Part shown: positions 1 through 64,000 of the stretch, one piece after another
Layout: the number at the start of each line of letters is the position of its first letter
Numbering within the stretch: the stretch's first letter is position 1
From: Lachnospiraceae bacterium
GTDB lineage: Bacteria; Bacillota; Clostridia; Lachnospirales; Lachnospiraceae
Assembly (NCBI GenBank): GCA_016287095.1
Contig: JAEEVK010000008.1
Coordinates: forward strand, 1-64,000
DNA: 64,000 bases
Direction: 5' to 3'
Notes under the pieces: model-generated
Databases searched by the model: none
The model's input: the letters and a program-made list of their open reading frames with translations, nothing else
Told to the model about the DNA's origin: nothing
Program-made: the position numbers and the translations under genes

Positions 1-2
1 AT

Positions 3-767
3 CCCGACCGAGAATATTCACCGTCGGCGCTTGACACGTTCTTTAGTTGCCCGAGGTCGTTCATGCTGAAGTATATCTTTAGTCTGCCCGTGCCCGACGA
101 CGATAAGCCTTTCGAAGTGATGGCGGCAAACGAGAGCGGAACGCTTGCGCATGCACTTATGGAGGAGCTGGCTAATACCGATATGAGCAAGGGCGAGTTC
201 ATGAGGCTTTCGGAAGACTTCTTCGACAGGTTCATAGCCGTACATCCGCCGCTCGTGCCACGTAACGTGCAGATCGAAAAGGATGCCTTCCTGGAGATGA
301 TGGAGACGGCATACGACATGGATCCGCACCGTGAAGTGATCCTTAAGGAAGAGGATATACACTGTTTACATGAAAGTGGCGTGAAGATACATGGTTTCCC
401 CGACAGGGTGGAGAAACTTGATGACGGATCGTATCTTATCGTCGACTTTAAGAGCGGAAGGTCGATCGTACACGAACAGGATGATATAGAAAGCTGCTTG
501 CAGGTAATAGTGTACGCCTACATGATGGAACAGAAGGGATACAGGATATCCGGTGCAGAGTACCGTTATATTCGCCTGGGAGAGACCGTATCCTGCAAGT
601 ATGACGACGAGATGAAGGAGAAGCTGCTTGGGAAGCTGAAGGAATTTAAAAAGCATCTCGACGCTTCTGATTACCCTTTGCCGAGCGTAGGAGAGGATGA
701 CAATGATCCGTGCAGATTTTGTAAGTATGCGACGGTATGTGGAAGAGATGAAGAGATAGGAGGGTGA
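3..767 (+). CDS. addB: AddB-like PD-(D/E)XK nuclease, C-terminal part (gene continues left of window)
   Basis: The reading frame is open to the left edge of the window, so the first ATG (position 63) is internal. The visible part is the C-terminal nuclease domain of an AddB/RecB-like protein. Before that ATG the frame reads YSPSALDTFFSCPRSF, the typical start of this domain, and contributes the first cysteine of the usual iron-sulfur cluster. The other three are in CRFCKYATVC near the end. The active-site signature is GFPDRV, then VDFKSG, then a Gln-Tyr segment (LQVIVYAY), all intact. It is followed after 4 nt by the AddA-like gene, so the two probably form the AddAB helicase-nuclease that resects double-strand breaks. 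The missing N-terminal half prevents a firm subunit name. Confidence 0.8.
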   Translation, partial: PDREYSPSALDTFFSCPRSFMLKYIFSLPVPDDDKPFEVMAANESGTLAHALMEELANTDMSKGEFMRLSEDFFDRFIAVHPPLVPRNVQIEKDAFLEMMETAYDMDPHREVILKEEDIHCLHESGVKIHGFPDRVEKLDDGSYLIVDFKSGRSIVHEQDDIESCLQVIVYAYMMEQKGYRISGAEYRYIRLGETVSCKYDDEMKEKLLGKLKEFKKHLDASDYPLPSVGEDDNDPCRFCKYATVCGRDEEIGG

Positions 768-771
768 GGCG

Positions 772-3700
772 ATGACAGGTACAGACAGGGATACTGACGC
801 TCGCAACAGGATAGTATCCGACATAGATACGAATTTCTTCGTGGAGGCCGGTGCCGGGTCGGGCAAGACAACGATGCTTGTCAACCGCATGGTCGCCATG
901 GTGGAGGCCGGCATACCCATAAGTAAGATATGTGCCATAACGTTCACAAAAGCCGCCGCTGGTGAGTTCTACGACAGGTTCCAGAGGCTTCTTATCGAAC
1001 GAAGCAGCTTGGATTACGTATGGTCGGCTAACGGTCATGCAGGGCAGCTTCCTGCACCGACAGACGTGACAAGAAAGTATTGTGCCGAGGCGCTGAAGAA
1101 TATTGACCTGTGCTTTATGGGGACGATAGATTCGTTCTGCGGGATGGTTTTGGCCGAACATCCTTCCGAGGCAGGGATACCTTCCGACGCATCCATCGTT
1201 TCAGACGATGATGCCTCGGTGTTTTATAAACAGCAGTACGTGAAGATCTGCTCGGGTGCATACGGTGGCAGGTTGGAAGCTTTAGCGTCATCGTTCAGGT
1301 CTTTTTATCGGAACGCTGAGGATGTATTCGTACAGGGCGAAGCTGTCATGATGAACAACAGAAACGTTCATTTTAATTACACGAAACTGGGTCCGGTAGA
1401 CATCGACAGCGATTTTGACAGGGAAAGGAATGCGGTCATTCAGGCCGTGAAGTGCCTTGTCGACCATCCCGAGCTTAAATACGACGCTGAGAAGAATAAC
1501 CTTGCCGCATGGGATAAGATCGACGACATATATAAGAACGTTCGAAGAAGGTGGAGCAGCAATTTCTCCGGTGTCGTGAACGCCCTTAAGTCTTTCAAGG
1601 ATATCCGCCTTATACCTGACGCTCTCAATAGATGTGGGGCATCGCTGGCAGGCATGTTTGAACCGGGTGGTGCAAGGGCAAAGTGGCTTGAGAGCGTCGT
1701 AGGCAGAAAAGGAGGCTTGAACGACCGACTGGTGTCACTACAGTACTCGGCGTCGATGGAGTTCCTTGAAGCGTGCGTGCCCGTGCTCGAAGATGCCATG
1801 CGTGACAAAGGAAGCCTGACCTTCTTCGACTACCTATATTACCTGAGAAACATGCTCCGAAGGGACGCTGAGGGTGACGGCAAGCTTATACGTTATATCT
1901 ACGACCGACACAGTTATTTTCTTATAGATGAGTTTCAGGACACGAATCCTATGCAGGCGGAGGTTTTCTTTTACCTTGCCTCCGAACATCCTGTTCCTCG
2001 TTGGAGTGCCTGTGTGCCAAGGCCCGGTTCGCTTTTTATTGTCGGCGATCCGAAGCAGTCCATATATCGGTTCCGTAGCGCTGATGTCACTTCGTTCCTG
2101 AAGGTAAAGGGGCTGTTTGAAAATAACGGGGGTGCAATACTTTCACTGTCGAGGAATTTCCGTTCCGTAAGACCGCTGTGTGAGCATTTTAACCGGGCTT
2201 TTACGGCGATGCTACCGGAAGAGACTACTGACCAGAGCAAGTTTGAGGAGATACCGCTTCCGAACCCGAGAAGTGATGAATTTCAAGGTGTTTATAAATA
2301 TACCGCTTATACCGCCAGTCTTGAAGCTGAACATCCTGAAGAGACTGACCCGAAACAGATTTCGAAGATCATACAGGCGCTTGTCGATAACGACAGTTAT
2401 AAGATCAGGACAAAGGGTGATGCAGCTCCCAGAAAGCTACGCTACAGTGATATCATGGTGATCACATACGGTAAGAAGAAGCTGGGGCCGATAATGGCGT
2501 GCCTTGACGCAAAGGGGATACCTACGAGGGTCGAGGGAGATGTACCGTTTGGTCTTAACGAAGCACTTAAGGAGGTACACAGGATATATTCTGCTGTAGC
2601 CGATGCCGACGATGCTGTTTCGTTGTATGGTGCGCTGACGGGCAGGCTTGTAGGACTTGCAAAGGAAGATATTCTTAAGTATAAAGAGGCGGGAGGCATG
2701 GTATCGCTTAAAGCCTCGTTCGATGTAGAAGCCTGTACTGATGTAACGGCACGTACGGTGGGTGAAAAGATCGTTGAGCTTAAGAGGCTGCGGCTTATGG
2801 CGACGAGGCTGTCTCCTGCAGCATTATTCGCAAAGATAATGGATGCTTACAGGGTATATTGTACGGTCGAGGCTGAGAACCTGGAAGTGGTATACTATAC
2901 GCTGGAACTGCTGCGTAATGCCGAGAAGTCCGGTACCGTTGTTTCCCTGGAGGACGGCGTGAGGTATATTGGCAATCTGATAGATGGTATATCGGGAGAG
3001 GAAAGATGCCTTAGCCTGAACGAGGGAAAGGATGCCGTGCATATGGCAAACCTTCATAAGGTGAAAGGCTTGGAGGCTCCTGTGGTGATCCTCTCGGCGT
3101 CCGTGATGTTCAACAATTCGGTTGACAAAAGGATTGTCCACGGTGATGACGGTTCTGAAGGATATATTTTCGGACTGCCCAGAAAAGATGACGCCGGTAA
3201 TGCCAGGGGAAGCTATTTTGAAACTAATGAGTTTACCGACGAAGTAGCGGCGGAGAAAGCGTCGAGCAGTGCTGAAAACCAGAGGCTTGTATATGTGGCG
3301 GCTACACGTGCAAGGAACGTGCTCGTCATCTGCGATAGTATATTTGCAACTCGTAGTAACGAGGCTCATCGGTCCGTATGGGAACCGGTGATGGATGGTT
3401 TACTCGATGTTTTTGAAGCCATTAAGGCACAGACTGGTAAGAAAATTACCAAGACGGAAACGGTTGATTCAGCCGGGTTATACGAAGAAGCGGAGAGGAC
3501 ATGCGTACTGAAAGATCGTGGTCGAGAGGAGGCAACGTATACTATAGAGTTGCCGAGTAGGTTGCGTCTTTCTTCGAAGATTGCCGATGACCGGGATACA
3601 GAAGATGAACAGGAAAACGTCGCTGATAGGTCCGGGATAGAGACGCCAGTTGACGGTGTGTCGGTAAAACCCGAGAAACATCGCTTCCCGGCACTACTAG

Positions 3701-4176
3701 GTACGATGGTTCATAAGCTGATGGAAATGCTGGTATCCTCACGTGGAAAGGCAGATGTGACCGGCATGGTAGACGAGATTGCCGGGGAATATCTTACTCC
3801 AAGTCTTAAGATTTATGAAAATAGTCTTTTTACGTCGTTAACGCAGGTCGCAGAAAGGATGAAAGCTGGTGGCTATACGCAATCAAACGGCCTGCCACAG
3901 GATATCCTGAATACGCTGCTTATGGCAGATGAGGTGTACTGTGAGGTACCTTTCTGTTATGCGGATAATAGCGGAGATGGTAAGGTACTTTGGAACGGTG
4001 TGATGGATGTAATATACCGTGTAGGCGACAGGTGGCATATCGTCGATTACAAGACAAATGTCGACGGGAGCAACCTTGACACGGTATACCGGTCACAGCT
4101 CGAGGCGTATATCAAAGCATTTCGGGCAATGACCGGTGAAGAGGCCGACGCCGCTACTTATCATATCGACATATAA
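772..4176 (+). CDS. addA: AddA-like ATP-dependent helicase/nuclease (UvrD superfamily)
   Basis: A superfamily 1 helicase with a C-terminal nuclease, 1134 residues, slightly short for AddA (about 1200). Walker A is EAGAGSGKTT (residues 25-34), Walker B is DEFQDT (386-391), motif IV-like LSLSRNFRSV follows, and motif VI is VYVAATRARNVL. The C-terminal PD-(D/E)XK domain has LLGTMVHKLME, GVMDVIY, IVDYKTN and QLEAY, so the nuclease residues look intact. AddA unwinds DNA at breaks and cuts the strand ending 3', and works with AddB, which is encoded directly upstream. Start ATG follows the previous stop by 4 nt with a GAGG-type site. A hairpin with a T tract follows. Family is certain; the exact paralogue name is likely. 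Confidence 0.88.
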   Translation: MTGTDRDTDARNRIVSDIDTNFFVEAGAGSGKTTMLVNRMVAMVEAGIPISKICAITFTKAAAGEFYDRFQRLLIERSSLDYVWSANGHAGQLPAPTDVTRKYCAEALKNIDLCFMGTIDSFCGMVLAEHPSEAGIPSDASIVSDDDASVFYKQQYVKICSGAYGGRLEALASSFRSFYRNAEDVFVQGEAVMMNNRNVHFNYTKLGPVDIDSDFDRERNAVIQAVKCLVDHPELKYDAEKNNLAAWDKIDDIYKNVRRRWSSNFSGVVNALKSFKDIRLIPDALNRCGASLAGMFEPGGARAKWLESVVGRKGGLNDRLVSLQYSASMEFLEACVPVLEDAMRDKGSLTFFDYLYYLRNMLRRDAEGDGKLIRYIYDRHSYFLIDEFQDTNPMQAEVFFYLASEHPVPRWSACVPRPGSLFIVGDPKQSIYRFRSADVTSFLKVKGLFENNGGAILSLSRNFRSVRPLCEHFNRAFTAMLPEETTDQSKFEEIPLPNPRSDEFQGVYKYTAYTASLEAEHPEETDPKQISKIIQALVDNDSYKIRTKGDAAPRKLRYSDIMVITYGKKKLGPIMACLDAKGIPTRVEGDVPFGLNEALKEVHRIYSAVADADDAVSLYGALTGRLVGLAKEDILKYKEAGGMVSLKASFDVEACTDVTARTVGEKIVELKRLRLMATRLSPAALFAKIMDAYRVYCTVEAENLEVVYYTLELLRNAEKSGTVVSLEDGVRYIGNLIDGISGEERCLSLNEGKDAVHMANLHKVKGLEAPVVILSASVMFNNSVDKRIVHGDDGSEGYIFGLPRKDDAGNARGSYFETNEFTDEVAAEKASSSAENQRLVYVAATRARNVLVICDSIFATRSNEAHRSVWEPVMDGLLDVFEAIKAQTGKKITKTETVDSAGLYEEAERTCVLKDRGREEATYTIELPSRLRLSSKIADDRDTEDEQENVADRSGIETPVDGVSVKPEKHRFPALLGTMVHKLMEMLVSSRGKADVTGMVDEIAGEYLTPSLKIYENSLFTSLTQVAERMKAGGYTQSNGLPQDILNTLLMADEVYCEVPFCYADNSGDGKVLWNGVMDVIYRVGDRWHIVDYKTNVDGSNLDTVYRSQLEAYIKAFRAMTGEEADAATYHIDI

Positions 4177-4263
4177 AATAAAAGTATGTTGGCTCACGGC
4201 GATGAACGTCGATGATGTCACGTAACAACATTATAAAATACGCTAAAAGGAAGAAGGCTTGTG

Positions 4264-4307
4264 GGGCCTGGAGACGAAAATTTCCAGGTTCCAAGGCCTT
4301 TTTTTGT
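4264..4307 (+). terminator. Rho-independent terminator after the addA-like gene
   Basis: CCTGGA pairs with TCCAGG, extended by GGCC/GGCC, and is followed by seven T. It sits about 90 nt after the helicase stop and closes the addBA unit. Confidence 0.7.
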
Positions 4308-4344
4308 TGCTATGTGTAGGTGTAATCGATATGTGATAAAGGGG

Positions 4345-4377
4345 GGGGTAGTTCGAAGGGCACCCCGATTTTTTTTT
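4345..4377 (+). terminator. Possible second terminator or G-tract hairpin
   Basis: GGGGT pairs with ACCCC across a short loop, then nine T. It lies downstream of an eight-G run. The stem is short, so this is weak. Confidence 0.3.
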
Positions 4378-4394
4378 GATAGTGCATATTATAA
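4367..4394 (+). repeat. Short intergenic repeat, copy 1 (T tract plus TGCATATTATAA)
   Basis: GATTTTTTT followed a few bases later by TGCATATTATAA. The same 12-mer, also preceded by GATTTTTTT at nearly the same distance, lies about 1.25 kb further on, before the next gene. It may be a duplicated terminator-promoter piece of the mobile element. Confidence 0.4.
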
Positions 4395-4428
4395 AAGACA
4401 AGGATGATACCGCAATATCGAAAATTGA

Positions 4429-4818
4429 TTTCGCCTCTTTAATAAGGATCGGTTACCCGAGGAGTACAGGCACGCCAAGGAGGATGCGGCTTATGTCAGA
4501 CAATGGATTGCGTATGTTGGTGAGCTAGAAGAACGAGAACAACGGATATGTGAACGGGAGTTACAAATTGATGAGCGAGAACGGAATATTAATGAAGCAA
4601 TAAACAAGAGGCTCGACGAAAAGTTTAAGGCAATGCTGGAAGAACTTAACGAGAGGTTTATTCTGAGACCTCTTAAATTGATTAAACGAATCCTTAAAAA
4701 AGTTTTGCCTGATACATTTTTGAATAGGGCAGCGAAGGCTGCAGAAGAGGAACTACTGGCAGAAATGCAGGTAATTATGGAAAAACAGCAAGTAATTGAT
4801 GATCAGCTACAAATATAA
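4429..4818 (+). pseudogene. Remnant of a coiled-coil protein gene, 5' end missing
   Basis: An open frame of about 129 codons with protein-like composition but no ATG, GTG or TTG before an internal ATG at 4633, which has only a weak AAGG site. The first part is rich in Glu, Arg and Gln (for example LEEREQRICERELQ), predicting a long coiled coil, followed by a basic segment LIKRILKKVLP. I do not recognise the family. The lack of a usable start suggests a 5'-deleted gene at the left edge of the degraded mobile island. A shorter 61-residue product from 4633 is possible. Confidence 0.4.
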
Positions 4819-4837
4819 TCTATTTTGGAGGAACAGT

Positions 4838-5563
4838 ATGGATAATTCTATTAATCAACACAATAAGGACAATGGCAATAATACAGATAACACTAATAAA
4901 GACGTTAGGAATGATTTAGGGAAGTGCCCTCGATGCGGAGGGCGTATTATCTGGGGGAAATACGGAGCTTTTTGTGGTAGTAAATGTGGAATGTCTATTG
5001 CAAAAATATATGGCAGACGCCTATTAGAAGATGAAGTCCAGAAACTGTTAACTGATGGAAAAGTCTTTTTAATAGATATGATTAATAAGGAAGGTAAGAA
5101 ATACTCTGCGTATTTTATTGCAACAACAATTGAGGAGTATTCGTATACAAACGAGGATGGGCAGGTTGTAAAGGGTCGATATCGATATAAATTTAAACTT
5201 GAATATCCTCGTGATAAGGAAAAAATTAAAGAGAACGAAGATTATTTTGGTGCAAGGCTTGGCTTAAAGAAAAAGTATTATAGTCCTAAACCTCGAAAAC
5301 TAACTGACGATGATCTTAAAACAATTGCGGAACTTAAGATAGAAGAAATGGGACGACGAAGGCGTTTGATGGAAAACAACAAAAAGCCTGGAAATGAAGA
5401 CAATGATCCAAACCATGATCAAAATGAAAATATCCGTAACGATAAAAATGTGGACAGTGACTTAAAAAAGGAACAAGCTGAAGTTGAGACATCTATGATA
5501 CATAGGATCAAAGAAATCCTATTATGCTTATTTGGTGGCAGAAAAAGGAAATGCGAGAAATAA
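4838..5563 (+). CDS. Protein with topoisomerase-type zinc ribbon
   Basis: 241 residues when started at the ATG 7 nt after TGGAGG; an earlier in-frame ATG has no ribosome site. After an Asn/Asp-rich low-complexity start comes CPRCGGRI, then a glycine-rich turn and CGSKCGMSIAKIYG. The pattern CPxC-G-FxC-C followed by a hydrophobic repeat (VQKLLTDGKVFLI...GKKYSAYF) matches the C-terminal repeat/zinc-ribbon unit of TopB-like topoisomerases on conjugative elements. No catalytic topoisomerase domain is present, so it is either a stand-alone ribbon protein or a fragment of one. The C-terminal 70 residues are highly charged. Function unknown; nucleic-acid binding is inferred. Confidence 0.65.
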   Translation: MDNSINQHNKDNGNNTDNTNKDVRNDLGKCPRCGGRIIWGKYGAFCGSKCGMSIAKIYGRRLLEDEVQKLLTDGKVFLIDMINKEGKKYSAYFIATTIEEYSYTNEDGQVVKGRYRYKFKLEYPRDKEKIKENEDYFGARLGLKKKYYSPKPRKLTDDDLKTIAELKIEEMGRRRRLMENNKKPGNEDNDPNHDQNENIRNDKNVDSDLKKEQAEVETSMIHRIKEILLCLFGGRKRKCEK

Positions 5564-5616
5564 ATTCTGAAGATAAAGATAACGTAAAAAATACTGTGAG
5601 AGCAGTAACGTAGCTG

Positions 5617-5643
5617 GATTTTTTTCACTAATGCATATTATAA
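5617..5643 (+). repeat. Short intergenic repeat, copy 2 (T tract plus TGCATATTATAA)
   Basis: Second copy of the T-tract plus TGCATATTATAA element, between two AT-rich genes of the island. The rest of this 248-bp gap shows no clear gene. Confidence 0.4.
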
Positions 5644-5811
5644 GTACGGAATTATGATTATGGTACTGGTTGGTATATTTAAAAAAGGATGGTAAGCAGA
5701 ATGATTATTGTTACAGGGCGTGTACACATGCGTAGCTCATATGCTACTAGGGGTTCCCCAAGGATAGTTAAAAGCAGAGAATTTATACTTTTTTATATTG
5801 GAGGATTCGTG

Positions 5812-6474
5812 ATGAAAAAAGAAAAAATAGTAAGTGTGGTAAAAGGATTAGTTACTAAGACGTACTATCTTAACCCGGAAATTAAAAAGGAATTAAGAAT
5901 TGAGGATGATGCTTACGCAAACAACAGTTTTTTGGATGTAATAGAATTTGGTTCGGCTAGAGTAATATATAAGTATGTGAAGGGCGGTAGCAACAAGTTT
6001 ATCGTGGACGATGAGAGGCAGGAGAACTTTTATGCAGAATGTATTCGTGGGTTGGATTGCTATGATGACATTTTCTGGGAAGATCCTGTTGATAATGCGA
6101 TTGAATGGCTTAGACCTTTTGTAAAGGTGTCGAGGCAGACTGGTAAGCCTATACTGGTAGAAGAGAGGGATGTTAAAACCTTGACATATCGGATAAGTTT
6201 TGATTTTTTAACGAAAAAATTGGAATTAAGTACAAAATGTCTCAATAGAGCATTGACCAGTCATATTTATCTAGACATAGCTGAATATCCTAATTATTAT
6301 ACAATATGCATTTATGAAATGTTTGAAGATTGTAAAAAAGAACTGTTTAGATTGCCCAAAAGACTATACAATAAGACGTTAACCTATCAGGATGCCTTAA
6401 ATATAGCAATTGACAATATTAAAGGATCGGAGATTCTTTTAATTCACTTTGGAGCAAATGTGGGCTTAATGTGA
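5812..6474 (+). CDS. Hypothetical protein of the mobile island
   Basis: 220 residues from the ATG 7 nt after TTGGAGG; the longer frame from 5689 has no ribosome site and reads through low-quality sequence. No signal peptide, membrane segment or known motif could be seen. It is AT-rich like its left neighbour, with a basic, hydrophilic N-terminus and several aromatic-rich segments. It ends next to a perfect hairpin that separates it from the convergent HD-domain remnant. Family not recognised. Confidence 0.6.
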   Translation: MKKEKIVSVVKGLVTKTYYLNPEIKKELRIEDDAYANNSFLDVIEFGSARVIYKYVKGGSNKFIVDDERQENFYAECIRGLDCYDDIFWEDPVDNAIEWLRPFVKVSRQTGKPILVEERDVKTLTYRISFDFLTKKLELSTKCLNRALTSHIYLDIAEYPNYYTICIYEMFEDCKKELFRLPKRLYNKTLTYQDALNIAIDNIKGSEILLIHFGANVGLM

Positions 6475-6490
6475 AAGCCGAATACTGGAA

Positions 6491-6533
6491 GAACGAGCCG
6501 CTGCTCCTCATATTGAGGAGTGGCGGCTCGTTC
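6491..6533. terminator. Long perfect hairpin between convergent genes (possible bidirectional terminator)
   Basis: GAACGAGCCGC and GCGGCTCGTTC form the outer stem and CTCCTCA/TGAGGAG the inner stem, with only one mismatch. It lies between converging genes, where a bidirectional terminator is expected, but neither side has a T tract, so it may act as an mRNA end stabiliser instead. Confidence 0.5.
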
Positions 6534-6571
6534 ACGCCCTTAATCTGGCTCAAGGATTCAAGAGATTCTGG

Positions 6572-7087
6572 CTATAGGATTACTTCTTTGTTGCCGCAGT
6601 GATTCTCAAGCAACTTAGAGGCCTCAAGATCAGCTTCGATTAAAGCGAGTACTATGGGATATTTGTTTATGGCTTCACCAAGAGCCTTATACTGGGATTT
6701 TTCTTCACTAAATCCCATGTGCCATCGAATAGCGAAGATTTCCTTGACTTTGAGTCTCATGAAACAGTTAATAATCATGACGCTTTTTTCGCCATGTCCG
6801 AGAGGCATTTTGTCTTCAATATCATATTTGGGGACAGTTTCCCATATAAAGTCTCCCATATCATCGCTCTTTACCTGCCATGATTCGGCTTTTGCGACTT
6901 TGTCAGGGTCATAGGTTTTCTGGTTTTTGAAGCCCAGTACATAGAAATTAACCTTACAAAGGTCATGAAGCAGTGCCATTATTATGAGACTTTCATCGGA
7001 GACTTCTGACAATATTTTTCCCCATAATGGCAGGTTGAAGACAATATGGCCTAGGCCAGAACTAACAGGTTCCCAGTGGGAACCCAA
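6572..7087 (-). pseudogene. HD-domain phosphohydrolase-like protein, N-terminally truncated
   Basis: The only minus-strand gene here. The HD core is present: LLHDLCKVNFY, then GHGEKSVMII, IRWHMGF and IEADLEAS, i.e. the metal-binding His, HD, His and Asp of the superfamily. Relatives on phages and conjugative elements have about 30 more N-terminal residues that carry the first metal His. Here the frame has only a TTG without a good ribosome site, and no ATG upstream before a stop. It is therefore probably a 5'-deleted gene, or a weakly translated short form of 171 residues. The substrate is unknown; relatives are predicted nucleotide phosphohydrolases. Confidence 0.6.
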
Positions 7088-7185
7088 TTGAGTTATAAAA
7101 ACTATTATAAAGGAGAGTGATGATATAATGGAATACTTCTAATTAATTATGTATTACATTACTAGATACTCGATAACTATTTTAT

Positions 7186-7213
7186 GTCCCGACGGGCTTA
7201 AGCTTGTCGGGAC
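7186..7213 (+). promoter_or_regulatory. Perfect hairpin in the leader of the next gene
   Basis: GTCCCGAC and GTCGGGAC are exact inverted copies around CTTAAG-containing loop sequence. It ends only a few bases before the ribosome site of the gene at 7228, so it could block or protect that leader. There is no T tract. Confidence 0.5.
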
Positions 7214-7227
7214 GGAAAGGAAACGAA

Positions 7228-8109
7228 ATGATTAAAATGCAAAAAGGTATTGAGAGGCCTAAGAAACTCTCTGAAATCCTCTCAGAACAGCATGAAGAGG
7301 AACTCCACGGAATCACCGACAGCACAGCTATCGATGATATCCTTAGTAAAGTATTTGATGAGCCTGTAGAGGATATAGTCCCCACTAAGTGGTTGTTTCA
7401 GGACGCTCAGGTTCCACCTCAACAAACGCTTTCCTTTGGCGAGTTTATATGGCTGACAGCAATGGTTGCCGTAAACATGGATAAGCCAGATGGCCAGCCA
7501 GATATTCGGCAGGCAGATGATTATCTCTATCTGCATGACTTCCCTGTTACAGCTATTTACTATTGGAGGTCACTCCTGTTCAATATTAGTCAGGAGAAGA
7601 AGAGACACTATCAGTTAAACAGACTTCTTGACCTAAATTTCGCTGTATTCGAGAAGTACCTTGAAAAGTCAGGTTATTATGGAATTGATGCACTAAAGGA
7701 ATCCGATGCTGAGTTATATGGTAAATTTGCATATGATGACACTTGCAAGTTAAGAACCATAGTAGAAGCCTGCCGTGACAAGATAAAATACCTCTGGATT
7801 CCTGCACAGGAGACCGCCAGTGATTACATGATGAGGTCTGTTTTTGTCACATGCGTTCTTGGAATTGTGTTTTACAGGACGATGTTGTATTTGTACCTGT
7901 GCTCTCGCTCACATTATAGCGCGGCTAACTTTGCGCTGGATAAAGAAAAGTTCATACCACTTAACAGGTGTGGATTCATCTTCATTGCTCCAGATGATGC
8001 ATATACCACCACTGAGCCTCCAAACGAATTTGAAGGCTGTGATGAATCGTGTGATACATGCAGGGCGAGGTGTAGTTGCCCAAATTCCACATTTGAGGAA
8101 TTAATGTAA
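7228..8109 (+). CDS. Hypothetical protein with Cys-rich C-terminal tail
   Basis: 293 residues from the ATG that follows GGAAAGGA by a suitable distance; an in-frame GTG/ATG 24 nt earlier lies inside the hairpin. Mostly soluble, with one hydrophobic segment near residues 205-225 (VTCVLGIVFYRTMLYLYLC). The C-terminus contains CDESCDTCRARCSC, which could bind metal. It sits upstream of the ClpP and VirD4-type genes, separated from them by another strong hairpin, so it is probably part of the same element. Family not recognised. Confidence 0.6.
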   Translation: MIKMQKGIERPKKLSEILSEQHEEELHGITDSTAIDDILSKVFDEPVEDIVPTKWLFQDAQVPPQQTLSFGEFIWLTAMVAVNMDKPDGQPDIRQADDYLYLHDFPVTAIYYWRSLLFNISQEKKRHYQLNRLLDLNFAVFEKYLEKSGYYGIDALKESDAELYGKFAYDDTCKLRTIVEACRDKIKYLWIPAQETASDYMMRSVFVTCVLGIVFYRTMLYLYLCSRSHYSAANFALDKEKFIPLNRCGFIFIAPDDAYTTTEPPNEFEGCDESCDTCRARCSCPNSTFEELM

Positions 8110-8130
8110 AAACTAGTTACTGTAAGCATT

Positions 8131-8163
8131 CTCCGAGTCCTCAGGGCTCCTGAGGACTCGGAG
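8131..8163 (+). promoter_or_regulatory. 15-bp perfect intergenic hairpin
   Basis: CTCCGAGTCCTCAGG and its exact reverse complement are separated by only GCT. The stem is very stable, but the sequence after it is ACAATAC, not a T tract. It lies between the Cys-tail protein and clpP. It may be an RNA-processing or stability element, or a terminator that does not need a T run. Confidence 0.55.
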
Positions 8164-8197
8164 ACAATACTATATTATATAGAAAGGAAGTATATTT

Positions 8198-8791
8198 ATG
8201 AACATAATAACAGAATCATGCAGAGGCCTTGAGTTCAAGGGTGCTGCAGACATTATGATGACCTCACGCCAGTTGTTCTTTTCTGGCGAGGTTAATTCCG
8301 AGAACGTGAGCGCTCTCCTAATAGACCTAATTGCACTTAATCTCGAGAATCCAGATGAAGAGATTACACTGTATATCAATTCAAATGGCGGCTCTGTAAA
8401 AGACGGACTAGCCGTATATGACTATTTAAGGCATATGAAGGCTCCATTGAGGACCATATGTATTGGGTCGTGCGCTAGTATGGGGAGTATAATCTTTCTC
8501 GCTGGCGATACCAGGGAAATAACTCCGAATAGTACTGTAATGCTTCATGACCCGAGCTATGGAGCTTCAGACATAGGCGGGAAGAAGCCCCATGAGATAC
8601 AGAAGCAGGTAGATTCCCTTATGCAAACAAGGGAAGTGCTGGCTAGTATAATCTCGGAGCGCACAGGACGGCCTCTTGAAGAGGTTTACGAGATTACAAA
8701 GGATGATTCCTATTTCAGTTCAAAAGAGGCTGTGTCATTTGGTCTTGCAACCAATATTATTATAACAACAAGAAAGGAAAATGAATTATGA
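8198..8791 (+). CDS. clpP: ClpP-type serine protease, mobile-element copy
   Basis: 197 residues, the normal ClpP length. The catalytic triad is visible: Ser94 in GSCASMGS, His117 in MLHDPSYG, and an Asp in the KDDSYFSSKEA segment (169/170). NSNGGSV is the oxyanion-hole region. ClpP forms a barrel that degrades proteins fed by a Clp ATPase; none is encoded here, so it would use host ClpX/ClpA-type partners or act alone. It overlaps the VirD4-type gene by ATGA, so the two are translationally coupled. Such ClpP copies are known as cargo of conjugative elements and phages. A good AAAGGAAG site precedes the ATG. Confidence 0.88.
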   Translation: MNIITESCRGLEFKGAADIMMTSRQLFFSGEVNSENVSALLIDLIALNLENPDEEITLYINSNGGSVKDGLAVYDYLRHMKAPLRTICIGSCASMGSIIFLAGDTREITPNSTVMLHDPSYGASDIGGKKPHEIQKQVDSLMQTREVLASIISERTGRPLEEVYEITKDDSYFSSKEAVSFGLATNIIITTRKENEL

Positions 8792-10543
8792 GAAATTTCA
8801 ATAATATTAATAATTTTAATAACAATGCACCTTATAGATTTCTTGGTGAAGGCAACAAGGTTTCTGAAGATAGCTGCCTGACCAAGCTCAATAATAATGA
8901 CCTTATTATAGGTGGGTCTGGCTCGGGTAAGACCACAGGATATGTAAGTCCTCTTCTTAACAATCTCTGTGGTTCCTCGCTAGTCGTTCAGGATACTAAG
9001 GGAAGGCTGTGCCGTACCTATAGTAAGATTTTGAAGACCAGAGGATTTATGGTATATACCCTCGACTTCTGCAATCCAAGCCAGAGCAGTATAGGCTATA
9101 ACCCTCTGGCTGCCATACGAAGGCATCCTGACGGTTCAGTGGTAGAGCAGGATGTAAATAAGCTGGCTGCCCTGTTGGCACCTCTTTCCGATACCATACT
9201 GGGAGCAGTCTGCACAGAGGCTTCTCAGTGTGGAGATTGGTTATTGCCTGGAAGCGCTTGTCAAGTCTGAACAGAATATGAAGTCTGTCTTGAGAATAAA
9301 CCGTGAGATGAATTCTGAAAGCGGTTTCAAGAGCATTGAAAAGTGGGCTCATAAATATCCTGAAAGCTATACCGCTAAAAGATATCAACTGATAAAGGGA
9401 TTGCCACAGTCAGAACGAACTTGGGCTTGTGTTCAGGATTTCCTGAATAGGTACCTTGCAAGTCTTGATGTCAAGGAGTTTGATTCTATTTTTGTGGCTA
9501 ACACAATGTTAGATTTGAAAGCCATAGGTAAGGAGCCTACAGTTCTTTTCCTTAATGTACCTGACCACGATAGCTCATGCAGCAACGTTGTTGATGCATT
9601 CAATGCTCAGTTAATCCAGGTCCTTATTGATACAGCTGATAAGGAGAAGTCAGGAAGGCTCCCTCTTAAGGTTCGAATAGTATTTGATGATTTTGCAGCA
9701 TCCGCTTCGAGAATGCCTGATTTCGAAAAAGTCATTTCAGTCATCCGCTCACGCGATATCTCTGTGAGTATCGTTCTTCAGGCTCTCAGCCAGTTGGAGG
9801 CATCATATGGCAAGCCAGATGCAAGAACTATCATCTCTAACTGTGACCACTGGCTTTTCCTAGGGACTAGGGAACTAGAAACTGCTGAGTTTATAGGAGC
9901 CATGATTAACAAGACAGCAACAGCTGTTCTGAACCTTCCATCAGATAAGGCAATCCTTATAACTTCGGGGCATCCGTATCAGGAAGTTAATAAGATAAGG
10001 CCTGACTCCGAATGCAATGTTATTGATGATAAGGCATTGAGATATAAAGAATCTGAGAGGGCACTAAGGCAATCTGGCAGAGGTGTGTACCAATACTGGG
10101 AAGCGTGCTTCAACATCGATAGCCAGGCTGGTCACATTCCTGTGGTGCGTACGAATGAATATATGCGTGAGCTTGTTTCCAAGAGTCCGTTTGTAGTGAG
10201 GCTGTTACCAGGAGAGAAAGAATCTGGAAAGCCTTGTATTAAGATAATGGATGGAGACATCTTACTTGGACTTGTCCAGGAAGAGTACTATGTATCCAGG
10301 CTTCAAGGTCTTGGAGAGGCTGTTGTCTATGTGGATGACCATGCACAGACGAACCGTTACAGTGGGTATATATACAAGGCGCAGGAGCCCTCACAGAAGC
10401 AGTATCATATGGTGAAGAATGCCTATGACAATGGGCTTATAGATGCTTTGCCAGAGAAATACGAGAGGCATATTTATAGCAAGCTAATAGCTCAGATTAT
10501 GGCTATAAAGGCTGAGACGTCGGCAGTGCCGCAATCAGAATAA
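8788..10543 (+). pseudogene. VirD4/TraG-type conjugative coupling protein, frameshifted
   Basis: Two overlapping frames encode one protein. The first (to 9270) has Walker A GGSGSGKTT (residues 42-50) and DTKGRLCR. The second continues from about 9200 with WEQSAQRLL and GYCLEALV, then FLNVPDHD, VFDDFAASA (Walker B region) and LFLGTRELETAEFIG, all expected of VirD4-type ATPases that pump DNA into the conjugation channel. The junction is near GATACCATACTGGG, where removing one C (or restoring two bases) joins the frames. The N-terminal membrane segments of classical VirD4 are absent. Probably inactive unless the shift is a sequencing error. Confidence 0.8.
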
Positions 10544-10606
10544 ACCATCTTATTTAGGTTTATATCCTTTCGTAAAGGAACATGATAATGTAAGATATAG
10601 AAATGT

Positions 10607-10646
10607 GCAGGAACTGGCTTACCTAGTCGGTTCCTGCTATTTTTTT
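10607..10646 (+). terminator. Terminator after the VirD4-type gene
   Basis: GCAGGAAC and GTTCCTGC form an exact stem followed by TATTTTTTT. It isolates the conjugation remnant from the helicase gene downstream. Confidence 0.8.
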
Positions 10647-10704
10647 GAAGGTTTAGAGAGATGATATAAGATATTTTATATTCAGCTGATTAAACACAAA
10701 AAAA

Positions 10705-10733
10705 TTGACAAAATATAATGCAGATATTACTAT
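10705..10733 (+). promoter_or_regulatory. Sigma-A-type promoter of the RecQ-like gene
   Basis: TTGACA, 17-nt spacer, TACTAT (four of six matches to the -10 consensus), about 50 nt before the helicase ATG. The surrounding sequence is AT-rich, so other -10 choices exist. Confidence 0.5.
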
Positions 10734-10785
10734 TATATAAGGTAATTACAGAATAGATATTTTGAATGAGACAATGGGTGATTAA

Positions 10786-11730
10786 ATGGAACGTAAAATG
10801 ACATGGACCGAGGAAAAAATAAAAGATAAATTAGCTTATTTTTTCCCTGATATAAAAGAGCCTAAAGAAAATCAGTTGTATTATATAAAGGCTATCCTTG
10901 AAGGGAAGGACATCCTTGCGGTTATGCCTACCGGATCAGGGAAAAGTCTCTGTTATCAATTTTCAGGACTGATCATACCCGGTGTAACAGTTGTGATACA
11001 GCCTATCGTAGCTCTTGTTCATGACCAGGCAAAAAAACTTCAAGAAAAAAACATCCCTGCTATATGTATTGATAACATAGAAAAAGAGGAAGAAACAAAG
11101 GATGTAAAATTTGCTGTTTCCCGGAATAAGGCATATAGGGAATGTTCGGAAGGAAAATATAAATTTATCTTTGTAACACCGGAAAGATTCAGGTCACCAC
11201 ATTTTATCAATCTGCTTAACCATATGGAGGTCAATCTGATAGTTTTCGATGAGGCTCATTGTCTTTCGTTGTGGGGACACGATTTTAGAAAGAGCTATCT
11301 TGATGCAATAAGAGTGTTGAGAATGCTGCGCGGAAGGAAAAAAGAAGGACGATTACAGGTTGCAGCATTTACAGCCACAGCAACGACCGATGTCAAGATA
11401 GATATAATAAAGCTTCTCTCGGAATCGAAAGCGAAAAAAGAAATAGAAACACTGATAAAAAACACAAAGGATAACGAGGATATAATTGCTCGGTACTGTT
11501 CACAGGTAATCCTAAAAGATCTAAATTTCGTGGTAAGAGCTGGTGAGGAAGATCCTATAAATTCAAACCTCTACTTCGTGCATCATATATTGAATAGTAA
11601 GGATGTTGACAGACAAAATGAACGTTTCAATAATAGAAGAGACTTTGAATATGTTCGACAGTGGGATTATAAAAGGGAAACAGTCCTTAAAATAATAGAT
11701 GATGAAATCAGACGTTATAAGCCAGCATAA
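10786..11730 (+). CDS. RecQ-type helicase N-terminal half (cut off by in-frame TAA)
   Basis: 314 residues containing the first RecA-like domain of a RecQ-family DNA helicase. There is a Gln before the first strand (Q-motif region), Walker A MPTGSGKSLCYQ (47-58), motif Ia IQPIVALVHDQ, the RecQ-type box FDEAHCLSLWGHDFR (154-168) and motif III FTATAT (195-200). The frame stops at a single TAA and the same frame continues without a shift for another 3.8 kb with helicase motifs IV-VI, so this is the front part of one ~1580-residue protein. Read alone it lacks the second RecA domain and should not unwind DNA. An AT-rich leader with a separate promoter precedes it. Confidence 0.8.
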   Translation: MERKMTWTEEKIKDKLAYFFPDIKEPKENQLYYIKAILEGKDILAVMPTGSGKSLCYQFSGLIIPGVTVVIQPIVALVHDQAKKLQEKNIPAICIDNIEKEEETKDVKFAVSRNKAYRECSEGKYKFIFVTPERFRSPHFINLLNHMEVNLIVFDEAHCLSLWGHDFRKSYLDAIRVLRMLRGRKKEGRLQVAAFTATATTDVKIDIIKLLSESKAKKEIETLIKNTKDNEDIIARYCSQVILKDLNFVVRAGEEDPINSNLYFVHHILNSKDVDRQNERFNNRRDFEYVRQWDYKRETVLKIIDDEIRRYKPA

Positions 11731-14700
11731 AGGAATAAATACAAAGACCTTTATAGTGACTGGAATAAAGAAGTAAGAAATTTGGAGTCTGAAGACAGTT
11801 CTGATAATGAGGAGGGGAGAAAAAAAGAAAAGTTTGAGAAATGGCTAAAAAATAATGATCGTTATCCAAAGAATTATCCCTGTGGAATAATATTCTGTGA
11901 AACAATAGCCGGAGTAGATAAAGTAGCTAAAGAACTTACCCATGAATTCCAAGGTAAAAATATTAAAATTGCGAAATACTACGGACCTATGGATAAGCAT
12001 ACTAAGCATGAAAATTCTGAAAAATTTGTTAGTTCCGAAGCCGTGATTATGGTTTCTACAAATGCATATGGAATGGGCATCGATAAAAATGACATACGTT
12101 TCATAATTCATTACAATATTCCTCGTTGTATAGAGAATTATGTTCAGGAATGTGGACGTGCCGGCCGTAACAAATCATTTAAAGGATATTGTCATTTAAT
12201 ATATTCTGAAAGAGAAGTAAAATATCCTCCGGTTGAGGAATATACAGCAGAAGGAGGAATAAAAGGTACAAGCTATATACATGATTATATAAAATTTAAA
12301 CGAATGTGCGATAATGCACTTATAATCGGTGATAAAAATATACATGATGACCTTAAAAGTTATTTTATGGAACCACCGAAAATAAATTCTACATGTATGA
12401 AGCTTGAATATGCCATGCAGGAACGTGAACTTTCATTTCCACCGGTGCTGTATTCAAACAGTTGCTTAGCAGCAGGGAGGATTCGCAAAGGACAGTTCAA
12501 TAAGTTGTCGGGTTCACTGAAGATTTCCGGTTCCTTGAACAAGACCAATTATCGCCCTGCTGGGGAAGTCATTGATGATCTTATCAGTTCCCAGGATTTG
12601 TCAATTACAGAGTTGGCAGAGAAACTTAATTTGAGCATAAAGGCTATAAAAATGTATTCTGGGGAAGGGAGGTACCATAATAATACTAATTACCCAAAAC
12701 TAGAGGCCAGAATTAAAAAAACATTTAAGATTCCCCGTAATTTCCTTAATACAAATGCGCAGGTTTCTTCTGATGAGACTTCTTCTGATGAAGGGGCACT
12801 TTTATCATCCACGGTGACGTACATGGACCTGAAAACAAATGAGGACAATACGGATGATGGAGAGAACTATATCACTGTAGATTTATCCTATAATGGACTA
12901 CCTTATTCTGAGGCAAAAGAGGAGGATCGACTGTCATATTTTGACATGATGGTCATGGATGCAGTTTACACGCTTGAAATGTATGACATGCCGATATCTA
13001 TTCAAAATATATATAAACTACTCAGTGGGGATCTTGATATTTCGGTATATATTTCAAAAGCTCATGCACATACTAGACATTCTGATAAGGTAAAAATTGT
13101 TAAAGACAGTTTCCGTAAGATGATTAATACGGGGATAAGTATAAATTTTGCTTTATCTCATGCTCAAGGAATATATTATGGAAAGAATAATAGACCGGAT
13201 TCTTTCTCTGGTGTATTTCTTCCTATTGAAATGGATCCCTATTCGAAACATGCATTTAGACCAAAGCAGAGCACTATAGACGTGTTTGTGCCTATAGGGT
13301 GTAAGAAAAACGAAATAACTGGTAAATTCCAGACTGTTGTAACAAAAGTTTCCAAAAAGGTTATATGTAGACCGCCTCTTTGCGAGCTTGCGGATATGCT
13401 ATTGCAATATCATACTTTCCCTTTAGATGTTCTAAATCTAAAAGGAAAAGATTGGAATTATAAGAAAATATGGAACTGGGGAGAAAATGTTCCCAAAGAA
13501 TATCGTAATATAGTTGATAGCGGTATTACAGGGTATGAGAATGCATTGGCAGATGAATGTGACAAATATAAAATAAGTAAGCAGATAATAGAATACTATA
13601 GGAAGAAATTGCAGATAAGAAGTTCTACTGAACAAAACTTTGTTGAGGATAGTTTTCCTCAACATTCCATAGAAAACATGATCCTTGCTCATTTTTTGTT
13701 GAATAGGATAGCAATCTTACCAACAAAATACAGATACTATAAGAACAGAAGAAGTATTTCACCATATATACAGTTTTATCCAAAGGATAATGCTTCTAAG
13801 TGTATATTAGAGTATTTGTTCCGTGGGATAGGAGAATACTCTGAGCATTCATGTGGAATGAGTTATAAGGATAAAGAGAATGATCCATATTTTTTAAGAA
13901 AATGGCAGACTATTCTTTGTGAAAAATATCCATTATATAAGGAATTAGGAAAAGCATTCTTAGATCCCAGATATTCTGACAAGAATATCGATAAAAAACT
14001 TCGACGTAAGTCTAGAGAAAGTTACGAAGAATGGAAGAAACGTGCTGACAGATATGATGAGAAATTTGGTACCCAAGATCCTCGTTTTTATGATGAAAGC
14101 CCTGATAATCCATTAGGACATTTACCGGGAGAAGAATATAAAGAATGGAAAATAAGAGTCAATAAGGATTACAAGGTAAAAAAGAAGGCAAATGAAAAAG
14201 ATGGAACTTTAAGTATCATAATGAAAAAGATTGCAGAGTGTATTCCTTTGCAATATCAGTTCATCAATAATCAGATGCTTTATATCGAAAAAAAGCCAAG
14301 TAAGCACTTGAAGAAATGTTATCCGATTATGTTTGTGAACACCATAAAAGTGGCTGTACGAGGAGATAATATAGGAGATACAGGGATTCGTGTGATTAAT
14401 ATGATTCTAGGGTATGATGTATATGGTACCAAGGAGATCATAGGTGTTTGGAACGGTAAGGAAGGAAATATTTCTGGGGAAGAATATTGGAAGGGAATAT
14501 TCAATAACATAAGATCTAGAGGAGTTGAATCAGTATTGTTTGTTCTTAGCCCAGCATATCCTCACAATAATCCTTATGATATAAATAAGCTCAGAAAAGC
14601 AGTAAAAGCAGTTTTTGGGGGTAAGACAGGCGTGGATGAAGATAATAGCCATGAGAATAATAAGGCTGATATATCTTTTAAAAGAATAGCTGATATTGCT

Positions 14701-15525
14701 TCATTGAAGAAGGACTTTGATTGGCTGGTCAATCGTACACTGTATTATATAAAGGAAGAATACTCAGATGAATTCACAAAAAGAGCTACTAGTTTATCCT
14801 GTAGTGGTTTGTTTAAAAACCTAACTGGGATAGATATTAGCATGGAAATTAAAAAGACACTGGATAATAATAACGATATATTGAAATTTGGTTATGACAT
14901 GAACAGGACTCTTTTGGAATTCCAGAAAAAATTTTCAAACGAAAAGGATTATCATAAAATAGAAGAATATAAGAAGTGCAAAGAAGAGGTGGTCAGATAT
15001 ATTGATGAAGTTTCTATAACTTCAAATAAGATAAAAGATTATTCAAGAAAAATATTTTTAGCTGTTAATGCGGAGAAAGTGTACCAGAACTTTATTAATT
15101 CCTTATCTAACTATCCTGAAAATCTGAAAGAAAAAGTATATGGAATATGGCATGAAAAATGGGGTATGATATATTCAGGCCTTTTAAAGAAGGAAGGTGC
15201 TATACGTCAGCTGACAGAGTTCGTAGATTTTAGCCAAATAATCGAAAAACGAAGGTTTCCTAGTACGGAATCAGCTAAATATGCACTTATGGCCAGATGT
15301 GAAACCATGAACGAATCGTGGCAAGATGCTGCTAGTAAGCAAAATCATAACCCATATCCTGAATCCTGGGAGGATATAATAAACGATGAAACCCTAGATT
15401 ATACGTGGAGACATCTGCTTAACAATCTTAATAATGTAGATACAGGACTAAATTTAAATAAAGGGGAACTAAAGCAGGCTCAGGATGTTATCCTGAGATA
15501 TTATAGAACAACTAAAAAAATGTAA
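11731..15525 (+). CDS. RecQ-type helicase C-terminal half fused to IS256/Mutator transposase-like domain
   Basis: In-frame continuation after the TAA; the first possible restart is TTG at 11782, which has no good ribosome site. Residues counted from that TTG: helicase motif IV GIIFCETIAG (35-44), V STNAYGMGIDK (92-102), VI YVQECGRAGRN (120-130). A helix-turn-helix-like stretch (SITELAEKLNLSIKAIKMY) follows near 274-292. About residues 845-940 read like the IS256/Transposase_mut core: YPIMFVNTIKVAV, IIGVWNGKEG, YWKGIFNNIRSRGVESV, KAVKAVFGG; the family's C-terminal FPS-ESA...W segment matches KRRFPSTESAKYALM near 1155. The family's first Asp (FLD) is Asn here (FVN), and the second (VDG or SDG) is missing, so the fold is probably a binding domain without transposase activity. 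The 17-repeat array starts about 50 bp after the stop. Confidence 0.75.
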   Translation, partial: RNKYKDLYSDWNKEVRNLESEDSSDNEEGRKKEKFEKWLKNNDRYPKNYPCGIIFCETIAGVDKVAKELTHEFQGKNIKIAKYYGPMDKHTKHENSEKFVSSEAVIMVSTNAYGMGIDKNDIRFIIHYNIPRCIENYVQECGRAGRNKSFKGYCHLIYSEREVKYPPVEEYTAEGGIKGTSYIHDYIKFKRMCDNALIIGDKNIHDDLKSYFMEPPKINSTCMKLEYAMQERELSFPPVLYSNSCLAAGRIRKGQFNKLSGSLKISGSLNKTNYRPAGEVIDDLISSQDLSITELAEKLNLSIKAIKMYSGEGRYHNNTNYPKLEARIKKTFKIPRNFLNTNAQVSSDETSSDEGALLSSTVTYMDLKTNEDNTDDGENYITVDLSYNGLPYSEAKEEDRLSYFDMMVMDAVYTLEMYDMPISIQNIYKLLSGDLDISVYISKAHAHTRHSDKVKIVKDSFRKMINTGISINFALSHAQGIYYGKNNRPDSFSGVFLPIEMDPYSKHAFRPKQSTIDVFVPIGCKKNEITGKFQTVVTKVSKKVICRPPLCELADMLLQYHTFPLDVLNLKGKDWNYKKIWNWGENVPKEYRNIVDSGITGYENALADECDKYKISKQIIEYYRKKLQIRSSTEQNFVEDSFPQHSIENMILAHFLLNRIAILPTKYRYYKNRRSISPYIQFYPKDNASKCILEYLFRGIGEYSEHSCGMSYKDKENDPYFLRKWQTILCEKYPLYKELGKAFLDPRYSDKNIDKKLRRKSRESYEEWKKRADRYDEKFGTQDPRFYDESPDNPLGHLPGEEYKEWKIRVNKDYKVKKKANEKDGTLSIIMKKIAECIPLQYQFINNQMLYIEKKPSKHLKKCYPIMFVNTIKVAVRGDNIGDTGIRVINMILGYDVYGTKEIIGVWNGKEGNISGEEYWKGIFNNIRSRGVESVLFVLSPAYPHNNPYDINKLRKAVKAVFGGKTGVDEDNSHENNKADISFKRIADIASLKKDFDWLVNRTLYYIKEEYSDEFTKRATSLSCSGLFKNLTGIDISMEIKKTLDNNNDILKFGYDMNRTLLEFQKKFSNEKDYHKIEEYKKCKEEVVRYIDEVSITSNKIKDYSRKIFLAVNAEKVYQNFINSLSNYPENLKEKVYGIWHEKWGMIYSGLLKKEGAIRQLTEFVDFSQIIEKRRFPSTESAKYALMARCETMNESWQDAASKQNHNPYPESWEDIINDETLDYTWRHLLNNLNNVDTGLNLNKGELKQAQDVILRYYRTTKKM

Positions 15526-15577
15526 AGCAAGGTAGTTATACATCTGAGAAATGTAAGATAATATTTGAATTAAACGG

Positions 15578-16194
15578 AAAAGCGTACATATTGAAGTTGG
15601 TATAAGGAGTGCTTGCGTTTCAAAGTGTACGCTTTTAGGAAAAAACTCAAAAAGCGCACAAGTTGAAGCAGTATTTTTGATATTTGAGCTCAATCTGTAC
15701 GCTTTTTGATGTTACAACTCTGAAAAAACGTACAGATTGAAGTATGATTATTAAGTTTATGTTTCAGATCGTACGTAATTTAAGTTTTAAATCACAAAAA
15801 ACGTATGAATTGAAGTGAACTTCCTGGATTTTCAGTTCAGATTGTACGTTTTTTGGTTAGGCAGTCACAAAAAACGTACAGAATGAAGTGTATTTATCTT
15901 GCTCTTAGCATCAAAACGTACGTATATATACCCAAAATCATCTGAAAAACGTACGGAATGAAGTTGCATATTTGAAGTTTAAGTTCAGATTGTACGTTTT
16001 TGGAGTTGAAATGATAGAAAAATGGATAGAAACGTACAATTTGAAATAAAGATCATGAAACGTATGATTCAGAGCGTACGCAATTAGTTTCAAAGCCACA
16101 TAAAAAGCGTACAAAATGAAGTGGCATACTTGAAGTTTTGGTTCAGATCGTACGTTTTTTGACCTGGTAATTGGAAAAGCGCACTGATTGAAAT
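15578..16194. repeat. Array of 17 alternating inverted repeats with unique spacers
   Basis: The motif AAAARCGTACNNNNTGAA occurs nine times forward (starts 15578, 15649, 15723, 15796, 15869, 15945, 16028, 16102, 16175) and eight times reversed (starts 15618, 15689, 15762, 15836, 15911, 15984, 16068, 16142), strictly alternating. Forward copies usually extend to TGAAGT and reverse copies to TGAAC. Spacers between a forward and the next reverse copy are 18-21 bp; those from reverse to forward are 12-16 bp, with one of 26. Forward starts are 71-76 bp apart (one is 83). Spacer sequences mostly differ, while lengths stay constant. In RNA each forward-reverse pair would form a stem of about 10-12 bp. 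There is no open frame and no cas gene. It is not a CRISPR array: repeats alternate in direction. Alternatives are iterons, an operator cluster, or a guide-like RNA locus. Confidence 0.9.
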
Positions 16195-16281
16195 ATGAAC
16201 TGGTTATTATGAATTAACGTCTTATTATAATACTATAATAATATAATACTAAATTTCTTTTTGCTGACTTAAAATGATGAT

Positions 16282-16327
16282 AAGCCGTCGCACGCGTATG
16301 ACTTTAGTGTGAGTTAGGCGTTTTTTT
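16282..16327 (+). terminator. Possible terminator downstream of the array
   Basis: A GCC-rich/GGCG stem with internal loop (GCAC/GTGT inner pairs) is followed by seven T. It could end transcripts from the helicase gene through the array. The stem is imperfect. Between the array and the next gene (16195-16475) nothing else coding is visible; it is very AT-rich. Confidence 0.35.
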
Positions 16328-16475
16328 ATGCAAAATCTTGAAGAAATGGAAAATATAGTGTAAAATATTTCTGAAGAAACGGTATTTTATATGCTGGTGT
16401 ATATTTTCATTATATGGATACATCCAACGTGTTTAATAAAGATTTTACTATATAATATGTAGAAAGAGGTTTAAA

Positions 16476-17171
16476 ATGATAAACGCAGTTCTTACGATTG
16501 ATGATGTTTCTTCGGCCAATACTCCGGCAATAGTGGACTATCTGAATTCCAAGGGGATAACTGCCCTTATGTTTGCTGTGGGTGAAAACGTTGAGAAATA
16601 CTATGATAACGCTATATATGCACTTAAAAAGGGTATGATCCTCGGAAACCACAGCTATTCGCATCCGGCATTCTCCAGACTTTCTCTTGAAGAGGGGGTA
16701 GAAAATATCGAGAAAAATGAGGCGGTCCTGGATAAGCTGTATAAGGATGCGGATGTTGAGAGAAAATACAGACCTTTCCGTTTTCCTTATGGTGATAAGG
16801 GAGGACAAAACAAGGATGCTCTTCAGGCCTACTTAAGGGACAAGAAATTCAGCAAACTGAAAGATACGCAGCTTACGTATGAATGGTGGGGAAAACGTGG
16901 CTTGGACAAGGATATTGATACATTTTGGACATTCGATTTTGCAGAGTATAACATCCGTCCGGGCTCGGAGTTTACAGAAAAAGACGTATGGAAGAGGATA
17001 GAGGATCTCGATCCGCCTTATGGTGCAGCTTTGCTGAAGGATGGCAACAGTCATTTCATACTTCTTCATGCGCATGACGAGACGGAGGAGCTTGTACCGG
17101 AGTATTATAAGAAGTTTATTGACTTCCTGCTCGAAAAAGGTGTGGTATTTAACAAACCGGAGTTTATCTGA
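16476..17171 (+). CDS. Polysaccharide deacetylase (NodB/CE4 family)
   Basis: 231 residues with the CE4 motifs in order: LTIDD (metal Asp, the usual TFDD), GNHSYSHPAF (the two metal-binding His), FRFPYGD (arginine/proline motif 3) and HFILLHAHD near the end (motif 5 His). There is no signal peptide, which is unusual for an enzyme that acts on peptidoglycan or acetylated xylan, so it is either cytoplasmic or acts on small oligosaccharides. Good AGAAAGAGG site before the ATG. It is the first ordinary chromosomal gene right of the mobile island. Confidence 0.85.
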   Translation: MINAVLTIDDVSSANTPAIVDYLNSKGITALMFAVGENVEKYYDNAIYALKKGMILGNHSYSHPAFSRLSLEEGVENIEKNEAVLDKLYKDADVERKYRPFRFPYGDKGGQNKDALQAYLRDKKFSKLKDTQLTYEWWGKRGLDKDIDTFWTFDFAEYNIRPGSEFTEKDVWKRIEDLDPPYGAALLKDGNSHFILLHAHDETEELVPEYYKKFIDFLLEKGVVFNKPEFI

Positions 17172-17197
17172 GTAAGAAAAGATGAAAGGGGTTATAT

Positions 17198-18184
17198 ATG
17201 AAGAGGGGTTTATATAATATAATCGGTTGTTTTTTAGCGTTTGCAATAGTTTTTTCTTTACCTGTAGTTTCAAGTAAAGCGGATGATGTACAGGATCAAT
17301 CATATTCGGAAGAAGATGAAGATGCTAAAGGTTATATATCTGTGTGCATGAATCCCGATGGATCAAAGACGGAGGAATGGGTTACATTCGGTGAGAACGG
17401 AACAAACTATATACATGTTATAGAATATGATAAAGATGGCAATAGGGTCGCGGATCTATATGGCTCAGAGGGGACTGATGCTGAAGGTACCAAGATAATT
17501 CAGTATGAAGGTTCTGATATTGAGAATAATGAGATACATAAATCAGAAAAGATATATGCATCAAAGATAAGAGAATATCAGACGTATATATATTATGCAA
17601 ACGGTACTCAGGTAGTAACTAATGATGTACGATACCCTGATGGCAGTACGCTGCTTGTGGAAGACTATATGGAATCCGGCGGAGATGAAGTCATTACCAT
17701 AGAGAAAACCGATACTGATAAGAAGCTGTCAAAAGAGCAGTACAGATTTGTTAAGAAGGAAGTAGAAATAGAGAGCGAATGGGGCAACTGGACAGAGACT
17801 GAAACCGTTGGTCTAAGTTTGATGGGGCTGCAGCCCAAGACAAAGCTTATTACTATTCCCGACAGTATTACAACATATTGGAAAAGTACCTATGATATTG
17901 TATCAATAGATGACAAAGCATTCTGCAATAATAAGAAGGTAAAAACAATCAAGATAGGTAAAAATGTTGTAGAAATTGGTGCTGATGCCTTCAAAAACGA
18001 TAAAAAGCTTAAAACGATAAAGATCTATTCCGACAAGATCACCAAGGTTGGTGATGGGGCATTTGAAGGTATAGCGAAGAATGCCGTGATTTATGTTAAA
18101 TCCGGAAAGAGATATAAGGAAATAGTTGCCTTGATTAAAGCATCAGGTGTTGGTGATGGTGTAAAGTTTAAAAAATTGAAATAA
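17198..18184 (+). CDS. Secreted BspA-type leucine-rich repeat protein
   Basis: 328 residues. The N-terminus is a signal peptide (IIGCFLAFAIVFSLPVVSSKADD), so the protein is exported. The middle has Tyr/Asp-rich strands with repeats reminiscent of YD-like units (DGNRVADLYG, DGSTLLVEDY). The C-terminal 100 residues show BspA-like LRR_5 units: DKAFCNNKKVKTIKIGKN, DAFKNDKKLKTIKI, DGAFEGIAKNAVIYV. These units usually serve adhesion or protein binding at the surface. It follows the deacetylase by 26 nt and precedes peptidase T by 13 nt, so the three may share a transcript. No anchor motif seen. Confidence 0.75.
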   Translation: MKRGLYNIIGCFLAFAIVFSLPVVSSKADDVQDQSYSEEDEDAKGYISVCMNPDGSKTEEWVTFGENGTNYIHVIEYDKDGNRVADLYGSEGTDAEGTKIIQYEGSDIENNEIHKSEKIYASKIREYQTYIYYANGTQVVTNDVRYPDGSTLLVEDYMESGGDEVITIEKTDTDKKLSKEQYRFVKKEVEIESEWGNWTETETVGLSLMGLQPKTKLITIPDSITTYWKSTYDIVSIDDKAFCNNKKVKTIKIGKNVVEIGADAFKNDKKLKTIKIYSDKITKVGDGAFEGIAKNAVIYVKSGKRYKEIVALIKASGVGDGVKFKKLK

Positions 18185-18197
18185 CAGGAGATTTAAA

Positions 18198-19418
18198 ATG
18201 AGAGCTTATGAACGTTTATTAAAATATGTAGTAATTCATACAACGAGTGATGATAATTCAGAGACGGTTCCTTCTACTAAAAGGCAGTTTGATCTTGCAA
18301 ATGCGCTTGTAGAGGAAATGAAAAATCTTGGTATTACCGATGCGGCTGTTGATCAGCATGCGTATGTGACAGGACATATCCCTGCGACCCCCGGATATGA
18401 GAATGCTCCGAAAATCGGTTTTATTGCACATCTGGATACGGCTCCGGACAGTTCAGGTGAAAATGTTAAGCCATGTGTACACGAAAATTATGATGGTAAC
18501 GACATAGAAATTGGGAATGGAAAGATACTTTCCACCGCACTTTTCCCTCATCTTAAAAATTTAAAAGGAAGGACTCTGATTACGACGGATGGTTCTACCC
18601 TGCTGGGAGCCGATGATAAAGCGGGCATAGCAGAGATTATGACTATGGCCGAATCTGTTATAAAGGACTCTGTTCCGCATGGAGCTATCTCACTTGCATT
18701 CACACCTGATGAGGAGATAGGTCATGGTGCGGAGTTGCTGGATATAGACGCTTTTGGAGCAGACTTTGCATATACCGTGGATGGCGGTGCGGAAAATGAG
18801 ATAGAGTACGAGAATTTTAATGCTGCAAAGGCTGTATTTAAGATAAACGGAATCAGCGTGCATCCGGGCGATGCAAAGAACCGTATGGTAAACGCAGCGC
18901 TTCTTGCATGCGAGATAGCATCTATGCTCCCGTCTGCCGAAACCCCTGCACATACGGAGAAAAGAGAAGGCTTCTATCATCTTACGGATATCAGCGGAGA
19001 TGTGGAACATGCGGAAATATCGTATATAGTCAGGGATCATGACCAAAGTCTGTATGAGGCAAAAATAAAAACTCTGCGACTGATAGAGAAGACTTTGAAT
19101 GAGCGTTACGCTCCCGGAACCGTAGTACTGACGGTTACGGAACAATATAAAAATATGATAGATAAGATACGTCCTCACATGCATATAGTGGAGACCGCAA
19201 AGCGATGCATTGTGGAACAGGGAATGACACCTTTGGAAATCCCTGTGCGTGGAGGAACAGACGGTGCGCAGCTTTCGTTCAGAGGCTTGCCTTGTCCTAA
19301 TCTCGGGCTAGGCGGCTATGGTTATCATGGTCCTTTTGAGCATATAACTGCTGAAGGTATGGATAAGGTTGTAAATATACTCTGCGGCATAGTGAAGTCT
19401 TATGCTGAGAATAAATAA
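18198..19418 (+). CDS. pepT: Peptidase T (tripeptide aminopeptidase, M20B)
   Basis: 406 residues, the usual PepT length. M20 metal-binding motifs are intact: IAHLDTAPD (His, Asp), TLLGADDKAGIAE (bridging Asp), FTPDEEIGHGAE (general base Glu and metal Glu), YTVDGG (Asp) and a C-terminal YGYHGPFEH (His). The enzyme releases the N-terminal residue from tripeptides in the cytoplasm, using two zinc ions. VRGGTDGAQLSF is a further PepT signature. A CAGGAG site lies at good distance from the ATG. Confidence 0.95.
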   Translation: MRAYERLLKYVVIHTTSDDNSETVPSTKRQFDLANALVEEMKNLGITDAAVDQHAYVTGHIPATPGYENAPKIGFIAHLDTAPDSSGENVKPCVHENYDGNDIEIGNGKILSTALFPHLKNLKGRTLITTDGSTLLGADDKAGIAEIMTMAESVIKDSVPHGAISLAFTPDEEIGHGAELLDIDAFGADFAYTVDGGAENEIEYENFNAAKAVFKINGISVHPGDAKNRMVNAALLACEIASMLPSAETPAHTEKREGFYHLTDISGDVEHAEISYIVRDHDQSLYEAKIKTLRLIEKTLNERYAPGTVVLTVTEQYKNMIDKIRPHMHIVETAKRCIVEQGMTPLEIPVRGGTDGAQLSFRGLPCPNLGLGGYGYHGPFEHITAEGMDKVVNILCGIVKSYAENK

Positions 19419-19446
19419 TAGGATATTCTGTAAGGAATAAAAAAGC

Positions 19447-20082
19447 ATGAAAACTAGAAAAGAAGCCCTGGAGTATGGCCTGTCATTTCCTGATACTTAT
19501 AAAGATACGCCGTTCCATGATGCCAATTGGCAGCTTGTACGATACAGGGAAAATAAAAAGGCATTCCTGTGGACATATGAAAAGGATGGATATGTAAACC
19601 TTAATGTAAAGGTTGATCCTGAGAGGGCATATCTCTGGCGTGATATGTATAAATCTGTTTTACCGGGATATCATCAGAACAAGGATCATTGGAACACTAT
19701 TGTCCTTGATGGGAGTATTCCTGAGAAAGATATTAAAACCATGATCGAAGAAAGCTATGATCTGGTGAGCGACTGTCCTACTAAACGGATATATGATGCC
19801 GTTAAGAAGATCCCATATGGTCGAGTTGCAACATATGCTCAGGTGGCTGAGATGGCGGGAGACAGGAAGATGGCCAGGGCAGTAGGTAATGCACTCCATA
19901 AAAATCCCGACCCTGATGGCATACCATGCTTCCGTGTGGTTAATTCAAAGGGAGAGCTGGCAGGAGAATTTGCTTTCGGCGGTGCAGGAGTGCAGGCGAG
20001 TCTGCTTGAGGCGGAAGGCATAGAAGTGGTCAATGGAAAAGTGGACCTTAAGAGGTTTCAATTTGTACTTTCGGAGGACTGA
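19447..20082 (+). CDS. YjbR/MmcQ-like domain fused to alkyltransferase-like (MGMT-type) DNA-binding domain
   Basis: 211 residues with two domains. Residues 1-105 resemble MmcQ/YjbR (LSFPDTYKDTPFHD, NLNVKVDPE, HWNTIVLDGSIP), a small DNA-binding-like fold. Residues 113-211 resemble the DNA-binding domain of O6-alkylguanine methyltransferase: IPYGRVATYAQVAEMAG, ARAVGNALHKNP, then IPCFRVVNSKG and LLEAEGIEV. The active-site signature is normally PCHRV; here Cys161 is kept but the activating His is Phe. In alkyltransferase-like (ATL) proteins the Cys is lost instead, so this is an intermediate case. It may flag alkylated bases for repair rather than remove the group. The next gene starts right at its stop. 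Confidence 0.85.
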   Translation: MKTRKEALEYGLSFPDTYKDTPFHDANWQLVRYRENKKAFLWTYEKDGYVNLNVKVDPERAYLWRDMYKSVLPGYHQNKDHWNTIVLDGSIPEKDIKTMIEESYDLVSDCPTKRIYDAVKKIPYGRVATYAQVAEMAGDRKMARAVGNALHKNPDPDGIPCFRVVNSKGELAGEFAFGGAGVQASLLEAEGIEVVNGKVDLKRFQFVLSED

Positions 20083-22296
20083 ATGAAAGAGAATAGTAAG
20101 AAGTTTACAAATGTTAAAAAACTGTTGGTAATATTTTCTCTGATAATCTGTTTTACAGTATCATGCAAAGGGAAAGAGGAAAACAATAATACACCCAGCC
20201 CGACTGTTGATTTACAGCTACAGGAAAATATAGGAGACTCGTCAGTGACTCCTGTGTCGGATAACAATGATACATCACCAGAAAAAACAGAAATCAGTAA
20301 ACAAGAACCAGAAGAAGATCAGAATACAGAGGATGTTAAAGAAGAATCTGTCAATAAAGACCTTTATGCTGAGCCTTGGATTAACAGTGACTTAAAAGAA
20401 AATTTTACTAAAAATATGAAGTTATCCCCAAAGGAAGACTTCCATCTTTATGCAAATTATGAATGGCTGAAAAACGCTGAGATACCTGCCGGATATTCTG
20501 GTTGGAATTTTTTTGATGAAGTTTATAAATGTGTTATAGAAAAAGAAATTGCTTTAATCACTGATGAAAATGTAGACAATCATGAGGTTGAACTGATAAA
20601 GGATTTTTATAATGCAATACTTGACTGGGATGAACGAAACGAAACTGGACTAACTCCTATGACTCAGTTAATTGACGAAATCCGGGCCATTCAGTCACTC
20701 GATGAGTTTACGGATTTTATTTGCAATAAAGATAAAAGGAATTTTTCAAGATTTGTAAATGTAATGATAGAGCCTGCGATATCTGATTCATCAAAATATA
20801 TAGTGGCTATCCGACTCAATTTTCATATAACTCTTGGCGGCGAACAAGTGATATCTATACAAAGACGTCAGGAAACTGCTGAAAAGGTTTTTGTTTCCGA
20901 GTTAATGAATCTTGCTGGTTATGACAGAATTGAAGCGGTTCAAATGTATGAAGCTGATACTTATAGGGTTGAGCCATATTTTTATCAGAATATATTTTAT
21001 CAAGAAGATTTCGGTAGTCCAAAATTCTATGCAGAAAATAATATTATAATGACAAATGATGAAATAAAGAGTTTGACTAAAGCGTTTCCATTGATGGGTA
21101 TACTTGAGTATTATGGGGTTGCTGATGCAGAAGAATATCAGGTTTTTTATCCTAAGGCTTTCGATAATTTGGATAATTTCTATATAGAAAATAACCTTGA
21201 ATCTCTAAAAAAATATCTTATTGTTACTTGTGTAATGCAAATGGGTCCCCATTTGAATCAGGATGCTGATAAACTTTTAAATGATTATAAGGAATCGTTA
21301 TATGGGACATCAGAGGTTGCATCTGATGAGGAGTACGCATTGGAAAGTGTTGTAAGTTATTTGAATACACCATTTTATAAAGCATATCTCCAGAAATACG
21401 ATGCAACCGAGATCAAAGAACGTATTACAAAACTGGTTGAACAGATCATAGATGAATATAGATTGATGCTTTCGGAAGAGGATTGGTTATCAGAGGCTAC
21501 TAAAAAATTTGCAATAGAGAAACTCGATAACCTTAAGATTAATGTCATATGTCCGGAAACTTGGGATGATTTTTCAAATATGAACTTAAAAGGACTTTCT
21601 TATTTGGAGGCAAGGCGAAAGATAATCGATTATCAATGGCAGCTTATGATTGCGAAAATTGGTGAGACATGTAGACGCGATGAATGGAGAAATATTAAGC
21701 TTACTACTAATGCCTATTATGATTCCTTATATAATAGTATAAATATCAATTACGGAATTGTTGATGGAGAATTTTACTATGATGGTATATCCGATGAGGA
21801 GCTATATGCAGGATTAGGTACTATCATCGGTCACGAGATTTCACATGCGTTTGATTCAAATGGAGCTTTGTATGATAAAAATGGGGATTATGTGAACTGG
21901 TGGACAGAGGAAGATTATAAGTCTTTCGAAGAAAAGACAGATAAGCTTATCAAATATTATAATAATATAACAGTATGGTTAAATGGATATGTTAATGGAA
22001 ACAGAGTTTGTGGAGAAGCGATTGCGGATATAGCAGGTATGAAGGTTATTCTTAAAATGGCTGAGAAAATACCTGATTTTAATTACGAGGAGTTTTTTAC
22101 AGCCTATGCAAAATCATGGCGCAGCATTACGACTGAAGAATACGAACAGTATCTTTTTGCCATGGATACACATCTGTTAGCCTATCTCAGGACGAATACC
22201 GTAGTTCAGCAGTTTGAGAAGTTCTTTGAGACTTTTGGTGTTAAGGAAGGTGACACTATGTATCTGTCGCCTAAGAAGAGGGTAAGCATTTGGTGA
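20083..22296 (+). CDS. M13 (PepO/neprilysin) family metallopeptidase lipoprotein, copy 1
   Basis: 737 residues. The lipobox is FTVSC (Cys28), followed by an acidic, low-complexity linker, so the protein is anchored outside the membrane. The M13 N-terminal domain starts near DFHLYANYEWLKN. The zinc site is HEISH (584-588) with the third ligand Glu645 in GEAIADIAGM; WWTEEDY precedes it. NAYYDSLYNSININYGI is the substrate-binding segment. M13 enzymes cleave short peptides at hydrophobic residues. The usual C-terminal CxxW is replaced by a VSIW end, common in bacterial forms that lack disulfides. Start ATG joins the previous stop and uses CGGAGG inside the upstream gene. Confidence 0.88.
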   Translation: MKENSKKFTNVKKLLVIFSLIICFTVSCKGKEENNNTPSPTVDLQLQENIGDSSVTPVSDNNDTSPEKTEISKQEPEEDQNTEDVKEESVNKDLYAEPWINSDLKENFTKNMKLSPKEDFHLYANYEWLKNAEIPAGYSGWNFFDEVYKCVIEKEIALITDENVDNHEVELIKDFYNAILDWDERNETGLTPMTQLIDEIRAIQSLDEFTDFICNKDKRNFSRFVNVMIEPAISDSSKYIVAIRLNFHITLGGEQVISIQRRQETAEKVFVSELMNLAGYDRIEAVQMYEADTYRVEPYFYQNIFYQEDFGSPKFYAENNIIMTNDEIKSLTKAFPLMGILEYYGVADAEEYQVFYPKAFDNLDNFYIENNLESLKKYLIVTCVMQMGPHLNQDADKLLNDYKESLYGTSEVASDEEYALESVVSYLNTPFYKAYLQKYDATEIKERITKLVEQIIDEYRLMLSEEDWLSEATKKFAIEKLDNLKINVICPETWDDFSNMNLKGLSYLEARRKIIDYQWQLMIAKIGETCRRDEWRNIKLTTNAYYDSLYNSININYGIVDGEFYYDGISDEELYAGLGTIIGHEISHAFDSNGALYDKNGDYVNWWTEEDYKSFEEKTDKLIKYYNNITVWLNGYVNGNRVCGEAIADIAGMKVILKMAEKIPDFNYEEFFTAYAKSWRSITTEEYEQYLFAMDTHLLAYLRTNTVVQQFEKFFETFGVKEGDTMYLSPKKRVSIW

Positions 22297-22324
22297 TGAA
22301 ATATCGGAATGATGGAGTGTTAAG

Positions 22325-24535
22325 ATGACTGAGAAAAGAAAAGCATTTGGAAAAGTATCGTTATTATTGGTAATATTCTCTTTAATAATCTGTTTTACTG
22401 TATCATGCAAAGGAAAAGAGGAAAACAATAATACACCTACCCCGACTGCTGATATACAAATACAGGAAAAGGTAGAACAACCGTCAGCGACACCTGTGCC
22501 GGATAACAATGATACATCACAAGAAATAAAAGAAATCAGTGAACAAGAACCAGAAGAAGATCAGGACACAGAGGATGTTGAAGAAGAGCCGGTTAATAAA
22601 GATCTTCATGCTGAGCCTTGGATTAACAGTGACTTAAAAGAAAACATTACTAAAAATATGGAGCTATCCCCAAAGGAAGACTTCCATCTTTATGTAAATT
22701 ATGATTGGCTGAAAAACGCAGAGATACCTGCCGGATATAGATTCTGGTCTTTTACGAGTGAAGTTAATAAAACTGTTGAAGACAAAGAAAAGGCATTGAT
22801 TACCGATGAAAATATGGAAGGCCATGATGTTGAACTGATAAGGGATTATTATAATGCTATACTTGACTGGGATGAACGAAATAAAACCGGACTAACTCCG
22901 ATGATTCAGTTGATTGATGAGATACAGGCAATTCAGTCACTCGAAGAGTTGACTAAGTTTATTTGTGACAAAGATATAGGGAATTGTTTTTCTAGGTTTA
23001 TCAATGTAAATATAGAACCTGCTGTGTCAGACTCATCTAGATATATAGTGGCTATCAGAATTAATAATCATATAGGTCCTGAAGGTGAGACTTCAAAACC
23101 TTCAGGACGACAGCAAACATCAGAGAAAAAATTTGTTTCAGAATTAATGAAGCTCGCAGGCTATGACAGGGCTGAAGCGGCTCAAATGTATGACGCAGTC
23201 GTTTCTAGAATTGAGCCATTTTTTTATTATGAACAAATCCGAGAGGTTAAAAGGGGGTTAAGTCCCTATGAAGGAAATGTTGTTATTATGTCTAGTGATG
23301 AAATAAAGAGCTTGACTAAAGAATTTCCTTTGATGCGTGTCCTTGATTATTATGGGGTTGCGGATGCCGAACAATACGAGGTTTTTAATACTGATATTAT
23401 TAAAAATCTGGATAGGATTTACACGGAAAGTGATCTTGCTTATCTAAAAAGGTATCTGATAGTAACCTGTGTAATGAAAATGGGTCCCCATTTAAATCAG
23501 GATGCCGATAAACTATTTGATGATTATTATAAATCATTATATGGAATATCAGAAGTTGCATCAGATGAAGATTTTGCATTAAGAACTGTAGTAATAAGTT
23601 TGGGTACACCATTTTATAAGGCATATCTTCAGAAATATCATGCAACCAAGACCCAAGAACATGTTAAGAAACTGATTAAACAGATCATAGATGAATACAG
23701 GTTGATGCTTTCGGAAGAGGATTGGCTTTCAGAGAGTACAAAAAAATATGCTATAGAGAAACTTGATAATATTAATATTGGTGCAGTATATCCGCCAGTT
23801 TGGGATGATTTCTCAGACTTGGATATAAAAGGTCTTTCTTATCTGGATGCTATACAAAAGATAAACGATTATAAATGGCAGGTTGCTCTTGCTAAAATTG
23901 GCAGGACATGCAGTCATACAGAATGGAGAAATCTTTATCTTACTACAAATGCATTTTATGATCCATTATATAACAGCATTATAATTAATTACGGAATAGT
24001 TGATGGGGATTTTTACTATGATGGTATATCCGATGAGGAGCTATATGCAGGATTAGGTACTATCATCGGTCACGAGATTTCACATGCATTTGATACTAGC
24101 GGTGCTTTATTTGATAAAAACGGAGATTATGTGAACTGGTGGACTGAGGAAGATTATTCGACTTTCGAGCTAAAGACTGATGAGCTTATCAAATATTTGA
24201 GTAATATAACAGTATGGTTAAATGGAAATGTTAACGGGAAAATGGTGTGTGGTGAAACTATTGCTGATATAGCAGGTATGAAGGTTATCCTAAAAATGGC
24301 CGAGAAAATACCGGATTTTAATTATGAGGAGTTTTTTACAGCCTATGCAAAAAGGTGGCGTAGCATTATGTCTGAAGAATCCGAACAGTATTATTTTGCC
24401 ACGGATACACATCTGTTAGATTATCTCAGAACGAATATTGTAGTTCAGCAGTTTGAAGAGTTTTATGAGACTTATGATGTTAAGAAAGGCGATACTATGT
24501 ATCTGTCTCCGAAGAAGAGGATAAACATTTGGTAG
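22325..24535 (+). CDS. M13 (PepO/neprilysin) family metallopeptidase lipoprotein, copy 2
   Basis: 736 residues, a tandem paralogue of the previous gene with the same lipobox (FTVSC, Cys28), linker, HEISH zinc site and GETIADIAGM third ligand. The two differ at many positions in the N-terminal domain, so substrate range may differ, but a 77-bp stretch around the zinc site is identical in DNA (21772 and 24011 onward). It follows copy 1 by 28 nt and is probably cotranscribed. Extracellular peptide degradation is inferred from family and lipoprotein signal. Confidence 0.88.
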   Translation: MTEKRKAFGKVSLLLVIFSLIICFTVSCKGKEENNNTPTPTADIQIQEKVEQPSATPVPDNNDTSQEIKEISEQEPEEDQDTEDVEEEPVNKDLHAEPWINSDLKENITKNMELSPKEDFHLYVNYDWLKNAEIPAGYRFWSFTSEVNKTVEDKEKALITDENMEGHDVELIRDYYNAILDWDERNKTGLTPMIQLIDEIQAIQSLEELTKFICDKDIGNCFSRFINVNIEPAVSDSSRYIVAIRINNHIGPEGETSKPSGRQQTSEKKFVSELMKLAGYDRAEAAQMYDAVVSRIEPFFYYEQIREVKRGLSPYEGNVVIMSSDEIKSLTKEFPLMRVLDYYGVADAEQYEVFNTDIIKNLDRIYTESDLAYLKRYLIVTCVMKMGPHLNQDADKLFDDYYKSLYGISEVASDEDFALRTVVISLGTPFYKAYLQKYHATKTQEHVKKLIKQIIDEYRLMLSEEDWLSESTKKYAIEKLDNINIGAVYPPVWDDFSDLDIKGLSYLDAIQKINDYKWQVALAKIGRTCSHTEWRNLYLTTNAFYDPLYNSIIINYGIVDGDFYYDGISDEELYAGLGTIIGHEISHAFDTSGALFDKNGDYVNWWTEEDYSTFELKTDELIKYLSNITVWLNGNVNGKMVCGETIADIAGMKVILKMAEKIPDFNYEEFFTAYAKRWRSIMSEESEQYYFATDTHLLDYLRTNIVVQQFEEFYETYDVKKGDTMYLSPKKRINIW

Positions 24536-24671
24536 TATTACAAATTGGTTTATACGGATAGATATGTATCGGTTGGAAAATAGTAAACATGTTGGAACTA
24601 TATCAGGTTCATGTTCGTCTAATATACATAAGAAGGAGTAAAACCTGAAGACATTGGGTTTGGAGGTTGTT

Positions 24672-25376
24672 ATGAAAAAGGCTATAACATGGATACTGAT
24701 ATCTGCTTTGGTTTTGATAGCATTTCCCTGGATTGAAACGACGTTTCTTCGAAGAGTTTATGTATTGAGAGAAATCCGGTTTCTTGTAATCAATCCCATA
24801 TTTTTCCTTGTGCTGGGAATTTCAATAGGAAAGAGCATGAAAAAACACTGGTTTTTGCTGATAATTGCTTTGGTATTCGCCTATATAGCGGAAGTATTTA
24901 TCGTTCATGTAAAATGGGGTCTTGACTATGAGACATTATTTGTTGATTATGGAGTTTATACTGCCATAGCTGTAATAGCCATGGTTTCATCACACTATAT
25001 AAATAATGATGCAGAAGGCAAATTGAATTTTAAGAGTATAATAATTAAGTCCATTATCAGTTCTGTCGTGATAAACGGTGCATGTTTTCTCACTAATCTC
25101 ATATATTACTATACAAATAAAGATTTAGTTTTTGGAAGCACCAGCTGGGGTGGCGATTACAGCGGGAAAACCGGATTCGGACTGCTTTTAAATCAGTTAT
25201 ATCCGCAAACAAAACTTGGAGATCCCCAACCTTCTCGGACTATGTGGTTATCATTTGCGCCTTTTAGTCTTATAAAAACTATATTGCTTTTCTTTATTGC
25301 AGCCTTTGTGGTATTCCTGATATATGAAATAATAAAAACACATTTAAGGAAAAGCAAACAAGATATAGCAAAGTAA
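24672..25376 (+). CDS. Multi-pass membrane protein of unknown function
   Basis: 234 residues from the ATG 6 nt after TTTGGAGG. Hydrophobic segments lie near residues 5-22, 40-55, 58-77, 90-108, 130-150 and 195-220, suggesting five or six membrane passes. A loop carries GSTSWGGDYSGKTGFG. No transporter or enzyme motif is recognised. It stands between the peptidase pair and a methyltransferase. Confidence 0.6.
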   Translation: MKKAITWILISALVLIAFPWIETTFLRRVYVLREIRFLVINPIFFLVLGISIGKSMKKHWFLLIIALVFAYIAEVFIVHVKWGLDYETLFVDYGVYTAIAVIAMVSSHYINNDAEGKLNFKSIIIKSIISSVVINGACFLTNLIYYYTNKDLVFGSTSWGGDYSGKTGFGLLLNQLYPQTKLGDPQPSRTMWLSFAPFSLIKTILLFFIAAFVVFLIYEIIKTHLRKSKQDIAK

Positions 25377-25401
25377 ACAGGCATTGTTGGGAGAATAGAA
25401 G

Positions 25402-26046
25402 ATGGAACAGGTATACAGACAAAAATCCCTGGAATACTGGGACAATGTGCATAAGGATTATGACAGAGCTACAATAAAGGTAGATGACTGGCTGGAGAAG
25501 TTCGATGATATAATAATGGGCACTCAGAAACCGATACTGGATCTTGGATGCGGCGGTGGCAATGATACGCTTTATCTGATATCAAAGGGAAAGCAGGTGA
25601 TTTCCTGCGATCAGTCTCCGAGTGCTATCAATAATATAAGGAAGAATTTTCCGGAAGTATATGATGCCAAATGCTTCAACATGCTGGACGGGCTGCCTTT
25701 TGAGGATGATGCATTTGATGTTGTGATCGCAGATCTGTGCCTGCATTATTTCCTTAAATCGGATACAGAGAAAATACTGAATGATATACGCAGGATACTT
25801 ACTCCCGGCGGGCACCTGATCCTGCGGGTGAATTCCATAAATGATGTTCTGCACGGAGCAGGACAGGGACCGGAGATAGAGCATCATGTATTCGAGATGG
25901 AAGGGAAGACCATAAAGCGGTTTTTTAATGAAGAGGATATAAGGAGTTTCTTCAAGGATTTTACTATAGAATATCTGAAAGAAGAGATCATGACCAGGTA
26001 CAAACTGGAAAAGCGCCTGTATAGGGTGTGTGTTAAAAAAGAATAA
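25402..26046 (+). CDS. Class I SAM-dependent methyltransferase
   Basis: 214 residues. The SAM-binding glycine loop is LDLGCGGGNDTLYL, followed by the acidic end of strand 2 (ISCDQSP), motif II-like DVVIADLCLHYF and motif III LTPGGHLILRVNS. This is the Methyltransf_11/25 arrangement seen in small-molecule methyltransferases. The substrate cannot be read from sequence. GGGAG precedes the start; a terminator follows. Confidence 0.85.
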   Translation: MEQVYRQKSLEYWDNVHKDYDRATIKVDDWLEKFDDIIMGTQKPILDLGCGGGNDTLYLISKGKQVISCDQSPSAINNIRKNFPEVYDAKCFNMLDGLPFEDDAFDVVIADLCLHYFLKSDTEKILNDIRRILTPGGHLILRVNSINDVLHGAGQGPEIEHHVFEMEGKTIKRFFNEEDIRSFFKDFTIEYLKEEIMTRYKLEKRLYRVCVKKE

Positions 26047-26083
26047 GAAAAGATAAACTACATATTTTGAAATTTTGTAAATT

Positions 26084-26115
26084 AAGCTACACCTTGATTG
26101 CAGGGTGTAGCTTTT
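26084..26115 (+). terminator. Terminator after the methyltransferase gene
   Basis: AAGCTACACC pairs with GGGTGTAGCTT around a nine-base loop, followed by T's. Confidence 0.75.
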
Positions 26116-26243
26116 ACTACATTTATGGGGTATTCTGAATATTGAAACTCGCTTAAAAACTGTGTATTATGAACTCACAAGCAAGGGGAAAACCCAAAAA
26201 CAAAAAATAAAAACACAAACACAAACAAAAAGGAGAAAAAAAG

Positions 26244-27140
26244 ATGCATAACGTATTAAAGACAATCGTAGGTGGAATCATGATGACAGGTTTTGTTGCA
26301 ATAGCAAGCTTTATTGGAATTAAGGCAAGCGACGACACATTGATAGCTGATCTGAACGGAGACGGTACTGAAGAGATCGTTACTTATTATCAGGATATCA
26401 ATCCTTTGGACAACGGAGATATCGATTACAGCTTCAAGATGACAGTTAACGGCAAGAAAGCTTACGAAGAGGGCGGCCTCATTGAGAGATATCCTGAGGC
26501 AACAGAAGAGAACAGGCTTCATGATAAGCTTGATCACCTTAAGAATATAAATGTTACAGTTGTTGATGTTAACCCCGAAGACAATACAAAAGAGATAGTA
26601 GCCAGCTACTACGCAGATGTAGATAACATTCTCTTAAGCATGAAGGTTTTCAAGTATAACAACGGCAAGCTTAAAGTTGTCAGCGAGTACAATCCTGAAG
26701 GCGCACACGCTTATGTACCCACAGAGCAGAACAGCAATAAGTACATCAAGGTTAACGTTGAGACTTACACTCCCGTTTTTGGAAACATCTGGCTGACCAA
26801 GAACTACAAGCTCACAAAGAAAGGCTTCGTTGAGAAGACAAACAAGAACGGTGTTTATACTATAGCTCCTGCACGTTACGAGGAAAACAAGCTTGCTAAG
26901 TACACAGCAGCCTGGACATTCGAAGTATTCGCTAATAAGAACTGTATGGTTGATGATTCTATCGGTATGGTAGGCGAAGGCGAGACCTATGTTGTAAAGA
27001 AGGTCATCTTCCTTGAAGATAACGAGTTCGGACCTATGAAGGCATATATCAAGGCTGCATCAGGACTTAAGGGCTGGATCTTCATCGATAACGAGACAGA
27101 CGAGACCGGAAAGCTTTACAACGAATACGCAGTTAAGTAA
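26244..27140 (+). CDS. Exported protein with Asp-Gly repeat-like start
   Basis: 298 residues. The N-terminus (VLKTIVGGIMMTGFVAIASFIGIKAS) is a signal peptide or anchor. It is followed by LIADLNGDGTEEIV, a calcium-binding-like FG-GAP/VCBS signature found once. The C-terminal part (TAAWTFEVFANKNCMVDD... GLKGWIFIDN) resembles an SH3-like extracellular domain. Codon use is strongly biased to AAG, GTT, GAC, TAC, which suggests high expression. The leader is an unusual A/C-rich stretch ending in AAGGAG. Function unknown. Confidence 0.65.
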   Translation: MHNVLKTIVGGIMMTGFVAIASFIGIKASDDTLIADLNGDGTEEIVTYYQDINPLDNGDIDYSFKMTVNGKKAYEEGGLIERYPEATEENRLHDKLDHLKNINVTVVDVNPEDNTKEIVASYYADVDNILLSMKVFKYNNGKLKVVSEYNPEGAHAYVPTEQNSNKYIKVNVETYTPVFGNIWLTKNYKLTKKGFVEKTNKNGVYTIAPARYEENKLAKYTAAWTFEVFANKNCMVDDSIGMVGEGETYVVKKVIFLEDNEFGPMKAYIKAASGLKGWIFIDNETDETGKLYNEYAVK

Positions 27141-27184
27141 TCTACATATACTGTAGTTACAAGTATAACAGGTTAATAATGGCG

Positions 27185-27225
27185 GGCCGTTTATCCACGA
27201 GGGGGGATGGGCGGCTTGCTTTTTC
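27185..27225 (+). terminator. Terminator after the exported protein gene
   Basis: A 12-bp stem with G-U pairs (GGCCGTTTATCC with GGATGGGCGGCT) and then TGCTTTTT. Confidence 0.7.
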
Positions 27226-27229
27226 TTTG

Positions 27230-27258
27230 TTGACTTTATTTTTGGTATAAAATATAAT
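27230..27258 (+). promoter_or_regulatory. Promoter of the GH5 gene
   Basis: TTGACT, 17-nt spacer, perfect TATAAT, about 35 nt before the ATG. This is a strong sigma-A-type promoter placed just after the preceding terminator. Confidence 0.75.
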
Positions 27259-27294
27259 TTAATATAAAGAATTTTTGTTTTGTGGAGGTAGGAA

Positions 27295-28362
27295 ATGGAC
27301 AGGACGATACCGGCACCCTTTACAAAGGGTTTTAATTTCAGCGGATGGCTTGAGCACAGGTCAGCGGATGATGTTGCTGCGGAGATGTTCACAAAGAAGG
27401 ATTTTGAGCACGTCAGGGAAATGGGAGGAGATGTGGTGCGCATCCCGATCCATTTTGAGAGATTCATAGACAGGGAGAATGGCTGTGCCATAAACGGTAA
27501 GATACTTGGGATACTGGACAATGTAGCCACATGGTCAAAAGAGCTGGGCATATATGTGATATTTGATTTCCATAACAATACGCATGTGGATTCTGTGACA
27601 CCGGCAGATGTCGAGGATGTACTTACACCCGTATGGACACAGCTGGCCGAGAGATATAAGGACGCTTCGGAATATCTTGTATTTGAGCTTATGAACGAGC
27701 CGCACGGCATTGATATTGACGTGTGGAACGGGATCATCGGCAGGCTGTTCAAAAAGGTCCGTGAGATAGACAAGATTCATTATATCATAGTCGGGGGAGC
27801 AGACTGGAACAGCACTGAGGCGATGAGGCGCCTTCCAGATTTTAAGGATGACAAGGTGATCTATACCTTCCACTTCTATGACCCACATACCTTTACCCAT
27901 CAGGGCGCACCCTGGTGCCATATGGAAAGGGTCAAGGGCCTTCCGTTCCCTTATGATAAGGAAAAGATGCCCCCTATGCCGGAGGATGCCACTGAGATCG
28001 AGAGGAGATGCTTTGAAGGATACCCTTATACCGGGACTATCGAAGCCATAGAGCGCGTTTTCGATGTATATTCGGAATTCAGTATGTCCAGGAACGCACC
28101 TGTTTTCTGCGGAGAGTTCGGATGCAACAACTTTGCGGTGGATAAGGAGCAGAGGGCCAAATGGTATTCGGTTGTGACCAGGCTGCTGGATGAGAGAGGG
28201 ATACCCCGCACAAGCTGGGATTACTATGGCGGATTTGGTATCTTTGAGATGAAGTTTGATAAAAAAGACGGAAGATTCAGGTTCCTCCCGCCTAAGTTCC
28301 CTGAGGATCTCAACAGGGAAGTTTTGGAGGCGATGGGGTTCAAGGTACCTGTTTTTCCTTGA
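27295..28362 (+). CDS. Glycoside hydrolase family 5 enzyme (endoglucanase/mannanase-like)
   Basis: 355 residues, a single GH5 (beta/alpha)8 domain. Motifs: GGDVVRIPIHF (strand with conserved Arg), IFDFHNN, the acid/base Glu135 in ELMNEPHG, TFHFYDPHTF, and the nucleophile Glu274 in VFCGEFGCN, followed by WDYYGGFG. There is no signal peptide or binding module, so it is expected in the cytoplasm, acting on imported oligosaccharides such as cellodextrins or manno-oligosaccharides. The substrate cannot be fixed from sequence. TGGAGG precedes the ATG. Confidence 0.9.
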   Translation: MDRTIPAPFTKGFNFSGWLEHRSADDVAAEMFTKKDFEHVREMGGDVVRIPIHFERFIDRENGCAINGKILGILDNVATWSKELGIYVIFDFHNNTHVDSVTPADVEDVLTPVWTQLAERYKDASEYLVFELMNEPHGIDIDVWNGIIGRLFKKVREIDKIHYIIVGGADWNSTEAMRRLPDFKDDKVIYTFHFYDPHTFTHQGAPWCHMERVKGLPFPYDKEKMPPMPEDATEIERRCFEGYPYTGTIEAIERVFDVYSEFSMSRNAPVFCGEFGCNNFAVDKEQRAKWYSVVTRLLDERGIPRTSWDYYGGFGIFEMKFDKKDGRFRFLPPKFPEDLNREVLEAMGFKVPVFP

Positions 28363-28524
28363 CTTTTCGGGGCTTGATGGATTATGATTAATGCATAAAT
28401 CCGGTGCTGATACCCTTTCCGGATGCTGATGTTTGAAGGGCAAACGGAGCAGTTAGACAGTGGTAGAACAGGCGGATTGCACGAGGAAAAAGCACTATCA
28501 TGGAGAGAAAAAGGGGGGTTTATT

Positions 28525-29871
28525 ATGACAGAACTTAAATGCCCGCACTGTGGACAGGTCTTTACGGTAGATGAGTCCGAACTGGACTCGATAGTGAACC
28601 AGATCAGGGATTCTGAGTTCAAGCAGGATGTTGATGCAAAGGTTGCGGAAGCGGTTGACCATTTAAAGAGGGAGCATAAGCTTGAGATGGAGAACAAGGA
28701 TAATCTCATGCGTATGGAGATCCATGCCAAGGAGACCGATGCCGCAGCAAAGGCCAAGGAGAAGGCCGATATAGAGATACATGAGCTGGAGGAGAAGCTG
28801 CACAAGGCGGAAGCCGAAGCCGACAGGCTCAAGCAGGAGATGGAAGTGATCCGCAGCAAGAATGAGGCTGAGGTCATGAAGGCAGTCCAGAGCGAGAAGG
28901 AAAAGATCTCTGCATTAGAGGCTGATAAGAAGGAACTCGAGTTTGCTGTTAAGAGCGAGCAGGAAAAGGGCAAGACCAGGATGCTGGAGGCCGTGCAGAA
29001 GGCAAACGAGGAGATCCGTGAGCTTGAAACCTCTCTTACGAACGAAAAGGAAAGGAACAAGATACTGCTCGAAGAAAAAGACAAGCAGATAGAGTTTTAT
29101 AAGGACCTTAAGACGAAGATGTCAACAAAGATGGTCGGAGAGACTCTTGAGCAGCACTGCCAGATACAGTTCGAGCAGCTCCGTGCCACGGCTTTCAGGA
29201 ATGCATATTTTGAAAAGGACAATGATGCAAAGAGCGGAAGCAAGGGTGATTTCATTTACCGTGAGAATGATGAGGGCGGGAACGAGATAGTCTCCATCAT
29301 GTTCGAGATGAAGAATGAGATGGATCAGACCGCGACCAAGCATAAGAACGAGGATTTCCTCAAGGAGCTTGACAAGGACCGCAGAGAGAAGAACTGCGAG
29401 TATGCCGTACTCGTATCACTGCTCGAGTCGGACAGTGAGATATACAATGCCGGCATAGTGGATGTCTCCCATAAGTTTGAGAAAATGTACGTAGTCCGTC
29501 CGCAGTGCTTCATACCGATCATCACGCTTCTGAGGAACGCTGCCATGAATGCCATGACTTATAAGAGGGAGCTTGTGAAGGTTCAGAACCAGAATGTGGA
29601 CATAACCAACTTCGAGAGCAACCTTATGAAGTTCAAGGATGAATTCGGCAGGAATTATCAGCTTGCGCATGACCATTTCCAGAAGGCGATAGACGAGATA
29701 GATAAGACGATAGACCACCTCGAGAAGGTGAAGAAGGAACTCCAGGGCTCTGATAACCAGCTGCGCCTGGCAAATAATAAGGTTGAGGATGTAAGCATAA
29801 AGAAGCTTACTAAGGACAACCCCACAATGCAGAAGAAATTCGCTGACCTTAAGGAGACGGGGGATCAATGA
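28525..29871 (+). CDS. DUF2130 domain protein
   Basis: 448 residues from the ATG that follows AAGGGGGG; the longer frame from 28423 lacks a site. It begins with a zinc-knuckle-like LKCPHCGQVFTVDE, continues with about 190 residues of heptad-rich coiled coil, and ends in the conserved DUF2130 block (MVGETLEQHCQIQFEQ, GSKGDFIYRE, IMFEMKNE, RREKNCEYAVLVSLLE, VVRPQCFIPII). The block resembles a PD-(D/E)XK-type nuclease core (D, then E-x-K), so a role in DNA processing is suspected but not shown. It overlaps the next gene by ATGA. Confidence 0.85.
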   Translation: MTELKCPHCGQVFTVDESELDSIVNQIRDSEFKQDVDAKVAEAVDHLKREHKLEMENKDNLMRMEIHAKETDAAAKAKEKADIEIHELEEKLHKAEAEADRLKQEMEVIRSKNEAEVMKAVQSEKEKISALEADKKELEFAVKSEQEKGKTRMLEAVQKANEEIRELETSLTNEKERNKILLEEKDKQIEFYKDLKTKMSTKMVGETLEQHCQIQFEQLRATAFRNAYFEKDNDAKSGSKGDFIYRENDEGGNEIVSIMFEMKNEMDQTATKHKNEDFLKELDKDRREKNCEYAVLVSLLESDSEIYNAGIVDVSHKFEKMYVVRPQCFIPIITLLRNAAMNAMTYKRELVKVQNQNVDITNFESNLMKFKDEFGRNYQLAHDHFQKAIDEIDKTIDHLEKVKKELQGSDNQLRLANNKVEDVSIKKLTKDNPTMQKKFADLKETGDQ

Positions 29872-30368
29872 CAAAGGAAAATATTGTCCTGATAGGGATG
29901 CCGGCATCAGGGAAAAGCACGGCAGGCGTCATCCTGGCAAAAATGCTGGGGATGGATTTCGTGGATACCGATCTTGTGATACAGCAGCGGGAAAAGGCAC
30001 TGCTCCGTGATCTCATCGAGGAATACGGTGTTGAAGGCTTTATGGAAAGGGAAGAAAAGGCAGTCCTTTCCGTCAGCCCCGTAAATACGGTGATCGCAAC
30101 AGGGGGAAGCGTGGTCTACAGTGAAAAAGCCATGCGGCATCTGTCATCAATCGGGACAGTCGTTTACCTTAAAGTGGCTGAGGATGAGCTTTTAAGAAGG
30201 CTCCATGACATCAGGGAGCGTGGCGTTGTCCTTAAGGACGGGGAAACGTTCAAAGAGATGTTTGACAGCAGGAGCATCCTTTATGAGCGCTATGCGGACA
30301 TAACGATAGAAGAAGGCAGTGCAGGCATTGAGGCTACGCTTTCTGAGATGCTAAAGGAACTCCGCTGA
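29868..30368 (+). CDS. Shikimate kinase-like P-loop kinase
   Basis: 166 residues, the right length for AroK. Walker A is GMPASGKST, the substrate-binding DTD is present (VDTDLVI), and ATGGSVV takes the place of the usual GGG motif. The usual FR-x-x-E that holds shikimate is altered: the region reads GFMEREEKAVL, so the Arg is displaced by Met. A lid segment (IRERGVVLKDG) and a late RxxLY are kept (SRSILYERYA). It may be a true shikimate kinase with variant residues or a paralogue with another substrate. It is coupled to the DUF2130 gene, not to aromatic synthesis genes. Confidence 0.7.
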   Translation: MTKENIVLIGMPASGKSTAGVILAKMLGMDFVDTDLVIQQREKALLRDLIEEYGVEGFMEREEKAVLSVSPVNTVIATGGSVVYSEKAMRHLSSIGTVVYLKVAEDELLRRLHDIRERGVVLKDGETFKEMFDSRSILYERYADITIEEGSAGIEATLSEMLKELR

Positions 30369-30391
30369 TAAGATAGGATAAGGGAAAATAA

Positions 30392-30733
30392 ATGAACATA
30401 CAGATTTTTGGCACAAAGAAGTGCAGCGATACTCGTAAGGCTGAAAGGTTTTTCAAGGAGCGGGGGATCAAATTCCAGTCTGTGGACATGAAGGAAAAAG
30501 GGATGAGCAAAGGCGAGTTCCTGTCCGTGGCACAGGCAAACGGCGGCATTGACGGCATGGTCGACTGGGACGGCAAGGAAAAGGAAACCGCTACCATAAT
30601 CAAGTACCTTGCTGAGGAAGACAAGCTTGAAAAGATACTTGAAAACCCGTCGGTCATAAAGACCCCGGTAGTCAGGAACGGTAAGCAGTCCACCGTCGGG
30701 TACAGGCCCGAAGTGTGGAAGGAATGGAAATAA
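30392..30733 (+). CDS. ArsC/Spx-family thioredoxin-fold protein
   Basis: 113 residues. IFGTKKCSDTRKAERFF gives a single redox Cys in the arsenate-reductase-like position, then FQSVDMKEKGMS, and the conserved NPSVIKTPVVRNG and VGYRPEVWKEW. This is the YffB/ArsC-like subgroup, related to Spx but lacking the CxxC of Spx. Likely a cytoplasmic thiol-disulfide or glutathione-type reductase; arsenate as substrate is not shown. It sits between a kinase-like and a flavodoxin-fusion gene with short spacing, in an apparent operon from 28525 to 32580. Confidence 0.8.
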   Translation: MNIQIFGTKKCSDTRKAERFFKERGIKFQSVDMKEKGMSKGEFLSVAQANGGIDGMVDWDGKEKETATIIKYLAEEDKLEKILENPSVIKTPVVRNGKQSTVGYRPEVWKEWK

Positions 30734-30752
30734 CCGAGACAGGAAAATTTTT

Positions 30753-31844
30753 ATGAAAAAGAAGATCAATCTAGCCAGTGAGCTGGTTATGTATCTGGCA
30801 CTGCTTGCCCAGATGCTTTACGTGATCGTGGGCAATGTCGCCCATGAGATACTTGGCATAGTGTTTTTTGTAAGCCTGGTGGTACATATAGTCATCAAGA
30901 GGTACTGGTTCAAGGCAGTTTTCAGGAATCTGGATAAAAAAGCGGCATCAAGGAAGTTTGCTGATGCAGTTATCATCCTGCTGCTTGCTACGGCCTGCGT
31001 CCTTATGATAAGCAGCATGGGAGTGTCAAGGACTCTGTTCCCATGGTTCAAATTCATGATGGAGCCGCTTTTCCACAGGTATCTTGCTACTGCAGTGCTC
31101 ACGCTGTCATTTGTACATGGTGGAATGCATTTCTATTTTAAGGCAAAATCCAAGAAGAAGGCTGTCATCCTGATATCGATACTTGCAATTTTGGGGCTGG
31201 CCATCGGTCTGGCTCTGGTGCCTTACCTGAACAGGCATCTGAGGAAGGTCGATATAATCTTTGAGGAAAAGGTCACAGGCGAAAAGGTCGAAATGACCGG
31301 TGACAAGCCTCTTGTCGTATACTTTACAAGAGTGGGCAATACCGATTTCGAGGATGATGTGGATGCTGTTTCCGGAGCCTCGCTTATGAGATCGGGTGGA
31401 ACGCTCATAGGCAATACGGAACTGCTTGCATACATGGTAAAAGATGCCATCGGCTCGGAGATAGTACCTATAACGCTTACCGGTGAAAAATACCCGTCCT
31501 CTTACATGGATACCGTATCTGTCGGGGGAAAGGAACTCCGTGAGGATGCAAGGCCCGGCATAGAAGATATCGACATTTCAGACTACAGCGAGATCATACT
31601 CATATACCCGATATGGTGGGGAACTGTGCCGATGCCTGTAGCGACATTCCTTGAAGGCAATGATTTTACAGGCAAGACGATCTATCTGATCGCTACGCAG
31701 GGCTCAGCGGGATTCGGCTCGAGTACCTCGTTTGTCAGGGAAAAGGCAAAAGGCGCAGATGTGATAGAAGTCATGAGCATATACTGCGATGACATACCGG
31801 ATTCACGTGACGATATCGTCGAATGGCTAAAAACAATACAGTGA
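30753..31844 (+). CDS. Membrane domain fused to flavodoxin
   Basis: 363 residues. Residues 1-160 hold four hydrophobic segments (near 8-25, 28-45, 70-88, 110-125, plus 137-157) with His residues in the membrane (HEILG, HIVIKRYW, HRYLATAV, HGGMHFYF), as in DUF4405/cytochrome-b-like domains that bind heme. Residues 185-363 are a flavodoxin-like domain: VVYFTRVGNT (FMN phosphate loop), IILIYPIWWGTVPMPV and LIATQGSAGFGSS. The architecture suggests electron transfer between a membrane heme or quinone and FMN. The flavodoxin domain faces the cytoplasm if the N-terminus is inside. Confidence 0.78.
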   Translation: MKKKINLASELVMYLALLAQMLYVIVGNVAHEILGIVFFVSLVVHIVIKRYWFKAVFRNLDKKAASRKFADAVIILLLATACVLMISSMGVSRTLFPWFKFMMEPLFHRYLATAVLTLSFVHGGMHFYFKAKSKKKAVILISILAILGLAIGLALVPYLNRHLRKVDIIFEEKVTGEKVEMTGDKPLVVYFTRVGNTDFEDDVDAVSGASLMRSGGTLIGNTELLAYMVKDAIGSEIVPITLTGEKYPSSYMDTVSVGGKELREDARPGIEDIDISDYSEIILIYPIWWGTVPMPVATFLEGNDFTGKTIYLIATQGSAGFGSSTSFVREKAKGADVIEVMSIYCDDIPDSRDDIVEWLKTIQ

Positions 31845-31878
31845 AAAAAAAGAATAAAAAGATAAACGGAGGATAGGC

Positions 31879-32580
31879 ATGAGGCTTATTTTGGTGCGTC
31901 ATGGGGACCCTGATTATGATAAGGACTGCCTTACCGAGCTTGGGCACAGGCAGGCGGATATAGTTGCACAGCGCCTGCTCGAGGAAGGCATAGAGGAGAT
32001 ATATTCCTCGCCTATGGGAAGGGCAAGACAGACAGCGCAGCCTTTTGCGGAGGCATCAGGGATAGGAAAGATAAATATACTGGATTTCATGAAGGAGATA
32101 AGGTACGGGCGTGAGGATGCGCTGTATACCAGCGGGAATCCGTGGATCGTTTCGGCCGAGCTTATGAGCATGGGCATAGATCTTCAGAATCCTGCCTGGA
32201 GGGAATTCCCGAACTTTGTCGAGAATACGGCAACGACCGATATCGACAGCGTGATGGAAGGGACCGACAGGTGGCTGGCATCCTTAGGCTATGAGCGTGA
32301 AGGGCTCTATTATCGCTGCAAGACCGAGGACGACAGGAAGAGGACCCTGGTGCTTTTCTGCCATGGCGGATCTTCGACAGCTTTTCTCTCAAGAGTATTT
32401 AACATACCGTTCCCTCATCTGTGCATGGTCCTCGGATACCTTCAGCATACATGCATCACATCACTGCGTTTCGACAGGCGCCCGGGAAGCCTTGCTATGC
32501 CGGTACTTGAGGTGGCTGCAGAGGCAAGGCACCTGCAGACTGCTAATGCGAAGGTAGAAAATGTAGCCATGATAAATTAA
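31879..32580 (+). CDS. Histidine phosphatase family protein
   Basis: 233 residues. The catalytic RHG (residues 7-9, LVRHGDPD) and the distal FCHGGSS (second catalytic His) are intact; IYSSPMGRARQTA is the classical third motif. Proteins of this phosphoglycerate-mutase-like group remove phosphate from metabolites or proteins through a phosphohistidine. The substrate is unknown. ACGGAGGA precedes the start. Confidence 0.88.
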   Translation: MRLILVRHGDPDYDKDCLTELGHRQADIVAQRLLEEGIEEIYSSPMGRARQTAQPFAEASGIGKINILDFMKEIRYGREDALYTSGNPWIVSAELMSMGIDLQNPAWREFPNFVENTATTDIDSVMEGTDRWLASLGYEREGLYYRCKTEDDRKRTLVLFCHGGSSTAFLSRVFNIPFPHLCMVLGYLQHTCITSLRFDRRPGSLAMPVLEVAAEARHLQTANAKVENVAMIN

Positions 32581-32716
32581 TCTTTTTCTGCAATTATCCC
32601 CATATAATTCGCTTTGTTGCTGCTTGAAGATGTTAGCAGGATACTGTATATTGGTATCATAATACCGGGATTATGTGGTACAACGCTGCGACAGGTTAGC
32701 AAAAAGGAGGAAGAAA

Positions 32717-33739
32717 GTGGAAAATAAGGATTTTCAGTCATTTGAGACAGTAGATCTTTTTTCACCTGTTGAACTGACACCTATACAGGGGATTGAAAGT
32801 CCGTTCAAGGCTCCGGAAAAAGCAGAGGAACCTAAGAAGGCTCCTGAAAATGTGGAGGATATCCCCCAAAAGGAGGAGCCTGCGGATGACGGGATGTTCA
32901 ATCCTTTTCAGGATGATGCCTGGAGACATTATAAATATAACAATGAAACCGCTGGCGATCCAAGGAGGTTTTTCCGTGAGGAAGAAGACCTGAGAAGAAA
33001 ACTCCGGGAAAAGGACAGGAGAAGGAACCAGCTGTTGGCCATAGGGATAATATTTTCCCTGCTGATGATGGTGATCATTCATGTGATCAGGTTTTATATC
33101 TCAAACAGCCGGAATCAGACTGATGACCGGGCAATTGGATATCCTGCTGACAAAGATGTGATCGTTCTGAACGATTATTTAGGCCAGGATGATGTTTACG
33201 GGACATTAAGCCTGGATGCTGAGAGCGTGCCGTCTTCTGACCTTGTGAAGATAAATCCTGATGTTATTGAATATACCGGGATGCATTACAGATCATTGTA
33301 TTTCACTGTAACGCCCAAGGTAGATAATGTGGTGACTGAGATCACCGTGGAAATGATAGACAGGTACGGAAATTCTTTGGGGAAGTGCATTAACGTGATG
33401 GATGAAATTCCTGCAGGAAAAGAGAGCATCGTTGAGATATCGTTCGGTATCAATCCTAATGACGACCTGAATGGAGTGTCTTACGAGCTAGACTTTAATA
33501 TATTCCAGGTTGAAGAGGAGCTTTCGAAAAAGAATATCACCGGGATCACGGGACAGGACGGATTAGTCTGGGCCAAAATAGAAGGCGATGAGACAGTAAG
33601 TAAATATGCTTATGCCGTATTCTATAAGGATGGTAAAGTTGTTTCTGTACAATGTGAGTACGCACATGATACTTTAGAAGGCTTGGTTTTGTTTGAGACC
33701 GGAAAGATTGATTTTGATTATTTTAAGATTTTCTACTAG
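32717..33739 (+). CDS. Single-pass membrane protein with acidic N-terminal region
   Basis: 340 residues starting at GTG, chosen because AAGGAGG lies 6 nt upstream; the longer frame has no site. The N-terminal 100 residues are Pro/Glu-rich and unstructured, then a charged segment (RRKLREKDRRRNQ) and one membrane helix (LLAIGIIFSLLMMVIIHVIRFYI). The remaining 200 residues are outside and look beta-rich (FTVTPKVDNVVTEITVEMID). No known domain was recognised. A clear terminator follows. Confidence 0.65.
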   Translation: MENKDFQSFETVDLFSPVELTPIQGIESPFKAPEKAEEPKKAPENVEDIPQKEEPADDGMFNPFQDDAWRHYKYNNETAGDPRRFFREEEDLRRKLREKDRRRNQLLAIGIIFSLLMMVIIHVIRFYISNSRNQTDDRAIGYPADKDVIVLNDYLGQDDVYGTLSLDAESVPSSDLVKINPDVIEYTGMHYRSLYFTVTPKVDNVVTEITVEMIDRYGNSLGKCINVMDEIPAGKESIVEISFGINPNDDLNGVSYELDFNIFQVEEELSKKNITGITGQDGLVWAKIEGDETVSKYAYAVFYKDGKVVSVQCEYAHDTLEGLVLFETGKIDFDYFKIFY

Positions 33740-33760
33740 GATTTTTTAATAGTATGAAAG

Positions 33761-33789
33761 ACAGCGGTTCATTGTGACCGCTGTTTTTT
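33761..33789 (+). terminator. Terminator after the single-pass membrane protein gene
   Basis: ACAGCGGT pairs exactly with ACCGCTGT, followed by six T. Confidence 0.85.
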
Positions 33790-33812
33790 CTTGGCTTTTT
33801 TGGCGCATAATA

Positions 33813-33840
33813 TTGAATTTACCAAATGGAATGATATAAT
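33813..33840 (+). promoter_or_regulatory. Promoter upstream of the esterase-like gene
   Basis: TTGAAT, 16-nt spacer, perfect TATAAT, placed just after a terminator and 36 nt before the ATG. Confidence 0.55.
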
Positions 33841-33875
33841 ATAATAGATAGATTATAACGGAAAGGAAAACACAT

Positions 33876-34613
33876 ATGAAAGAATTTTTTATAGACAGTG
33901 ACGGGACAAGGCTCCATGCGAAGCTTGACAGGCCTGAGGGCGCTGAAAAGGGTCCTTTATGCATCCTGATACATGGTTTTACTGGGCATATGGAGGAAGA
34001 CCATATCAAAGCCGCACAGAAGGCGATGAACGACGCCGGTGTTTCCGTGCTTAGGGTAGAAATGTACGGACATGGCGGGAGCGACGGTGAATTTAAGGAC
34101 CATACACTGTATAAATGGGTGACCAATGCCTTAGCGGCAGTCAAATATGCCAAGTCCCTTGATTTCGTGACGGATCTTTACTTGAGCGGACATTCCCAGG
34201 GCGGGCTCCTTACCATGCTGGTCGGAGGAATGTGCCCGGATGATTTTAAGGCATTGCTGCCTTTATCACCTGCATGGATGATCCCGGAGATAGCAAGGGA
34301 GGGAAACGTACTCGGAACATCATTTGATCCGAAGCATATACCTGACATGATAACATCCGGATCCTGGGAGCTGTCGGGAGATTATATCCGCGTAGTCCAG
34401 ACGATACATGTGGAGGATGAGATCGAAAGGTTTGAGGGACCTGTGCTGATCATACACGGCGATGCGGACGAAACGGTTCCTTTCAGTTATGCAGAGAAAG
34501 CTGCAAAGCTGTATAAGAATGCGGAACTTGTACCGATACACGGTGATGACCACTGCTTCACAAAACACCTGAACGAGATGGCAGATGCCGTGAGGGCATT
34601 TTTCTTGAAATAA
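33876..34613 (+). CDS. Alpha/beta hydrolase, feruloyl-esterase-like
   Basis: 245 residues. ILIHGFTGH is the oxyanion-hole region, GHSQGG the nucleophile elbow (Ser), HGDADETVPF carries the catalytic Asp, and GDDHCF the catalytic His. Length and motifs match the cytoplasmic cinnamoyl/feruloyl esterases of rumen clostridia (Est1E-type) that free ferulate from xylan fragments, and related S9-like hydrolases. There is no signal peptide. The substrate is a guess from the family. The rmuC gene follows by 16 nt. Confidence 0.78.
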   Translation: MKEFFIDSDGTRLHAKLDRPEGAEKGPLCILIHGFTGHMEEDHIKAAQKAMNDAGVSVLRVEMYGHGGSDGEFKDHTLYKWVTNALAAVKYAKSLDFVTDLYLSGHSQGGLLTMLVGGMCPDDFKALLPLSPAWMIPEIAREGNVLGTSFDPKHIPDMITSGSWELSGDYIRVVQTIHVEDEIERFEGPVLIIHGDADETVPFSYAEKAAKLYKNAELVPIHGDDHCFTKHLNEMADAVRAFFLK

Positions 34614-34629
34614 GCCGGGAGATTTGATC

Positions 34630-35961
34630 ATGAGTATTACTGATATTCTGGTAATTATCAACCTGCTGTTGCTGGTTGTGGTTATCATCAAACTGTTCAT
34701 AGGAAATAAATCCACAGAGGAAGCTGACCGTATCGTGGCATCCGTGAAGGACGGGCTGAGTGCTTCACAGCGTGAGCTGAGGGAAGAGACGGCAAACAGC
34801 ATCCAGGCTTCTAACCGCGCAATGATCGAAACGATCACGGAAATCCTGTCCATGATGTCAAAGTCAAATGCCGATAATTTCTCGGCAATGGGGCAGTCCA
34901 TTTCTGAAAACCAGATACAGTCGGCAAAAAGGGTGAACGACCAGCTCATAACCCTTGAGAACCGGTTTAAGACGCTGGAGTCCTCAAATAATGAGCGCCT
35001 CGAAGCCATAAAGCGCACTGTAGGGGAGCATCTTAACAACCTTTCGGAATCGAACCAGAAGAAACTGGATTCCATACAGTCAATGGTAAGCGATAAGCTT
35101 GAAAGCAATCTTCGTGAATCGTTCAAGCTTGTTAGTGAAAGGCTTGAGCAGGTATATAAAGGCCTTGGCGAGATGCAGACCGTTGCGTCGGGAGTCGGGG
35201 ATCTGAAGAAGATACTGTCAAATGTAAAGACACGCGGTATCATGGGAGAGATACAGCTCGGTATGATACTGGATGAGATACTCGCACCTGAACAGTATGA
35301 GCATGAGATACCGACAATCCCGGGCAGTAGCAATCATGTCGAATACGCCATTAAGCTTCCCGGATCTGACGGTGATAACATGATATACCTTCCGATAGAT
35401 TCCAAGTTCCCGGGAGATACTTTCACTGCCCTTCAGGATGCCTATGATTCCGGCGATGCTGCACGCATAGCAGAAGCGAAAAAGCAGCTGGAGATTGTTA
35501 TAAAGAAGTGTGCAAATGATATAAGGCAGAAATATGTCGAGCCGCCGTATACCACGAATTTCGGCATAATGTTTTTGCCATTTGAAGGCTTATATGCCGA
35601 GGTAGTCAACAGCGGGCTCACAGGCCAGCTCCAGCAGGAATTTAATGTCACTGTTGCAGGCCCGTCAACGATGGCTGCCATGCTGAACTCATTGCAGATG
35701 GGATTCAGGACACTGGCGATACAGAAACGCAGCAGTGAGGTGTGGAAGATTCTGAGCGAGACCAAGGGCGAGTTCATGAAATTTGAGAAAGCCCTTAAGG
35801 CTGCCCAGGATAAGATCTCAAAGGCCGGTGAGGAACTGGATAATCTTGTTGGGCGCAGGACCAGGGCTATCAACCGCAAGCTCCGGAGCGTGGAGATATT
35901 GGAGAGCGATCAGGATGCTGATGCCGACAGGTTGTTATTAGATATGGATGATGATGAATAA
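34630..35961 (+). CDS. rmuC: DNA recombination protein RmuC
   Basis: 443 residues from the ATG with GGGAG upstream. One N-terminal membrane helix (ILVIINLLLLVVVIIKLFI), a long coiled coil (residues 30-180), then the conserved RmuC core: KTRGIMGEIQLGMILDEIL, YLPIDSKFPGD, YVEPPYTTNFGIMFLPFEGLYAEV, VAGPSTMAAMLNSLQMGF. The core resembles an endonuclease fold with DSKFP. RmuC limits inversions and rearrangements at short inverted repeats in E. coli. Two nuclease-like coiled-coil proteins, this and the DUF2130 protein, are within 6 kb. Confidence 0.93.
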   Translation: MSITDILVIINLLLLVVVIIKLFIGNKSTEEADRIVASVKDGLSASQRELREETANSIQASNRAMIETITEILSMMSKSNADNFSAMGQSISENQIQSAKRVNDQLITLENRFKTLESSNNERLEAIKRTVGEHLNNLSESNQKKLDSIQSMVSDKLESNLRESFKLVSERLEQVYKGLGEMQTVASGVGDLKKILSNVKTRGIMGEIQLGMILDEILAPEQYEHEIPTIPGSSNHVEYAIKLPGSDGDNMIYLPIDSKFPGDTFTALQDAYDSGDAARIAEAKKQLEIVIKKCANDIRQKYVEPPYTTNFGIMFLPFEGLYAEVVNSGLTGQLQQEFNVTVAGPSTMAAMLNSLQMGFRTLAIQKRSSEVWKILSETKGEFMKFEKALKAAQDKISKAGEELDNLVGRRTRAINRKLRSVEILESDQDADADRLLLDMDDDE

Positions 35962-35971
35962 GGAGGTTTTT

Positions 35972-36682
35972 ATGAAGATAGTAATGTTTGACCTTGACGG
36001 GACGCTCCTGCCTATGGATCAGGATGTTTTCGTTAAGGCATATTTTTCTGAGCTGTGTAAAAAAGCTGCCCCTTTCGGATATGATCCGGAAAAGCTTATA
36101 AAAGGTGTTTGGGCCGGGACCGGTGCCATGGTAAAGAACAACGGCGCAAAGACAAACGAGGATGTGTTCTGGGATACCTTTTCGGGGCTGTTTGGCGAAA
36201 AGGCATTAGCCGACAAAAAGATTTTTAACGAATTTTACGCGAATGAATTTGACAGGGCGAAAATGGTATGCGGACATACTCCCGTTGCCGCTGAACTGAT
36301 CCGGAAGCTCAGGGCTGCAGGGATAAAGGTGGTGCTTGCTTCTAACCCCGTATTCCCTGAAACGGCGCAGAAAAAGCGCATGCAGTGGGCCGGTGTGGAT
36401 CCGGATGATTTTGAATATATAACAACATACGAGAATTCACATTACTGCAAGCCAAATACGAAATACTATGCTGAGCTGCTGGAAAAATTAGGATATAAAG
36501 CGGAAGACTGCATCATGGTTGGTAATGACGTGAATGAGGATATGTGTGCTGCGGAGATCGGCATAAAGACATTCTTATTAACGGACTGCATGATAAACGC
36601 TGAGGGAAAGGATATTTCTTCATATGACAGGGGTGGGTTTCCTGAGCTTGAGGAGTATCTGATGCAACATTACGATATTTGA
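35972..36682 (+). CDS. HAD-superfamily hydrolase
   Basis: 236 residues from the ATG 6 nt after AAGGAGG. Motif I is MFDLDGTLLP (nucleophile and acid Asp), motif II is LASNP, motif III is the Lys in HYCKPNTKYY, and motif IV is MVGNDVNEDM. This is the subfamily I phosphatase set (phosphoglycolate-phosphatase-like). The substrate is unknown. It follows rmuC by 10 nt and is probably cotranscribed. Confidence 0.88.
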   Translation: MKIVMFDLDGTLLPMDQDVFVKAYFSELCKKAAPFGYDPEKLIKGVWAGTGAMVKNNGAKTNEDVFWDTFSGLFGEKALADKKIFNEFYANEFDRAKMVCGHTPVAAELIRKLRAAGIKVVLASNPVFPETAQKKRMQWAGVDPDDFEYITTYENSHYCKPNTKYYAELLEKLGYKAEDCIMVGNDVNEDMCAAEIGIKTFLLTDCMINAEGKDISSYDRGGFPELEEYLMQHYDI

Positions 36683-36696
36683 AAAAGGAGAAGATC

Positions 36697-37065
36697 ATGA
36701 AAAAATGGTATGATGAGGAATACGAATTTAATATTGAGGTAACCGGATTCCTGCATGGGGATCATACGGAAAGATACTGCCGCAACGGCGAAGAGATCGG
36801 CGACAAATACACATGCACTTATGGATGTCCGGTGAACAAGGACGGATACGGAATATGCTCAAAGACAATGATGATGCTGTATCCGCTCATGGAAGCTGTA
36901 AGAAGCGGGGGCGACCTGACTAAATTGGGCGGTGACGGAAAATATTCCAAAACTGTGGTCTGCCCGGATGGCTGTGTGATATTCAAGCTTACTGCGACAC
37001 CGCTGGGAAATGAGAATTTCCATACCGGAGGATTCTGGGAATATCCGGACGAAACGAATAAATAA
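36697..37065 (+). CDS. TIGR04076-type small protein
   Basis: 122 residues from the ATG with AAAAGGAG 6 nt upstream; the earlier ATG at 36679 overlaps the upstream stop and has no site. It shows the pattern of the TIGR04076 family: GDHTERYCRNGEEIGD, CPVNKDGYGICSKTMMMLYPLMEAVRSGG, VVCPDGCVIFKL. Several conserved Cys suggest metal or redox chemistry. Function unknown. The family name is from memory and should be confirmed with a profile search. Confidence 0.65.
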   Translation: MKKWYDEEYEFNIEVTGFLHGDHTERYCRNGEEIGDKYTCTYGCPVNKDGYGICSKTMMMLYPLMEAVRSGGDLTKLGGDGKYSKTVVCPDGCVIFKLTATPLGNENFHTGGFWEYPDETNK

Positions 37066-37205
37066 TAAAGGATACTGGAGAGGGGAAAACGGAAAATGAC
37101 CCTCCATATAAGTGGTTTGGAGGAGTAGGTAAACAGCATCCGTTTGCCCTTGAGAGCGGAAAGCAGTATCAGCAGATAGAAAGTGTTATATGTTATGGCA
37201 TCTAG
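37062..37205 (+). pseudogene. Possible short gene remnant
   Basis: A 47-codon open stretch with protein-like content (DPPYKWFGGVGKQHPFALES) and no start codon. It overlaps the start of the next gene. It may be the tail of a deleted gene, or chance. Confidence 0.2.
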
Positions 37206-37842
37206 TTTAGTACACCTTGCTATCATCGAGGAGCTGACAAAAGAACATAAATTTAAGGATATTGGGCGCCTGAAGTTTGGCGCGGTTCTTCCGGATGCAG
37301 GAGAAAGAAATATAGGACATCTTAAGATAACAGTACCGCCTACGGACATGAGGACATATGACTTTGAGGGTTTCAGGAACCGGTACGGCAGCCTGTTGAT
37401 GACGGACGATCTTTATCTGGGATATTATCTCCATCTGGTACAGGATTTGTGCTACAGGCATTTTGTCTATGACCGGTACCACTGGAATCCTATGATCCCC
37501 GGGAATGTTGAAAAACTGCATAATGATTATGCCATAACAAATCATTATGTGGTTGAAAAATATAACCTGAAAAATGATCTGGCTGTTCCGGAGGATTTTG
37601 CTGAAGAGAAGATAAACGAAATCTGCAGATTTGATCTTTTGTGGCTGACAAGATCAATAAACTCTTATTTCCGGGAAGCCGGGGAAGGCGAGATTTTTTT
37701 CTTTACGAAAGAAATGACGGATGAGTTTATCGCTGAGGCTGTTGATGCGTGCCATAAAGAACTTAATGCGCTGAAAACCGGTATAGGAATGATAAACGGC
37801 AGTGAAAACGGGTGGGTACCGACATATACTGCATCGAAATAA
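37195..37842 (+). CDS. Zinc-dependent phospholipase C-like protein, paralogue 1
   Basis: 215 residues if started at the ATG that gives MASSLVHLAI, which matches its paralogue at 47481 (MASWMVHLRI); a GTG 12 nt earlier is the alternative. No strong ribosome site is visible. His/Asp residues of the family recur: VHLAIIEE, GAVLPDAG, LGYYLHLVQDL, HNDYAITNHY. Members of this group are predicted metal-dependent phosphodiesterases with an all-helical phospholipase C/nuclease P1-like fold; activity is not known. It lacks a signal peptide. Confidence 0.6.
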   Translation: MASSLVHLAIIEELTKEHKFKDIGRLKFGAVLPDAGERNIGHLKITVPPTDMRTYDFEGFRNRYGSLLMTDDLYLGYYLHLVQDLCYRHFVYDRYHWNPMIPGNVEKLHNDYAITNHYVVEKYNLKNDLAVPEDFAEEKINEICRFDLLWLTRSINSYFREAGEGEIFFFTKEMTDEFIAEAVDACHKELNALKTGIGMINGSENGWVPTYTASK

Positions 37843-37900
37843 AACGTGCTGATTATTTTAGCGGAATATTGGGAAATTTAGATTAATAAATAAAATTATT

Positions 37901-38749
37901 ATGAGAGTAATAGATACAACAGAAGGTATTTTTCAGATATATGATTCCGGGGATTTTGATATCGACAGATGGAAGAAATATATGGATTCCTGTGTGCCCG
38001 GAGCAAAAGATCTGTGCCTTAATGACATGCAAGAGGGAATTGATGCCGGCTTTCCATGGGAAACCAGTTATCTGCCCGTCCTGGATGCAGTAATAAAAGA
38101 TAAAACAAAATTTGATCAGGTAATAAAATCTTTCAATTTGATCACGGAAAACCTTGAAGAAAAGATCATTGAGCGTTTTGGGAAAAGCGTCGATGCCGAT
38201 GTGATACTTTATCTCGGTTTATGCAACGGTGCCGGATGGGTAACGCCTGTCAATGGAAAAACCACGGTGCTGTTAGGCATTGAGAAAATACTGGAATTGA
38301 ACTGGCAGGATATTAATCACATGACCGGGCTGATCATACATGAGCTCGGGCATGCTTATCAGGATCAGTACGGGATACTAAAGAGGGAATTTGATAATAA
38401 TCCGGATAAGTTCCTGTGGCAGCTTTTTACAGAAGGCATTGCAATGGTATTTGAACAGGAGATAGCCGGAAGCCCGGAATATTTTCATCAGTATGATGAA
38501 GAGTGGAAGAAGTGGTGCGATAAAAACATCGATCTGATAAGAAAATCATTTTCTGATGATCTTGAATGCATGACAAACGAGAACCAGAGGTATTTTGGGG
38601 ACTGGGTCAGATTTGAAGGTTATGGAGATACCGGATATTATCTTGGGGCAAGATTTGTCCGGTTCTTATTAGGTTCTGACACTTTTAATAACATAATATG
38701 TTATGATATTAATGATGTAAAAACAGGATTTGAAAGATTTAAAAAATAA
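37901..38749 (+). CDS. Gluzincin-type metallopeptidase-like protein
   Basis: 282 residues. Zinc motif LIIHELGHAYQ (His147, Glu148, His151), and a downstream LFTEGIAM (Glu178) that fits the third ligand of gluzincins. This resembles the DUF2268/DUF5700-like predicted proteases. There is no signal peptide, so it acts inside the cell. The start has no clear ribosome site, only AT-rich leader, so translation may be weak. It precedes a nitroreductase gene by 17 nt. Confidence 0.75.
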   Translation: MRVIDTTEGIFQIYDSGDFDIDRWKKYMDSCVPGAKDLCLNDMQEGIDAGFPWETSYLPVLDAVIKDKTKFDQVIKSFNLITENLEEKIIERFGKSVDADVILYLGLCNGAGWVTPVNGKTTVLLGIEKILELNWQDINHMTGLIIHELGHAYQDQYGILKREFDNNPDKFLWQLFTEGIAMVFEQEIAGSPEYFHQYDEEWKKWCDKNIDLIRKSFSDDLECMTNENQRYFGDWVRFEGYGDTGYYLGARFVRFLLGSDTFNNIICYDINDVKTGFERFKK

Positions 38750-38766
38750 AGCGGGGAAGGTAATGT

Positions 38767-39351
38767 ATGGAAGCAATAGAAGCTATTTTGACAAGAAGAA
38801 GCACCAGGAAGTATTCGGATGTTATGCCGGAAAGAGACCTGATCGAAAAGGTTATCGAGGCCGGAAGGTATGCACCAAGCGGGCATAACAATCAGACAAC
38901 GCACTTCATTGTGTTTACCGGTAAAGAAGTATTATCCGAGCTGGCGGAAACGGTGAGGGATGAGTTCAGCAAGATGGACGTTACTGAAGATATGTACGTC
39001 TCGATGAAGGGCTCGGTCATGGCGGCTAAGAAGGGTGGATATGTTTTTCACTATGGGGCACCCGTGCTTATCGTCGTTGCCAACAAGATAGGCTATGGAA
39101 ATGCCATGGCTGACAGCGCCTGTGCGCTTGAAAACATGATGATAGCTGCTAACGCCCTTGACCTAGGATCGTGCTGGATCAATCAGCTCCACTGGCTCGA
39201 CGAAAACAAAGTTATACGTGAGCTTATGTATAAGCACGGATTAAAGGAAGATGAGACCATTAACGGCGGCCTCATTATCGGATATCCTGCAGACGGGATA
39301 ATCAACAGGCAGATGACGGAAAGAAAAGGAAACCCTGTCACATGGGATTAA
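38767..39351 (+). CDS. Nitroreductase family protein
   Basis: 194 residues. The FMN-binding start is LTRRSTRKYSD, followed by GRYAPSGHNNQTTHFIV; the middle reads ALENMMIAANALDLGSCWINQ, and IIGYPAD is the typical C-terminal strand. These enzymes use FMN and NAD(P)H to reduce nitro groups, quinones or flavins. GGGGAAGG precedes the ATG. The next gene follows by 13 nt. Confidence 0.88.
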   Translation: MEAIEAILTRRSTRKYSDVMPERDLIEKVIEAGRYAPSGHNNQTTHFIVFTGKEVLSELAETVRDEFSKMDVTEDMYVSMKGSVMAAKKGGYVFHYGAPVLIVVANKIGYGNAMADSACALENMMIAANALDLGSCWINQLHWLDENKVIRELMYKHGLKEDETINGGLIIGYPADGIINRQMTERKGNPVTWD

Positions 39352-39364
39352 AGAAGAGGCGAAA

Positions 39365-40126
39365 ATGGATACTACAAATAAATTTGACGGGTATGCCGGG
39401 GATTACACCGTAGGAAGACCCGGGTATGCAAAGGAACTGATAGACAGCCTGTACAGCACGTATAAGATGTCGGAAGATTCCATAATAGCAGATATTGGAT
39501 CAGGTACAGGAAAGTTTGCGAGGCATCTGCTTGAAAAAGGAAGCCGTGTTTTCTGTGTGGAGCCAAACGACGATATGAGAATGGTAGCGGAAAAAGAACT
39601 CTGCGGATACGGCAATTTCTGCTCCATAAAAGGAGATGCCGAGAATACGACACTCGAAGATGGTTCCGTCGACTTCATCACGACCGCGCAGGCATTCCAC
39701 TGGTTTGATGTAGAAAAATTTAGGAATGAATGTTCAAGGATCTTAAAGAAAGATGGCAGGGCCGTACTGATATGGAATATCCGTGACGAATCCGATCCCC
39801 TAAACCGTGAACTTCATCGTGTTTTTTCAAAGTACTGTCCCAATTTTAAAGGCTTTGGTGGCGGGATAGTAAAGGATGATCCGAGGATCAGGACTTTCTT
39901 TGATGATAAGTATGATTATATATCCTTTGACAATCTGTTGTTTTATGATAAAGAAAAATATATAGCCCGAAACTTATCAGGGTCATACTCCCTAAAAGAA
40001 GGCGATCAGAATTATGATCCGTATATGGAAGAGCTGTTAAATTCTTTCAATGAATATTCTCAAAACGGGATAGTATCAATTGCCAACAGATCAGTTGCAT
40101 ATATCGGAAAGGTCACGAAATATTAG
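39365..40126 (+). CDS. Class I SAM-dependent methyltransferase
   Basis: 253 residues. Motif I is IADIGSGTGKFARHLL, motif post-I VFCVEPNDDMR, then FITTAQAFHWFD, and LKKDGRAVLIWNI. The N-terminal FDGYAGDYTVGRPGY and the AFHW segment are typical of the Methyltransf_11 group related to trans-aconitate-like methyltransferases. It resembles the protein at 52845 in layout. Substrate unknown. Confidence 0.87.
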   Translation: MDTTNKFDGYAGDYTVGRPGYAKELIDSLYSTYKMSEDSIIADIGSGTGKFARHLLEKGSRVFCVEPNDDMRMVAEKELCGYGNFCSIKGDAENTTLEDGSVDFITTAQAFHWFDVEKFRNECSRILKKDGRAVLIWNIRDESDPLNRELHRVFSKYCPNFKGFGGGIVKDDPRIRTFFDDKYDYISFDNLLFYDKEKYIARNLSGSYSLKEGDQNYDPYMEELLNSFNEYSQNGIVSIANRSVAYIGKVTKY

Positions 40127-40137
40127 TAACATTAATA

Positions 40138-40166
40138 TTTACAAAAAAATAGTGAAGTGTTACTAT
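40138..40166 (+). promoter_or_regulatory. Promoter upstream of lipoprotein gene
   Basis: TTTACA, 17-nt spacer, TACTAT. AGTAACA and TGTTACT flank it as a seven-bp inverted repeat, a possible operator. Confidence 0.45.
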
Positions 40167-40198
40167 ACAGGTAGTTTTTGGTGAAAGGGGACCTGGCA

Positions 40199-41329
40199 AT
40201 GAAAAAAGGCATATTGATGCTGGTTATGTGCTTAAGCATCGCACTGGCTGTGACGGGATGCATTGGCGCTCAGTATTCAAAGGAAGATAAAGAGTCCGCT
40301 GCTGAACTTGGCAGAAAGATGATGCAGGAATGGCTTGACAAGAACCTGAAGGGCGGGAAAGTATCCGATAAAGGATTATCGGCGCTGGCAGAGGGAAAAA
40401 CCGGTGGAAATTATTATCTCTCTGATCTGGTAGAAGGATTATATTCTTATAATGGCGAGAAATATACATTCATCATTAACACTACTACCGGAGCCGTTTA
40501 CAGCTCCAAAAATTATCAGGCATTTAAGGAAAGTGCATGGAAACTGTTTTTAAAAGAATTAGGCCTGAATGAGGATGAGATAATCCCCGAGAACACGGTA
40601 AATGGTAATGACGGAAAAGATTATTTTTCAATTTATTACTGCATTGAAGCGTCATTAAGAGAGGGTAAGTACAATAAAGAAGCTGCAAGAGACACGTATT
40701 TTCATAGGGAAGTACTGCCGATAGACGTTGAAGATGCTGAAGGCTTTGCAACAGATCTGAAGAACAGAAATCTGATAGAAATGGAAGGGTCTATACATCT
40801 GAAAGAAAATGCAGACCTACGTGCTTTGTCATTAAATGTACTCATGGAGCAAAAGGAAAAAACCGGGATTGATATTCCCCGTCTGCATATCTATGACGAT
40901 GATGAGGACATCGCCGATTACGGGACATCACTGACATACAAAAAGCACGGATATCTTGATATGGGAGATTATCAGTTATTTGCTGTTATAGAGCAGTTTA
41001 ATGATAATTCAAAAAACGGGAAAATTGATCATACAGAAGCGAAGCTTGATGTGGCAACATATCAGCCGATAACGGCCATTGATTCGGGATATGAGATAAA
41101 ACCCGGTTCGAGTGACGAGATATATCAGGGATTCAATATCATAGCCGGAGAGGATTCAGAGATAAAAAAACATGACTATGATCTGGAAAAAGAGAATAGC
41201 CAGGGAACTTATGGAAAACAATATGAATGTAGTTGGAAAGACAGGGGGGACGGAACATTTGTCCTCGTTGATTCCGCCGGTTATATAATTAATTTCGGTC
41301 ATGACTGCAGGATTACCATCAGGGAATGA
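40199..41329 (+). CDS. Putative lipoprotein
   Basis: 376 residues from the ATG after AAAGGGG; a GTG/ATG frame 21 nt earlier is less likely. The lipobox is AVTGC after MLVMCLSIAL, so the protein is a membrane-anchored surface lipoprotein. The rest is hydrophilic with no recognised domain. It is followed by a gene for a cytoplasmic repeat protein. Confidence 0.7.
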   Translation: MKKGILMLVMCLSIALAVTGCIGAQYSKEDKESAAELGRKMMQEWLDKNLKGGKVSDKGLSALAEGKTGGNYYLSDLVEGLYSYNGEKYTFIINTTTGAVYSSKNYQAFKESAWKLFLKELGLNEDEIIPENTVNGNDGKDYFSIYYCIEASLREGKYNKEAARDTYFHREVLPIDVEDAEGFATDLKNRNLIEMEGSIHLKENADLRALSLNVLMEQKEKTGIDIPRLHIYDDDEDIADYGTSLTYKKHGYLDMGDYQLFAVIEQFNDNSKNGKIDHTEAKLDVATYQPITAIDSGYEIKPGSSDEIYQGFNIIAGEDSEIKKHDYDLEKENSQGTYGKQYECSWKDRGDGTFVLVDSAGYIINFGHDCRITIRE

Positions 41330-41364
41330 GAAAAAGAAAACAAGCATAAAGGAAACAGAAAGCA

Positions 41365-42807
41365 ATGTTTAAATGCAATTATAAGACTCTGAAGTTATGT
41401 TTTAATGCGTTTCATGATGCAAAAGTAGGTGATATGCCGGAGTATGGGGATTATGTCCTTCTTGAATTAAAGGACGGCCGTCATACGGCAGGACAATGGC
41501 TTCCGAACGATACCTTCCGTGAGAAGAATATCCTGTCCGGGAAATTTGAACGGAGCGGGTTTGATACTGTAGATGTGGATGAAGTGGCAAAATGGCATTA
41601 TCTGAAGCGCTATGACATTTCGGCGTGTCTGGAAGATGAGAATATCGGTTATATAAACTTTGCTCCCGAAGAAGATGCCTATACTTTTGAGCTTAGCGGT
41701 TTTAAGTCCTTTAAGGATGGTGACTTCCCCAAACGCGAACAATACTGTTTCCTGATATTTAAGGATGGTACCTTGGGAACAGGAAGATGGGATGAGCTGG
41801 GAGAAAACGACGGAACCTTTATCTATGCATCAGCACTGGCTTCCCACAGCATGAAAAAGGTATGGGCATGGACGCCCTTGAGCTCAGATGAAATATTTGA
41901 GCGGGAAGAAGAAAAAGAAAGAGAGAGATTAGCCGAGAAGGAGCTAAACAAAAATCCCAAGGCTGATTCCGAGAAATTTAAATACGGAACTGATATAGAG
42001 GTATATTACCAAAAGGCACTGGAAAAGCTAAAAAAGGATTATCCATGGGCAACTCTTGTTCAGATGAAGAAGAAGCAACCGCTATATGTGATCGTGCCGC
42101 GTCATGGATTCTATATATTCGGACAGGACCATGGTACGTTTATGGGCGAACCGGTAGTTTGGGAATGGAAGGACGGCAGTACCGCCGATGAGTTTGTTGA
42201 TTTCCTGTGTGAGTATACCAGGGAAACGGTGAAAAACTATGACCCTGACGTGAAATTTGCATATGGCATGGACATTGAGACATATATCAATATGACGTAC
42301 GAGAAAGTCAAAAATGATTACCGCTGGTTTACCAGGGAAATGGCTGATAAATACTGTCAATATGCCATAATACAGGTCGACGGAGAATGGGAATTCGCCA
42401 GGAAATTTAGGGACGATAAGGAATTTCACTTATACGATTGCGAAACTACTGAGAGTTTATTGAGAACTATGGAGTATGAATATCAGGAAGCAGCACTTCA
42501 GGAAAATACTGTAGTGGCTGAATATGCAGTACCTTTTGGAAGCGTTGATGTGCATGGATGGGGGCTGGAAAAGTATATCGTATATAAGTTAAAGAGCGGT
42601 GACTACAAGGTATATGTACAGGCAGGAGACCGGACCACGGGTGGAAGCAGGGAATTCTTTATTACGCCTGACTGCTTTGAAGCAAAAACATACGGAGAGT
42701 TTCTGGACCGATATCTGGAGATTGTTCCTGGTGGGGAATTTGGACTTAAGAAAAAAGATCTTGCTCCTAATAGGGATCTTATGAAATTCTTTGGCTATAA
42801 GAAATGA
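41365..42807 (+). CDS. Repeat-containing cytoplasmic protein, function unknown
   Basis: 480 residues. The first 170 show two related halves (GDYVLLELKDGRHTAGQWL and REQYCFLIFKDGTLGTGRW). After a charged helix (EEEKERERLAEKELNK) come two copies of a second unit starting KFKYGTDIEVYYQKALEKLK near residue 206 and KFAYGMDIETYINMTYEKVK near 297. A final 90 residues are beta-rich. No catalytic motif or export signal is visible. The duplicated layout suggests a binding or scaffold protein. Family not recognised. Confidence 0.6.
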   Translation: MFKCNYKTLKLCFNAFHDAKVGDMPEYGDYVLLELKDGRHTAGQWLPNDTFREKNILSGKFERSGFDTVDVDEVAKWHYLKRYDISACLEDENIGYINFAPEEDAYTFELSGFKSFKDGDFPKREQYCFLIFKDGTLGTGRWDELGENDGTFIYASALASHSMKKVWAWTPLSSDEIFEREEEKERERLAEKELNKNPKADSEKFKYGTDIEVYYQKALEKLKKDYPWATLVQMKKKQPLYVIVPRHGFYIFGQDHGTFMGEPVVWEWKDGSTADEFVDFLCEYTRETVKNYDPDVKFAYGMDIETYINMTYEKVKNDYRWFTREMADKYCQYAIIQVDGEWEFARKFRDDKEFHLYDCETTESLLRTMEYEYQEAALQENTVVAEYAVPFGSVDVHGWGLEKYIVYKLKSGDYKVYVQAGDRTTGGSREFFITPDCFEAKTYGEFLDRYLEIVPGGEFGLKKKDLAPNRDLMKFFGYKK

Positions 42808-42857
42808 GAACCCGTCGAAAAATAGCTATTCAAAACAACATCACGGAGGTATAAAGT

Positions 42858-43442
42858 ATGTTTGAAGTTAAGGCAGGAACTCCCAAGCCGATCCTATTCA
42901 GGGAATGCTGGAACGAAAACGGGTTCTATATGGATCTGGATCTTGAGGCTCGTTTTGCGTTTGCCTGTGAGGTGTCGGATTATGACAGGACTCTTTATGC
43001 AACGGAAGAAGATGTTACGAGGGCGATCAAATCTAATTTTTCGGAAATCCTGAATAAATGTCTCAATGAGGACTGGCCTGAAAATACTTCCAAGGTCAGA
43101 AGAGGGTTTGAGGGTCTCGGGGAGCTTTTTGACAAAAACATGGAAAGCTACGGGATTCATATAAAATCAAAGTTTTTGAGCACGGCTCTGAGCCCGGATT
43201 CAGAAGAAGCTTTCAAAATTCAGATGAATCTCATGGTTCAGACACAGAATATTACCAATGGATGGGACCATATCATCATGCCGCCAACAAATCCTTATGA
43301 TATTCAGATGAAGGAACAAACTCTACAGGAAATAGCGAAGAAAATGAGGATAAATGGATCCAGTGAGTGGACGTGCCTGAGTTGTGGTACGAAGAACAGC
43401 AGTAAATTCTGTGGAGAATGCGGAAAAGCAAAACCGGTTTAA
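42858..43442 (+). CDS. Protein with C-terminal zinc ribbon
   Basis: 194 residues. The C-terminal 30 residues form a zinc ribbon: WTCLSCGTKNSSKFCGECG (two CxxC pairs). The first 150 residues are an uncharacterised domain with conserved aromatic and acidic positions; similar ribbons close SPFH-type or virion-core-like proteins, but the N-terminal part is not clearly SPFH. CACGGAGG is an excellent ribosome site. The gene's stop lies inside its own terminator hairpin. Confidence 0.65.
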   Translation: MFEVKAGTPKPILFRECWNENGFYMDLDLEARFAFACEVSDYDRTLYATEEDVTRAIKSNFSEILNKCLNEDWPENTSKVRRGFEGLGELFDKNMESYGIHIKSKFLSTALSPDSEEAFKIQMNLMVQTQNITNGWDHIIMPPTNPYDIQMKEQTLQEIAKKMRINGSSEWTCLSCGTKNSSKFCGECGKAKPV

Positions 43443-43457
43443 TGACCGGTTTTTTTA
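43431..43457 (+). terminator. Terminator overlapping the stop codon
   Basis: AAAACCGGT pairs with ACCGGTTTT, followed by more T. The TAA of the zinc-ribbon gene is in the loop. Confidence 0.8.
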
Positions 43458-43458
43458 A

Positions 43459-43695
43459 TGTTCCGTTAACACTTTTCGATTTTTTATTCTGTTTGTCGGA
43501 AATCAGAACTACATATTCCTGGCAATATCAGCTATCATGGCATTGGTGCTCGGTATCGTTTCACTTGCAAATAGTGTACTTTTGGCATATAATACTCATA
43601 AGTCCGATGTTAAGGGATTAAAGAAGGTAACGCAGTATATCTGGGCCGGACTTGGTGATGTATACAAAAGCTTTTATAATAGAATTATAATTTGA
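43459..43695 (+). pseudogene. Remnant of a small membrane protein gene
   Basis: An open frame of 79 codons without a supported start (the first ATG is at 43537 and has no ribosome site). It encodes a clear hydrophobic helix (YIFLAISAIMALVLGIVSLA) and a tail KGLKKVTQYIWAGLGDVYK. It is probably the end of a truncated membrane protein gene. The downstream gene starts inside or just after it. Confidence 0.35.
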
Positions 43696-43730
43696 TAAAA
43701 TTATTTGTTAAGAATTCAGAGGTGGTCGAT

Positions 43731-44108
43731 TTGAAGAACGAGGTATTTCTGGTATATAAGCGTGGAGCCCGAAAAGGAAAACCGGGATATTCCGAGAAAG
43801 ACTATTCAGCTCCTCATAAAGAGGGTGGAAAAGTAATAGAAGGGATGAAGGAGTGGGTCTCATGGTACTGCTTCAGAAAGAAAGAAGATGGGACCTATGA
43901 AGCAGAGCTTGATGAAGCCTGGAGCTGGGGCGGAGGGCATAACGAGGGAGGTACGATCTGTAACAAAATACCTGAAGAATGGTTCAAATTGTCCTTTGAG
44001 GAATTTCTGGAGAAGCTTATAACCCTTTCTTCAGCTGCTCATTATGGATTTACTGCCGATGAATTGAAGGAAATAGAAGGGCTCAAGGGATTTTTTGAGT
44101 TCAAATAA
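43731..44108 (+). CDS. Hypothetical protein
   Basis: 125 residues from the TTG that follows AGAGGTGG by a suitable distance; a frame from TTG at 43692 is 13 residues longer but has no site. It is rich in Trp, Gly and Glu (EWVSWYCFRKK, EAWSWGGGHNEGG) and ends in LSFEEFLEKLITLSSAAHYG. No signal, helix or known domain. The following lipoprotein gene begins right after it. Confidence 0.5.
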   Translation: MKNEVFLVYKRGARKGKPGYSEKDYSAPHKEGGKVIEGMKEWVSWYCFRKKEDGTYEAELDEAWSWGGGHNEGGTICNKIPEEWFKLSFEEFLEKLITLSSAAHYGFTADELKEIEGLKGFFEFK

Positions 44109-44118
44109 CGGAGGGGAA

Positions 44119-44685
44119 ATGAAGACCTGTAAAAGAGTTATAATGCTTGCTTTGATGGTTACAGTCCTGGTATCATTTTGTGCATGTTCAAAAAAAGATT
44201 ACGATATAAAAGATGCTTGTGATCTGATAGAAAGCGTGTTGGACAAGGACAGAGAGGAAGCAATAAAACTATTTGAAAAGAGTTTTGATATCAAACTGGA
44301 GAATCAGACAGAAATTGGAAACAGTCATACTTATGTTTCAGATAATATTTTTTATATCGATGACATAGAGTTAAACAGTATAGCGATTAATTGCGATATA
44401 GAAGATAAATCTGTATGTACCGTATCCTTGCTGAATAACCAATGTTCTCCGGAGCTTGTGACAGACTGGGATGAGAAATGCGTGGATTATCTTACTGAAG
44501 CTTATGGTACACCTGTGAATAAAAACAGTCGCGACTTAAAAGGAACCGGTGTTGCATATTCGATGACGGTATACCAGATTAACAATGATCGTTGGCTTTC
44601 TGTTAGCTTTGAGAAAAATTCTTCCAGGGGTCAGTTTTTGCTGCAGTGTACTAACAAGGACTTGGTCGGATCCTCAAAAGACTAA
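44119..44685 (+). CDS. Putative lipoprotein
   Basis: 188 residues from the ATG after GGAGGGG; an ATG 24 nt earlier lies inside the upstream gene. The signal sequence LALMVTVLVSFCAC ends with a lipobox-like SFCAC, so it is probably lipidated and exported. The mature part is acidic with no recognised domain. A terminator follows about 70 nt later. Confidence 0.65.
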   Translation: MKTCKRVIMLALMVTVLVSFCACSKKDYDIKDACDLIESVLDKDREEAIKLFEKSFDIKLENQTEIGNSHTYVSDNIFYIDDIELNSIAINCDIEDKSVCTVSLLNNQCSPELVTDWDEKCVDYLTEAYGTPVNKNSRDLKGTGVAYSMTVYQINNDRWLSVSFEKNSSRGQFLLQCTNKDLVGSSKD

Positions 44686-44755
44686 GAGTAAAAATAATAG
44701 GCCCAGATTAATAACAGGCAGTGAGGGATATCGAAAAATACTGTAAAGGACCTAC

Positions 44756-44795
44756 ATGCGGTGGTATAAGAGAGATCTTGTACCGCCGTATTTTT
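44756..44795 (+). terminator. Terminator after the lipoprotein gene
   Basis: ATGCGGTGGTATA and TGTACCGCCGTAT pair with two G-U pairs; TTTTT follows. The 170 bp after it carry no clear gene before the small ORF. Confidence 0.7.
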
Positions 44796-44965
44796 ATTCT
44801 GGACAACAGTTTTTGCTGCAGATGTAAATTAGACTACGGTGAGTCTGACAAGTGTAGCATAAGCAACTAAATAGTCATATTTTGAATATTGAATCATAAG
44901 GCTTCCGGGCATATACTAAAGCCACAACAAAGAAAACAAAACAAACGAAAGGCAAGGTACATACC

Positions 44966-45076
44966 ATGGAAGACATTTATGAATACGAAGCAGATCAGCA
45001 GGCAGAATACGATATGATGAGAAAAGATGAAGATACTCATTACCTGTATCAGGGTGATACGGACTTAGCATTTTGA
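44966..45076 (+). CDS. Short acidic protein of 36 residues
   Basis: ATG to TGA, starting MEDIYEYEADQQAEYDMMRK and ending GDTDLAF; 10 acidic residues (Asp/Glu) and five Tyr. An AAGG-like site lies in an A/C-rich leader similar to the leader of the gene at 26244. It is too short for usual gene calls but has good composition and context between two terminator-bounded genes. Function unknown. Confidence 0.45.
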   Translation: MEDIYEYEADQQAEYDMMRKDEDTHYLYQGDTDLAF

Positions 45077-45109
45077 CTATAATAAAATTTGAGATAGAAA
45101 ATAAGAATC

Positions 45110-45487
45110 ATGACAATGAAATCATTTTCGATGAAGGTAATCACAACTATTATGACAGTAGTTGTTTTCGCATCAGTATTTGGACATAAATTTGCATATG
45201 CATCGAGCAATGTAGATTACAGCAAATACTTTACAGTATTTGAACAGGCAGGTGAAAACGGAGAAGATATAACTTTTTCTAAGATTGCTATAACAAGAGG
45301 TGATTATGAAAATTTACAGATAACCTATAGGAAATATGGATATGATAAGTTGGTAAAGGTTATGTGTTATTGCAATCCGGTAATAAAAAAGTATATCGGT
45401 TATCTGGATGTAAGCAAATATGAAAGCGAGGAAGAAAAAAAGACAGCAACGATAGATACATTTTACTTCGTTTATAATCGGAATTAA
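45110..45487 (+). CDS. Small secreted protein
   Basis: 125 residues. A signal peptide ends at FAYA-SS, so the mature protein is about 95 residues, exported, with many Tyr and Lys and two Cys close together (MCYC). No known domain. It may share a transcript with the 36-residue ORF 33 nt upstream. The ribosome site is weak; an ATG two codons later is the other choice. Confidence 0.6.
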   Translation: MTMKSFSMKVITTIMTVVVFASVFGHKFAYASSNVDYSKYFTVFEQAGENGEDITFSKIAITRGDYENLQITYRKYGYDKLVKVMCYCNPVIKKYIGYLDVSKYESEEEKKTATIDTFYFVYNRN

Positions 45488-45491
45488 CAAA

Positions 45492-45530
45492 GATGCAGGA
45501 ATGAGAGAAATCTTATCCCTGCATTTTTTG
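45492..45530 (+). terminator. Terminator after the small secreted protein gene
   Basis: ATGCAGG with CCTGCAT as the outer stem and TGAGA/TCTTA inside, then TTTTTT. Confidence 0.75.
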
Positions 45531-45549
45531 TGTAAAAAAGCATTGATAT

Positions 45550-45578
45550 TTGACGAAAACGCCTTTTTTTGGTATACT
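45550..45578 (+). promoter_or_regulatory. Promoter of the GGDEF-EAL gene
   Basis: TTGACG, 17-nt spacer, TATACT. It lies after a terminator and about 135 nt before the start; the leader contains a short open stretch with no start codon (45585-45679). Confidence 0.65.
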
Positions 45579-45714
45579 TTATGAACTGGCAAGTCTGTAT
45601 TCGTTTGATATACTGGATAAGGCGGCCTATTATCGTAATCATCCCGAGAAGGACCGTAGGGCAAGGAAAAGCAACTGAACCGAAATATAACTAATAGCGT
45701 GAAAGGAAATGCGC

Positions 45715-47454
45715 ATGGCTATAAAAAACGACAAAAAAAATGGGAAAGGGATACTGGAGAAAACACTGGAGCGTCTTGCAAAGAGAAGGAAAGCGCCTGT
45801 GTATGTATTTGTGCTGCTGTTGCTGCTGTATTTGGCTTCAGCAATCATAGTTAGGCTTACGGCTGGATCCCAGGATGTGGTGATGCTTGGGGGGAATCCG
45901 CTATATATTTATACTTTCGCAGGCGTTTTTTCATCGGTTTCCAATTTGTGCGTTGTACTTATGGTGATTTTTTGCGGAAAACTCGGATACATCATTTCCG
46001 TTATAGTTTTGCTTGGCCAGTTCCCTATGATGCTGGTGGGGATATTGCATGGAAACCTGAGCAGCCTGCCGGGGTTTTTTGCCAATGCACTTACGCTTAT
46101 AGTAGTTGTTGTCATTTACCTTACAAACCGGAAGATAGAAGAATATCAGCACAAAATGCAGGAACAGGCGACCACGGATGTACTGACAGGCCTGCCTAAC
46201 GGCTTTGCAAGCAGCGCGCTGATAAATGAACTGATCCGGCGCAACAGCCCTTTCTCAAATGCTACGATCAATATCAATAATTTCAAGATCATCAATGATA
46301 CTATGGGGTTTGAAATAGGAAATAAGGTATTGCTTGAGATTTCATCAAAGTGGAGAAAGATTGCTGATGAAGGGCTTTCCGGGACGTTGGATTTTGTCTC
46401 GCGAATTAACGGGGATGAGTTTTCTTTAGTCGTACGCGGTTATGATTCGATAGAAGATGTAGAAAAGACCATAAAGAAATATGAAAGCGTACTGGAAGAG
46501 AAAATGCTGATAGACGGATATGAGGTCTTTGTTAATGCAAGCTTCGGATATGCTGCATTCCCTTTGGATGCGACGGAGTTTGATACCCTGATAAACTATT
46601 CAGTGGCAGCGATGAAAGAGATCAAGCGTATTAACAGCAGCGAGCATATCCTGCGTTTTACTCCGGAATTGCTGAAAGACAAGAAATCACTTGTGATCGA
46701 CAACAAAGTCCGTTATGCACTGGAGAATGATATGATCGGTTTCAACCTTCAGCCACAGTACGATATGTCTCATAAACTGCGAGGCTTTGAGGCGCTTGCG
46801 CGTATGAAGGACAATGAAGGTAACAGCATAAGTCCCGTGGAATTCATCCCGGCGGCAGAAAGATTGGGCATGATTGACAGCCTTGATCTGATGGTATACA
46901 GGAAATCTGCTATATTTATAGGAGAGCTTATCAGAGAGACAGGTTCTGATATTACATTAAGCATTAATGCATCGGTAAAGCATCTGATGAAAAGCGGATT
47001 TGCACAGGAAATACGCAGCCTGCTGGAAGACAGCGGGATTCCACCAAAGCAGCTTGAAATTGAGATCACGGAATCCATACTGATCGAATCTGCAGAAAAG
47101 GCGGCGGACTGTCTGAATGAACTGAAGGATATGGGCATCCGGATAGCCATAGATGATTTTGGAACCGGATATTCCTCGTTAAGCTATCTGAACAGTTTCC
47201 CTTCAGATATCCTCAAGATTGATAAATCCTTTATAGACAAGATGAATGACAGTGATTCTTCCGAGAAGTATGTGGAGGCGATCATTTCACTTGCGCATGT
47301 ATTGGATCTGGAAGTAATCGCTGAGGGAGTAGAGGAGCCGGAACAGCTGAAAACTCTGAGCAATATTCACTGTGATTATATTCAGGGATTTATCTGGGGA
47401 AAACCTCTTACACAGGATGAGGCAGAAAAACTGCTGACGGAATCGGGTTTGTAA
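45715..47454 (+). CDS. Membrane-bound GGDEF-EAL cyclic-di-GMP protein
   Basis: 579 residues from the second ATG, which has the better distance to AAAGG. Residues 30-140 hold four membrane helices. The GGDEF domain begins with TDVLTGLPNGFA; its active-site motif is NGDEF (about 232-236), so the first Gly is Asn and cyclase activity is doubtful. The EAL domain keeps FEALARM (metal Glu), SINASVKHL, DDFGTGYSSLSYL and AEGVEE, all needed to hydrolyse c-di-GMP. It is most likely a phosphodiesterase with a regulatory GGDEF part. It has its own promoter. Confidence 0.9.
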   Translation: MAIKNDKKNGKGILEKTLERLAKRRKAPVYVFVLLLLLYLASAIIVRLTAGSQDVVMLGGNPLYIYTFAGVFSSVSNLCVVLMVIFCGKLGYIISVIVLLGQFPMMLVGILHGNLSSLPGFFANALTLIVVVVIYLTNRKIEEYQHKMQEQATTDVLTGLPNGFASSALINELIRRNSPFSNATININNFKIINDTMGFEIGNKVLLEISSKWRKIADEGLSGTLDFVSRINGDEFSLVVRGYDSIEDVEKTIKKYESVLEEKMLIDGYEVFVNASFGYAAFPLDATEFDTLINYSVAAMKEIKRINSSEHILRFTPELLKDKKSLVIDNKVRYALENDMIGFNLQPQYDMSHKLRGFEALARMKDNEGNSISPVEFIPAAERLGMIDSLDLMVYRKSAIFIGELIRETGSDITLSINASVKHLMKSGFAQEIRSLLEDSGIPPKQLEIEITESILIESAEKAADCLNELKDMGIRIAIDDFGTGYSSLSYLNSFPSDILKIDKSFIDKMNDSDSSEKYVEAIISLAHVLDLEVIAEGVEEPEQLKTLSNIHCDYIQGFIWGKPLTQDEAEKLLTESGL

Positions 47455-47480
47455 AAAGAATTATATTTGGAGATATTATT

Positions 47481-48152
47481 ATGGCTTCGTGGATGGTACA
47501 TCTGAGGATTGCAGATGAAATACTCAAAAGAATGAAGGGACTGGATGAGACTGCTTTTGTTATCGGAAATATAGCTCCTGACAGTGGTGTTCCAAATGAG
47601 GATTGGTCTATGTATTTCCCACCAAAGAATGTTTCACATTTTAAGACCAGACCGGAGGATGAGCTTTTTTTCGATGTTAATGAGTATAAGAAACAGTATT
47701 TCTCTGATGAAAAGATAAAGGGATATGATAAAAGGCATTACTCCTTCTTTTTGGGGTACTATGTACATCTTTTGAGTGACATAGAGTGGACTTTAAAAAT
47801 CTATTTTCCTAATGTTTCCGAAGAAAAGGGCAAAGAAGTCAATAAAACAAAGAATGAATTGCTATGGGAAAATAAAGCGGATTGGTATGATCTGGATTTC
47901 CTATACCTTGAAGAACATCCGGACTTTAAAGCTTTTCACATATATGAGACCGCAGAGAGCCTGAACAACGACTATATGGATATCTTTAGCAAGGATGCTT
48001 TTGAGAATAGGCGAGAATATATCTGCGGTTTTTACAGAGGCGGTAAGCACGGTGATCTGCATAGAGAATATAAGCATTTAACACCTGAAGACGCAGACCG
48101 GTTTGTAAAGGAAACCGTAGATAAAATAATGCTTGAAATTAAAAATCTGTAA
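47481..48152 (+). CDS. Zinc-dependent phospholipase C-like protein, paralogue 2
   Basis: 223 residues starting MASWMVHLRIADEI, the standard beginning of this group. GNIAPDSGVPNE, SHFKTRP, HYSFFLGYYVHLLSDIEW carry the likely metal-binding His and Asp residues. It is distantly related to the protein at 37195. The domain is predicted to be an all-helical hydrolase with zinc; no activity is proven. A TTTGGAG site precedes the ATG; there is no signal peptide. Confidence 0.75.
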   Translation: MASWMVHLRIADEILKRMKGLDETAFVIGNIAPDSGVPNEDWSMYFPPKNVSHFKTRPEDELFFDVNEYKKQYFSDEKIKGYDKRHYSFFLGYYVHLLSDIEWTLKIYFPNVSEEKGKEVNKTKNELLWENKADWYDLDFLYLEEHPDFKAFHIYETAESLNNDYMDIFSKDAFENRREYICGFYRGGKHGDLHREYKHLTPEDADRFVKETVDKIMLEIKNL

Positions 48153-48190
48153 TTAAATACTAAGAAGAATAAATAATTTGGAGAAAACAT

Positions 48191-48715
48191 ATGAAAGTAT
48201 TTTTTGAAACTGAACGTGTTCTGGTGAGAAGGCTTGAGCCTGAAGACGCCGAACGTTTATATGAAAATCACGCAGAGGAAAAAGTGAAGAAATGGTTCCC
48301 GAATGAAAGTTACGCCGATTTAAACGAAGCTAAAGATGCTATTCAGTTTTTTGGAGATTGTGTTGACAATGATCATCTGCCTTTTGTTCTTGCGGTTCAA
48401 TTAAAAGAGACAGGCGAACTGATCGGTGACACCGGTGTGAGCGAAGTTGAGGGACAACCGGAGGCAGTTGAGATCGGTTACCAGATTTGTGAAAAATACA
48501 GTGGAAGGGGACTTGCAACAGAGGTCTTAAATGCCATGACGGAATTTTCATTTGCCAAATTCAATGCAACTATCAGTTATGGTCGTGTTGTCCATGGAAA
48601 TGCAGCATCGGCAAGAGTGCTGGAAAAGGCTGGTTACATGTTTGTAAATGAGGAACAGGGAGCCGAGGATGACCCTTACGGCAACGGCATGTTGGTGTAT
48701 AAGCGGGAGATTTGA
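48191..48715 (+). CDS. GNAT acetyltransferase (RimJ/RimL type)
   Basis: 174 residues. The start ETERVLVRRLEPEDAERLYEN is typical of RimJ/RimL-like GNATs. The acetyl-CoA site is seen in GYQICEKYSGRGLATEVL (R/Q-x-x-G-x-A-like loop), followed by HGNAASARVLEKAGYMF. Substrate unknown; may be a ribosomal protein, antibiotic or metabolite. It follows its neighbour by 38 nt. Confidence 0.85.
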   Translation: MKVFFETERVLVRRLEPEDAERLYENHAEEKVKKWFPNESYADLNEAKDAIQFFGDCVDNDHLPFVLAVQLKETGELIGDTGVSEVEGQPEAVEIGYQICEKYSGRGLATEVLNAMTEFSFAKFNATISYGRVVHGNAASARVLEKAGYMFVNEEQGAEDDPYGNGMLVYKREI

Positions 48716-48754
48716 AAACTTAAAAAGCTGGAAATGATCTGGCGGAGGAGATTA

Positions 48755-50104
48755 ATGGAGACCAGAGAAGAATTAGATAAGCGCCTTGTGGCGGTGACAC
48801 CAAGCGAAAGGCAGATTAAGTTTCAAGAGACGGAGTTTTATGCCTTTGTACATTTTACGGTGAATACCTTTACTGATAAAGAATGGGGGGATGGGACTGA
48901 GAATCCTGCCATTTTTAATCCCAAAAAACTGAATGCAGAGCAGTGGGTAAAGGCTATCGTGGACGCAGGAATGCGGGGACTTATACTGACTTGCAAGCAT
49001 CATGACGGATTTTGTCTCTGGCCAAGTAAGCTTACAAACCATACTGTTGCATATAGTCCGTTTGAAAGGGACATAGTGCGCGAAGTTTCTGATGCCTGCA
49101 GAAAATATGGAATCAAATTTGGTGTGTATCTGTCCCCATGGGATCGGAATAGTAAGTTATACGGTCAGGGAAAGGCCTATGATGACTTTTTCGTTGGACA
49201 GCTAAAAGAACTTCTGACTGGTTATGGGAATATTTTTTGCGTATGGGTTGACGGTGCCTGTGGAGAAGGCGAGAACGGAAAGAAACAGTTTTATGATTGG
49301 GACCGATATTATGCTGTGATACGTGAACTGCAGCCGGAGGCTTGCATTAACGTCTGCGGACCGGATATCAGATGGTGTGGTAATGAGGCAGGGCACACCA
49401 GGCCGGCTGAATGGAGCGTTGTTCCGGCGAGAACGAGGGATACGGAAAAGATAGCAGAAAACAGTCAAAAGGAAGATAATGAAGAGTTCCGACAGAGAAA
49501 GATCAGTGCCTGGGACCAGGATCTGGGTAGCAGAGGACTATTGGAAAAAGAACATGAGCTTGTCTGGTATCCGGCGGAGGTCAACACCTCAATCCGTCCG
49601 GGTTGGTTTTGGCATGAGAGCGAGAATGACAAGGTTCGCCCACTTCAGGATTTAATTCACGTTTATGAGAATTCTGTTGGCGGAAATTCGACTTTTTTGT
49701 TGAACATACCACCGACAAATGAAGGCCTATTTCATGAAAATGACGTGAAGAGACTCCATGAGATTGGGGAATATCTTCGCAAGGAATACGCTGTGAATCT
49801 GGCAGAGCAAAGCGGGGCAAGCATCGAGACAGGGGAAAACGGAAAAACAGTTTTGGTGCGACTTTCAAAAGTCAGTGCGGTCTCACATGTTGTGCTGCAG
49901 GAAGATATCAGGTTTAGCCAGCGTGTGGAGAGCTTCCATATTGAAGCACAGCTGGATGGGGTGTACAAGACGGTATATAGCGGAACCGTAATCGGCTATA
50001 AGAAGATTATAACGTTTGAACCTGCTATGTATACGGATTCCCTGAGAATCATAATCGAGGATAGCCGAAAGGATCCGAAAGTAATGTTTGTGGGGGTTTA
50101 TTGA
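48755..50104 (+). CDS. GH29 alpha-L-fucosidase-like enzyme
   Basis: 449 residues from the ATG 4 nt after GGAGGAG. Features of GH29: HFTVNTFTDKEWGDG, LTCKHHDGFCLW (conserved His-His), GVYLSPWDRN, and the nucleophile Asp166 in VWVDGACGEG. The C-terminal 100 residues form a beta domain, and LLNIPPTNEG is the typical end of the barrel. It has no signal peptide, so it should act on imported fucosylated sugars. Specificity (alpha-1,2/1,3/1,4) cannot be read. Confidence 0.9.
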   Translation: METREELDKRLVAVTPSERQIKFQETEFYAFVHFTVNTFTDKEWGDGTENPAIFNPKKLNAEQWVKAIVDAGMRGLILTCKHHDGFCLWPSKLTNHTVAYSPFERDIVREVSDACRKYGIKFGVYLSPWDRNSKLYGQGKAYDDFFVGQLKELLTGYGNIFCVWVDGACGEGENGKKQFYDWDRYYAVIRELQPEACINVCGPDIRWCGNEAGHTRPAEWSVVPARTRDTEKIAENSQKEDNEEFRQRKISAWDQDLGSRGLLEKEHELVWYPAEVNTSIRPGWFWHESENDKVRPLQDLIHVYENSVGGNSTFLLNIPPTNEGLFHENDVKRLHEIGEYLRKEYAVNLAEQSGASIETGENGKTVLVRLSKVSAVSHVVLQEDIRFSQRVESFHIEAQLDGVYKTVYSGTVIGYKKIITFEPAMYTDSLRIIIEDSRKDPKVMFVGVY

Positions 50105-50132
50105 CATTAAATCTAATAGTATAATGAATTGA

Positions 50133-50193
50133 ATTGCTACTATAATAGCATTTATTGACAGTTTTCAATAAAAATTGCTATAATAGTAGCAAT
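50133..50193. promoter_or_regulatory. Strong promoter inside a large inverted repeat (operator)
   Basis: TTGACA (50155) and TATAAT (50179) with an 18-nt spacer, drives the operon that starts at 50231. The two arms, ATTGCTACTATAATAGCA and its inverse, agree at 17 of 18 positions; each arm is itself nearly palindromic (TTGCTA-N6-TAGCAA). An inner TTTATTGA/TCAATAAA pair is also inverted. The right arm covers the -10 box, so a dimeric repressor bound there would block transcription. The regulator is not in this operon. Confidence 0.8.
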
Positions 50194-50230
50194 ATTAATA
50201 TTGAGAAAACTTTAGAGAGAGGTTTTTTGT

Positions 50231-50677
50231 ATGGTACGTGAAGCAAAAAAAGATGATCTGGATGCTTTATTGAAATTATATTTGTTTTTACATGAAGAAA
50301 GTACTCCGGAGCACAATACTCATCTTGAAGAAACATGGAATCAGATTATCGGAGATCCAAACCACCATCTGATAGTCAATGAGATACACGGACAGATTGT
50401 TTCATCCTGTGTTTGTGTTATAATACCGAATCTTACAAGAAATGTCAGACCGTATGCTTTTGTGGAAAATGTCGTAACACATGCGGACTATCGTAAAAAA
50501 GGGTATGCTGGAGAATGCCTGGATTATGCAAGGAAGATTGCGGAGCAGGAAAACTGTTATAAGATGATGCTGCTTACCGGATCAAAGAGACCGGAAACAT
50601 TGCACTTTTATGAGAAAGCAGGATATAACAGCTCTGACAAGACTGCTTTTGTTCAGTGGCTGGGAATTGATAAATGA
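50231..50677 (+). CDS. GNAT acetyltransferase
   Basis: 148 residues. VREAKKDDLDALLKLYLFLHEE opens as in this family; VENVVTHADYRKKGYAGECLDYAR is the acetyl-CoA binding segment, and LTGSKRPETLHFYEKAGY is the typical C-terminal signature. GAGAGAGG precedes the start. First gene behind the operator-promoter at 50133, so it may be induced by the compound it modifies. Confidence 0.87.
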   Translation: MVREAKKDDLDALLKLYLFLHEESTPEHNTHLEETWNQIIGDPNHHLIVNEIHGQIVSSCVCVIIPNLTRNVRPYAFVENVVTHADYRKKGYAGECLDYARKIAEQENCYKMMLLTGSKRPETLHFYEKAGYNSSDKTAFVQWLGIDK

Positions 50678-50745
50678 CACATTTCTGGTATTATTGTGTC
50701 TCTTTGGCTTTACATATTTACTAGTAAAAAGTTGGGGGAAACTAA

Positions 50746-51564
50746 ATGCGAACACTTTATCTGTCCGATCTGGATGGAACATTATTGCAAAGTAATGAGA
50801 AAACGTCTGATTTTACAAACAGAACAGTAAATACTCTGGTAAAAAAAGGGCTTCTGTTTTCTTATGCTACAGCCCGCTCATATATTACTGCAAAGAAAGT
50901 AACAAAGGGATTGGATGCCAAGATCCCTCTTATAGTATACAATGGAGCCTTTATCATTGATAATGCTACAGGGGAAATCTTACTGTCAAATTATTTTGAT
51001 AAAACCATTATTGTACTTCTTAACAGATTATTCTCTTTGAATATATATCCGATAGTATATTCGATGATAGATGGAAAAGAAAAATTTTCATTTGTTCCCG
51101 ATTTATGTACTCTGGGTATGAATGCTTTTATTGACAGCAGGAAAGGAGATATCCGGACTAACATAGTCAGGGAAGCCGGTGAGTTAAAGAATGGAAATAT
51201 CTTTTATGTGACATGCATAAATGAGCCTGAGAAGCTTGCCCCCCTTTATGAAGAGTATAAAGACGTATTTCACTGCGTATATCAGCAGGATATCTATACC
51301 GGTTATCAGTGGCTGGAAATAATGCCTAAATCGGCATCAAAAGCGAATGCGCTGATGCAGCTTAAAGCCTTTCTCAGTTGTGACAGGGTGGTTGCATTTG
51401 GAGACGGGAAAAATGACATAGACCTGTTTGAAGCTGCTGACGAAGGATATGCTGTCAGTAATGCAAACGAAGATCTGAAAAAGATTGCTACCGGAATCAT
51501 CATGTCCAATAATGAAGATGGGGTGGCGAAATGGCTTTCGAAAAATGCTGTTTTGAACGTTTGA
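50746..51564 (+). CDS. Cof-type HAD phosphatase
   Basis: 272 residues. Motif I is YLSDLDGTLLQSNEK, motif II SYATARS (Thr), a cap domain of the Cof/YbjI type (residues 80-190), the Lys of motif III in KASKANAL, and GDGKNDIDLFE as motif IV. Such enzymes dephosphorylate sugar phosphates, FMN or pyridoxal phosphate. A GGGGG site precedes the ATG. Confidence 0.87.
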   Translation: MRTLYLSDLDGTLLQSNEKTSDFTNRTVNTLVKKGLLFSYATARSYITAKKVTKGLDAKIPLIVYNGAFIIDNATGEILLSNYFDKTIIVLLNRLFSLNIYPIVYSMIDGKEKFSFVPDLCTLGMNAFIDSRKGDIRTNIVREAGELKNGNIFYVTCINEPEKLAPLYEEYKDVFHCVYQQDIYTGYQWLEIMPKSASKANALMQLKAFLSCDRVVAFGDGKNDIDLFEAADEGYAVSNANEDLKKIATGIIMSNNEDGVAKWLSKNAVLNV

Positions 51565-51589
51565 GAAGTGAAAGAAAAGGGATTTGTGT

Positions 51590-52249
51590 ATGGATAAGGA
51601 TTGGGCAGAGAAAAATAAAGAAATTCAGAAGTTGATATCTAAGGAAGCTACTTTTAATGAAGCTATAGATAAACTGATCGCATTCAGGGAAGAAATGTTT
51701 GGGCAGATAACATCAATCGTTGAAGGATATCCTGAGGAGGCTTTTTATCAGATGCCGTTTGCAAAAGCAACCGGATATCACAGCAAAACACTTGCATATT
51801 CAATATGGCATATATACAGGATAGAGGATATTGTTGCACATGAGATTATCATGGAGGATGAACAGGTACTGTTTAAGAAGGATTATCTTAAGAAGACAGC
51901 ATCTCCAATAATCACGACCGGAAATGAACTCGAAGGTGAAGAGATAACTGAATTTTCGAAGAAGCTGAATGTGAAGGAACTTTATCTGTTTGCGAAGGCA
52001 GTAAAGGATTCCAGTAATAAGTTTCTTAAAAAATTAAGCTATAAGGATTTGAAGAGGAAATTTACTGACGAAACAAAACAGAAGCTTGTAAAGACCAAAT
52101 GCGTCAGTGCCGATGAAAATGCTGTTTGGCTCATCGATTACTGGTGTAATAAGGATTTAAAAGGGCTTATTCTGATGCCTTTTTCACGTCACTGGATCAT
52201 GCATATAGAAGCTATGCGACGCATAAAGGACAAAATAAAAATCATTTAA
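51590..52249 (+). CDS. DinB-like four-helix bundle protein
   Basis: 219 residues. The helices carry His residues as in DinB/YfiT-like proteins: YSIWHIYRIEDIVAHEII and SRHWIMHIEAMRRIKD. These folds often bind a divalent metal and act as thiol-dependent transferases or stress proteins. No closer relative is recognised. AAAGGG lies before the ATG; 25 nt from the HAD gene and 12 nt from the phosphatase gene, so likely cotranscribed. Confidence 0.6.
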   Translation: MDKDWAEKNKEIQKLISKEATFNEAIDKLIAFREEMFGQITSIVEGYPEEAFYQMPFAKATGYHSKTLAYSIWHIYRIEDIVAHEIIMEDEQVLFKKDYLKKTASPIITTGNELEGEEITEFSKKLNVKELYLFAKAVKDSSNKFLKKLSYKDLKRKFTDETKQKLVKTKCVSADENAVWLIDYWCNKDLKGLILMPFSRHWIMHIEAMRRIKDKIKII

Positions 52250-52261
52250 TTAGGAGAAAGT

Positions 52262-52843
52262 ATGGCATCAATCCTAAAATCTACACTTAATACCCGTTTT
52301 TTGCCCACCGGCAATATGAAATATATCAGAAGTGATTATCCGGGAAAACTGACAGATGATGAAGTAGACTGGCTGCATAAAAACAATATAACCACTATCG
52401 TAGATCTACGTGAAGAGAAAGAATATATAGCAAAGTCATGCAGGCTTGAAAATGAAGAAGGGTTTATATATTATCATATGCCCGTAACCGGCGGTGGGGA
52501 TACGCCCGAATCTCCTGAGGCTGTTGGAAAGGCATATCTTGGTATGCTGGATGAACAGATGGATAATATTATAAACACCATAATGCATGCGAAGAGTAAT
52601 GTTATGTATTTCTGCGGAGCAGGGAAAGACAGGACAGGTGTTGTATCTGCTATACTTCTTAAAAAATCAGGATACAGTGATGAGGTGATCATAGATGATT
52701 ATATAGAAACCAAAGATAACCTGATGGGGTTCTTAACTTCTTATGTCAAAGATCATCCTGAAGTAGATATTAATATCATTATTCCTAATGAGAATAATAT
52801 CAAGAAGGTTTTGGAGGCTATAAAAAGTAAGAGGGGGAAGTGA
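52262..52843 (+). CDS. Protein tyrosine/dual-specificity phosphatase-like
   Basis: 193 residues. The P-loop is CGAGKDRTG with catalytic Cys118 and Arg124, and the N-terminal TTIVDLREEKE holds an Asp-Leu-Arg typical of the tyrosine phosphatase group (Y_phosphatase3/LMW-like outer fold). LIPs of this type dephosphorylate phosphotyrosine or phosphoinositides in the cytoplasm. It precedes the methyltransferase gene by one base, so they are coupled. Confidence 0.85.
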   Translation: MASILKSTLNTRFLPTGNMKYIRSDYPGKLTDDEVDWLHKNNITTIVDLREEKEYIAKSCRLENEEGFIYYHMPVTGGGDTPESPEAVGKAYLGMLDEQMDNIINTIMHAKSNVMYFCGAGKDRTGVVSAILLKKSGYSDEVIIDDYIETKDNLMGFLTSYVKDHPEVDINIIIPNENNIKKVLEAIKSKRGK

Positions 52844-52844
52844 A

Positions 52845-53648
52845 ATGCCGGTAGACAAAGGTAAGGAGTGGACATTTGACACTGTAGCTGAATTATACGA
52901 AAAGATCAGGCCGGGTTATCCGGACGAACTGTATAATGCGATATTTGCTTACGCTCCGATAGATAAATCCTGCAGTGCTATAGAAGTAGGTATTGGAGGA
53001 GGACAGGCGACTTTGCCGTTTCTGAGAACTGGTTGTAATGTCACAGCAGTGGAATACGGAGAACAGCTTGCACAACTATGTAATGAGAAATTCAGGGACT
53101 TTTCGAATTTTTCTGCCATTACCGGAAAATTTGAGGATGTCAGTTTCCAAGCTGACCGCTATGATCTCATATACTCGGCATCGGCTTTCCACTGGGTACC
53201 TGAAGAAATAGGATATAAAAAGGTTTTCAATATCTTGAAGCCGGGCGGAGTATTTGCCAGGTTCGCCAACCATCCGTATCAAGCCAAAGATGATCCCGCA
53301 CTTTTTAATGATATCCAACTTGCATATGATGAGTATTATTATACATATTATAAAGATAAACAGAAAAGGAGCGCTTGTGAGTATACAGAAGAGCAGGCTG
53401 CCGAGAGAGCATTGATCGCTGAAAAATATGGTTTCACAGATATAACATATAAGTTATTCTACAGAACAAGGGTGCTTACTGCCGCTGAATACAGGGCTTT
53501 AATAGGGACATATTCCGATCATATCACGATAGAAGAAAGTATCAGGGAGAAGTTTTTTGATGCCGTAGAAAAAACAATCAATCGACATGGCGGAGTAATC
53601 TCAATCTATGATACTATAGATCTGCAGTTGGCTAGGAAACCGTTTTGA
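52845..53648 (+). CDS. Class I SAM-dependent methyltransferase
   Basis: 267 residues. AIEVGIGGGQATLPFL is motif I, VTAVEYGEQ post-I, LIYSASAFHWVP, and LKPGGVFARFANHPYQ motif III. It resembles the protein at 39365 in the N-terminus (IRPGYPDELY) and in the AFHW motif. The substrate is unknown. AGGGGGAAG serves as ribosome site within the end of the preceding gene. Confidence 0.87.
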   Translation: MPVDKGKEWTFDTVAELYEKIRPGYPDELYNAIFAYAPIDKSCSAIEVGIGGGQATLPFLRTGCNVTAVEYGEQLAQLCNEKFRDFSNFSAITGKFEDVSFQADRYDLIYSASAFHWVPEEIGYKKVFNILKPGGVFARFANHPYQAKDDPALFNDIQLAYDEYYYTYYKDKQKRSACEYTEEQAAERALIAEKYGFTDITYKLFYRTRVLTAAEYRALIGTYSDHITIEESIREKFFDAVEKTINRHGGVISIYDTIDLQLARKPF

Positions 53649-53695
53649 AATGATTTAAAATAGAAGAGAAAAGATTTGAAATAGGGGAATGGAAA

Positions 53696-54130
53696 ATGAA
53701 GCGTATATTTGCATGGGAACCGTGGTTCTTTATATTTTTCGGAGTTTTTCACATGCATAGGATTTGGGCGCTTGTAGACCGTCAATCCTACGCAGATTTT
53801 TGGATGGGAATATATGAGGAAAAGGGAGTTACCTATTTTATACTGATGGGGCTGCTTGCCGGTCTGTGCATACTTGGAATAGTTACATTCATACGTGAAC
53901 GTAAAGCTAATTACCTATGGCGCTGGATATATGTTTTTGGAGGAGCCTATGTCCTGTTTGATCTGTTTGCTATAGCAATAGGTCTTGAAATATGGAAGAA
54001 GTTGCTTTCAGCCATGTTTGATACTACGTCCGCATTATGGAATCCGATATGGATATTCTTCATTGTTCTTGGATGTGCAGTATTTGTACTTGGCATAAGA
54101 TTATTAGTGATACGGAAAAAAGAGAATTAA
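53696..54130 (+). CDS. Four-helix membrane protein
   Basis: 144 residues with hydrophobic helices near 9-25, 45-65, 78-98 and 115-138. Aromatic residues crowd the N-terminus (WEPWFFIFFGVFHMHRIW). No motif is recognised. It closes a run of small-enzyme genes; the next promoter begins just after it. Confidence 0.6.
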   Translation: MKRIFAWEPWFFIFFGVFHMHRIWALVDRQSYADFWMGIYEEKGVTYFILMGLLAGLCILGIVTFIRERKANYLWRWIYVFGGAYVLFDLFAIAIGLEIWKKLLSAMFDTTSALWNPIWIFFIVLGCAVFVLGIRLLVIRKKEN

Positions 54131-54148
54131 AAATTTAAAAAAAATATA

Positions 54149-54205
54149 TTGACAAATAATATGTAATATGTTACATTATTGACGAAAGGTAACATGTTAC
54201 ATATT
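54149..54205. promoter_or_regulatory. Promoter with inverted operator sites for the MarR-type operon
   Basis: TTGACA, 17-nt spacer, TACATT. AATATGTAATATGTT (54158) lies in the spacer and AACATGTTACATATT (54191) downstream; the second is the inverse of the first at 14 of 15 positions. The palindromic GTAACATGTTAC sits at 54189. This is a plausible autoregulation site for the MarR protein encoded second in the operon. Confidence 0.7.
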
Positions 54206-54232
54206 ATTTTGTTCTAAATTAAGGAGTTTTAA

Positions 54233-54625
54233 GTGAAACGACGTGTAAAAGTAGTAATAACTGTTTTGGCTGGCTTGGCTTTGTTAATGGTTTTTGCTGT
54301 TGCGGTGCTTATGATCCGAATGAATAATCAGGTGAATAACTTTGATACGACTCCAATTGACGTGACCAAAGTTGCCGATGGTGTATATGAAGGACAAAGT
54401 GAGACAGATCTGGTCAAAGCGGATGTCAGGGTGACAGTTTCAAATGGAAAAATAAAGGATATAGAAATAGTTAAGCATATGTGCGGAAAAGGAAAACCGG
54501 CAGAGGCTATGACAAAATCTATGATTCTGAGTAATGATGTGGAAGTAGATGCAGTGTCAGGAGCCACATATTCAAGCAAGGTAATAAAAGACGCAGTAAG
54601 AAATGCGTTAAGAAAAGGCTTATAA
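54233..54625 (+). CDS. FMN-binding domain protein
   Basis: 130 residues, GTG start with AAGGAG 6 nt before it. One N-terminal membrane helix (VVITVLAGLALLMVFAVAVLM), then the FMN_bind domain: DGVYEGQSETDLVKADVRV, VTVSNGKIKDIEIV, VDAVSGATYSSKVIKDAV. The SGATYSS motif is where FMN is attached to Thr in RnfG/NqrC-type proteins. It probably sits on the outer side of the membrane and carries electrons. It heads the operon with MarR and flavodoxin genes. Confidence 0.85.
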   Translation: MKRRVKVVITVLAGLALLMVFAVAVLMIRMNNQVNNFDTTPIDVTKVADGVYEGQSETDLVKADVRVTVSNGKIKDIEIVKHMCGKGKPAEAMTKSMILSNDVEVDAVSGATYSSKVIKDAVRNALRKGL

Positions 54626-54659
54626 AGGGTCGATGTTACAAATATTGGAGGGAAAACAT

Positions 54660-55175
54660 ATGAATTATGATGATGCCATGAATATGAATAATGTTGAATT
54701 TGGAAATATGCCGCCGCAGCCGTTTTTGCTAGGTTTACTGAGTACATTTGATAACAGGTATCAGGCAGCTGCCGACACTTTTTTCAAGGAGATTACATGG
54801 AAACAGTTTTTTGCGATAATCTGTATAAATATCTGCAAGGAAGCACCGACCATAAATGATCTCTCGGATGTGATGGGAAGCTCTCATCAGAATGTTAAGC
54901 AGATTCTGATAAAACTGGAGAAAAAAGATTATATAAAGATGGTAACAGATGAGAAGGATAAGAGGAAGCAGAGGATATTTCTGACCGATAAATGCAGGGA
55001 GTTCTGTGCAAAGAATGATCCACAGAGCCAGAAAATCGTGGACTGCATTTTCAAGGGTATAGACGAAAACAGCCTGCTCATCACCATACAGACGATAATG
55101 AAAATGGATAAGAACCTCGGGGATGAGTTTATTGTAAAAGTATTAAATGATGCAGCTCAGAATAAGACAGAATAA
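54660..55175 (+). CDS. MarR-family regulator
   Basis: 171 residues from the ATG after TTGGAGGG. A winged helix-turn-helix is visible: TINDLSDVMGSSHQNVKQILIK, followed by the wing DEKDKRKQRIFLTDK. Dimerisation helices lie at both ends. It probably represses its own operon through the palindromes at the promoter, with an oxidant or small molecule as signal. The flavodoxin gene follows after 25 nt. Confidence 0.82.
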   Translation: MNYDDAMNMNNVEFGNMPPQPFLLGLLSTFDNRYQAAADTFFKEITWKQFFAIICINICKEAPTINDLSDVMGSSHQNVKQILIKLEKKDYIKMVTDEKDKRKQRIFLTDKCREFCAKNDPQSQKIVDCIFKGIDENSLLITIQTIMKMDKNLGDEFIVKVLNDAAQNKTE

Positions 55176-55200
55176 CAGATTAGATACATGGAGGAACGAA

Positions 55201-55719
55201 ATGAAAACAGCAGTAGTATATACATCTCAGACTGGTTTTACGAAAAGGTACGCAGAGTGGATCGCTGAAAGGACAGGGGGAGACGCTATAGAGCTTGGAG
55301 ATGCAAAGAAAAAGGATCTGTCCGGTTATGATGCAATTGTTTACGGTGGATGGGCATGTGCCGGAAGCATAAACAAAATATCATGGTTCAAGAAAAATAT
55401 TGAAACGTGGCAGGGGAAGAAACTGGCAGCATTCTGTGTGGGCGGAAGTCCAATAGAAAACCCGGAAATCGAGCCAACGCTGCGTAAGAATTTTGATGAG
55501 GAAACATATAAAAAGATCGGGGTTTTCTACTGTCCCGGTGGCTTTGATTATGATAAGATGTCCGGAAAGTCCAAGCTAATGATGAAGATGTTCATAAAGA
55601 TGCTTAAGACAAAGAAAAATAAGACAGAGGAAGAGGAAACCATGATAAAGATGATTTCAGGTTCTTACGACATCTCAGATAAAAAATACATAGAGCCGAT
55701 CATTGAATATATTGGGTAA
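55201..55719 (+). CDS. Flavodoxin-domain protein
   Basis: 172 residues from the ATG after TGGAGGAAC. The FMN phosphate loop is VVYTSQTGFTKRYAEW, and DAIVYGGWACAGSINKI is the next flavin contact region. This resembles the Flavodoxin_5 (protoporphyrinogen-oxidase-like) group. It is likely an electron carrier or reductase of quinones or porphyrinogens. Part of the FMN-binding/MarR operon. Confidence 0.8.
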   Translation: MKTAVVYTSQTGFTKRYAEWIAERTGGDAIELGDAKKKDLSGYDAIVYGGWACAGSINKISWFKKNIETWQGKKLAAFCVGGSPIENPEIEPTLRKNFDEETYKKIGVFYCPGGFDYDKMSGKSKLMMKMFIKMLKTKKNKTEEEETMIKMISGSYDISDKKYIEPIIEYIG

Positions 55720-55743
55720 TTATTTGTCATGAGACATTTGCTG

Positions 55744-55770
55744 AGGTTGCAACCTTAGGTTGCGCAACTT
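55744..55770. promoter_or_regulatory. Twin GGTTGC palindromes upstream of the XRE regulator
   Basis: AGGTTGCAACCT and then AGGTTGCGCAACTT; GTTGC occurs again at about 55829. These near-perfect dyads in a 168-bp gap suggest operator sites for the regulator gene that follows. Confidence 0.55.
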
Positions 55771-55887
55771 ATAAAAAAAGCACGTGTAGGTTGGTGGAAG
55801 GTTATAGGTATATTTGTTAATCTATAGTTGCGACGCGGAGCTAAAGTACTTAAAAATAAAACTATGGATTAAAGGGAGAAAATGATC

Positions 55888-56556
55888 ATGAGCTTTGGAA
55901 AAAACCTTCAGTATTTACGTCAGCTGAGTAAAAATATGACTCAGGAAACATTGGCAGAAAAACTAAATGTGAGCCGCCAGACCGTTTCCAAATGGGAGAT
56001 GGACTCGGCAAAACCTGAGATGGATAAGGCACTTGAAATATGCAAGGTGTTTAACTGTTCCTTGGATAATCTTTTCAGAGAGGAAATGGATAAAAGAAGC
56101 GAAGCATATTCCAATCTGCGCGTGGAAGAAGTTGCCGGGTTCCGCTATGTGGAGCACACCGTTGTAAGCACGGATCCGGAAAGTGATGCGATTGAGAGAA
56201 TGTACAGGTATGCTAAGGAAAATGGTATTGAGAACCCTAAAGTGATAGGATGGGATTTTCCGAATCTTTCGCAGGAACAGGTTAATGTATTCAATATGCA
56301 TGGCTATACCGCTGCTTTGATACTACCTGATGGTGTGGAGCCCAACGGTCTTGAGATTAAGGAACAGCCCACGCATAAATATGTGGCCATCCACATCGAC
56401 AGGCCATTTGATAATCCGTTTGTGACAATCCCCGGAGCTTATCATACTTTGGGTGATTATATGAGGACCAACGGACTTGTCCATGTGGAAAGCGGAGTGA
56501 TCCCATGCTTTGAGACAGACGGGGAAAGCATGGATGTATATTTGGCCTGCAAGTAG
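55888..56556 (+). CDS. XRE regulator with GyrI-like effector domain
   Basis: 222 residues from the second ATG, which has the correct distance to AGGGAG. Residues 1-60 are an XRE helix-turn-helix (FGKNLQYLRQLSKNMTQETL, VSRQTVSKWEMDSAKPE). The rest is a GyrI/AraC-type effector-binding domain with the typical end PTHKYVAIHI, FVTIPGAYHTLGDYM, VIPCFETDGESMDVYLACK. It should sense a small hydrophobic or aromatic ligand and regulate itself and the neighbouring GNAT gene. Confidence 0.82.
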   Translation: MSFGKNLQYLRQLSKNMTQETLAEKLNVSRQTVSKWEMDSAKPEMDKALEICKVFNCSLDNLFREEMDKRSEAYSNLRVEEVAGFRYVEHTVVSTDPESDAIERMYRYAKENGIENPKVIGWDFPNLSQEQVNVFNMHGYTAALILPDGVEPNGLEIKEQPTHKYVAIHIDRPFDNPFVTIPGAYHTLGDYMRTNGLVHVESGVIPCFETDGESMDVYLACK

Positions 56557-56566
56557 AGGATAGTTT

Positions 56567-57019
56567 ATGAGTTTACAGTTTCTGCCCGCCGGTACTTCGG
56601 ATGCACTGACTTTAACCGGCATATCAAAACGCTCTTTTGAAACTGATGTTTCAGTCGGAGGACCTTCAAAAGGAGGTCCTCCGGGATATATGTCTGTCCC
56701 ATTCCATACGAAAATGGCCAGGATGAAGCATCTGTATAAATTAACTGACAATGGGCTGGTTGTAGGAGGAGCTATTTTAAGTTTGAAAGATGATGTCCTG
56801 AATATTGAAAGGATTTTTGTTGCGCCCGAGTATTTTCGTAAAGGTTATGGGCTTTTTATGATGAAGCAAATAGAAGAATTGTTTTCGAATGTAAAGAAGT
56901 TTTTGCTTGATACCCCCGACTGGAATGTCAGGACGAATTCCTTATACAAGAAGCTCGGGTATAAGGAGCTCCGCCGGGGAAAAGGACTTGTGTATTATGT
57001 AAAGTCAGAAAACGAATAA
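56567..57019 (+). CDS. GNAT acetyltransferase
   Basis: 150 residues. NIERIFVAPEYFRKGYGLFMM is the acetyl-CoA loop, and NSLYKKLGYKE the C-terminal signature. An unusual loop, GGPSKGGPPGY, is Gly/Pro-rich, probably near the active site. It follows the XRE-GyrI gene by 10 nt and is probably under its control. A strong terminator follows. Confidence 0.85.
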   Translation: MSLQFLPAGTSDALTLTGISKRSFETDVSVGGPSKGGPPGYMSVPFHTKMARMKHLYKLTDNGLVVGGAILSLKDDVLNIERIFVAPEYFRKGYGLFMMKQIEELFSNVKKFLLDTPDWNVRTNSLYKKLGYKELRRGKGLVYYVKSENE

Positions 57020-57030
57020 TTATATGCCAG

Positions 57031-57072
57031 AAATTCCTGTACTTTTGTATTCCAAGGGTACAGGAATTTTAT
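57031..57072 (+). terminator. Terminator after the XRE-GNAT pair
   Basis: AAATTCCTGTAC and GTACAGGAATTT form a 12-bp exact stem, then TATATTTT. Confidence 0.8.
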
Positions 57073-57083
57073 ATTTTAGATAT

Positions 57084-57127
57084 TAACATGACATATAGTT
57101 GTCATGTTACTCGTGATATGATATACT
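57084..57127 (+). promoter_or_regulatory. Promoter and operator of the WYL-regulator operon
   Basis: TAACATGAC and GTCATGTTA are a perfect nine-bp inverted repeat with an 8-nt gap. TTGTCA, inside the right arm, is the -35 box, followed by a 17-nt spacer and TATACT. A repressor on the palindrome would cover the -35 region; the WYL protein is the likely candidate. Confidence 0.75.
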
Positions 57128-57156
57128 TGTAGCGTGGAGGGAGGGCGTTTTCATTC

Positions 57157-58068
57157 ATGAAAATAGACAGGCTTATAGGGATTTTATCTATATTGTTACA
57201 AAAGGATATGGTCACGGCACCTGAGCTGGCAGAACACTTTGAAGTATCCCGCAGAACTATAAACAGGGATATCGAGGCGCTATCTAAAGCCGGTATACCT
57301 ATACAGACACTGCAGGGTTCAGGCGGTGGCATCAGTATCATGAAGGGGTACCGCATGGACCGGACACTGCTTACATCTAAAGATATGCAAATGATATTAG
57401 CGGGGCTTCGGAGCCTGGATAGCGTGAGCGGAAGCGGGTATTACGGACAGCTGATGGAAAAAATCCAGACAGGTTCATCTGAACTGATCAGCGGACGGGA
57501 TTCTATACTGATCGATCTGTCATCATGGTACAAGACATCATTGGCACCAAAGATATCAACCATTCAGGATGCGATAGAGAACCGACACATACTGGATTTT
57601 TACTATTACGCACCATCGGGAGAGAGTGAACGATCTATAGAACCGTATTATGTTGTTTTCAAATGGACTAGCTGGTATGTGTATGGCTGGTGTTTAAAGC
57701 GGCAGGATTACAGGTTGTTTAAGTTGAACCGTATGGATAAACTGAGGGAGACGGGGGAAGCTTTTGCCTGCAGAAATGCACCGGTACCGGAGCTCAGCTC
57801 AGAACTGGCATTCCCGAGAAATATCATACTCAAAGCTTTGTTTGATCCGGACATGAAGTGGAGGCTTGTAGAAGAATTTGGACCGGACTGTTATGAAGTA
57901 CAGAAAGACGGAAGACTTCTTCTGAACCGAGACTATAGTGATATGGAGAATCTGACCATGTGGATGCTGACTTTCGGTGATAAGGTTGAAGTGCTGGATC
58001 CGCCGGAATTAAGGGACAAATTGAAAAATATGGCAGAATCAATGATAAAAATATATGGAGGAAAGTAA
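57157..58068 (+). CDS. YafY/WYL-domain transcriptional regulator
   Basis: 303 residues. N-terminal HTH_11 (KDMVTAPELAEHFEVSRRTI, DIEALSKAGIPIQTL), then WYL domain with the strands HILDFYYYAPSGE and the WYVYGWCLKRQDYRLFKLNRM segment. C-terminal part is the WCX extension (DMKWRLVEEFGP, TMWMLTFGDKVEVL). It binds an effector and controls genes nearby. The next gene starts 2 nt after the stop. GGAGGG lies upstream. Confidence 0.88.
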   Translation: MKIDRLIGILSILLQKDMVTAPELAEHFEVSRRTINRDIEALSKAGIPIQTLQGSGGGISIMKGYRMDRTLLTSKDMQMILAGLRSLDSVSGSGYYGQLMEKIQTGSSELISGRDSILIDLSSWYKTSLAPKISTIQDAIENRHILDFYYYAPSGESERSIEPYYVVFKWTSWYVYGWCLKRQDYRLFKLNRMDKLRETGEAFACRNAPVPELSSELAFPRNIILKALFDPDMKWRLVEEFGPDCYEVQKDGRLLLNRDYSDMENLTMWMLTFGDKVEVLDPPELRDKLKNMAESMIKIYGGK

Positions 58069-58070
58069 AA

Positions 58071-58436
58071 ATGGGAGAAATTGAAAGATACGACATAAGC
58101 GAAGAATGGGCACATTCCGGCATCATCAAGGCAGGTGATTTTTGCTTTTTAAGTTACTGTGTGGGGAACATCGGAGGAACTATAGAGGAGCAGATAAACG
58201 GTGCTTTTGACCAGATGGAGAAAAGGCTTGCAATGGTTGGCCTAACTTTAGAATCTGTAGTTCAGATGGATTGCCTGTTCAGAGACGTATGGAACATTCC
58301 AGTCATGGAGAAGATCATAAAGGAAAGATTCAAAGGAAAGTATCCGGTACGAAAATCCATCCAGACAGAGTTCGCACATGTGGGCGGAAAAGAAGGACTG
58401 CAGTTTCAGGCTGATGCTGTTGCCTACTGTGGGTAA
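58071..58436 (+). CDS. Rid-family (YjgF/YER057c) protein
   Basis: 121 residues, the normal length. HSGIIKAGDFCFLSYCVGN corresponds to the usual strand; the C-terminus with FAHVGGKEGLQFQADAVAY lacks the canonical R-x-(C/I) pattern near 105 of RidA, so deaminase activity against enamine/imine intermediates is uncertain. It is translationally coupled to the WYL regulator. Confidence 0.75.
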   Translation: MGEIERYDISEEWAHSGIIKAGDFCFLSYCVGNIGGTIEEQINGAFDQMEKRLAMVGLTLESVVQMDCLFRDVWNIPVMEKIIKERFKGKYPVRKSIQTEFAHVGGKEGLQFQADAVAYCG

Positions 58437-58472
58437 AAAATTAATGATAAAAATACAAAGGAGATATTTGGA

Positions 58473-58763
58473 ATGAATAATGTAAATGATTTGATCAGCT
58501 GCTGCGGTTCGGATTGCAGTACATGTTATTGTTTTGGAAATATGTGCAAAGGCTGTAATGCCGTATGCGGTAAGGTGTTCCATGCTCCTGAAGGGAAAGA
58601 ATGTCCCATCTATTATTGCTGCAAAATAGAAAACGGATATGAGTCCTGCGGTGAGTGTGATAAATTGCCTTGCGATTTAATAATGGGCACAAGAGATCCA
58701 AGTATGTCAGAAGAAGAGTTCATGAAGAACGTTGATGAGAGATTGAAGAGACTTAAGGGGTGA
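58473..58763 (+). CDS. Small Cys-rich protein (DUF3795-like)
   Basis: 96 residues with 14 Cys: CCGSDCSTCYC, MCKGCNAVCG, CPIYYCCK, CGECDKLPC. The ending LPCDLIMGTRDPSMSEEEFM fits DUF3795-type proteins. It probably binds zinc or an iron-sulfur cluster. AAAGGAG is the ribosome site. Four bases separate it from the next gene, so they are cotranscribed. Confidence 0.75.
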   Translation: MNNVNDLISCCGSDCSTCYCFGNMCKGCNAVCGKVFHAPEGKECPIYYCCKIENGYESCGECDKLPCDLIMGTRDPSMSEEEFMKNVDERLKRLKG

Positions 58764-58767
58764 CGAT

Positions 58768-59484
58768 ATGGCCTTTGATTATAAGAAGGAATATAAAGAG
58801 TTTTACATGCCGAAAAATAAGCCAAGTATTGTAACGGTGCCGAGCATGAATTATATCGCCGTGCGTGGAACCGGGAATCCGAATCAGGAGGATGGAGAAT
58901 ACAAGCAGTCTATCGGATTACTATACGGAATTGCTTTTACCGTCAAGATGAGCAAAAAGGGTGACCATCGTATTGAGGGTTATTTCGATTATGTGGTACC
59001 ACCACTGGAAGGGTTCTGGTGGCAGGGAGCCGCCTCGGTGAAGCCGAATTCCAATGCGGCGACCGACATGCCGTCGACCGAAGGTCGGGGGCACTTCCAA
59101 CAGGAAGGCGTTAAGGGGATTGATTATAACCGTAAGGAAGATTTTAACTGGATATCGGTGATCAGGCTTCCTGATTTTGTGACAAAAGCTGATTTTGACT
59201 GGGCTGTGGGAGTGGCTACTACGAAGAAAAAAACGGATTTTTCGAAGGTGGAGTTCCTGACTTATGATGAAGGAATATGTGTCCAGTGTATGCATATAGG
59301 TTCATATGATGATGAGCCTGCTACGGTTGCTATGATGCATGCGTTTATGGATCAACAGGGTTATGAGCTGGATATTACAGATAAGCGGCTACATCATGAG
59401 ATATATCTCAGCGATGCCAGAAAGGTTGATCCTGAGAAACTAAAAACTGTAATAAGGCATCCGATTAAGGTAAAGGGGAAATGA
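58768..59484 (+). CDS. GyrI-like small-molecule-binding protein
   Basis: 238 residues. SIVTVPSMNYIAVRGTGNP is the usual start of GyrI-like domain proteins; GYFDYVVPPLEGFWWQG and CVQCMHIGSYDDEPATVAMM, followed by HHEIYLSDARKVDPEKL, are the conserved strands. These domains bind or hydrolyse small electrophiles. It starts 4 nt after the Cys-rich gene and ends 4 nt before the radical-SAM gene, tightly packed in the operon. Confidence 0.82.
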   Translation: MAFDYKKEYKEFYMPKNKPSIVTVPSMNYIAVRGTGNPNQEDGEYKQSIGLLYGIAFTVKMSKKGDHRIEGYFDYVVPPLEGFWWQGAASVKPNSNAATDMPSTEGRGHFQQEGVKGIDYNRKEDFNWISVIRLPDFVTKADFDWAVGVATTKKKTDFSKVEFLTYDEGICVQCMHIGSYDDEPATVAMMHAFMDQQGYELDITDKRLHHEIYLSDARKVDPEKLKTVIRHPIKVKGK

Positions 59485-59488
59485 TAAA

Positions 59489-60367
59489 ATGCATTTTGTT
59501 GATGCAAAAGGAATCCTGACCGGTAGCGGCGGACATTTTGGGATGAATATATATAGGGGATGTACTCACGGGTGTATATACTGTGACAGCAGGAGCAAGT
59601 GTTATCAGTTCACGCATCCTTTTGAAGATATTGAGGTGAAACAGAATGCACCTGAACTGCTTGACGCTGCACTGAAGTCTAAAAGAAAAAAGTGCATGAT
59701 CGGAACAGGCTCGATGTCGGATCCATATATGCATTGTGAGGAAAACTTAAAACTGACAAGACGATGTCTGGAGATCATACTGAAAAATGAATTTGGAGTT
59801 GCAATTCAGACAAAATCGGATATGATTCTTCGGGATATAGATCTGTTATCTGAGATTAACAAATCTGCGAAATGTGTGGTGCAGATGACACTTACGACTT
59901 ATGATGATGATCTTTGCCGGATTTTGGAGCCGAATGTCTGCAATACAAAAAGGCGTATTGAAGTACTGGAAGAAATGCAGAAAAGGGGTATTCCGACGGT
60001 TGTATGGCTTACACCGATCCTGCCGTTTATCAATGATACAGCAGAGAACATCACTGCGATTCTTAATGAATGCGTCAGAGTTGGTGTAAAGGGCATTATC
60101 GATTTCGGCATGGGACTTACACTTCGGGAAGGTGACCGGGAGTATTATTATGAGGCACTGGACAAGCATTTCCCCGGGATGAAAGAGCGGTATGTCAAAC
60201 GGTATGGGAATGCATATGAACTGCAAAGTCCGAACGCTAAAGAACTGATAGGGATATTCCGGAGGATCTGCAAGGATAATGGACTCTTGTCAACCCCGGA
60301 TGATTGTTTTAAGTTTATGCACGAACTGCCGGATAAGTATCCGCAGATGAGTATATTTGATCTGTAA
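59489..60367 (+). CDS. Radical SAM protein, SPL-like
   Basis: 292 residues. NIYRGCTHGCIYCDSRS gives the Fe-S cluster Cys (25, 29, 32) and the CxxxCxxC pattern of radical SAM enzymes; MIGTGSMSDPYMHCEE is the SAM glycine/acid segment. The layout resembles SPL/Rv2578c-type proteins, which act on DNA photoproducts, but the classical SPL C-terminal Cys is not identified. A DNA repair or RNA-modifying role is possible. Cotranscribed with GyrI-like and GNAT-YoaP genes. Confidence 0.82.
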   Translation: MHFVDAKGILTGSGGHFGMNIYRGCTHGCIYCDSRSKCYQFTHPFEDIEVKQNAPELLDAALKSKRKKCMIGTGSMSDPYMHCEENLKLTRRCLEIILKNEFGVAIQTKSDMILRDIDLLSEINKSAKCVVQMTLTTYDDDLCRILEPNVCNTKRRIEVLEEMQKRGIPTVVWLTPILPFINDTAENITAILNECVRVGVKGIIDFGMGLTLREGDREYYYEALDKHFPGMKERYVKRYGNAYELQSPNAKELIGIFRRICKDNGLLSTPDDCFKFMHELPDKYPQMSIFDL

Positions 60368-60381
60368 AGGAGAGTGTTTAC

Positions 60382-61128
60382 ATGGAATATATCAGGGTAA
60401 CAAAAGAAAACTTGGAAAAGGAGCACATATGCTGTGCTATTTCAAATAACAAGGATGTACAGGTGTCTTCAAAGAAGGCCTGGCTTGCAGATAGATTTGA
60501 AGACGGGCTTGTATTTTTGAAAAGTGTTGAAAGAGGCAAGTGCTTTGTTGAATACATACCCGCAGAAAATGCATGGGTCCCGATAGAGGCAGATGGGTAT
60601 ATGTATATAGACTGCCTGTGGGTATCAGGTTCTTTAAAGGGACATGGATATTCAACGGATCTGCTCACTGCCTGTATTGAGGATAGTAAGGGGAAAGGGA
60701 AAAAGGGACTTTGCATCTTGTGCGCGGCAAAGAAAAAGCCGTTTCTGGCTGATCCGAAGTTCTTGAAATATAAAGGTTTTACTGTATGCGATGAAGCTGA
60801 TAACGGTATACAGTTGTGGTATCTGCCTTTTGAAAAAGGAGTTGAAACTCCGAGGTTTAAAGAAAGCGCAAAGCATCCCCATATAGATGAGAAGGGATAT
60901 GTTTTGTACTATACGAGCCAGTGCCCGTTCAATGCAAAGTATGTGCCGATAGTGGAACAGACTGCTAAGGACAATGGTATACCTTTTAAGGCTATACATA
61001 TCGAGAGCAGGGAAGAGGCGCAGAATGCTCCGACTCCGGTAACTAATTATGCATTGTTCCATGACGGAGTTTATGTGACAAATGAGCAGATGAATGATAC
61101 CAAGTTCTTAAAACTGGCAGGGAGGTAA
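60382..61128 (+). CDS. GNAT acetyltransferase with YoaP domain
   Basis: 248 residues. Residues 1-150 are a GNAT domain (YIDCLWVSGSLKGHGYSTDLL, CAAKKKPFLADPKFLKYKGF). Residues 175-245 form the YoaP domain, a thioredoxin-like fold (VLYYTSQCPFNAKYVPI, TPVTNYALFHDGVYVTNEQM). The fused module is common in clostridia; substrate unknown. TAAAGGAGAG precedes the start. Confidence 0.82.
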   Translation: MEYIRVTKENLEKEHICCAISNNKDVQVSSKKAWLADRFEDGLVFLKSVERGKCFVEYIPAENAWVPIEADGYMYIDCLWVSGSLKGHGYSTDLLTACIEDSKGKGKKGLCILCAAKKKPFLADPKFLKYKGFTVCDEADNGIQLWYLPFEKGVETPRFKESAKHPHIDEKGYVLYYTSQCPFNAKYVPIVEQTAKDNGIPFKAIHIESREEAQNAPTPVTNYALFHDGVYVTNEQMNDTKFLKLAGR

Positions 61129-61134
61129 ACCGTT

Positions 61135-61458
61135 ATGGCTTCAAGTAAAGAATACCTGGATTTTGTATTAGATCAGCTTTCTGAATTGGATAGTATTACT
61201 TATAGGGTAATGATGGGAGAATATATCATTTATTATAATGGCAGGATTGTAGGCGGTATTTACGATGACCGTTTTCTCGTAAAACCTACCAAGTCAGCTT
61301 GCAAAATGATGCCCAATGCAGAAAAAGAGCTTCCATACGAAGGCGCAAAAGAGATGCTTCTTGTAGAGGATGTAGATAATAAGGAATTCCTTATGCAATT
61401 ATTGGAAGGCATGTATGAGGAACTGCCTGCACCGAAAAAAAAGAAAACAAAAGAATAA
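61135..61458 (+). CDS. TfoX/Sxy N-terminal domain protein
   Basis: 107 residues. YRVMMGEYIIYYNGRIVGGIYDD and LVKPTKSACKMMPNA are hallmarks of the TfoX_N domain; LPYEGAKEMLLVEDVD follows. The C-terminus is a lysine-rich tail. The domain regulates competence in gamma-proteobacteria when fused with TfoX_C; stand-alone versions in Firmicutes are uncharacterised. Last gene before a terminator. Confidence 0.83.
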   Translation: MASSKEYLDFVLDQLSELDSITYRVMMGEYIIYYNGRIVGGIYDDRFLVKPTKSACKMMPNAEKELPYEGAKEMLLVEDVDNKEFLMQLLEGMYEELPAPKKKKTKE

Positions 61459-61479
61459 AAGCCTAACGTTATTATTTGT

Positions 61480-61520
61480 ATATCCTGTGCTCCGGTATAT
61501 TGGAGCATGGGATATTTTTT
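61480..61520 (+). terminator. Terminator after the WYL operon
   Basis: ATATCC-TGTGCTCC pairs with GGAGCATGGGATAT around an 8-base loop, then TTTTTT. It ends the transcript from 57157. Confidence 0.75.
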
Positions 61521-61522
61521 GC

Positions 61523-61568
61523 TTGACAAACAATTGGCAAGGTGCTAATATATATCTAACAGATATAT
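61523..61568 (+). promoter_or_regulatory. Promoter and operator of the Fe-S membrane operon
   Basis: TTGACA, 17-nt spacer, TAATAT. ATATATCT-AAC-AGATATAT is a perfect 8-bp inverted repeat at the -10 and start region, a likely operator for the PadR-type regulator encoded third in the operon. Confidence 0.7.
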
Positions 61569-61592
61569 CTATAAGATACATAGGGAGTTTTT

Positions 61593-62330
61593 ATGATGCG
61601 ACAAAGGATTAGAAAAACCATATTGATTATTTCTTTTTTGCTCTTTCCTGTTACCATATGGTATTTTTCGCCATACCTTATCATTCAGGCTGCTTCCGAC
61701 CATATAATGAATGGAAGTTTTATAGTATTTGCTTCGATGTTCGTTCTTTCGATGTTTTTGGGAAGAGTATGGTGCGGATATCTCTGTCCGGCAGGCGGAC
61801 TTCAGGAATGTATAGCTATGTGCAATCCAGCCCCAGCTAAACAGGGATGGAGAAACAAGATTAAGTATGTAATCTGGATACTGTGGATGATAGTCATAGT
61901 CGTTACTTTCGTCTTGGGGAAAAATGAAGTTACCATTGATCCGTTCTACATGACGGATCATGGAATATCAATAACAAGCATATATAATTATGTAATATAT
62001 TATGGTGTTATATTGCTCCTGGTGCTGCCGGCCCTGATACACGGGCGCAGAGCTACGTGCCATTATATCTGCTGGATGGCTCCGTTTATGGTAATTGGCA
62101 GTTCGATAGGGAGGCTTCTTCATGTTCCTCAGCTTCATATCGAGGCAGATAAAGGAAAATGCGTGGCATGTGGGAAGTGCAGCAAGGCCTGCCCGATGGG
62201 ACTGGATGTAAAAACAATGATTTCTGAAGGAAAGAATGATAAATGTACAGAGTGTATTCAGTGTGGGGCGTGCGTAGATACCTGCCCTAAGAAGGTTTTG
62301 AAATATAAGATGACTTGGAGGAAAAACTAA
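61593..62330 (+). CDS. Membrane 4Fe-4S protein (NapH/YccM-like)
   Basis: 245 residues. About four membrane helices (near 8-28, 44-60, 90-112, 130-150) with GRVWCGYLCPAGGLQECIAMC, as in NapH-type proteins, and two C-terminal 4Fe-4S motifs: CVACGKCSKACPMG and CTECIQCGACVDTCP. It should pass electrons from the quinone pool or cytoplasm across the membrane. GGGAG precedes the ATG. Its stop overlaps the start of the next gene (TAATG). Confidence 0.85.
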   Translation: MMRQRIRKTILIISFLLFPVTIWYFSPYLIIQAASDHIMNGSFIVFASMFVLSMFLGRVWCGYLCPAGGLQECIAMCNPAPAKQGWRNKIKYVIWILWMIVIVVTFVLGKNEVTIDPFYMTDHGISITSIYNYVIYYGVILLLVLPALIHGRRATCHYICWMAPFMVIGSSIGRLLHVPQLHIEADKGKCVACGKCSKACPMGLDVKTMISEGKNDKCTECIQCGACVDTCPKKVLKYKMTWRKN

Positions 62331-62821
62331 TGCATTTTGGATTTTCGTATGTGGGATTGGTTTTCCTTGTAATGCTGATGGTACCTAACATCATATGGAC
62401 AAAAAATCAGCCATTAAATTATGAAAAATATGTTGTAAAAGAGAACAAATATCTGCTATTATTGGAGAGAATAGGAGAAGTACTGGTTTCGTGTATTGTG
62501 CTGATCTTCTCTGACTTCAATATAAAACCATGGTCTGCGTGGGAATGGTGGCTGGTCGGCGCGTTTTTCCTGATGATACTGTATGAGATATACTGGGTAA
62601 GGTATTTCTTAAGTAAAAAAACCATGAAGGATTTTTACAGCAGTATTCTTGGTATTCCTGTTGCCGGAGCGACACTCCCGGTTATGGCATCTGCTCTTTT
62701 GGCGGTCTACGGGAAAAACATTATACTTGGAATAGCAGTTATAATTCTAGGTATTGGTCATATCGGTATACACTTGATGCATAAAAAAGAAGCAGAACAT
62801 GATGGGGGACAAAATGGCTAA
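62330..62821 (+). CDS. Four-helix membrane protein
   Basis: 163 residues from the ATG overlapping the previous stop, 8 nt after TTGGAGG. Helices lie near 6-22, 46-62, 76-94 and 114-132. A His-rich end (IGHIGIHLMHKKEAEHD) may bind metal. No family recognised. It overlaps the PadR gene by 8 nt, so the three genes are coupled. Confidence 0.65.
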   Translation: MHFGFSYVGLVFLVMLMVPNIIWTKNQPLNYEKYVVKENKYLLLLERIGEVLVSCIVLIFSDFNIKPWSAWEWWLVGAFFLMILYEIYWVRYFLSKKTMKDFYSSILGIPVAGATLPVMASALLAVYGKNIILGIAVIILGIGHIGIHLMHKKEAEHDGGQNG

Positions 62822-63359
62822 AGAACGGAAAATAGATATGGTGATCCTGGGTCTGTTAAGTCATGAAGATCTGACAGGCTATGATATAAAAAAGCGTATT
62901 GACGGAGCTATCAGTTTTTTCTGGAAAGGGAGTTTTGGAAATATATATCCGGCTCTGAAAGATATGGAAACCCAGGGTCTTATAATTAAAAATGATACTT
63001 CTGTCGGGGGGCGCGAAAGGATTACTTATAAAATTACTGAAGCAGGGATAAATACTCTTAAAAACTGGTTAAAGGAAGAGCAGGTTGAAAATGAGCTTAA
63101 ATACGAAACACTTCTGAAACTGTTTTTTGGAGCATCGGAAAGTGCTAATGTTTCCGTGCATAACATAGAAGTATTTGAGAAACAGATACGGAACGACCTG
63201 AAATTGCTTAAGGTTTATTATGAGACACTGGAAAAATCCCTCGATGACAAAGACCATGTATATTATTTGCTCACGGTTTCTTTCGGGATAGAGACTTATG
63301 AAGCATATCTGAAATGGTGTAATAAAGCAAAAAAAATGCTGAAGGATAATAATGTATAA
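62814..63359 (+). CDS. PadR-family regulator
   Basis: 181 residues from the ATG after GGGGGAC. The winged helix reads MVILGLLSHEDLTGYDIKKRI, FFWKGSFGNIYPALKDMETQGLI and RERITYKITEAG. A C-terminal dimerisation domain (Vir_C type) follows. It probably represses the operon through the inverted repeat at the promoter. The signal is unknown. Confidence 0.88.
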   Translation: MAKERKIDMVILGLLSHEDLTGYDIKKRIDGAISFFWKGSFGNIYPALKDMETQGLIIKNDTSVGGRERITYKITEAGINTLKNWLKEEQVENELKYETLLKLFFGASESANVSVHNIEVFEKQIRNDLKLLKVYYETLEKSLDDKDHVYYLLTVSFGIETYEAYLKWCNKAKKMLKDNNV

Positions 63360-63370
63360 GAGGGGCAAAA

Positions 63371-63817
63371 ATGATAAGAAAAGCAAATGATAAAGATTTG
63401 GCACGCATAGCTGAAATACTGATTTTTAATTATCGACTGTATTTTTATCCGATATTTCAATCTGACGAGTATTATTTTGATGAGTTGCAGGTGCCTTCGC
63501 TCATGAAGGAGTTTGAAAGTCAGATCGATAGTTTATACGTATATGATGACGGAGTAGTTAAGGGGTTTATAAAGATAGAAGGGACATATATTGCGAGGCT
63601 GTTCGTTGAACCTGTTCTTCAAAATGCCTCCATTGGTTCTAAACTGTTGGAATATGCAGTGAAAGAGCACAATGCGGATCATCTCTGGGCATTGGAGAAA
63701 AATGTTAAAGCAATACGCTTCTATAATAGGCATGGGTTTGAAGCAACCGGAGAGAAGAAACTGGAAGAGGATACTACAGAATATCTGATTCTTTTAAGAA
63801 AGAAGACAGATGTTTGA
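63371..63817 (+). CDS. GNAT acetyltransferase
   Basis: 148 residues. MIRKANDKDLARIAEILIFNYRLYF opens the family; FVEPVLQNASIGSKLLEYAV carries the acetyl-CoA loop in a variant form (N-A-S-I-G rather than R/Q-G-x-G), and LEKNVKAIRFYNRHGFEATGE the end. It starts 11 nt after the PadR gene, so may share its transcript. AGAGGGG precedes the start. Confidence 0.85.
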   Translation: MIRKANDKDLARIAEILIFNYRLYFYPIFQSDEYYFDELQVPSLMKEFESQIDSLYVYDDGVVKGFIKIEGTYIARLFVEPVLQNASIGSKLLEYAVKEHNADHLWALEKNVKAIRFYNRHGFEATGEKKLEEDTTEYLILLRKKTDV

Positions 63818-63927
63818 TCAAATGGGGTTATACAAGCCGAAATTTTTGGAACAAGTTCAGATGCATACTCGTCTAATCTGTGTGACAGCAATAGAAATCA
63901 CATAGTATTTTGAAAAAGGAGACGAAT

Positions 63928-64000
63928 ATGAAGAAAATATTCATTATCTTAATTACGATACTTGCATTGTATGCTGCATATGTTACTGTCGACTGTATCA
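63928..64000 (+). CDS. Start of an exported or membrane protein (cut by window end)
   Basis: ATG 6 nt after AAAAGGAGA, giving MKKIFIILITILALYAAY, an obvious signal peptide or first helix. The frame is still open at the window end. The 110 bp before it have no gene. Confidence 0.55.
   Translation, partial: MKKIFIILITILALYAAYVTVDCI

What the first reader, a model, noticed from the sequence alone, without database searches (positions are those of the whole stretch)
15578..16194. Strictly alternating inverted-repeat array with unique spacers and ~73-bp period
Seen directly: 17 copies of AAAARCGTACNNNNTGAA alternate F-R-F-R over 617 bp. F-to-R spacers are 18-21 bp and R-to-F spacers 12-16 bp (one 26), mostly of different sequence. 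The constant length with changing content resembles guide-bearing arrays, but no cas gene and no direct-repeat layout are present. As RNA, either the F-R or the R-F pairs fold into stems, with about 20-nt or 14-nt loops. Other explanations are iterons or stacked operators.
Basis: seen in the sequence. Interest (0 to 1): 0.93.

Follow-up and report, generated by a model that had tools for sequence, protein, structure and literature searches.

The report
Orphan plasmid-origin iteron array in chromosome
A row of 17 alternating DNA sites in a chromosome-like stretch of a bacterium matches an array that, in a related species, lies directly in front of a predicted plasmid-type replication-starter gene, so it is likely a stranded plasmid control region that would capture that starter protein, rather than a new kind of guide-RNA array.

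The parts
15578..16192 (.). Array of 17 half-sites AAAARCGTACNNNNTGAA in 8.5 inverted-pair units (mean F-F step 74.6 bp)
15578..15595 (+). first F site; further F sites start at 15650, 15724, 15797, 15870, 15945, 16028, 16103, 16175
15619..15636 (-). first R site; further R sites start at 15689, 15763, 15836, 15910 (weak), 15984, 16068, 16142
16203..16262 (.). AT-rich block (13% GC; 21 of all 60-bp windows of the 64 kb, itself included, are at or below this), candidate DNA unwinding element
   Evidence: TATAATAC repeats
18198..19418 (+). pepT-like M20 peptidase gene, 85% identical to the one downstream of the rep gene in G010:C70; syntenic anchor
10786..15525 (+). interrupted RecQ-like helicase gene (frames 10786-11730 and 11782-15525) with an IS256/Mutator-type domain; neighbour, not considered part of the mechanism

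Best explanation
The 17 sites are predicted binding sites (iterons) for a plasmid replication initiator of the RepE/pi (Rep_3) kind, in a contig with no rep gene beside them, where they would likely capture that initiator and so act as an incompatibility or copy-control locus. Shown: the same motif, as 22-bp direct repeats plus inverted sites, fills the par-rep gap of one relative; both arrays lie near an AT-rich block and upstream of a pepT gene (85% identical); most core-to-core distances are near whole helical turns. Inferred: that Rep binds the sites, one monomer per 18-bp bipartite site; that Rep on neighbouring same-face sites forms a cooperative lattice; that this lattice titrates Rep and pairs ('handcuffs') with the origin of any resident or incoming plasmid with a cognate Rep. 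The locus itself is unlikely to fire as an origin.
Against: The pairing of motif and Rep is seen in one other genome. The window has no rep, parA or small par gene or remnant (E up to 0.1). The host assembly has no Rep3_N match; its only match to the Rep alignment is a C-terminal piece on C194 (E 3.9e-11). That assembly is 85% complete. A Rep 39% identical to that of L027 exists in G002, but about 1 kb upstream of it holds no site of 10 bits. Six other Rep3_N loci of the genus, that one included and each with at most about 1.5 kb a side, have no array (one single 13.8-bit site). pepT regions of 6 other genomes, three of them with 84-93% identical pepT, have no sites of 13 bits. No direct iterons, no DnaA box, no GC-skew or gene-direction switch at the window array. 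Units are tandem copies, so spacings are not independent; the first window unit (4.19 and 2.67 turns) and some L027 steps (2.38, 4.29) miss whole turns, and overall phase coherence in L027 is modest (0.45, window 0.87). AT-rich blocks were sought only near the sites, where intergenic DNA is AT-rich anyway. Conserved columns were chosen as the consensus.
Confidence: 0.55

Rival explanations
1. Relic: the array is likely the left-over origin region of a plasmid or chromid that merged with this contig and lost rep and par; it still looks like iterons but does nothing now.
For: pepT follows the array in both genomes; rep and par are absent here; the neighbouring TraG-like and helicase genes are interrupted; no skew switch.
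Against: Fixed positions of the sites are better kept than loops and NNNN, and the one long R-F gap differs from the others by about one helical turn. This selection may predate the loss of rep.
Confidence: 0.32
2. Partition centromere: the sites are bound by the small protein encoded after parA (type Ib-like partition), not by Rep.
For: In L027 the array directly follows the parA/small-gene operon; centromeres are commonly repeat arrays (general knowledge).
Against: Small partition proteins usually read short sites (recalled); an 18-bp bipartite asymmetric site, 22-bp direct steps and an array reaching to within 75 bp of the rep start fit a two-winged-helix Rep better. The small protein has no Pfam or NCBIfam match, so its class was not established.
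Confidence: 0.1
3. Binding sites or ends used by the neighbouring RecQ/IS256-domain protein.
For: Adjacency in the window; Transposase_mut match 5.1e-8.
Against: No such gene in the 8 kb held around the other array. A search with residues 131-1247 found only the protein itself and one distant helicase; in the genus only separate helicase or transposase matches; no viral relative. The gene is interrupted here.
Confidence: 0.02
4. Transcribed hairpin or guide-like RNA array.
For: Units fold better than shuffles. The helicase piece beside it matches PADLOC's DpdF models (1.1e-50) and a model noted 'poss. alt. Cas3' (1.8e-23), over the helicase core only.
Against: Spacers are homologous, arms do not co-vary, no Rfam match at the array. 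Among the frames given to Pfam, the only Cas-named matches are a Cas4/DUF83 match of a PD-(D/E)XK nuclease at 63-764 and a weak Cas3-like match of the helicase.
Confidence: 0.01

Closest known systems
Iteron origin and incC locus of plasmid F (RepE)
   Same: Repeated Rep-binding sites near an AT-rich block; a second iteron set acts as a negative copy-control and incompatibility locus (passages of PMC13028717); the C70 Rep model matches RepE.
   Different: F origin and incC iterons are direct repeats (recalled) beside repE; here sites strictly alternate in direction and no rep is present.
RctB sites of Vibrio cholerae chromosome 2, including ori2-inc and the distant titration locus
   Different: Those sites lie on the replicon that the initiator replicates; here no initiator is identified. 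Alternating inverted pairs are not described in the passages seen.
crtS, a site on the main V. cholerae chromosome that triggers replication of chromosome 2
   Same: A chromosomal site read by the initiator of another replicon (passages of PMC6090056).
   Different: According to that review crtS shows no homology to the other RctB sites; the window array is made of iteron-like sites.
Replication initiation proteins of Butyrivibrio plasmids pNP243 and pCY186
   Same: Relatives of the C70 Rep (25% and 23% identity).
   Different: No array of this motif in the three stretches of 6.1-11 kb read around them, only single sites of 10-15 bits.

Membership tests
Rep_3 (RepE/pi-type) iteron array | several copies of a site bound by a Rep_3 initiator | tested here: inconclusive
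   17 copies present; the same motif lies in an array directly before a Rep3_N gene in L027; binding itself is not testable here
Rep_3 (RepE/pi-type) iteron array | site spacing that keeps the same DNA face (whole helical turns) | tested here: met
   mean deviation 0.074 turn in the window; units are duplicates and the first unit deviates
Active Rep_3 plasmid origin | rep gene adjacent | tested here: not met
   no Rep match in the window, no Rep3_N in the host assembly; present in L027
Active Rep_3 plasmid origin | iterons as direct repeats | tested here: not met
   strict alternation in the window; direct 22-bp steps only in L027
Active Rep_3 plasmid origin | AT-rich unwinding region adjacent | tested here: met
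   16203-16262, 13% GC, about 11 bp after the last site; melting not testable
Active Rep_3 plasmid origin | DnaA box | tested here: not met
   none with up to 1 mismatch to TTATCCACA in window 15401-16480; none in the C70 or C106 stretches either
Active replication origin | GC-skew and gene-direction switch | tested here: not met
   window skew +0.169 left and +0.207 right; C70 goes from -0.094/-0.02 to +0.188/+0.23, with only 4.7 kb on its left
Type Ib partition centromere | repeat array bound by the small par protein | not testable with these tools
   such a gene adjoins the L027 array only
CRISPR or other guide array | direct repeats with unrelated spacers | tested here: not met
   alternating orientation and homologous spacers

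The most novel reading that the evidence does not exclude
A main-chromosome lattice of helically phased, alternating iterons that governs another replicon: it reads the level of a chromid or plasmid Rep protein and either times that replicon's firing (like crtS) or expels incompatible plasmids, a plasmid-immunity locus built only from borrowed origin sites. The single inverted pair near an AT-rich block on contig C106 would be a further such site.
Probability: 0.15. Interest if true: 0.75.

Novelty: new variant of a known kind. Interest (0 to 1): 0.45.

Why it matters
It turns a puzzling guide-like array into a testable plasmid-control locus and gives a candidate iteron sequence for an initiator that has 17 further protein clusters at 68-88% identity in public data. 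If the orphan array still binds Rep, it offers a simple way to ask whether chromosomes keep origin pieces to control or repel plasmids. Relatives in the Lachnospiraceae are a fitting place to ask: papers on Butyrivibrio and Pseudobutyrivibrio genomes report chromids and megaplasmids (abstract starts; passages).

Tried and rejected
Guide or RNA array: rejected on homologous spacers, no co-variation, no Rfam match. Link to the RecQ/IS256-domain gene: no full-length relative, and no such gene near the second array. Plasmid records with either array by distant blastn up to E 10: 4 and 10 records, short matches of E 0.8 or worse, taken as chance. Phage records with the Rep: none. Viral contigs: three DNA patterns and two protein queries gave no match or no confirmed relative. 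Genomes drawn from the family: only the host has F-R pairs, 1 of 397 (that draw listed 2 genomes of the genus, G000 and G022, not G010). Rep in 392 genomes of the order: 0 at E 1e-15 (the tool notes that an empty answer shows nothing by itself). Rep alignment in 250 genomes of the family: 50 with matches, mostly to C-terminal parts; of the matches, 30 loci were read, 4 with one site of 12-17 bits each, no array. Scattered single sites: 9 chosen from those plus two host contigs, 11 loci read, no array; two had a same-direction pair, 40 and 62 bp apart. pepT regions of 6 other genomes (8 loci): no site of 13 bits or more. R-F neighbours differ slightly less than random pairings (33 against 38.1, P 0.019); I did not build on this. 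Paper searches for Butyrivibrio or Lachnospiraceae iterons and for pieces of the motif listed no description of it among the rows shown (of 55 papers holding motif pieces 15 were listed); most subscription journals are not held. I recall a 2011 paper in Plasmid on Butyrivibrio proteoclasticus episomes, which I did not see.

Full report
What is there. The array is as described: 17 copies of AAAARCGTACNNNNTGAA, 9 forward and 8 reverse, alternating without exception between 15578 and 16192. Sixteen are found with at most 2 mismatches, against a shuffle mean of 1.19 hits for the whole window; the 17th, at 15910, has 3 mismatches (sequence). Start-to-start steps are 39-41 bp from F to R and 31-35 bp from R to F, with one R-F step of 44. 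It lies between an interrupted helicase gene and a polysaccharide deacetylase gene.

Spacers are not unrelated. Seven of the eight F-R loops (unit 5 was left out of the script) align to one another far better than shuffled versions (mean 0.38 against -3.77, sd 0.62, 0 of 500), and seven of eight R-F spacers do so more weakly (1 of 500). The five loops of exactly 21 nt are 54% identical against 32% expected, while the fixed site columns are 90% identical and the NNNN columns 38% (the fixed columns were chosen as the consensus, so some of that difference is by construction). The array therefore looks like an old tandem array of units of about 74 bp in which the sites were kept and the rest drifted. 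F and R arms of one unit do not match better than randomly paired arms (38 mismatches, 36.7 expected), which speaks against a selected hairpin, although the six units folded as RNA had z from -1.8 to -5.7.

The motif elsewhere. A scan of genome contigs (84,980 species by the tool's description) for an F-R pair gave two stretches (records of the host genome may be left out there). One is L027, a Lachnospiraceae MAG contig from water buffalo omasum, equal in length and match positions to contig C70 of genome G010 in the host's own genus. Of 24 genomes of the genus, two have such pairs, and these two have the most single sites with at most one mismatch (18 and 19; the others 0 to 10; the reversed-pattern control 0 to 7). 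Of the 18 in the host, 14 are in the array, 2 on C106, and one each on C99 and C107. The other stretch, L026, is a single pair in an Alcaligenaceae MAG and remains unexplained.

Is the window array the same thing? DNA of the two arrays aligns across a spacer (78% over 60 bp, E 1.5e-6). A pepT gene, 85% identical at protein level, lies downstream of both, and a second frame, 75% identical, follows in the same order. The lowest-GC 60-mer sought near each set of sites is among the lowest of its sequence: window 16203-16262 (13% GC, 0.03% of positions at or below), C106 2012-2071 (6.7% GC, 0.02%), C70 4667-4726 (11.7% GC, 0.18%). These were looked for only near the sites, and intergenic DNA is AT-rich in general. 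Core-to-core steps lie near whole turns of 10.5 bp: mean deviation 0.074 turn in the window and 0.128 in L027, against 0.25 at random. Because units are duplicates these are not independent; the first window unit (4.19 and 2.67 turns) and two L027 steps (2.38 and 4.29) miss; phase coherence is 0.87 in the window and 0.45 in L027. The one long R-F gap of the window (41 against 28-32 for the others) differs from the usual by about one turn.

What the window lacks. No rep, parA or small par gene or remnant is found (E up to 0.1). The host assembly has no Rep3_N match and only a C-terminal match to the Rep alignment, but it is 85% complete. There are no direct iterons, no DnaA box within one mismatch (none in the C70 stretch either), and no switch of GC skew or gene direction at the array. 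So I do not file it as an origin. It is best called an orphan iteron array.

Mechanism. Shown: site anatomy, co-location with a RepE-like initiator gene in a relative, AT-rich neighbour, near-whole-turn spacing, sites better kept than spacers. Inferred: Rep binds each site; bound Rep on one face forms a lattice; in the window this lattice would titrate Rep or handcuff with the origin of a cognate replicon, as the incC locus of F and the RctB-titrating sites of V. cholerae do (passages of PMC13028717, and PMC6090056). A review passage notes that a half-turn displacement abolishes cooperativity between iterons (PMC4980987), which fits the spacing. The SGI1 island, whose replication promotes loss of its helper plasmid, is a precedent for such interplay (PMC7433901, seen only as search listing and start of abstract). 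The main rival is that the array is a silent relic; I cannot separate the two here.

Weak points. The pairing of motif and Rep is seen in one genome. A 39% identical Rep in G002 has no site of 10 bits in the locus read, and the six other Rep3_N loci of the genus, that one included, have no array in the at most 1.5 kb a side held (one single 13.8-bit site). Of 30 loci read from distant Rep-alignment matches, 4 have one site of 12-17 bits and none an array. Other genomes with 84-93% identical pepT (G008, G016, G017) have no sites beside it, so pepT alone does not predict the array. Binding by the small par protein is untested. Whether the contig is the main chromosome or a chromid is not known; gene content (AddA-like helicase-nuclease, RmuC, peptidases) and uniform skew suggest a chromosome-like replicon.

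Noticed in passing
window 10786-15525: RecQ-like helicase gene in two frames, with an IS256/Mutator-type domain in the second piece; a search with residues 131-1247 of that piece found only itself and one distant helicase among 5.8 billion proteins.
   Followed up: partly
window 8788-10543: TraG/VirD4-like coupling-protein gene apparently split into two overlapping frames (only the second, 9230-10543, was given to Pfam), next to a ClpP-like gene: likely remains of a conjugative element.
   Followed up: no
L009 (host contig C106) 2012-2233: Single F-R pair 108 bp from one of the most AT-rich 60-mers of that contig, between a conjugation-type frame at the contig end and frames that look like PolC, IspG and Dxr (gene names by eye).
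   Followed up: partly
L026 552-609: Single F-R pair in an Alcaligenaceae MAG with the same 42-bp core-to-core distance as most window F-R pairs; no rep-like frame noticed in the 2.2 kb held.
   Followed up: partly
window 20083-24535: Two adjacent, similar M13-type peptidase genes, apparently a tandem duplication (only the first given to Pfam).
   Followed up: no
window 59021-59102: GA-cis RNA (RF02987) match, 44.2 bits.
   Followed up: no
L104 (G006:C7) 5101-5158 and L105 (G008:C153) 3406-3485: Same-direction pairs of strong sites 40 and 62 bp apart without a larger array.
   Followed up: partly
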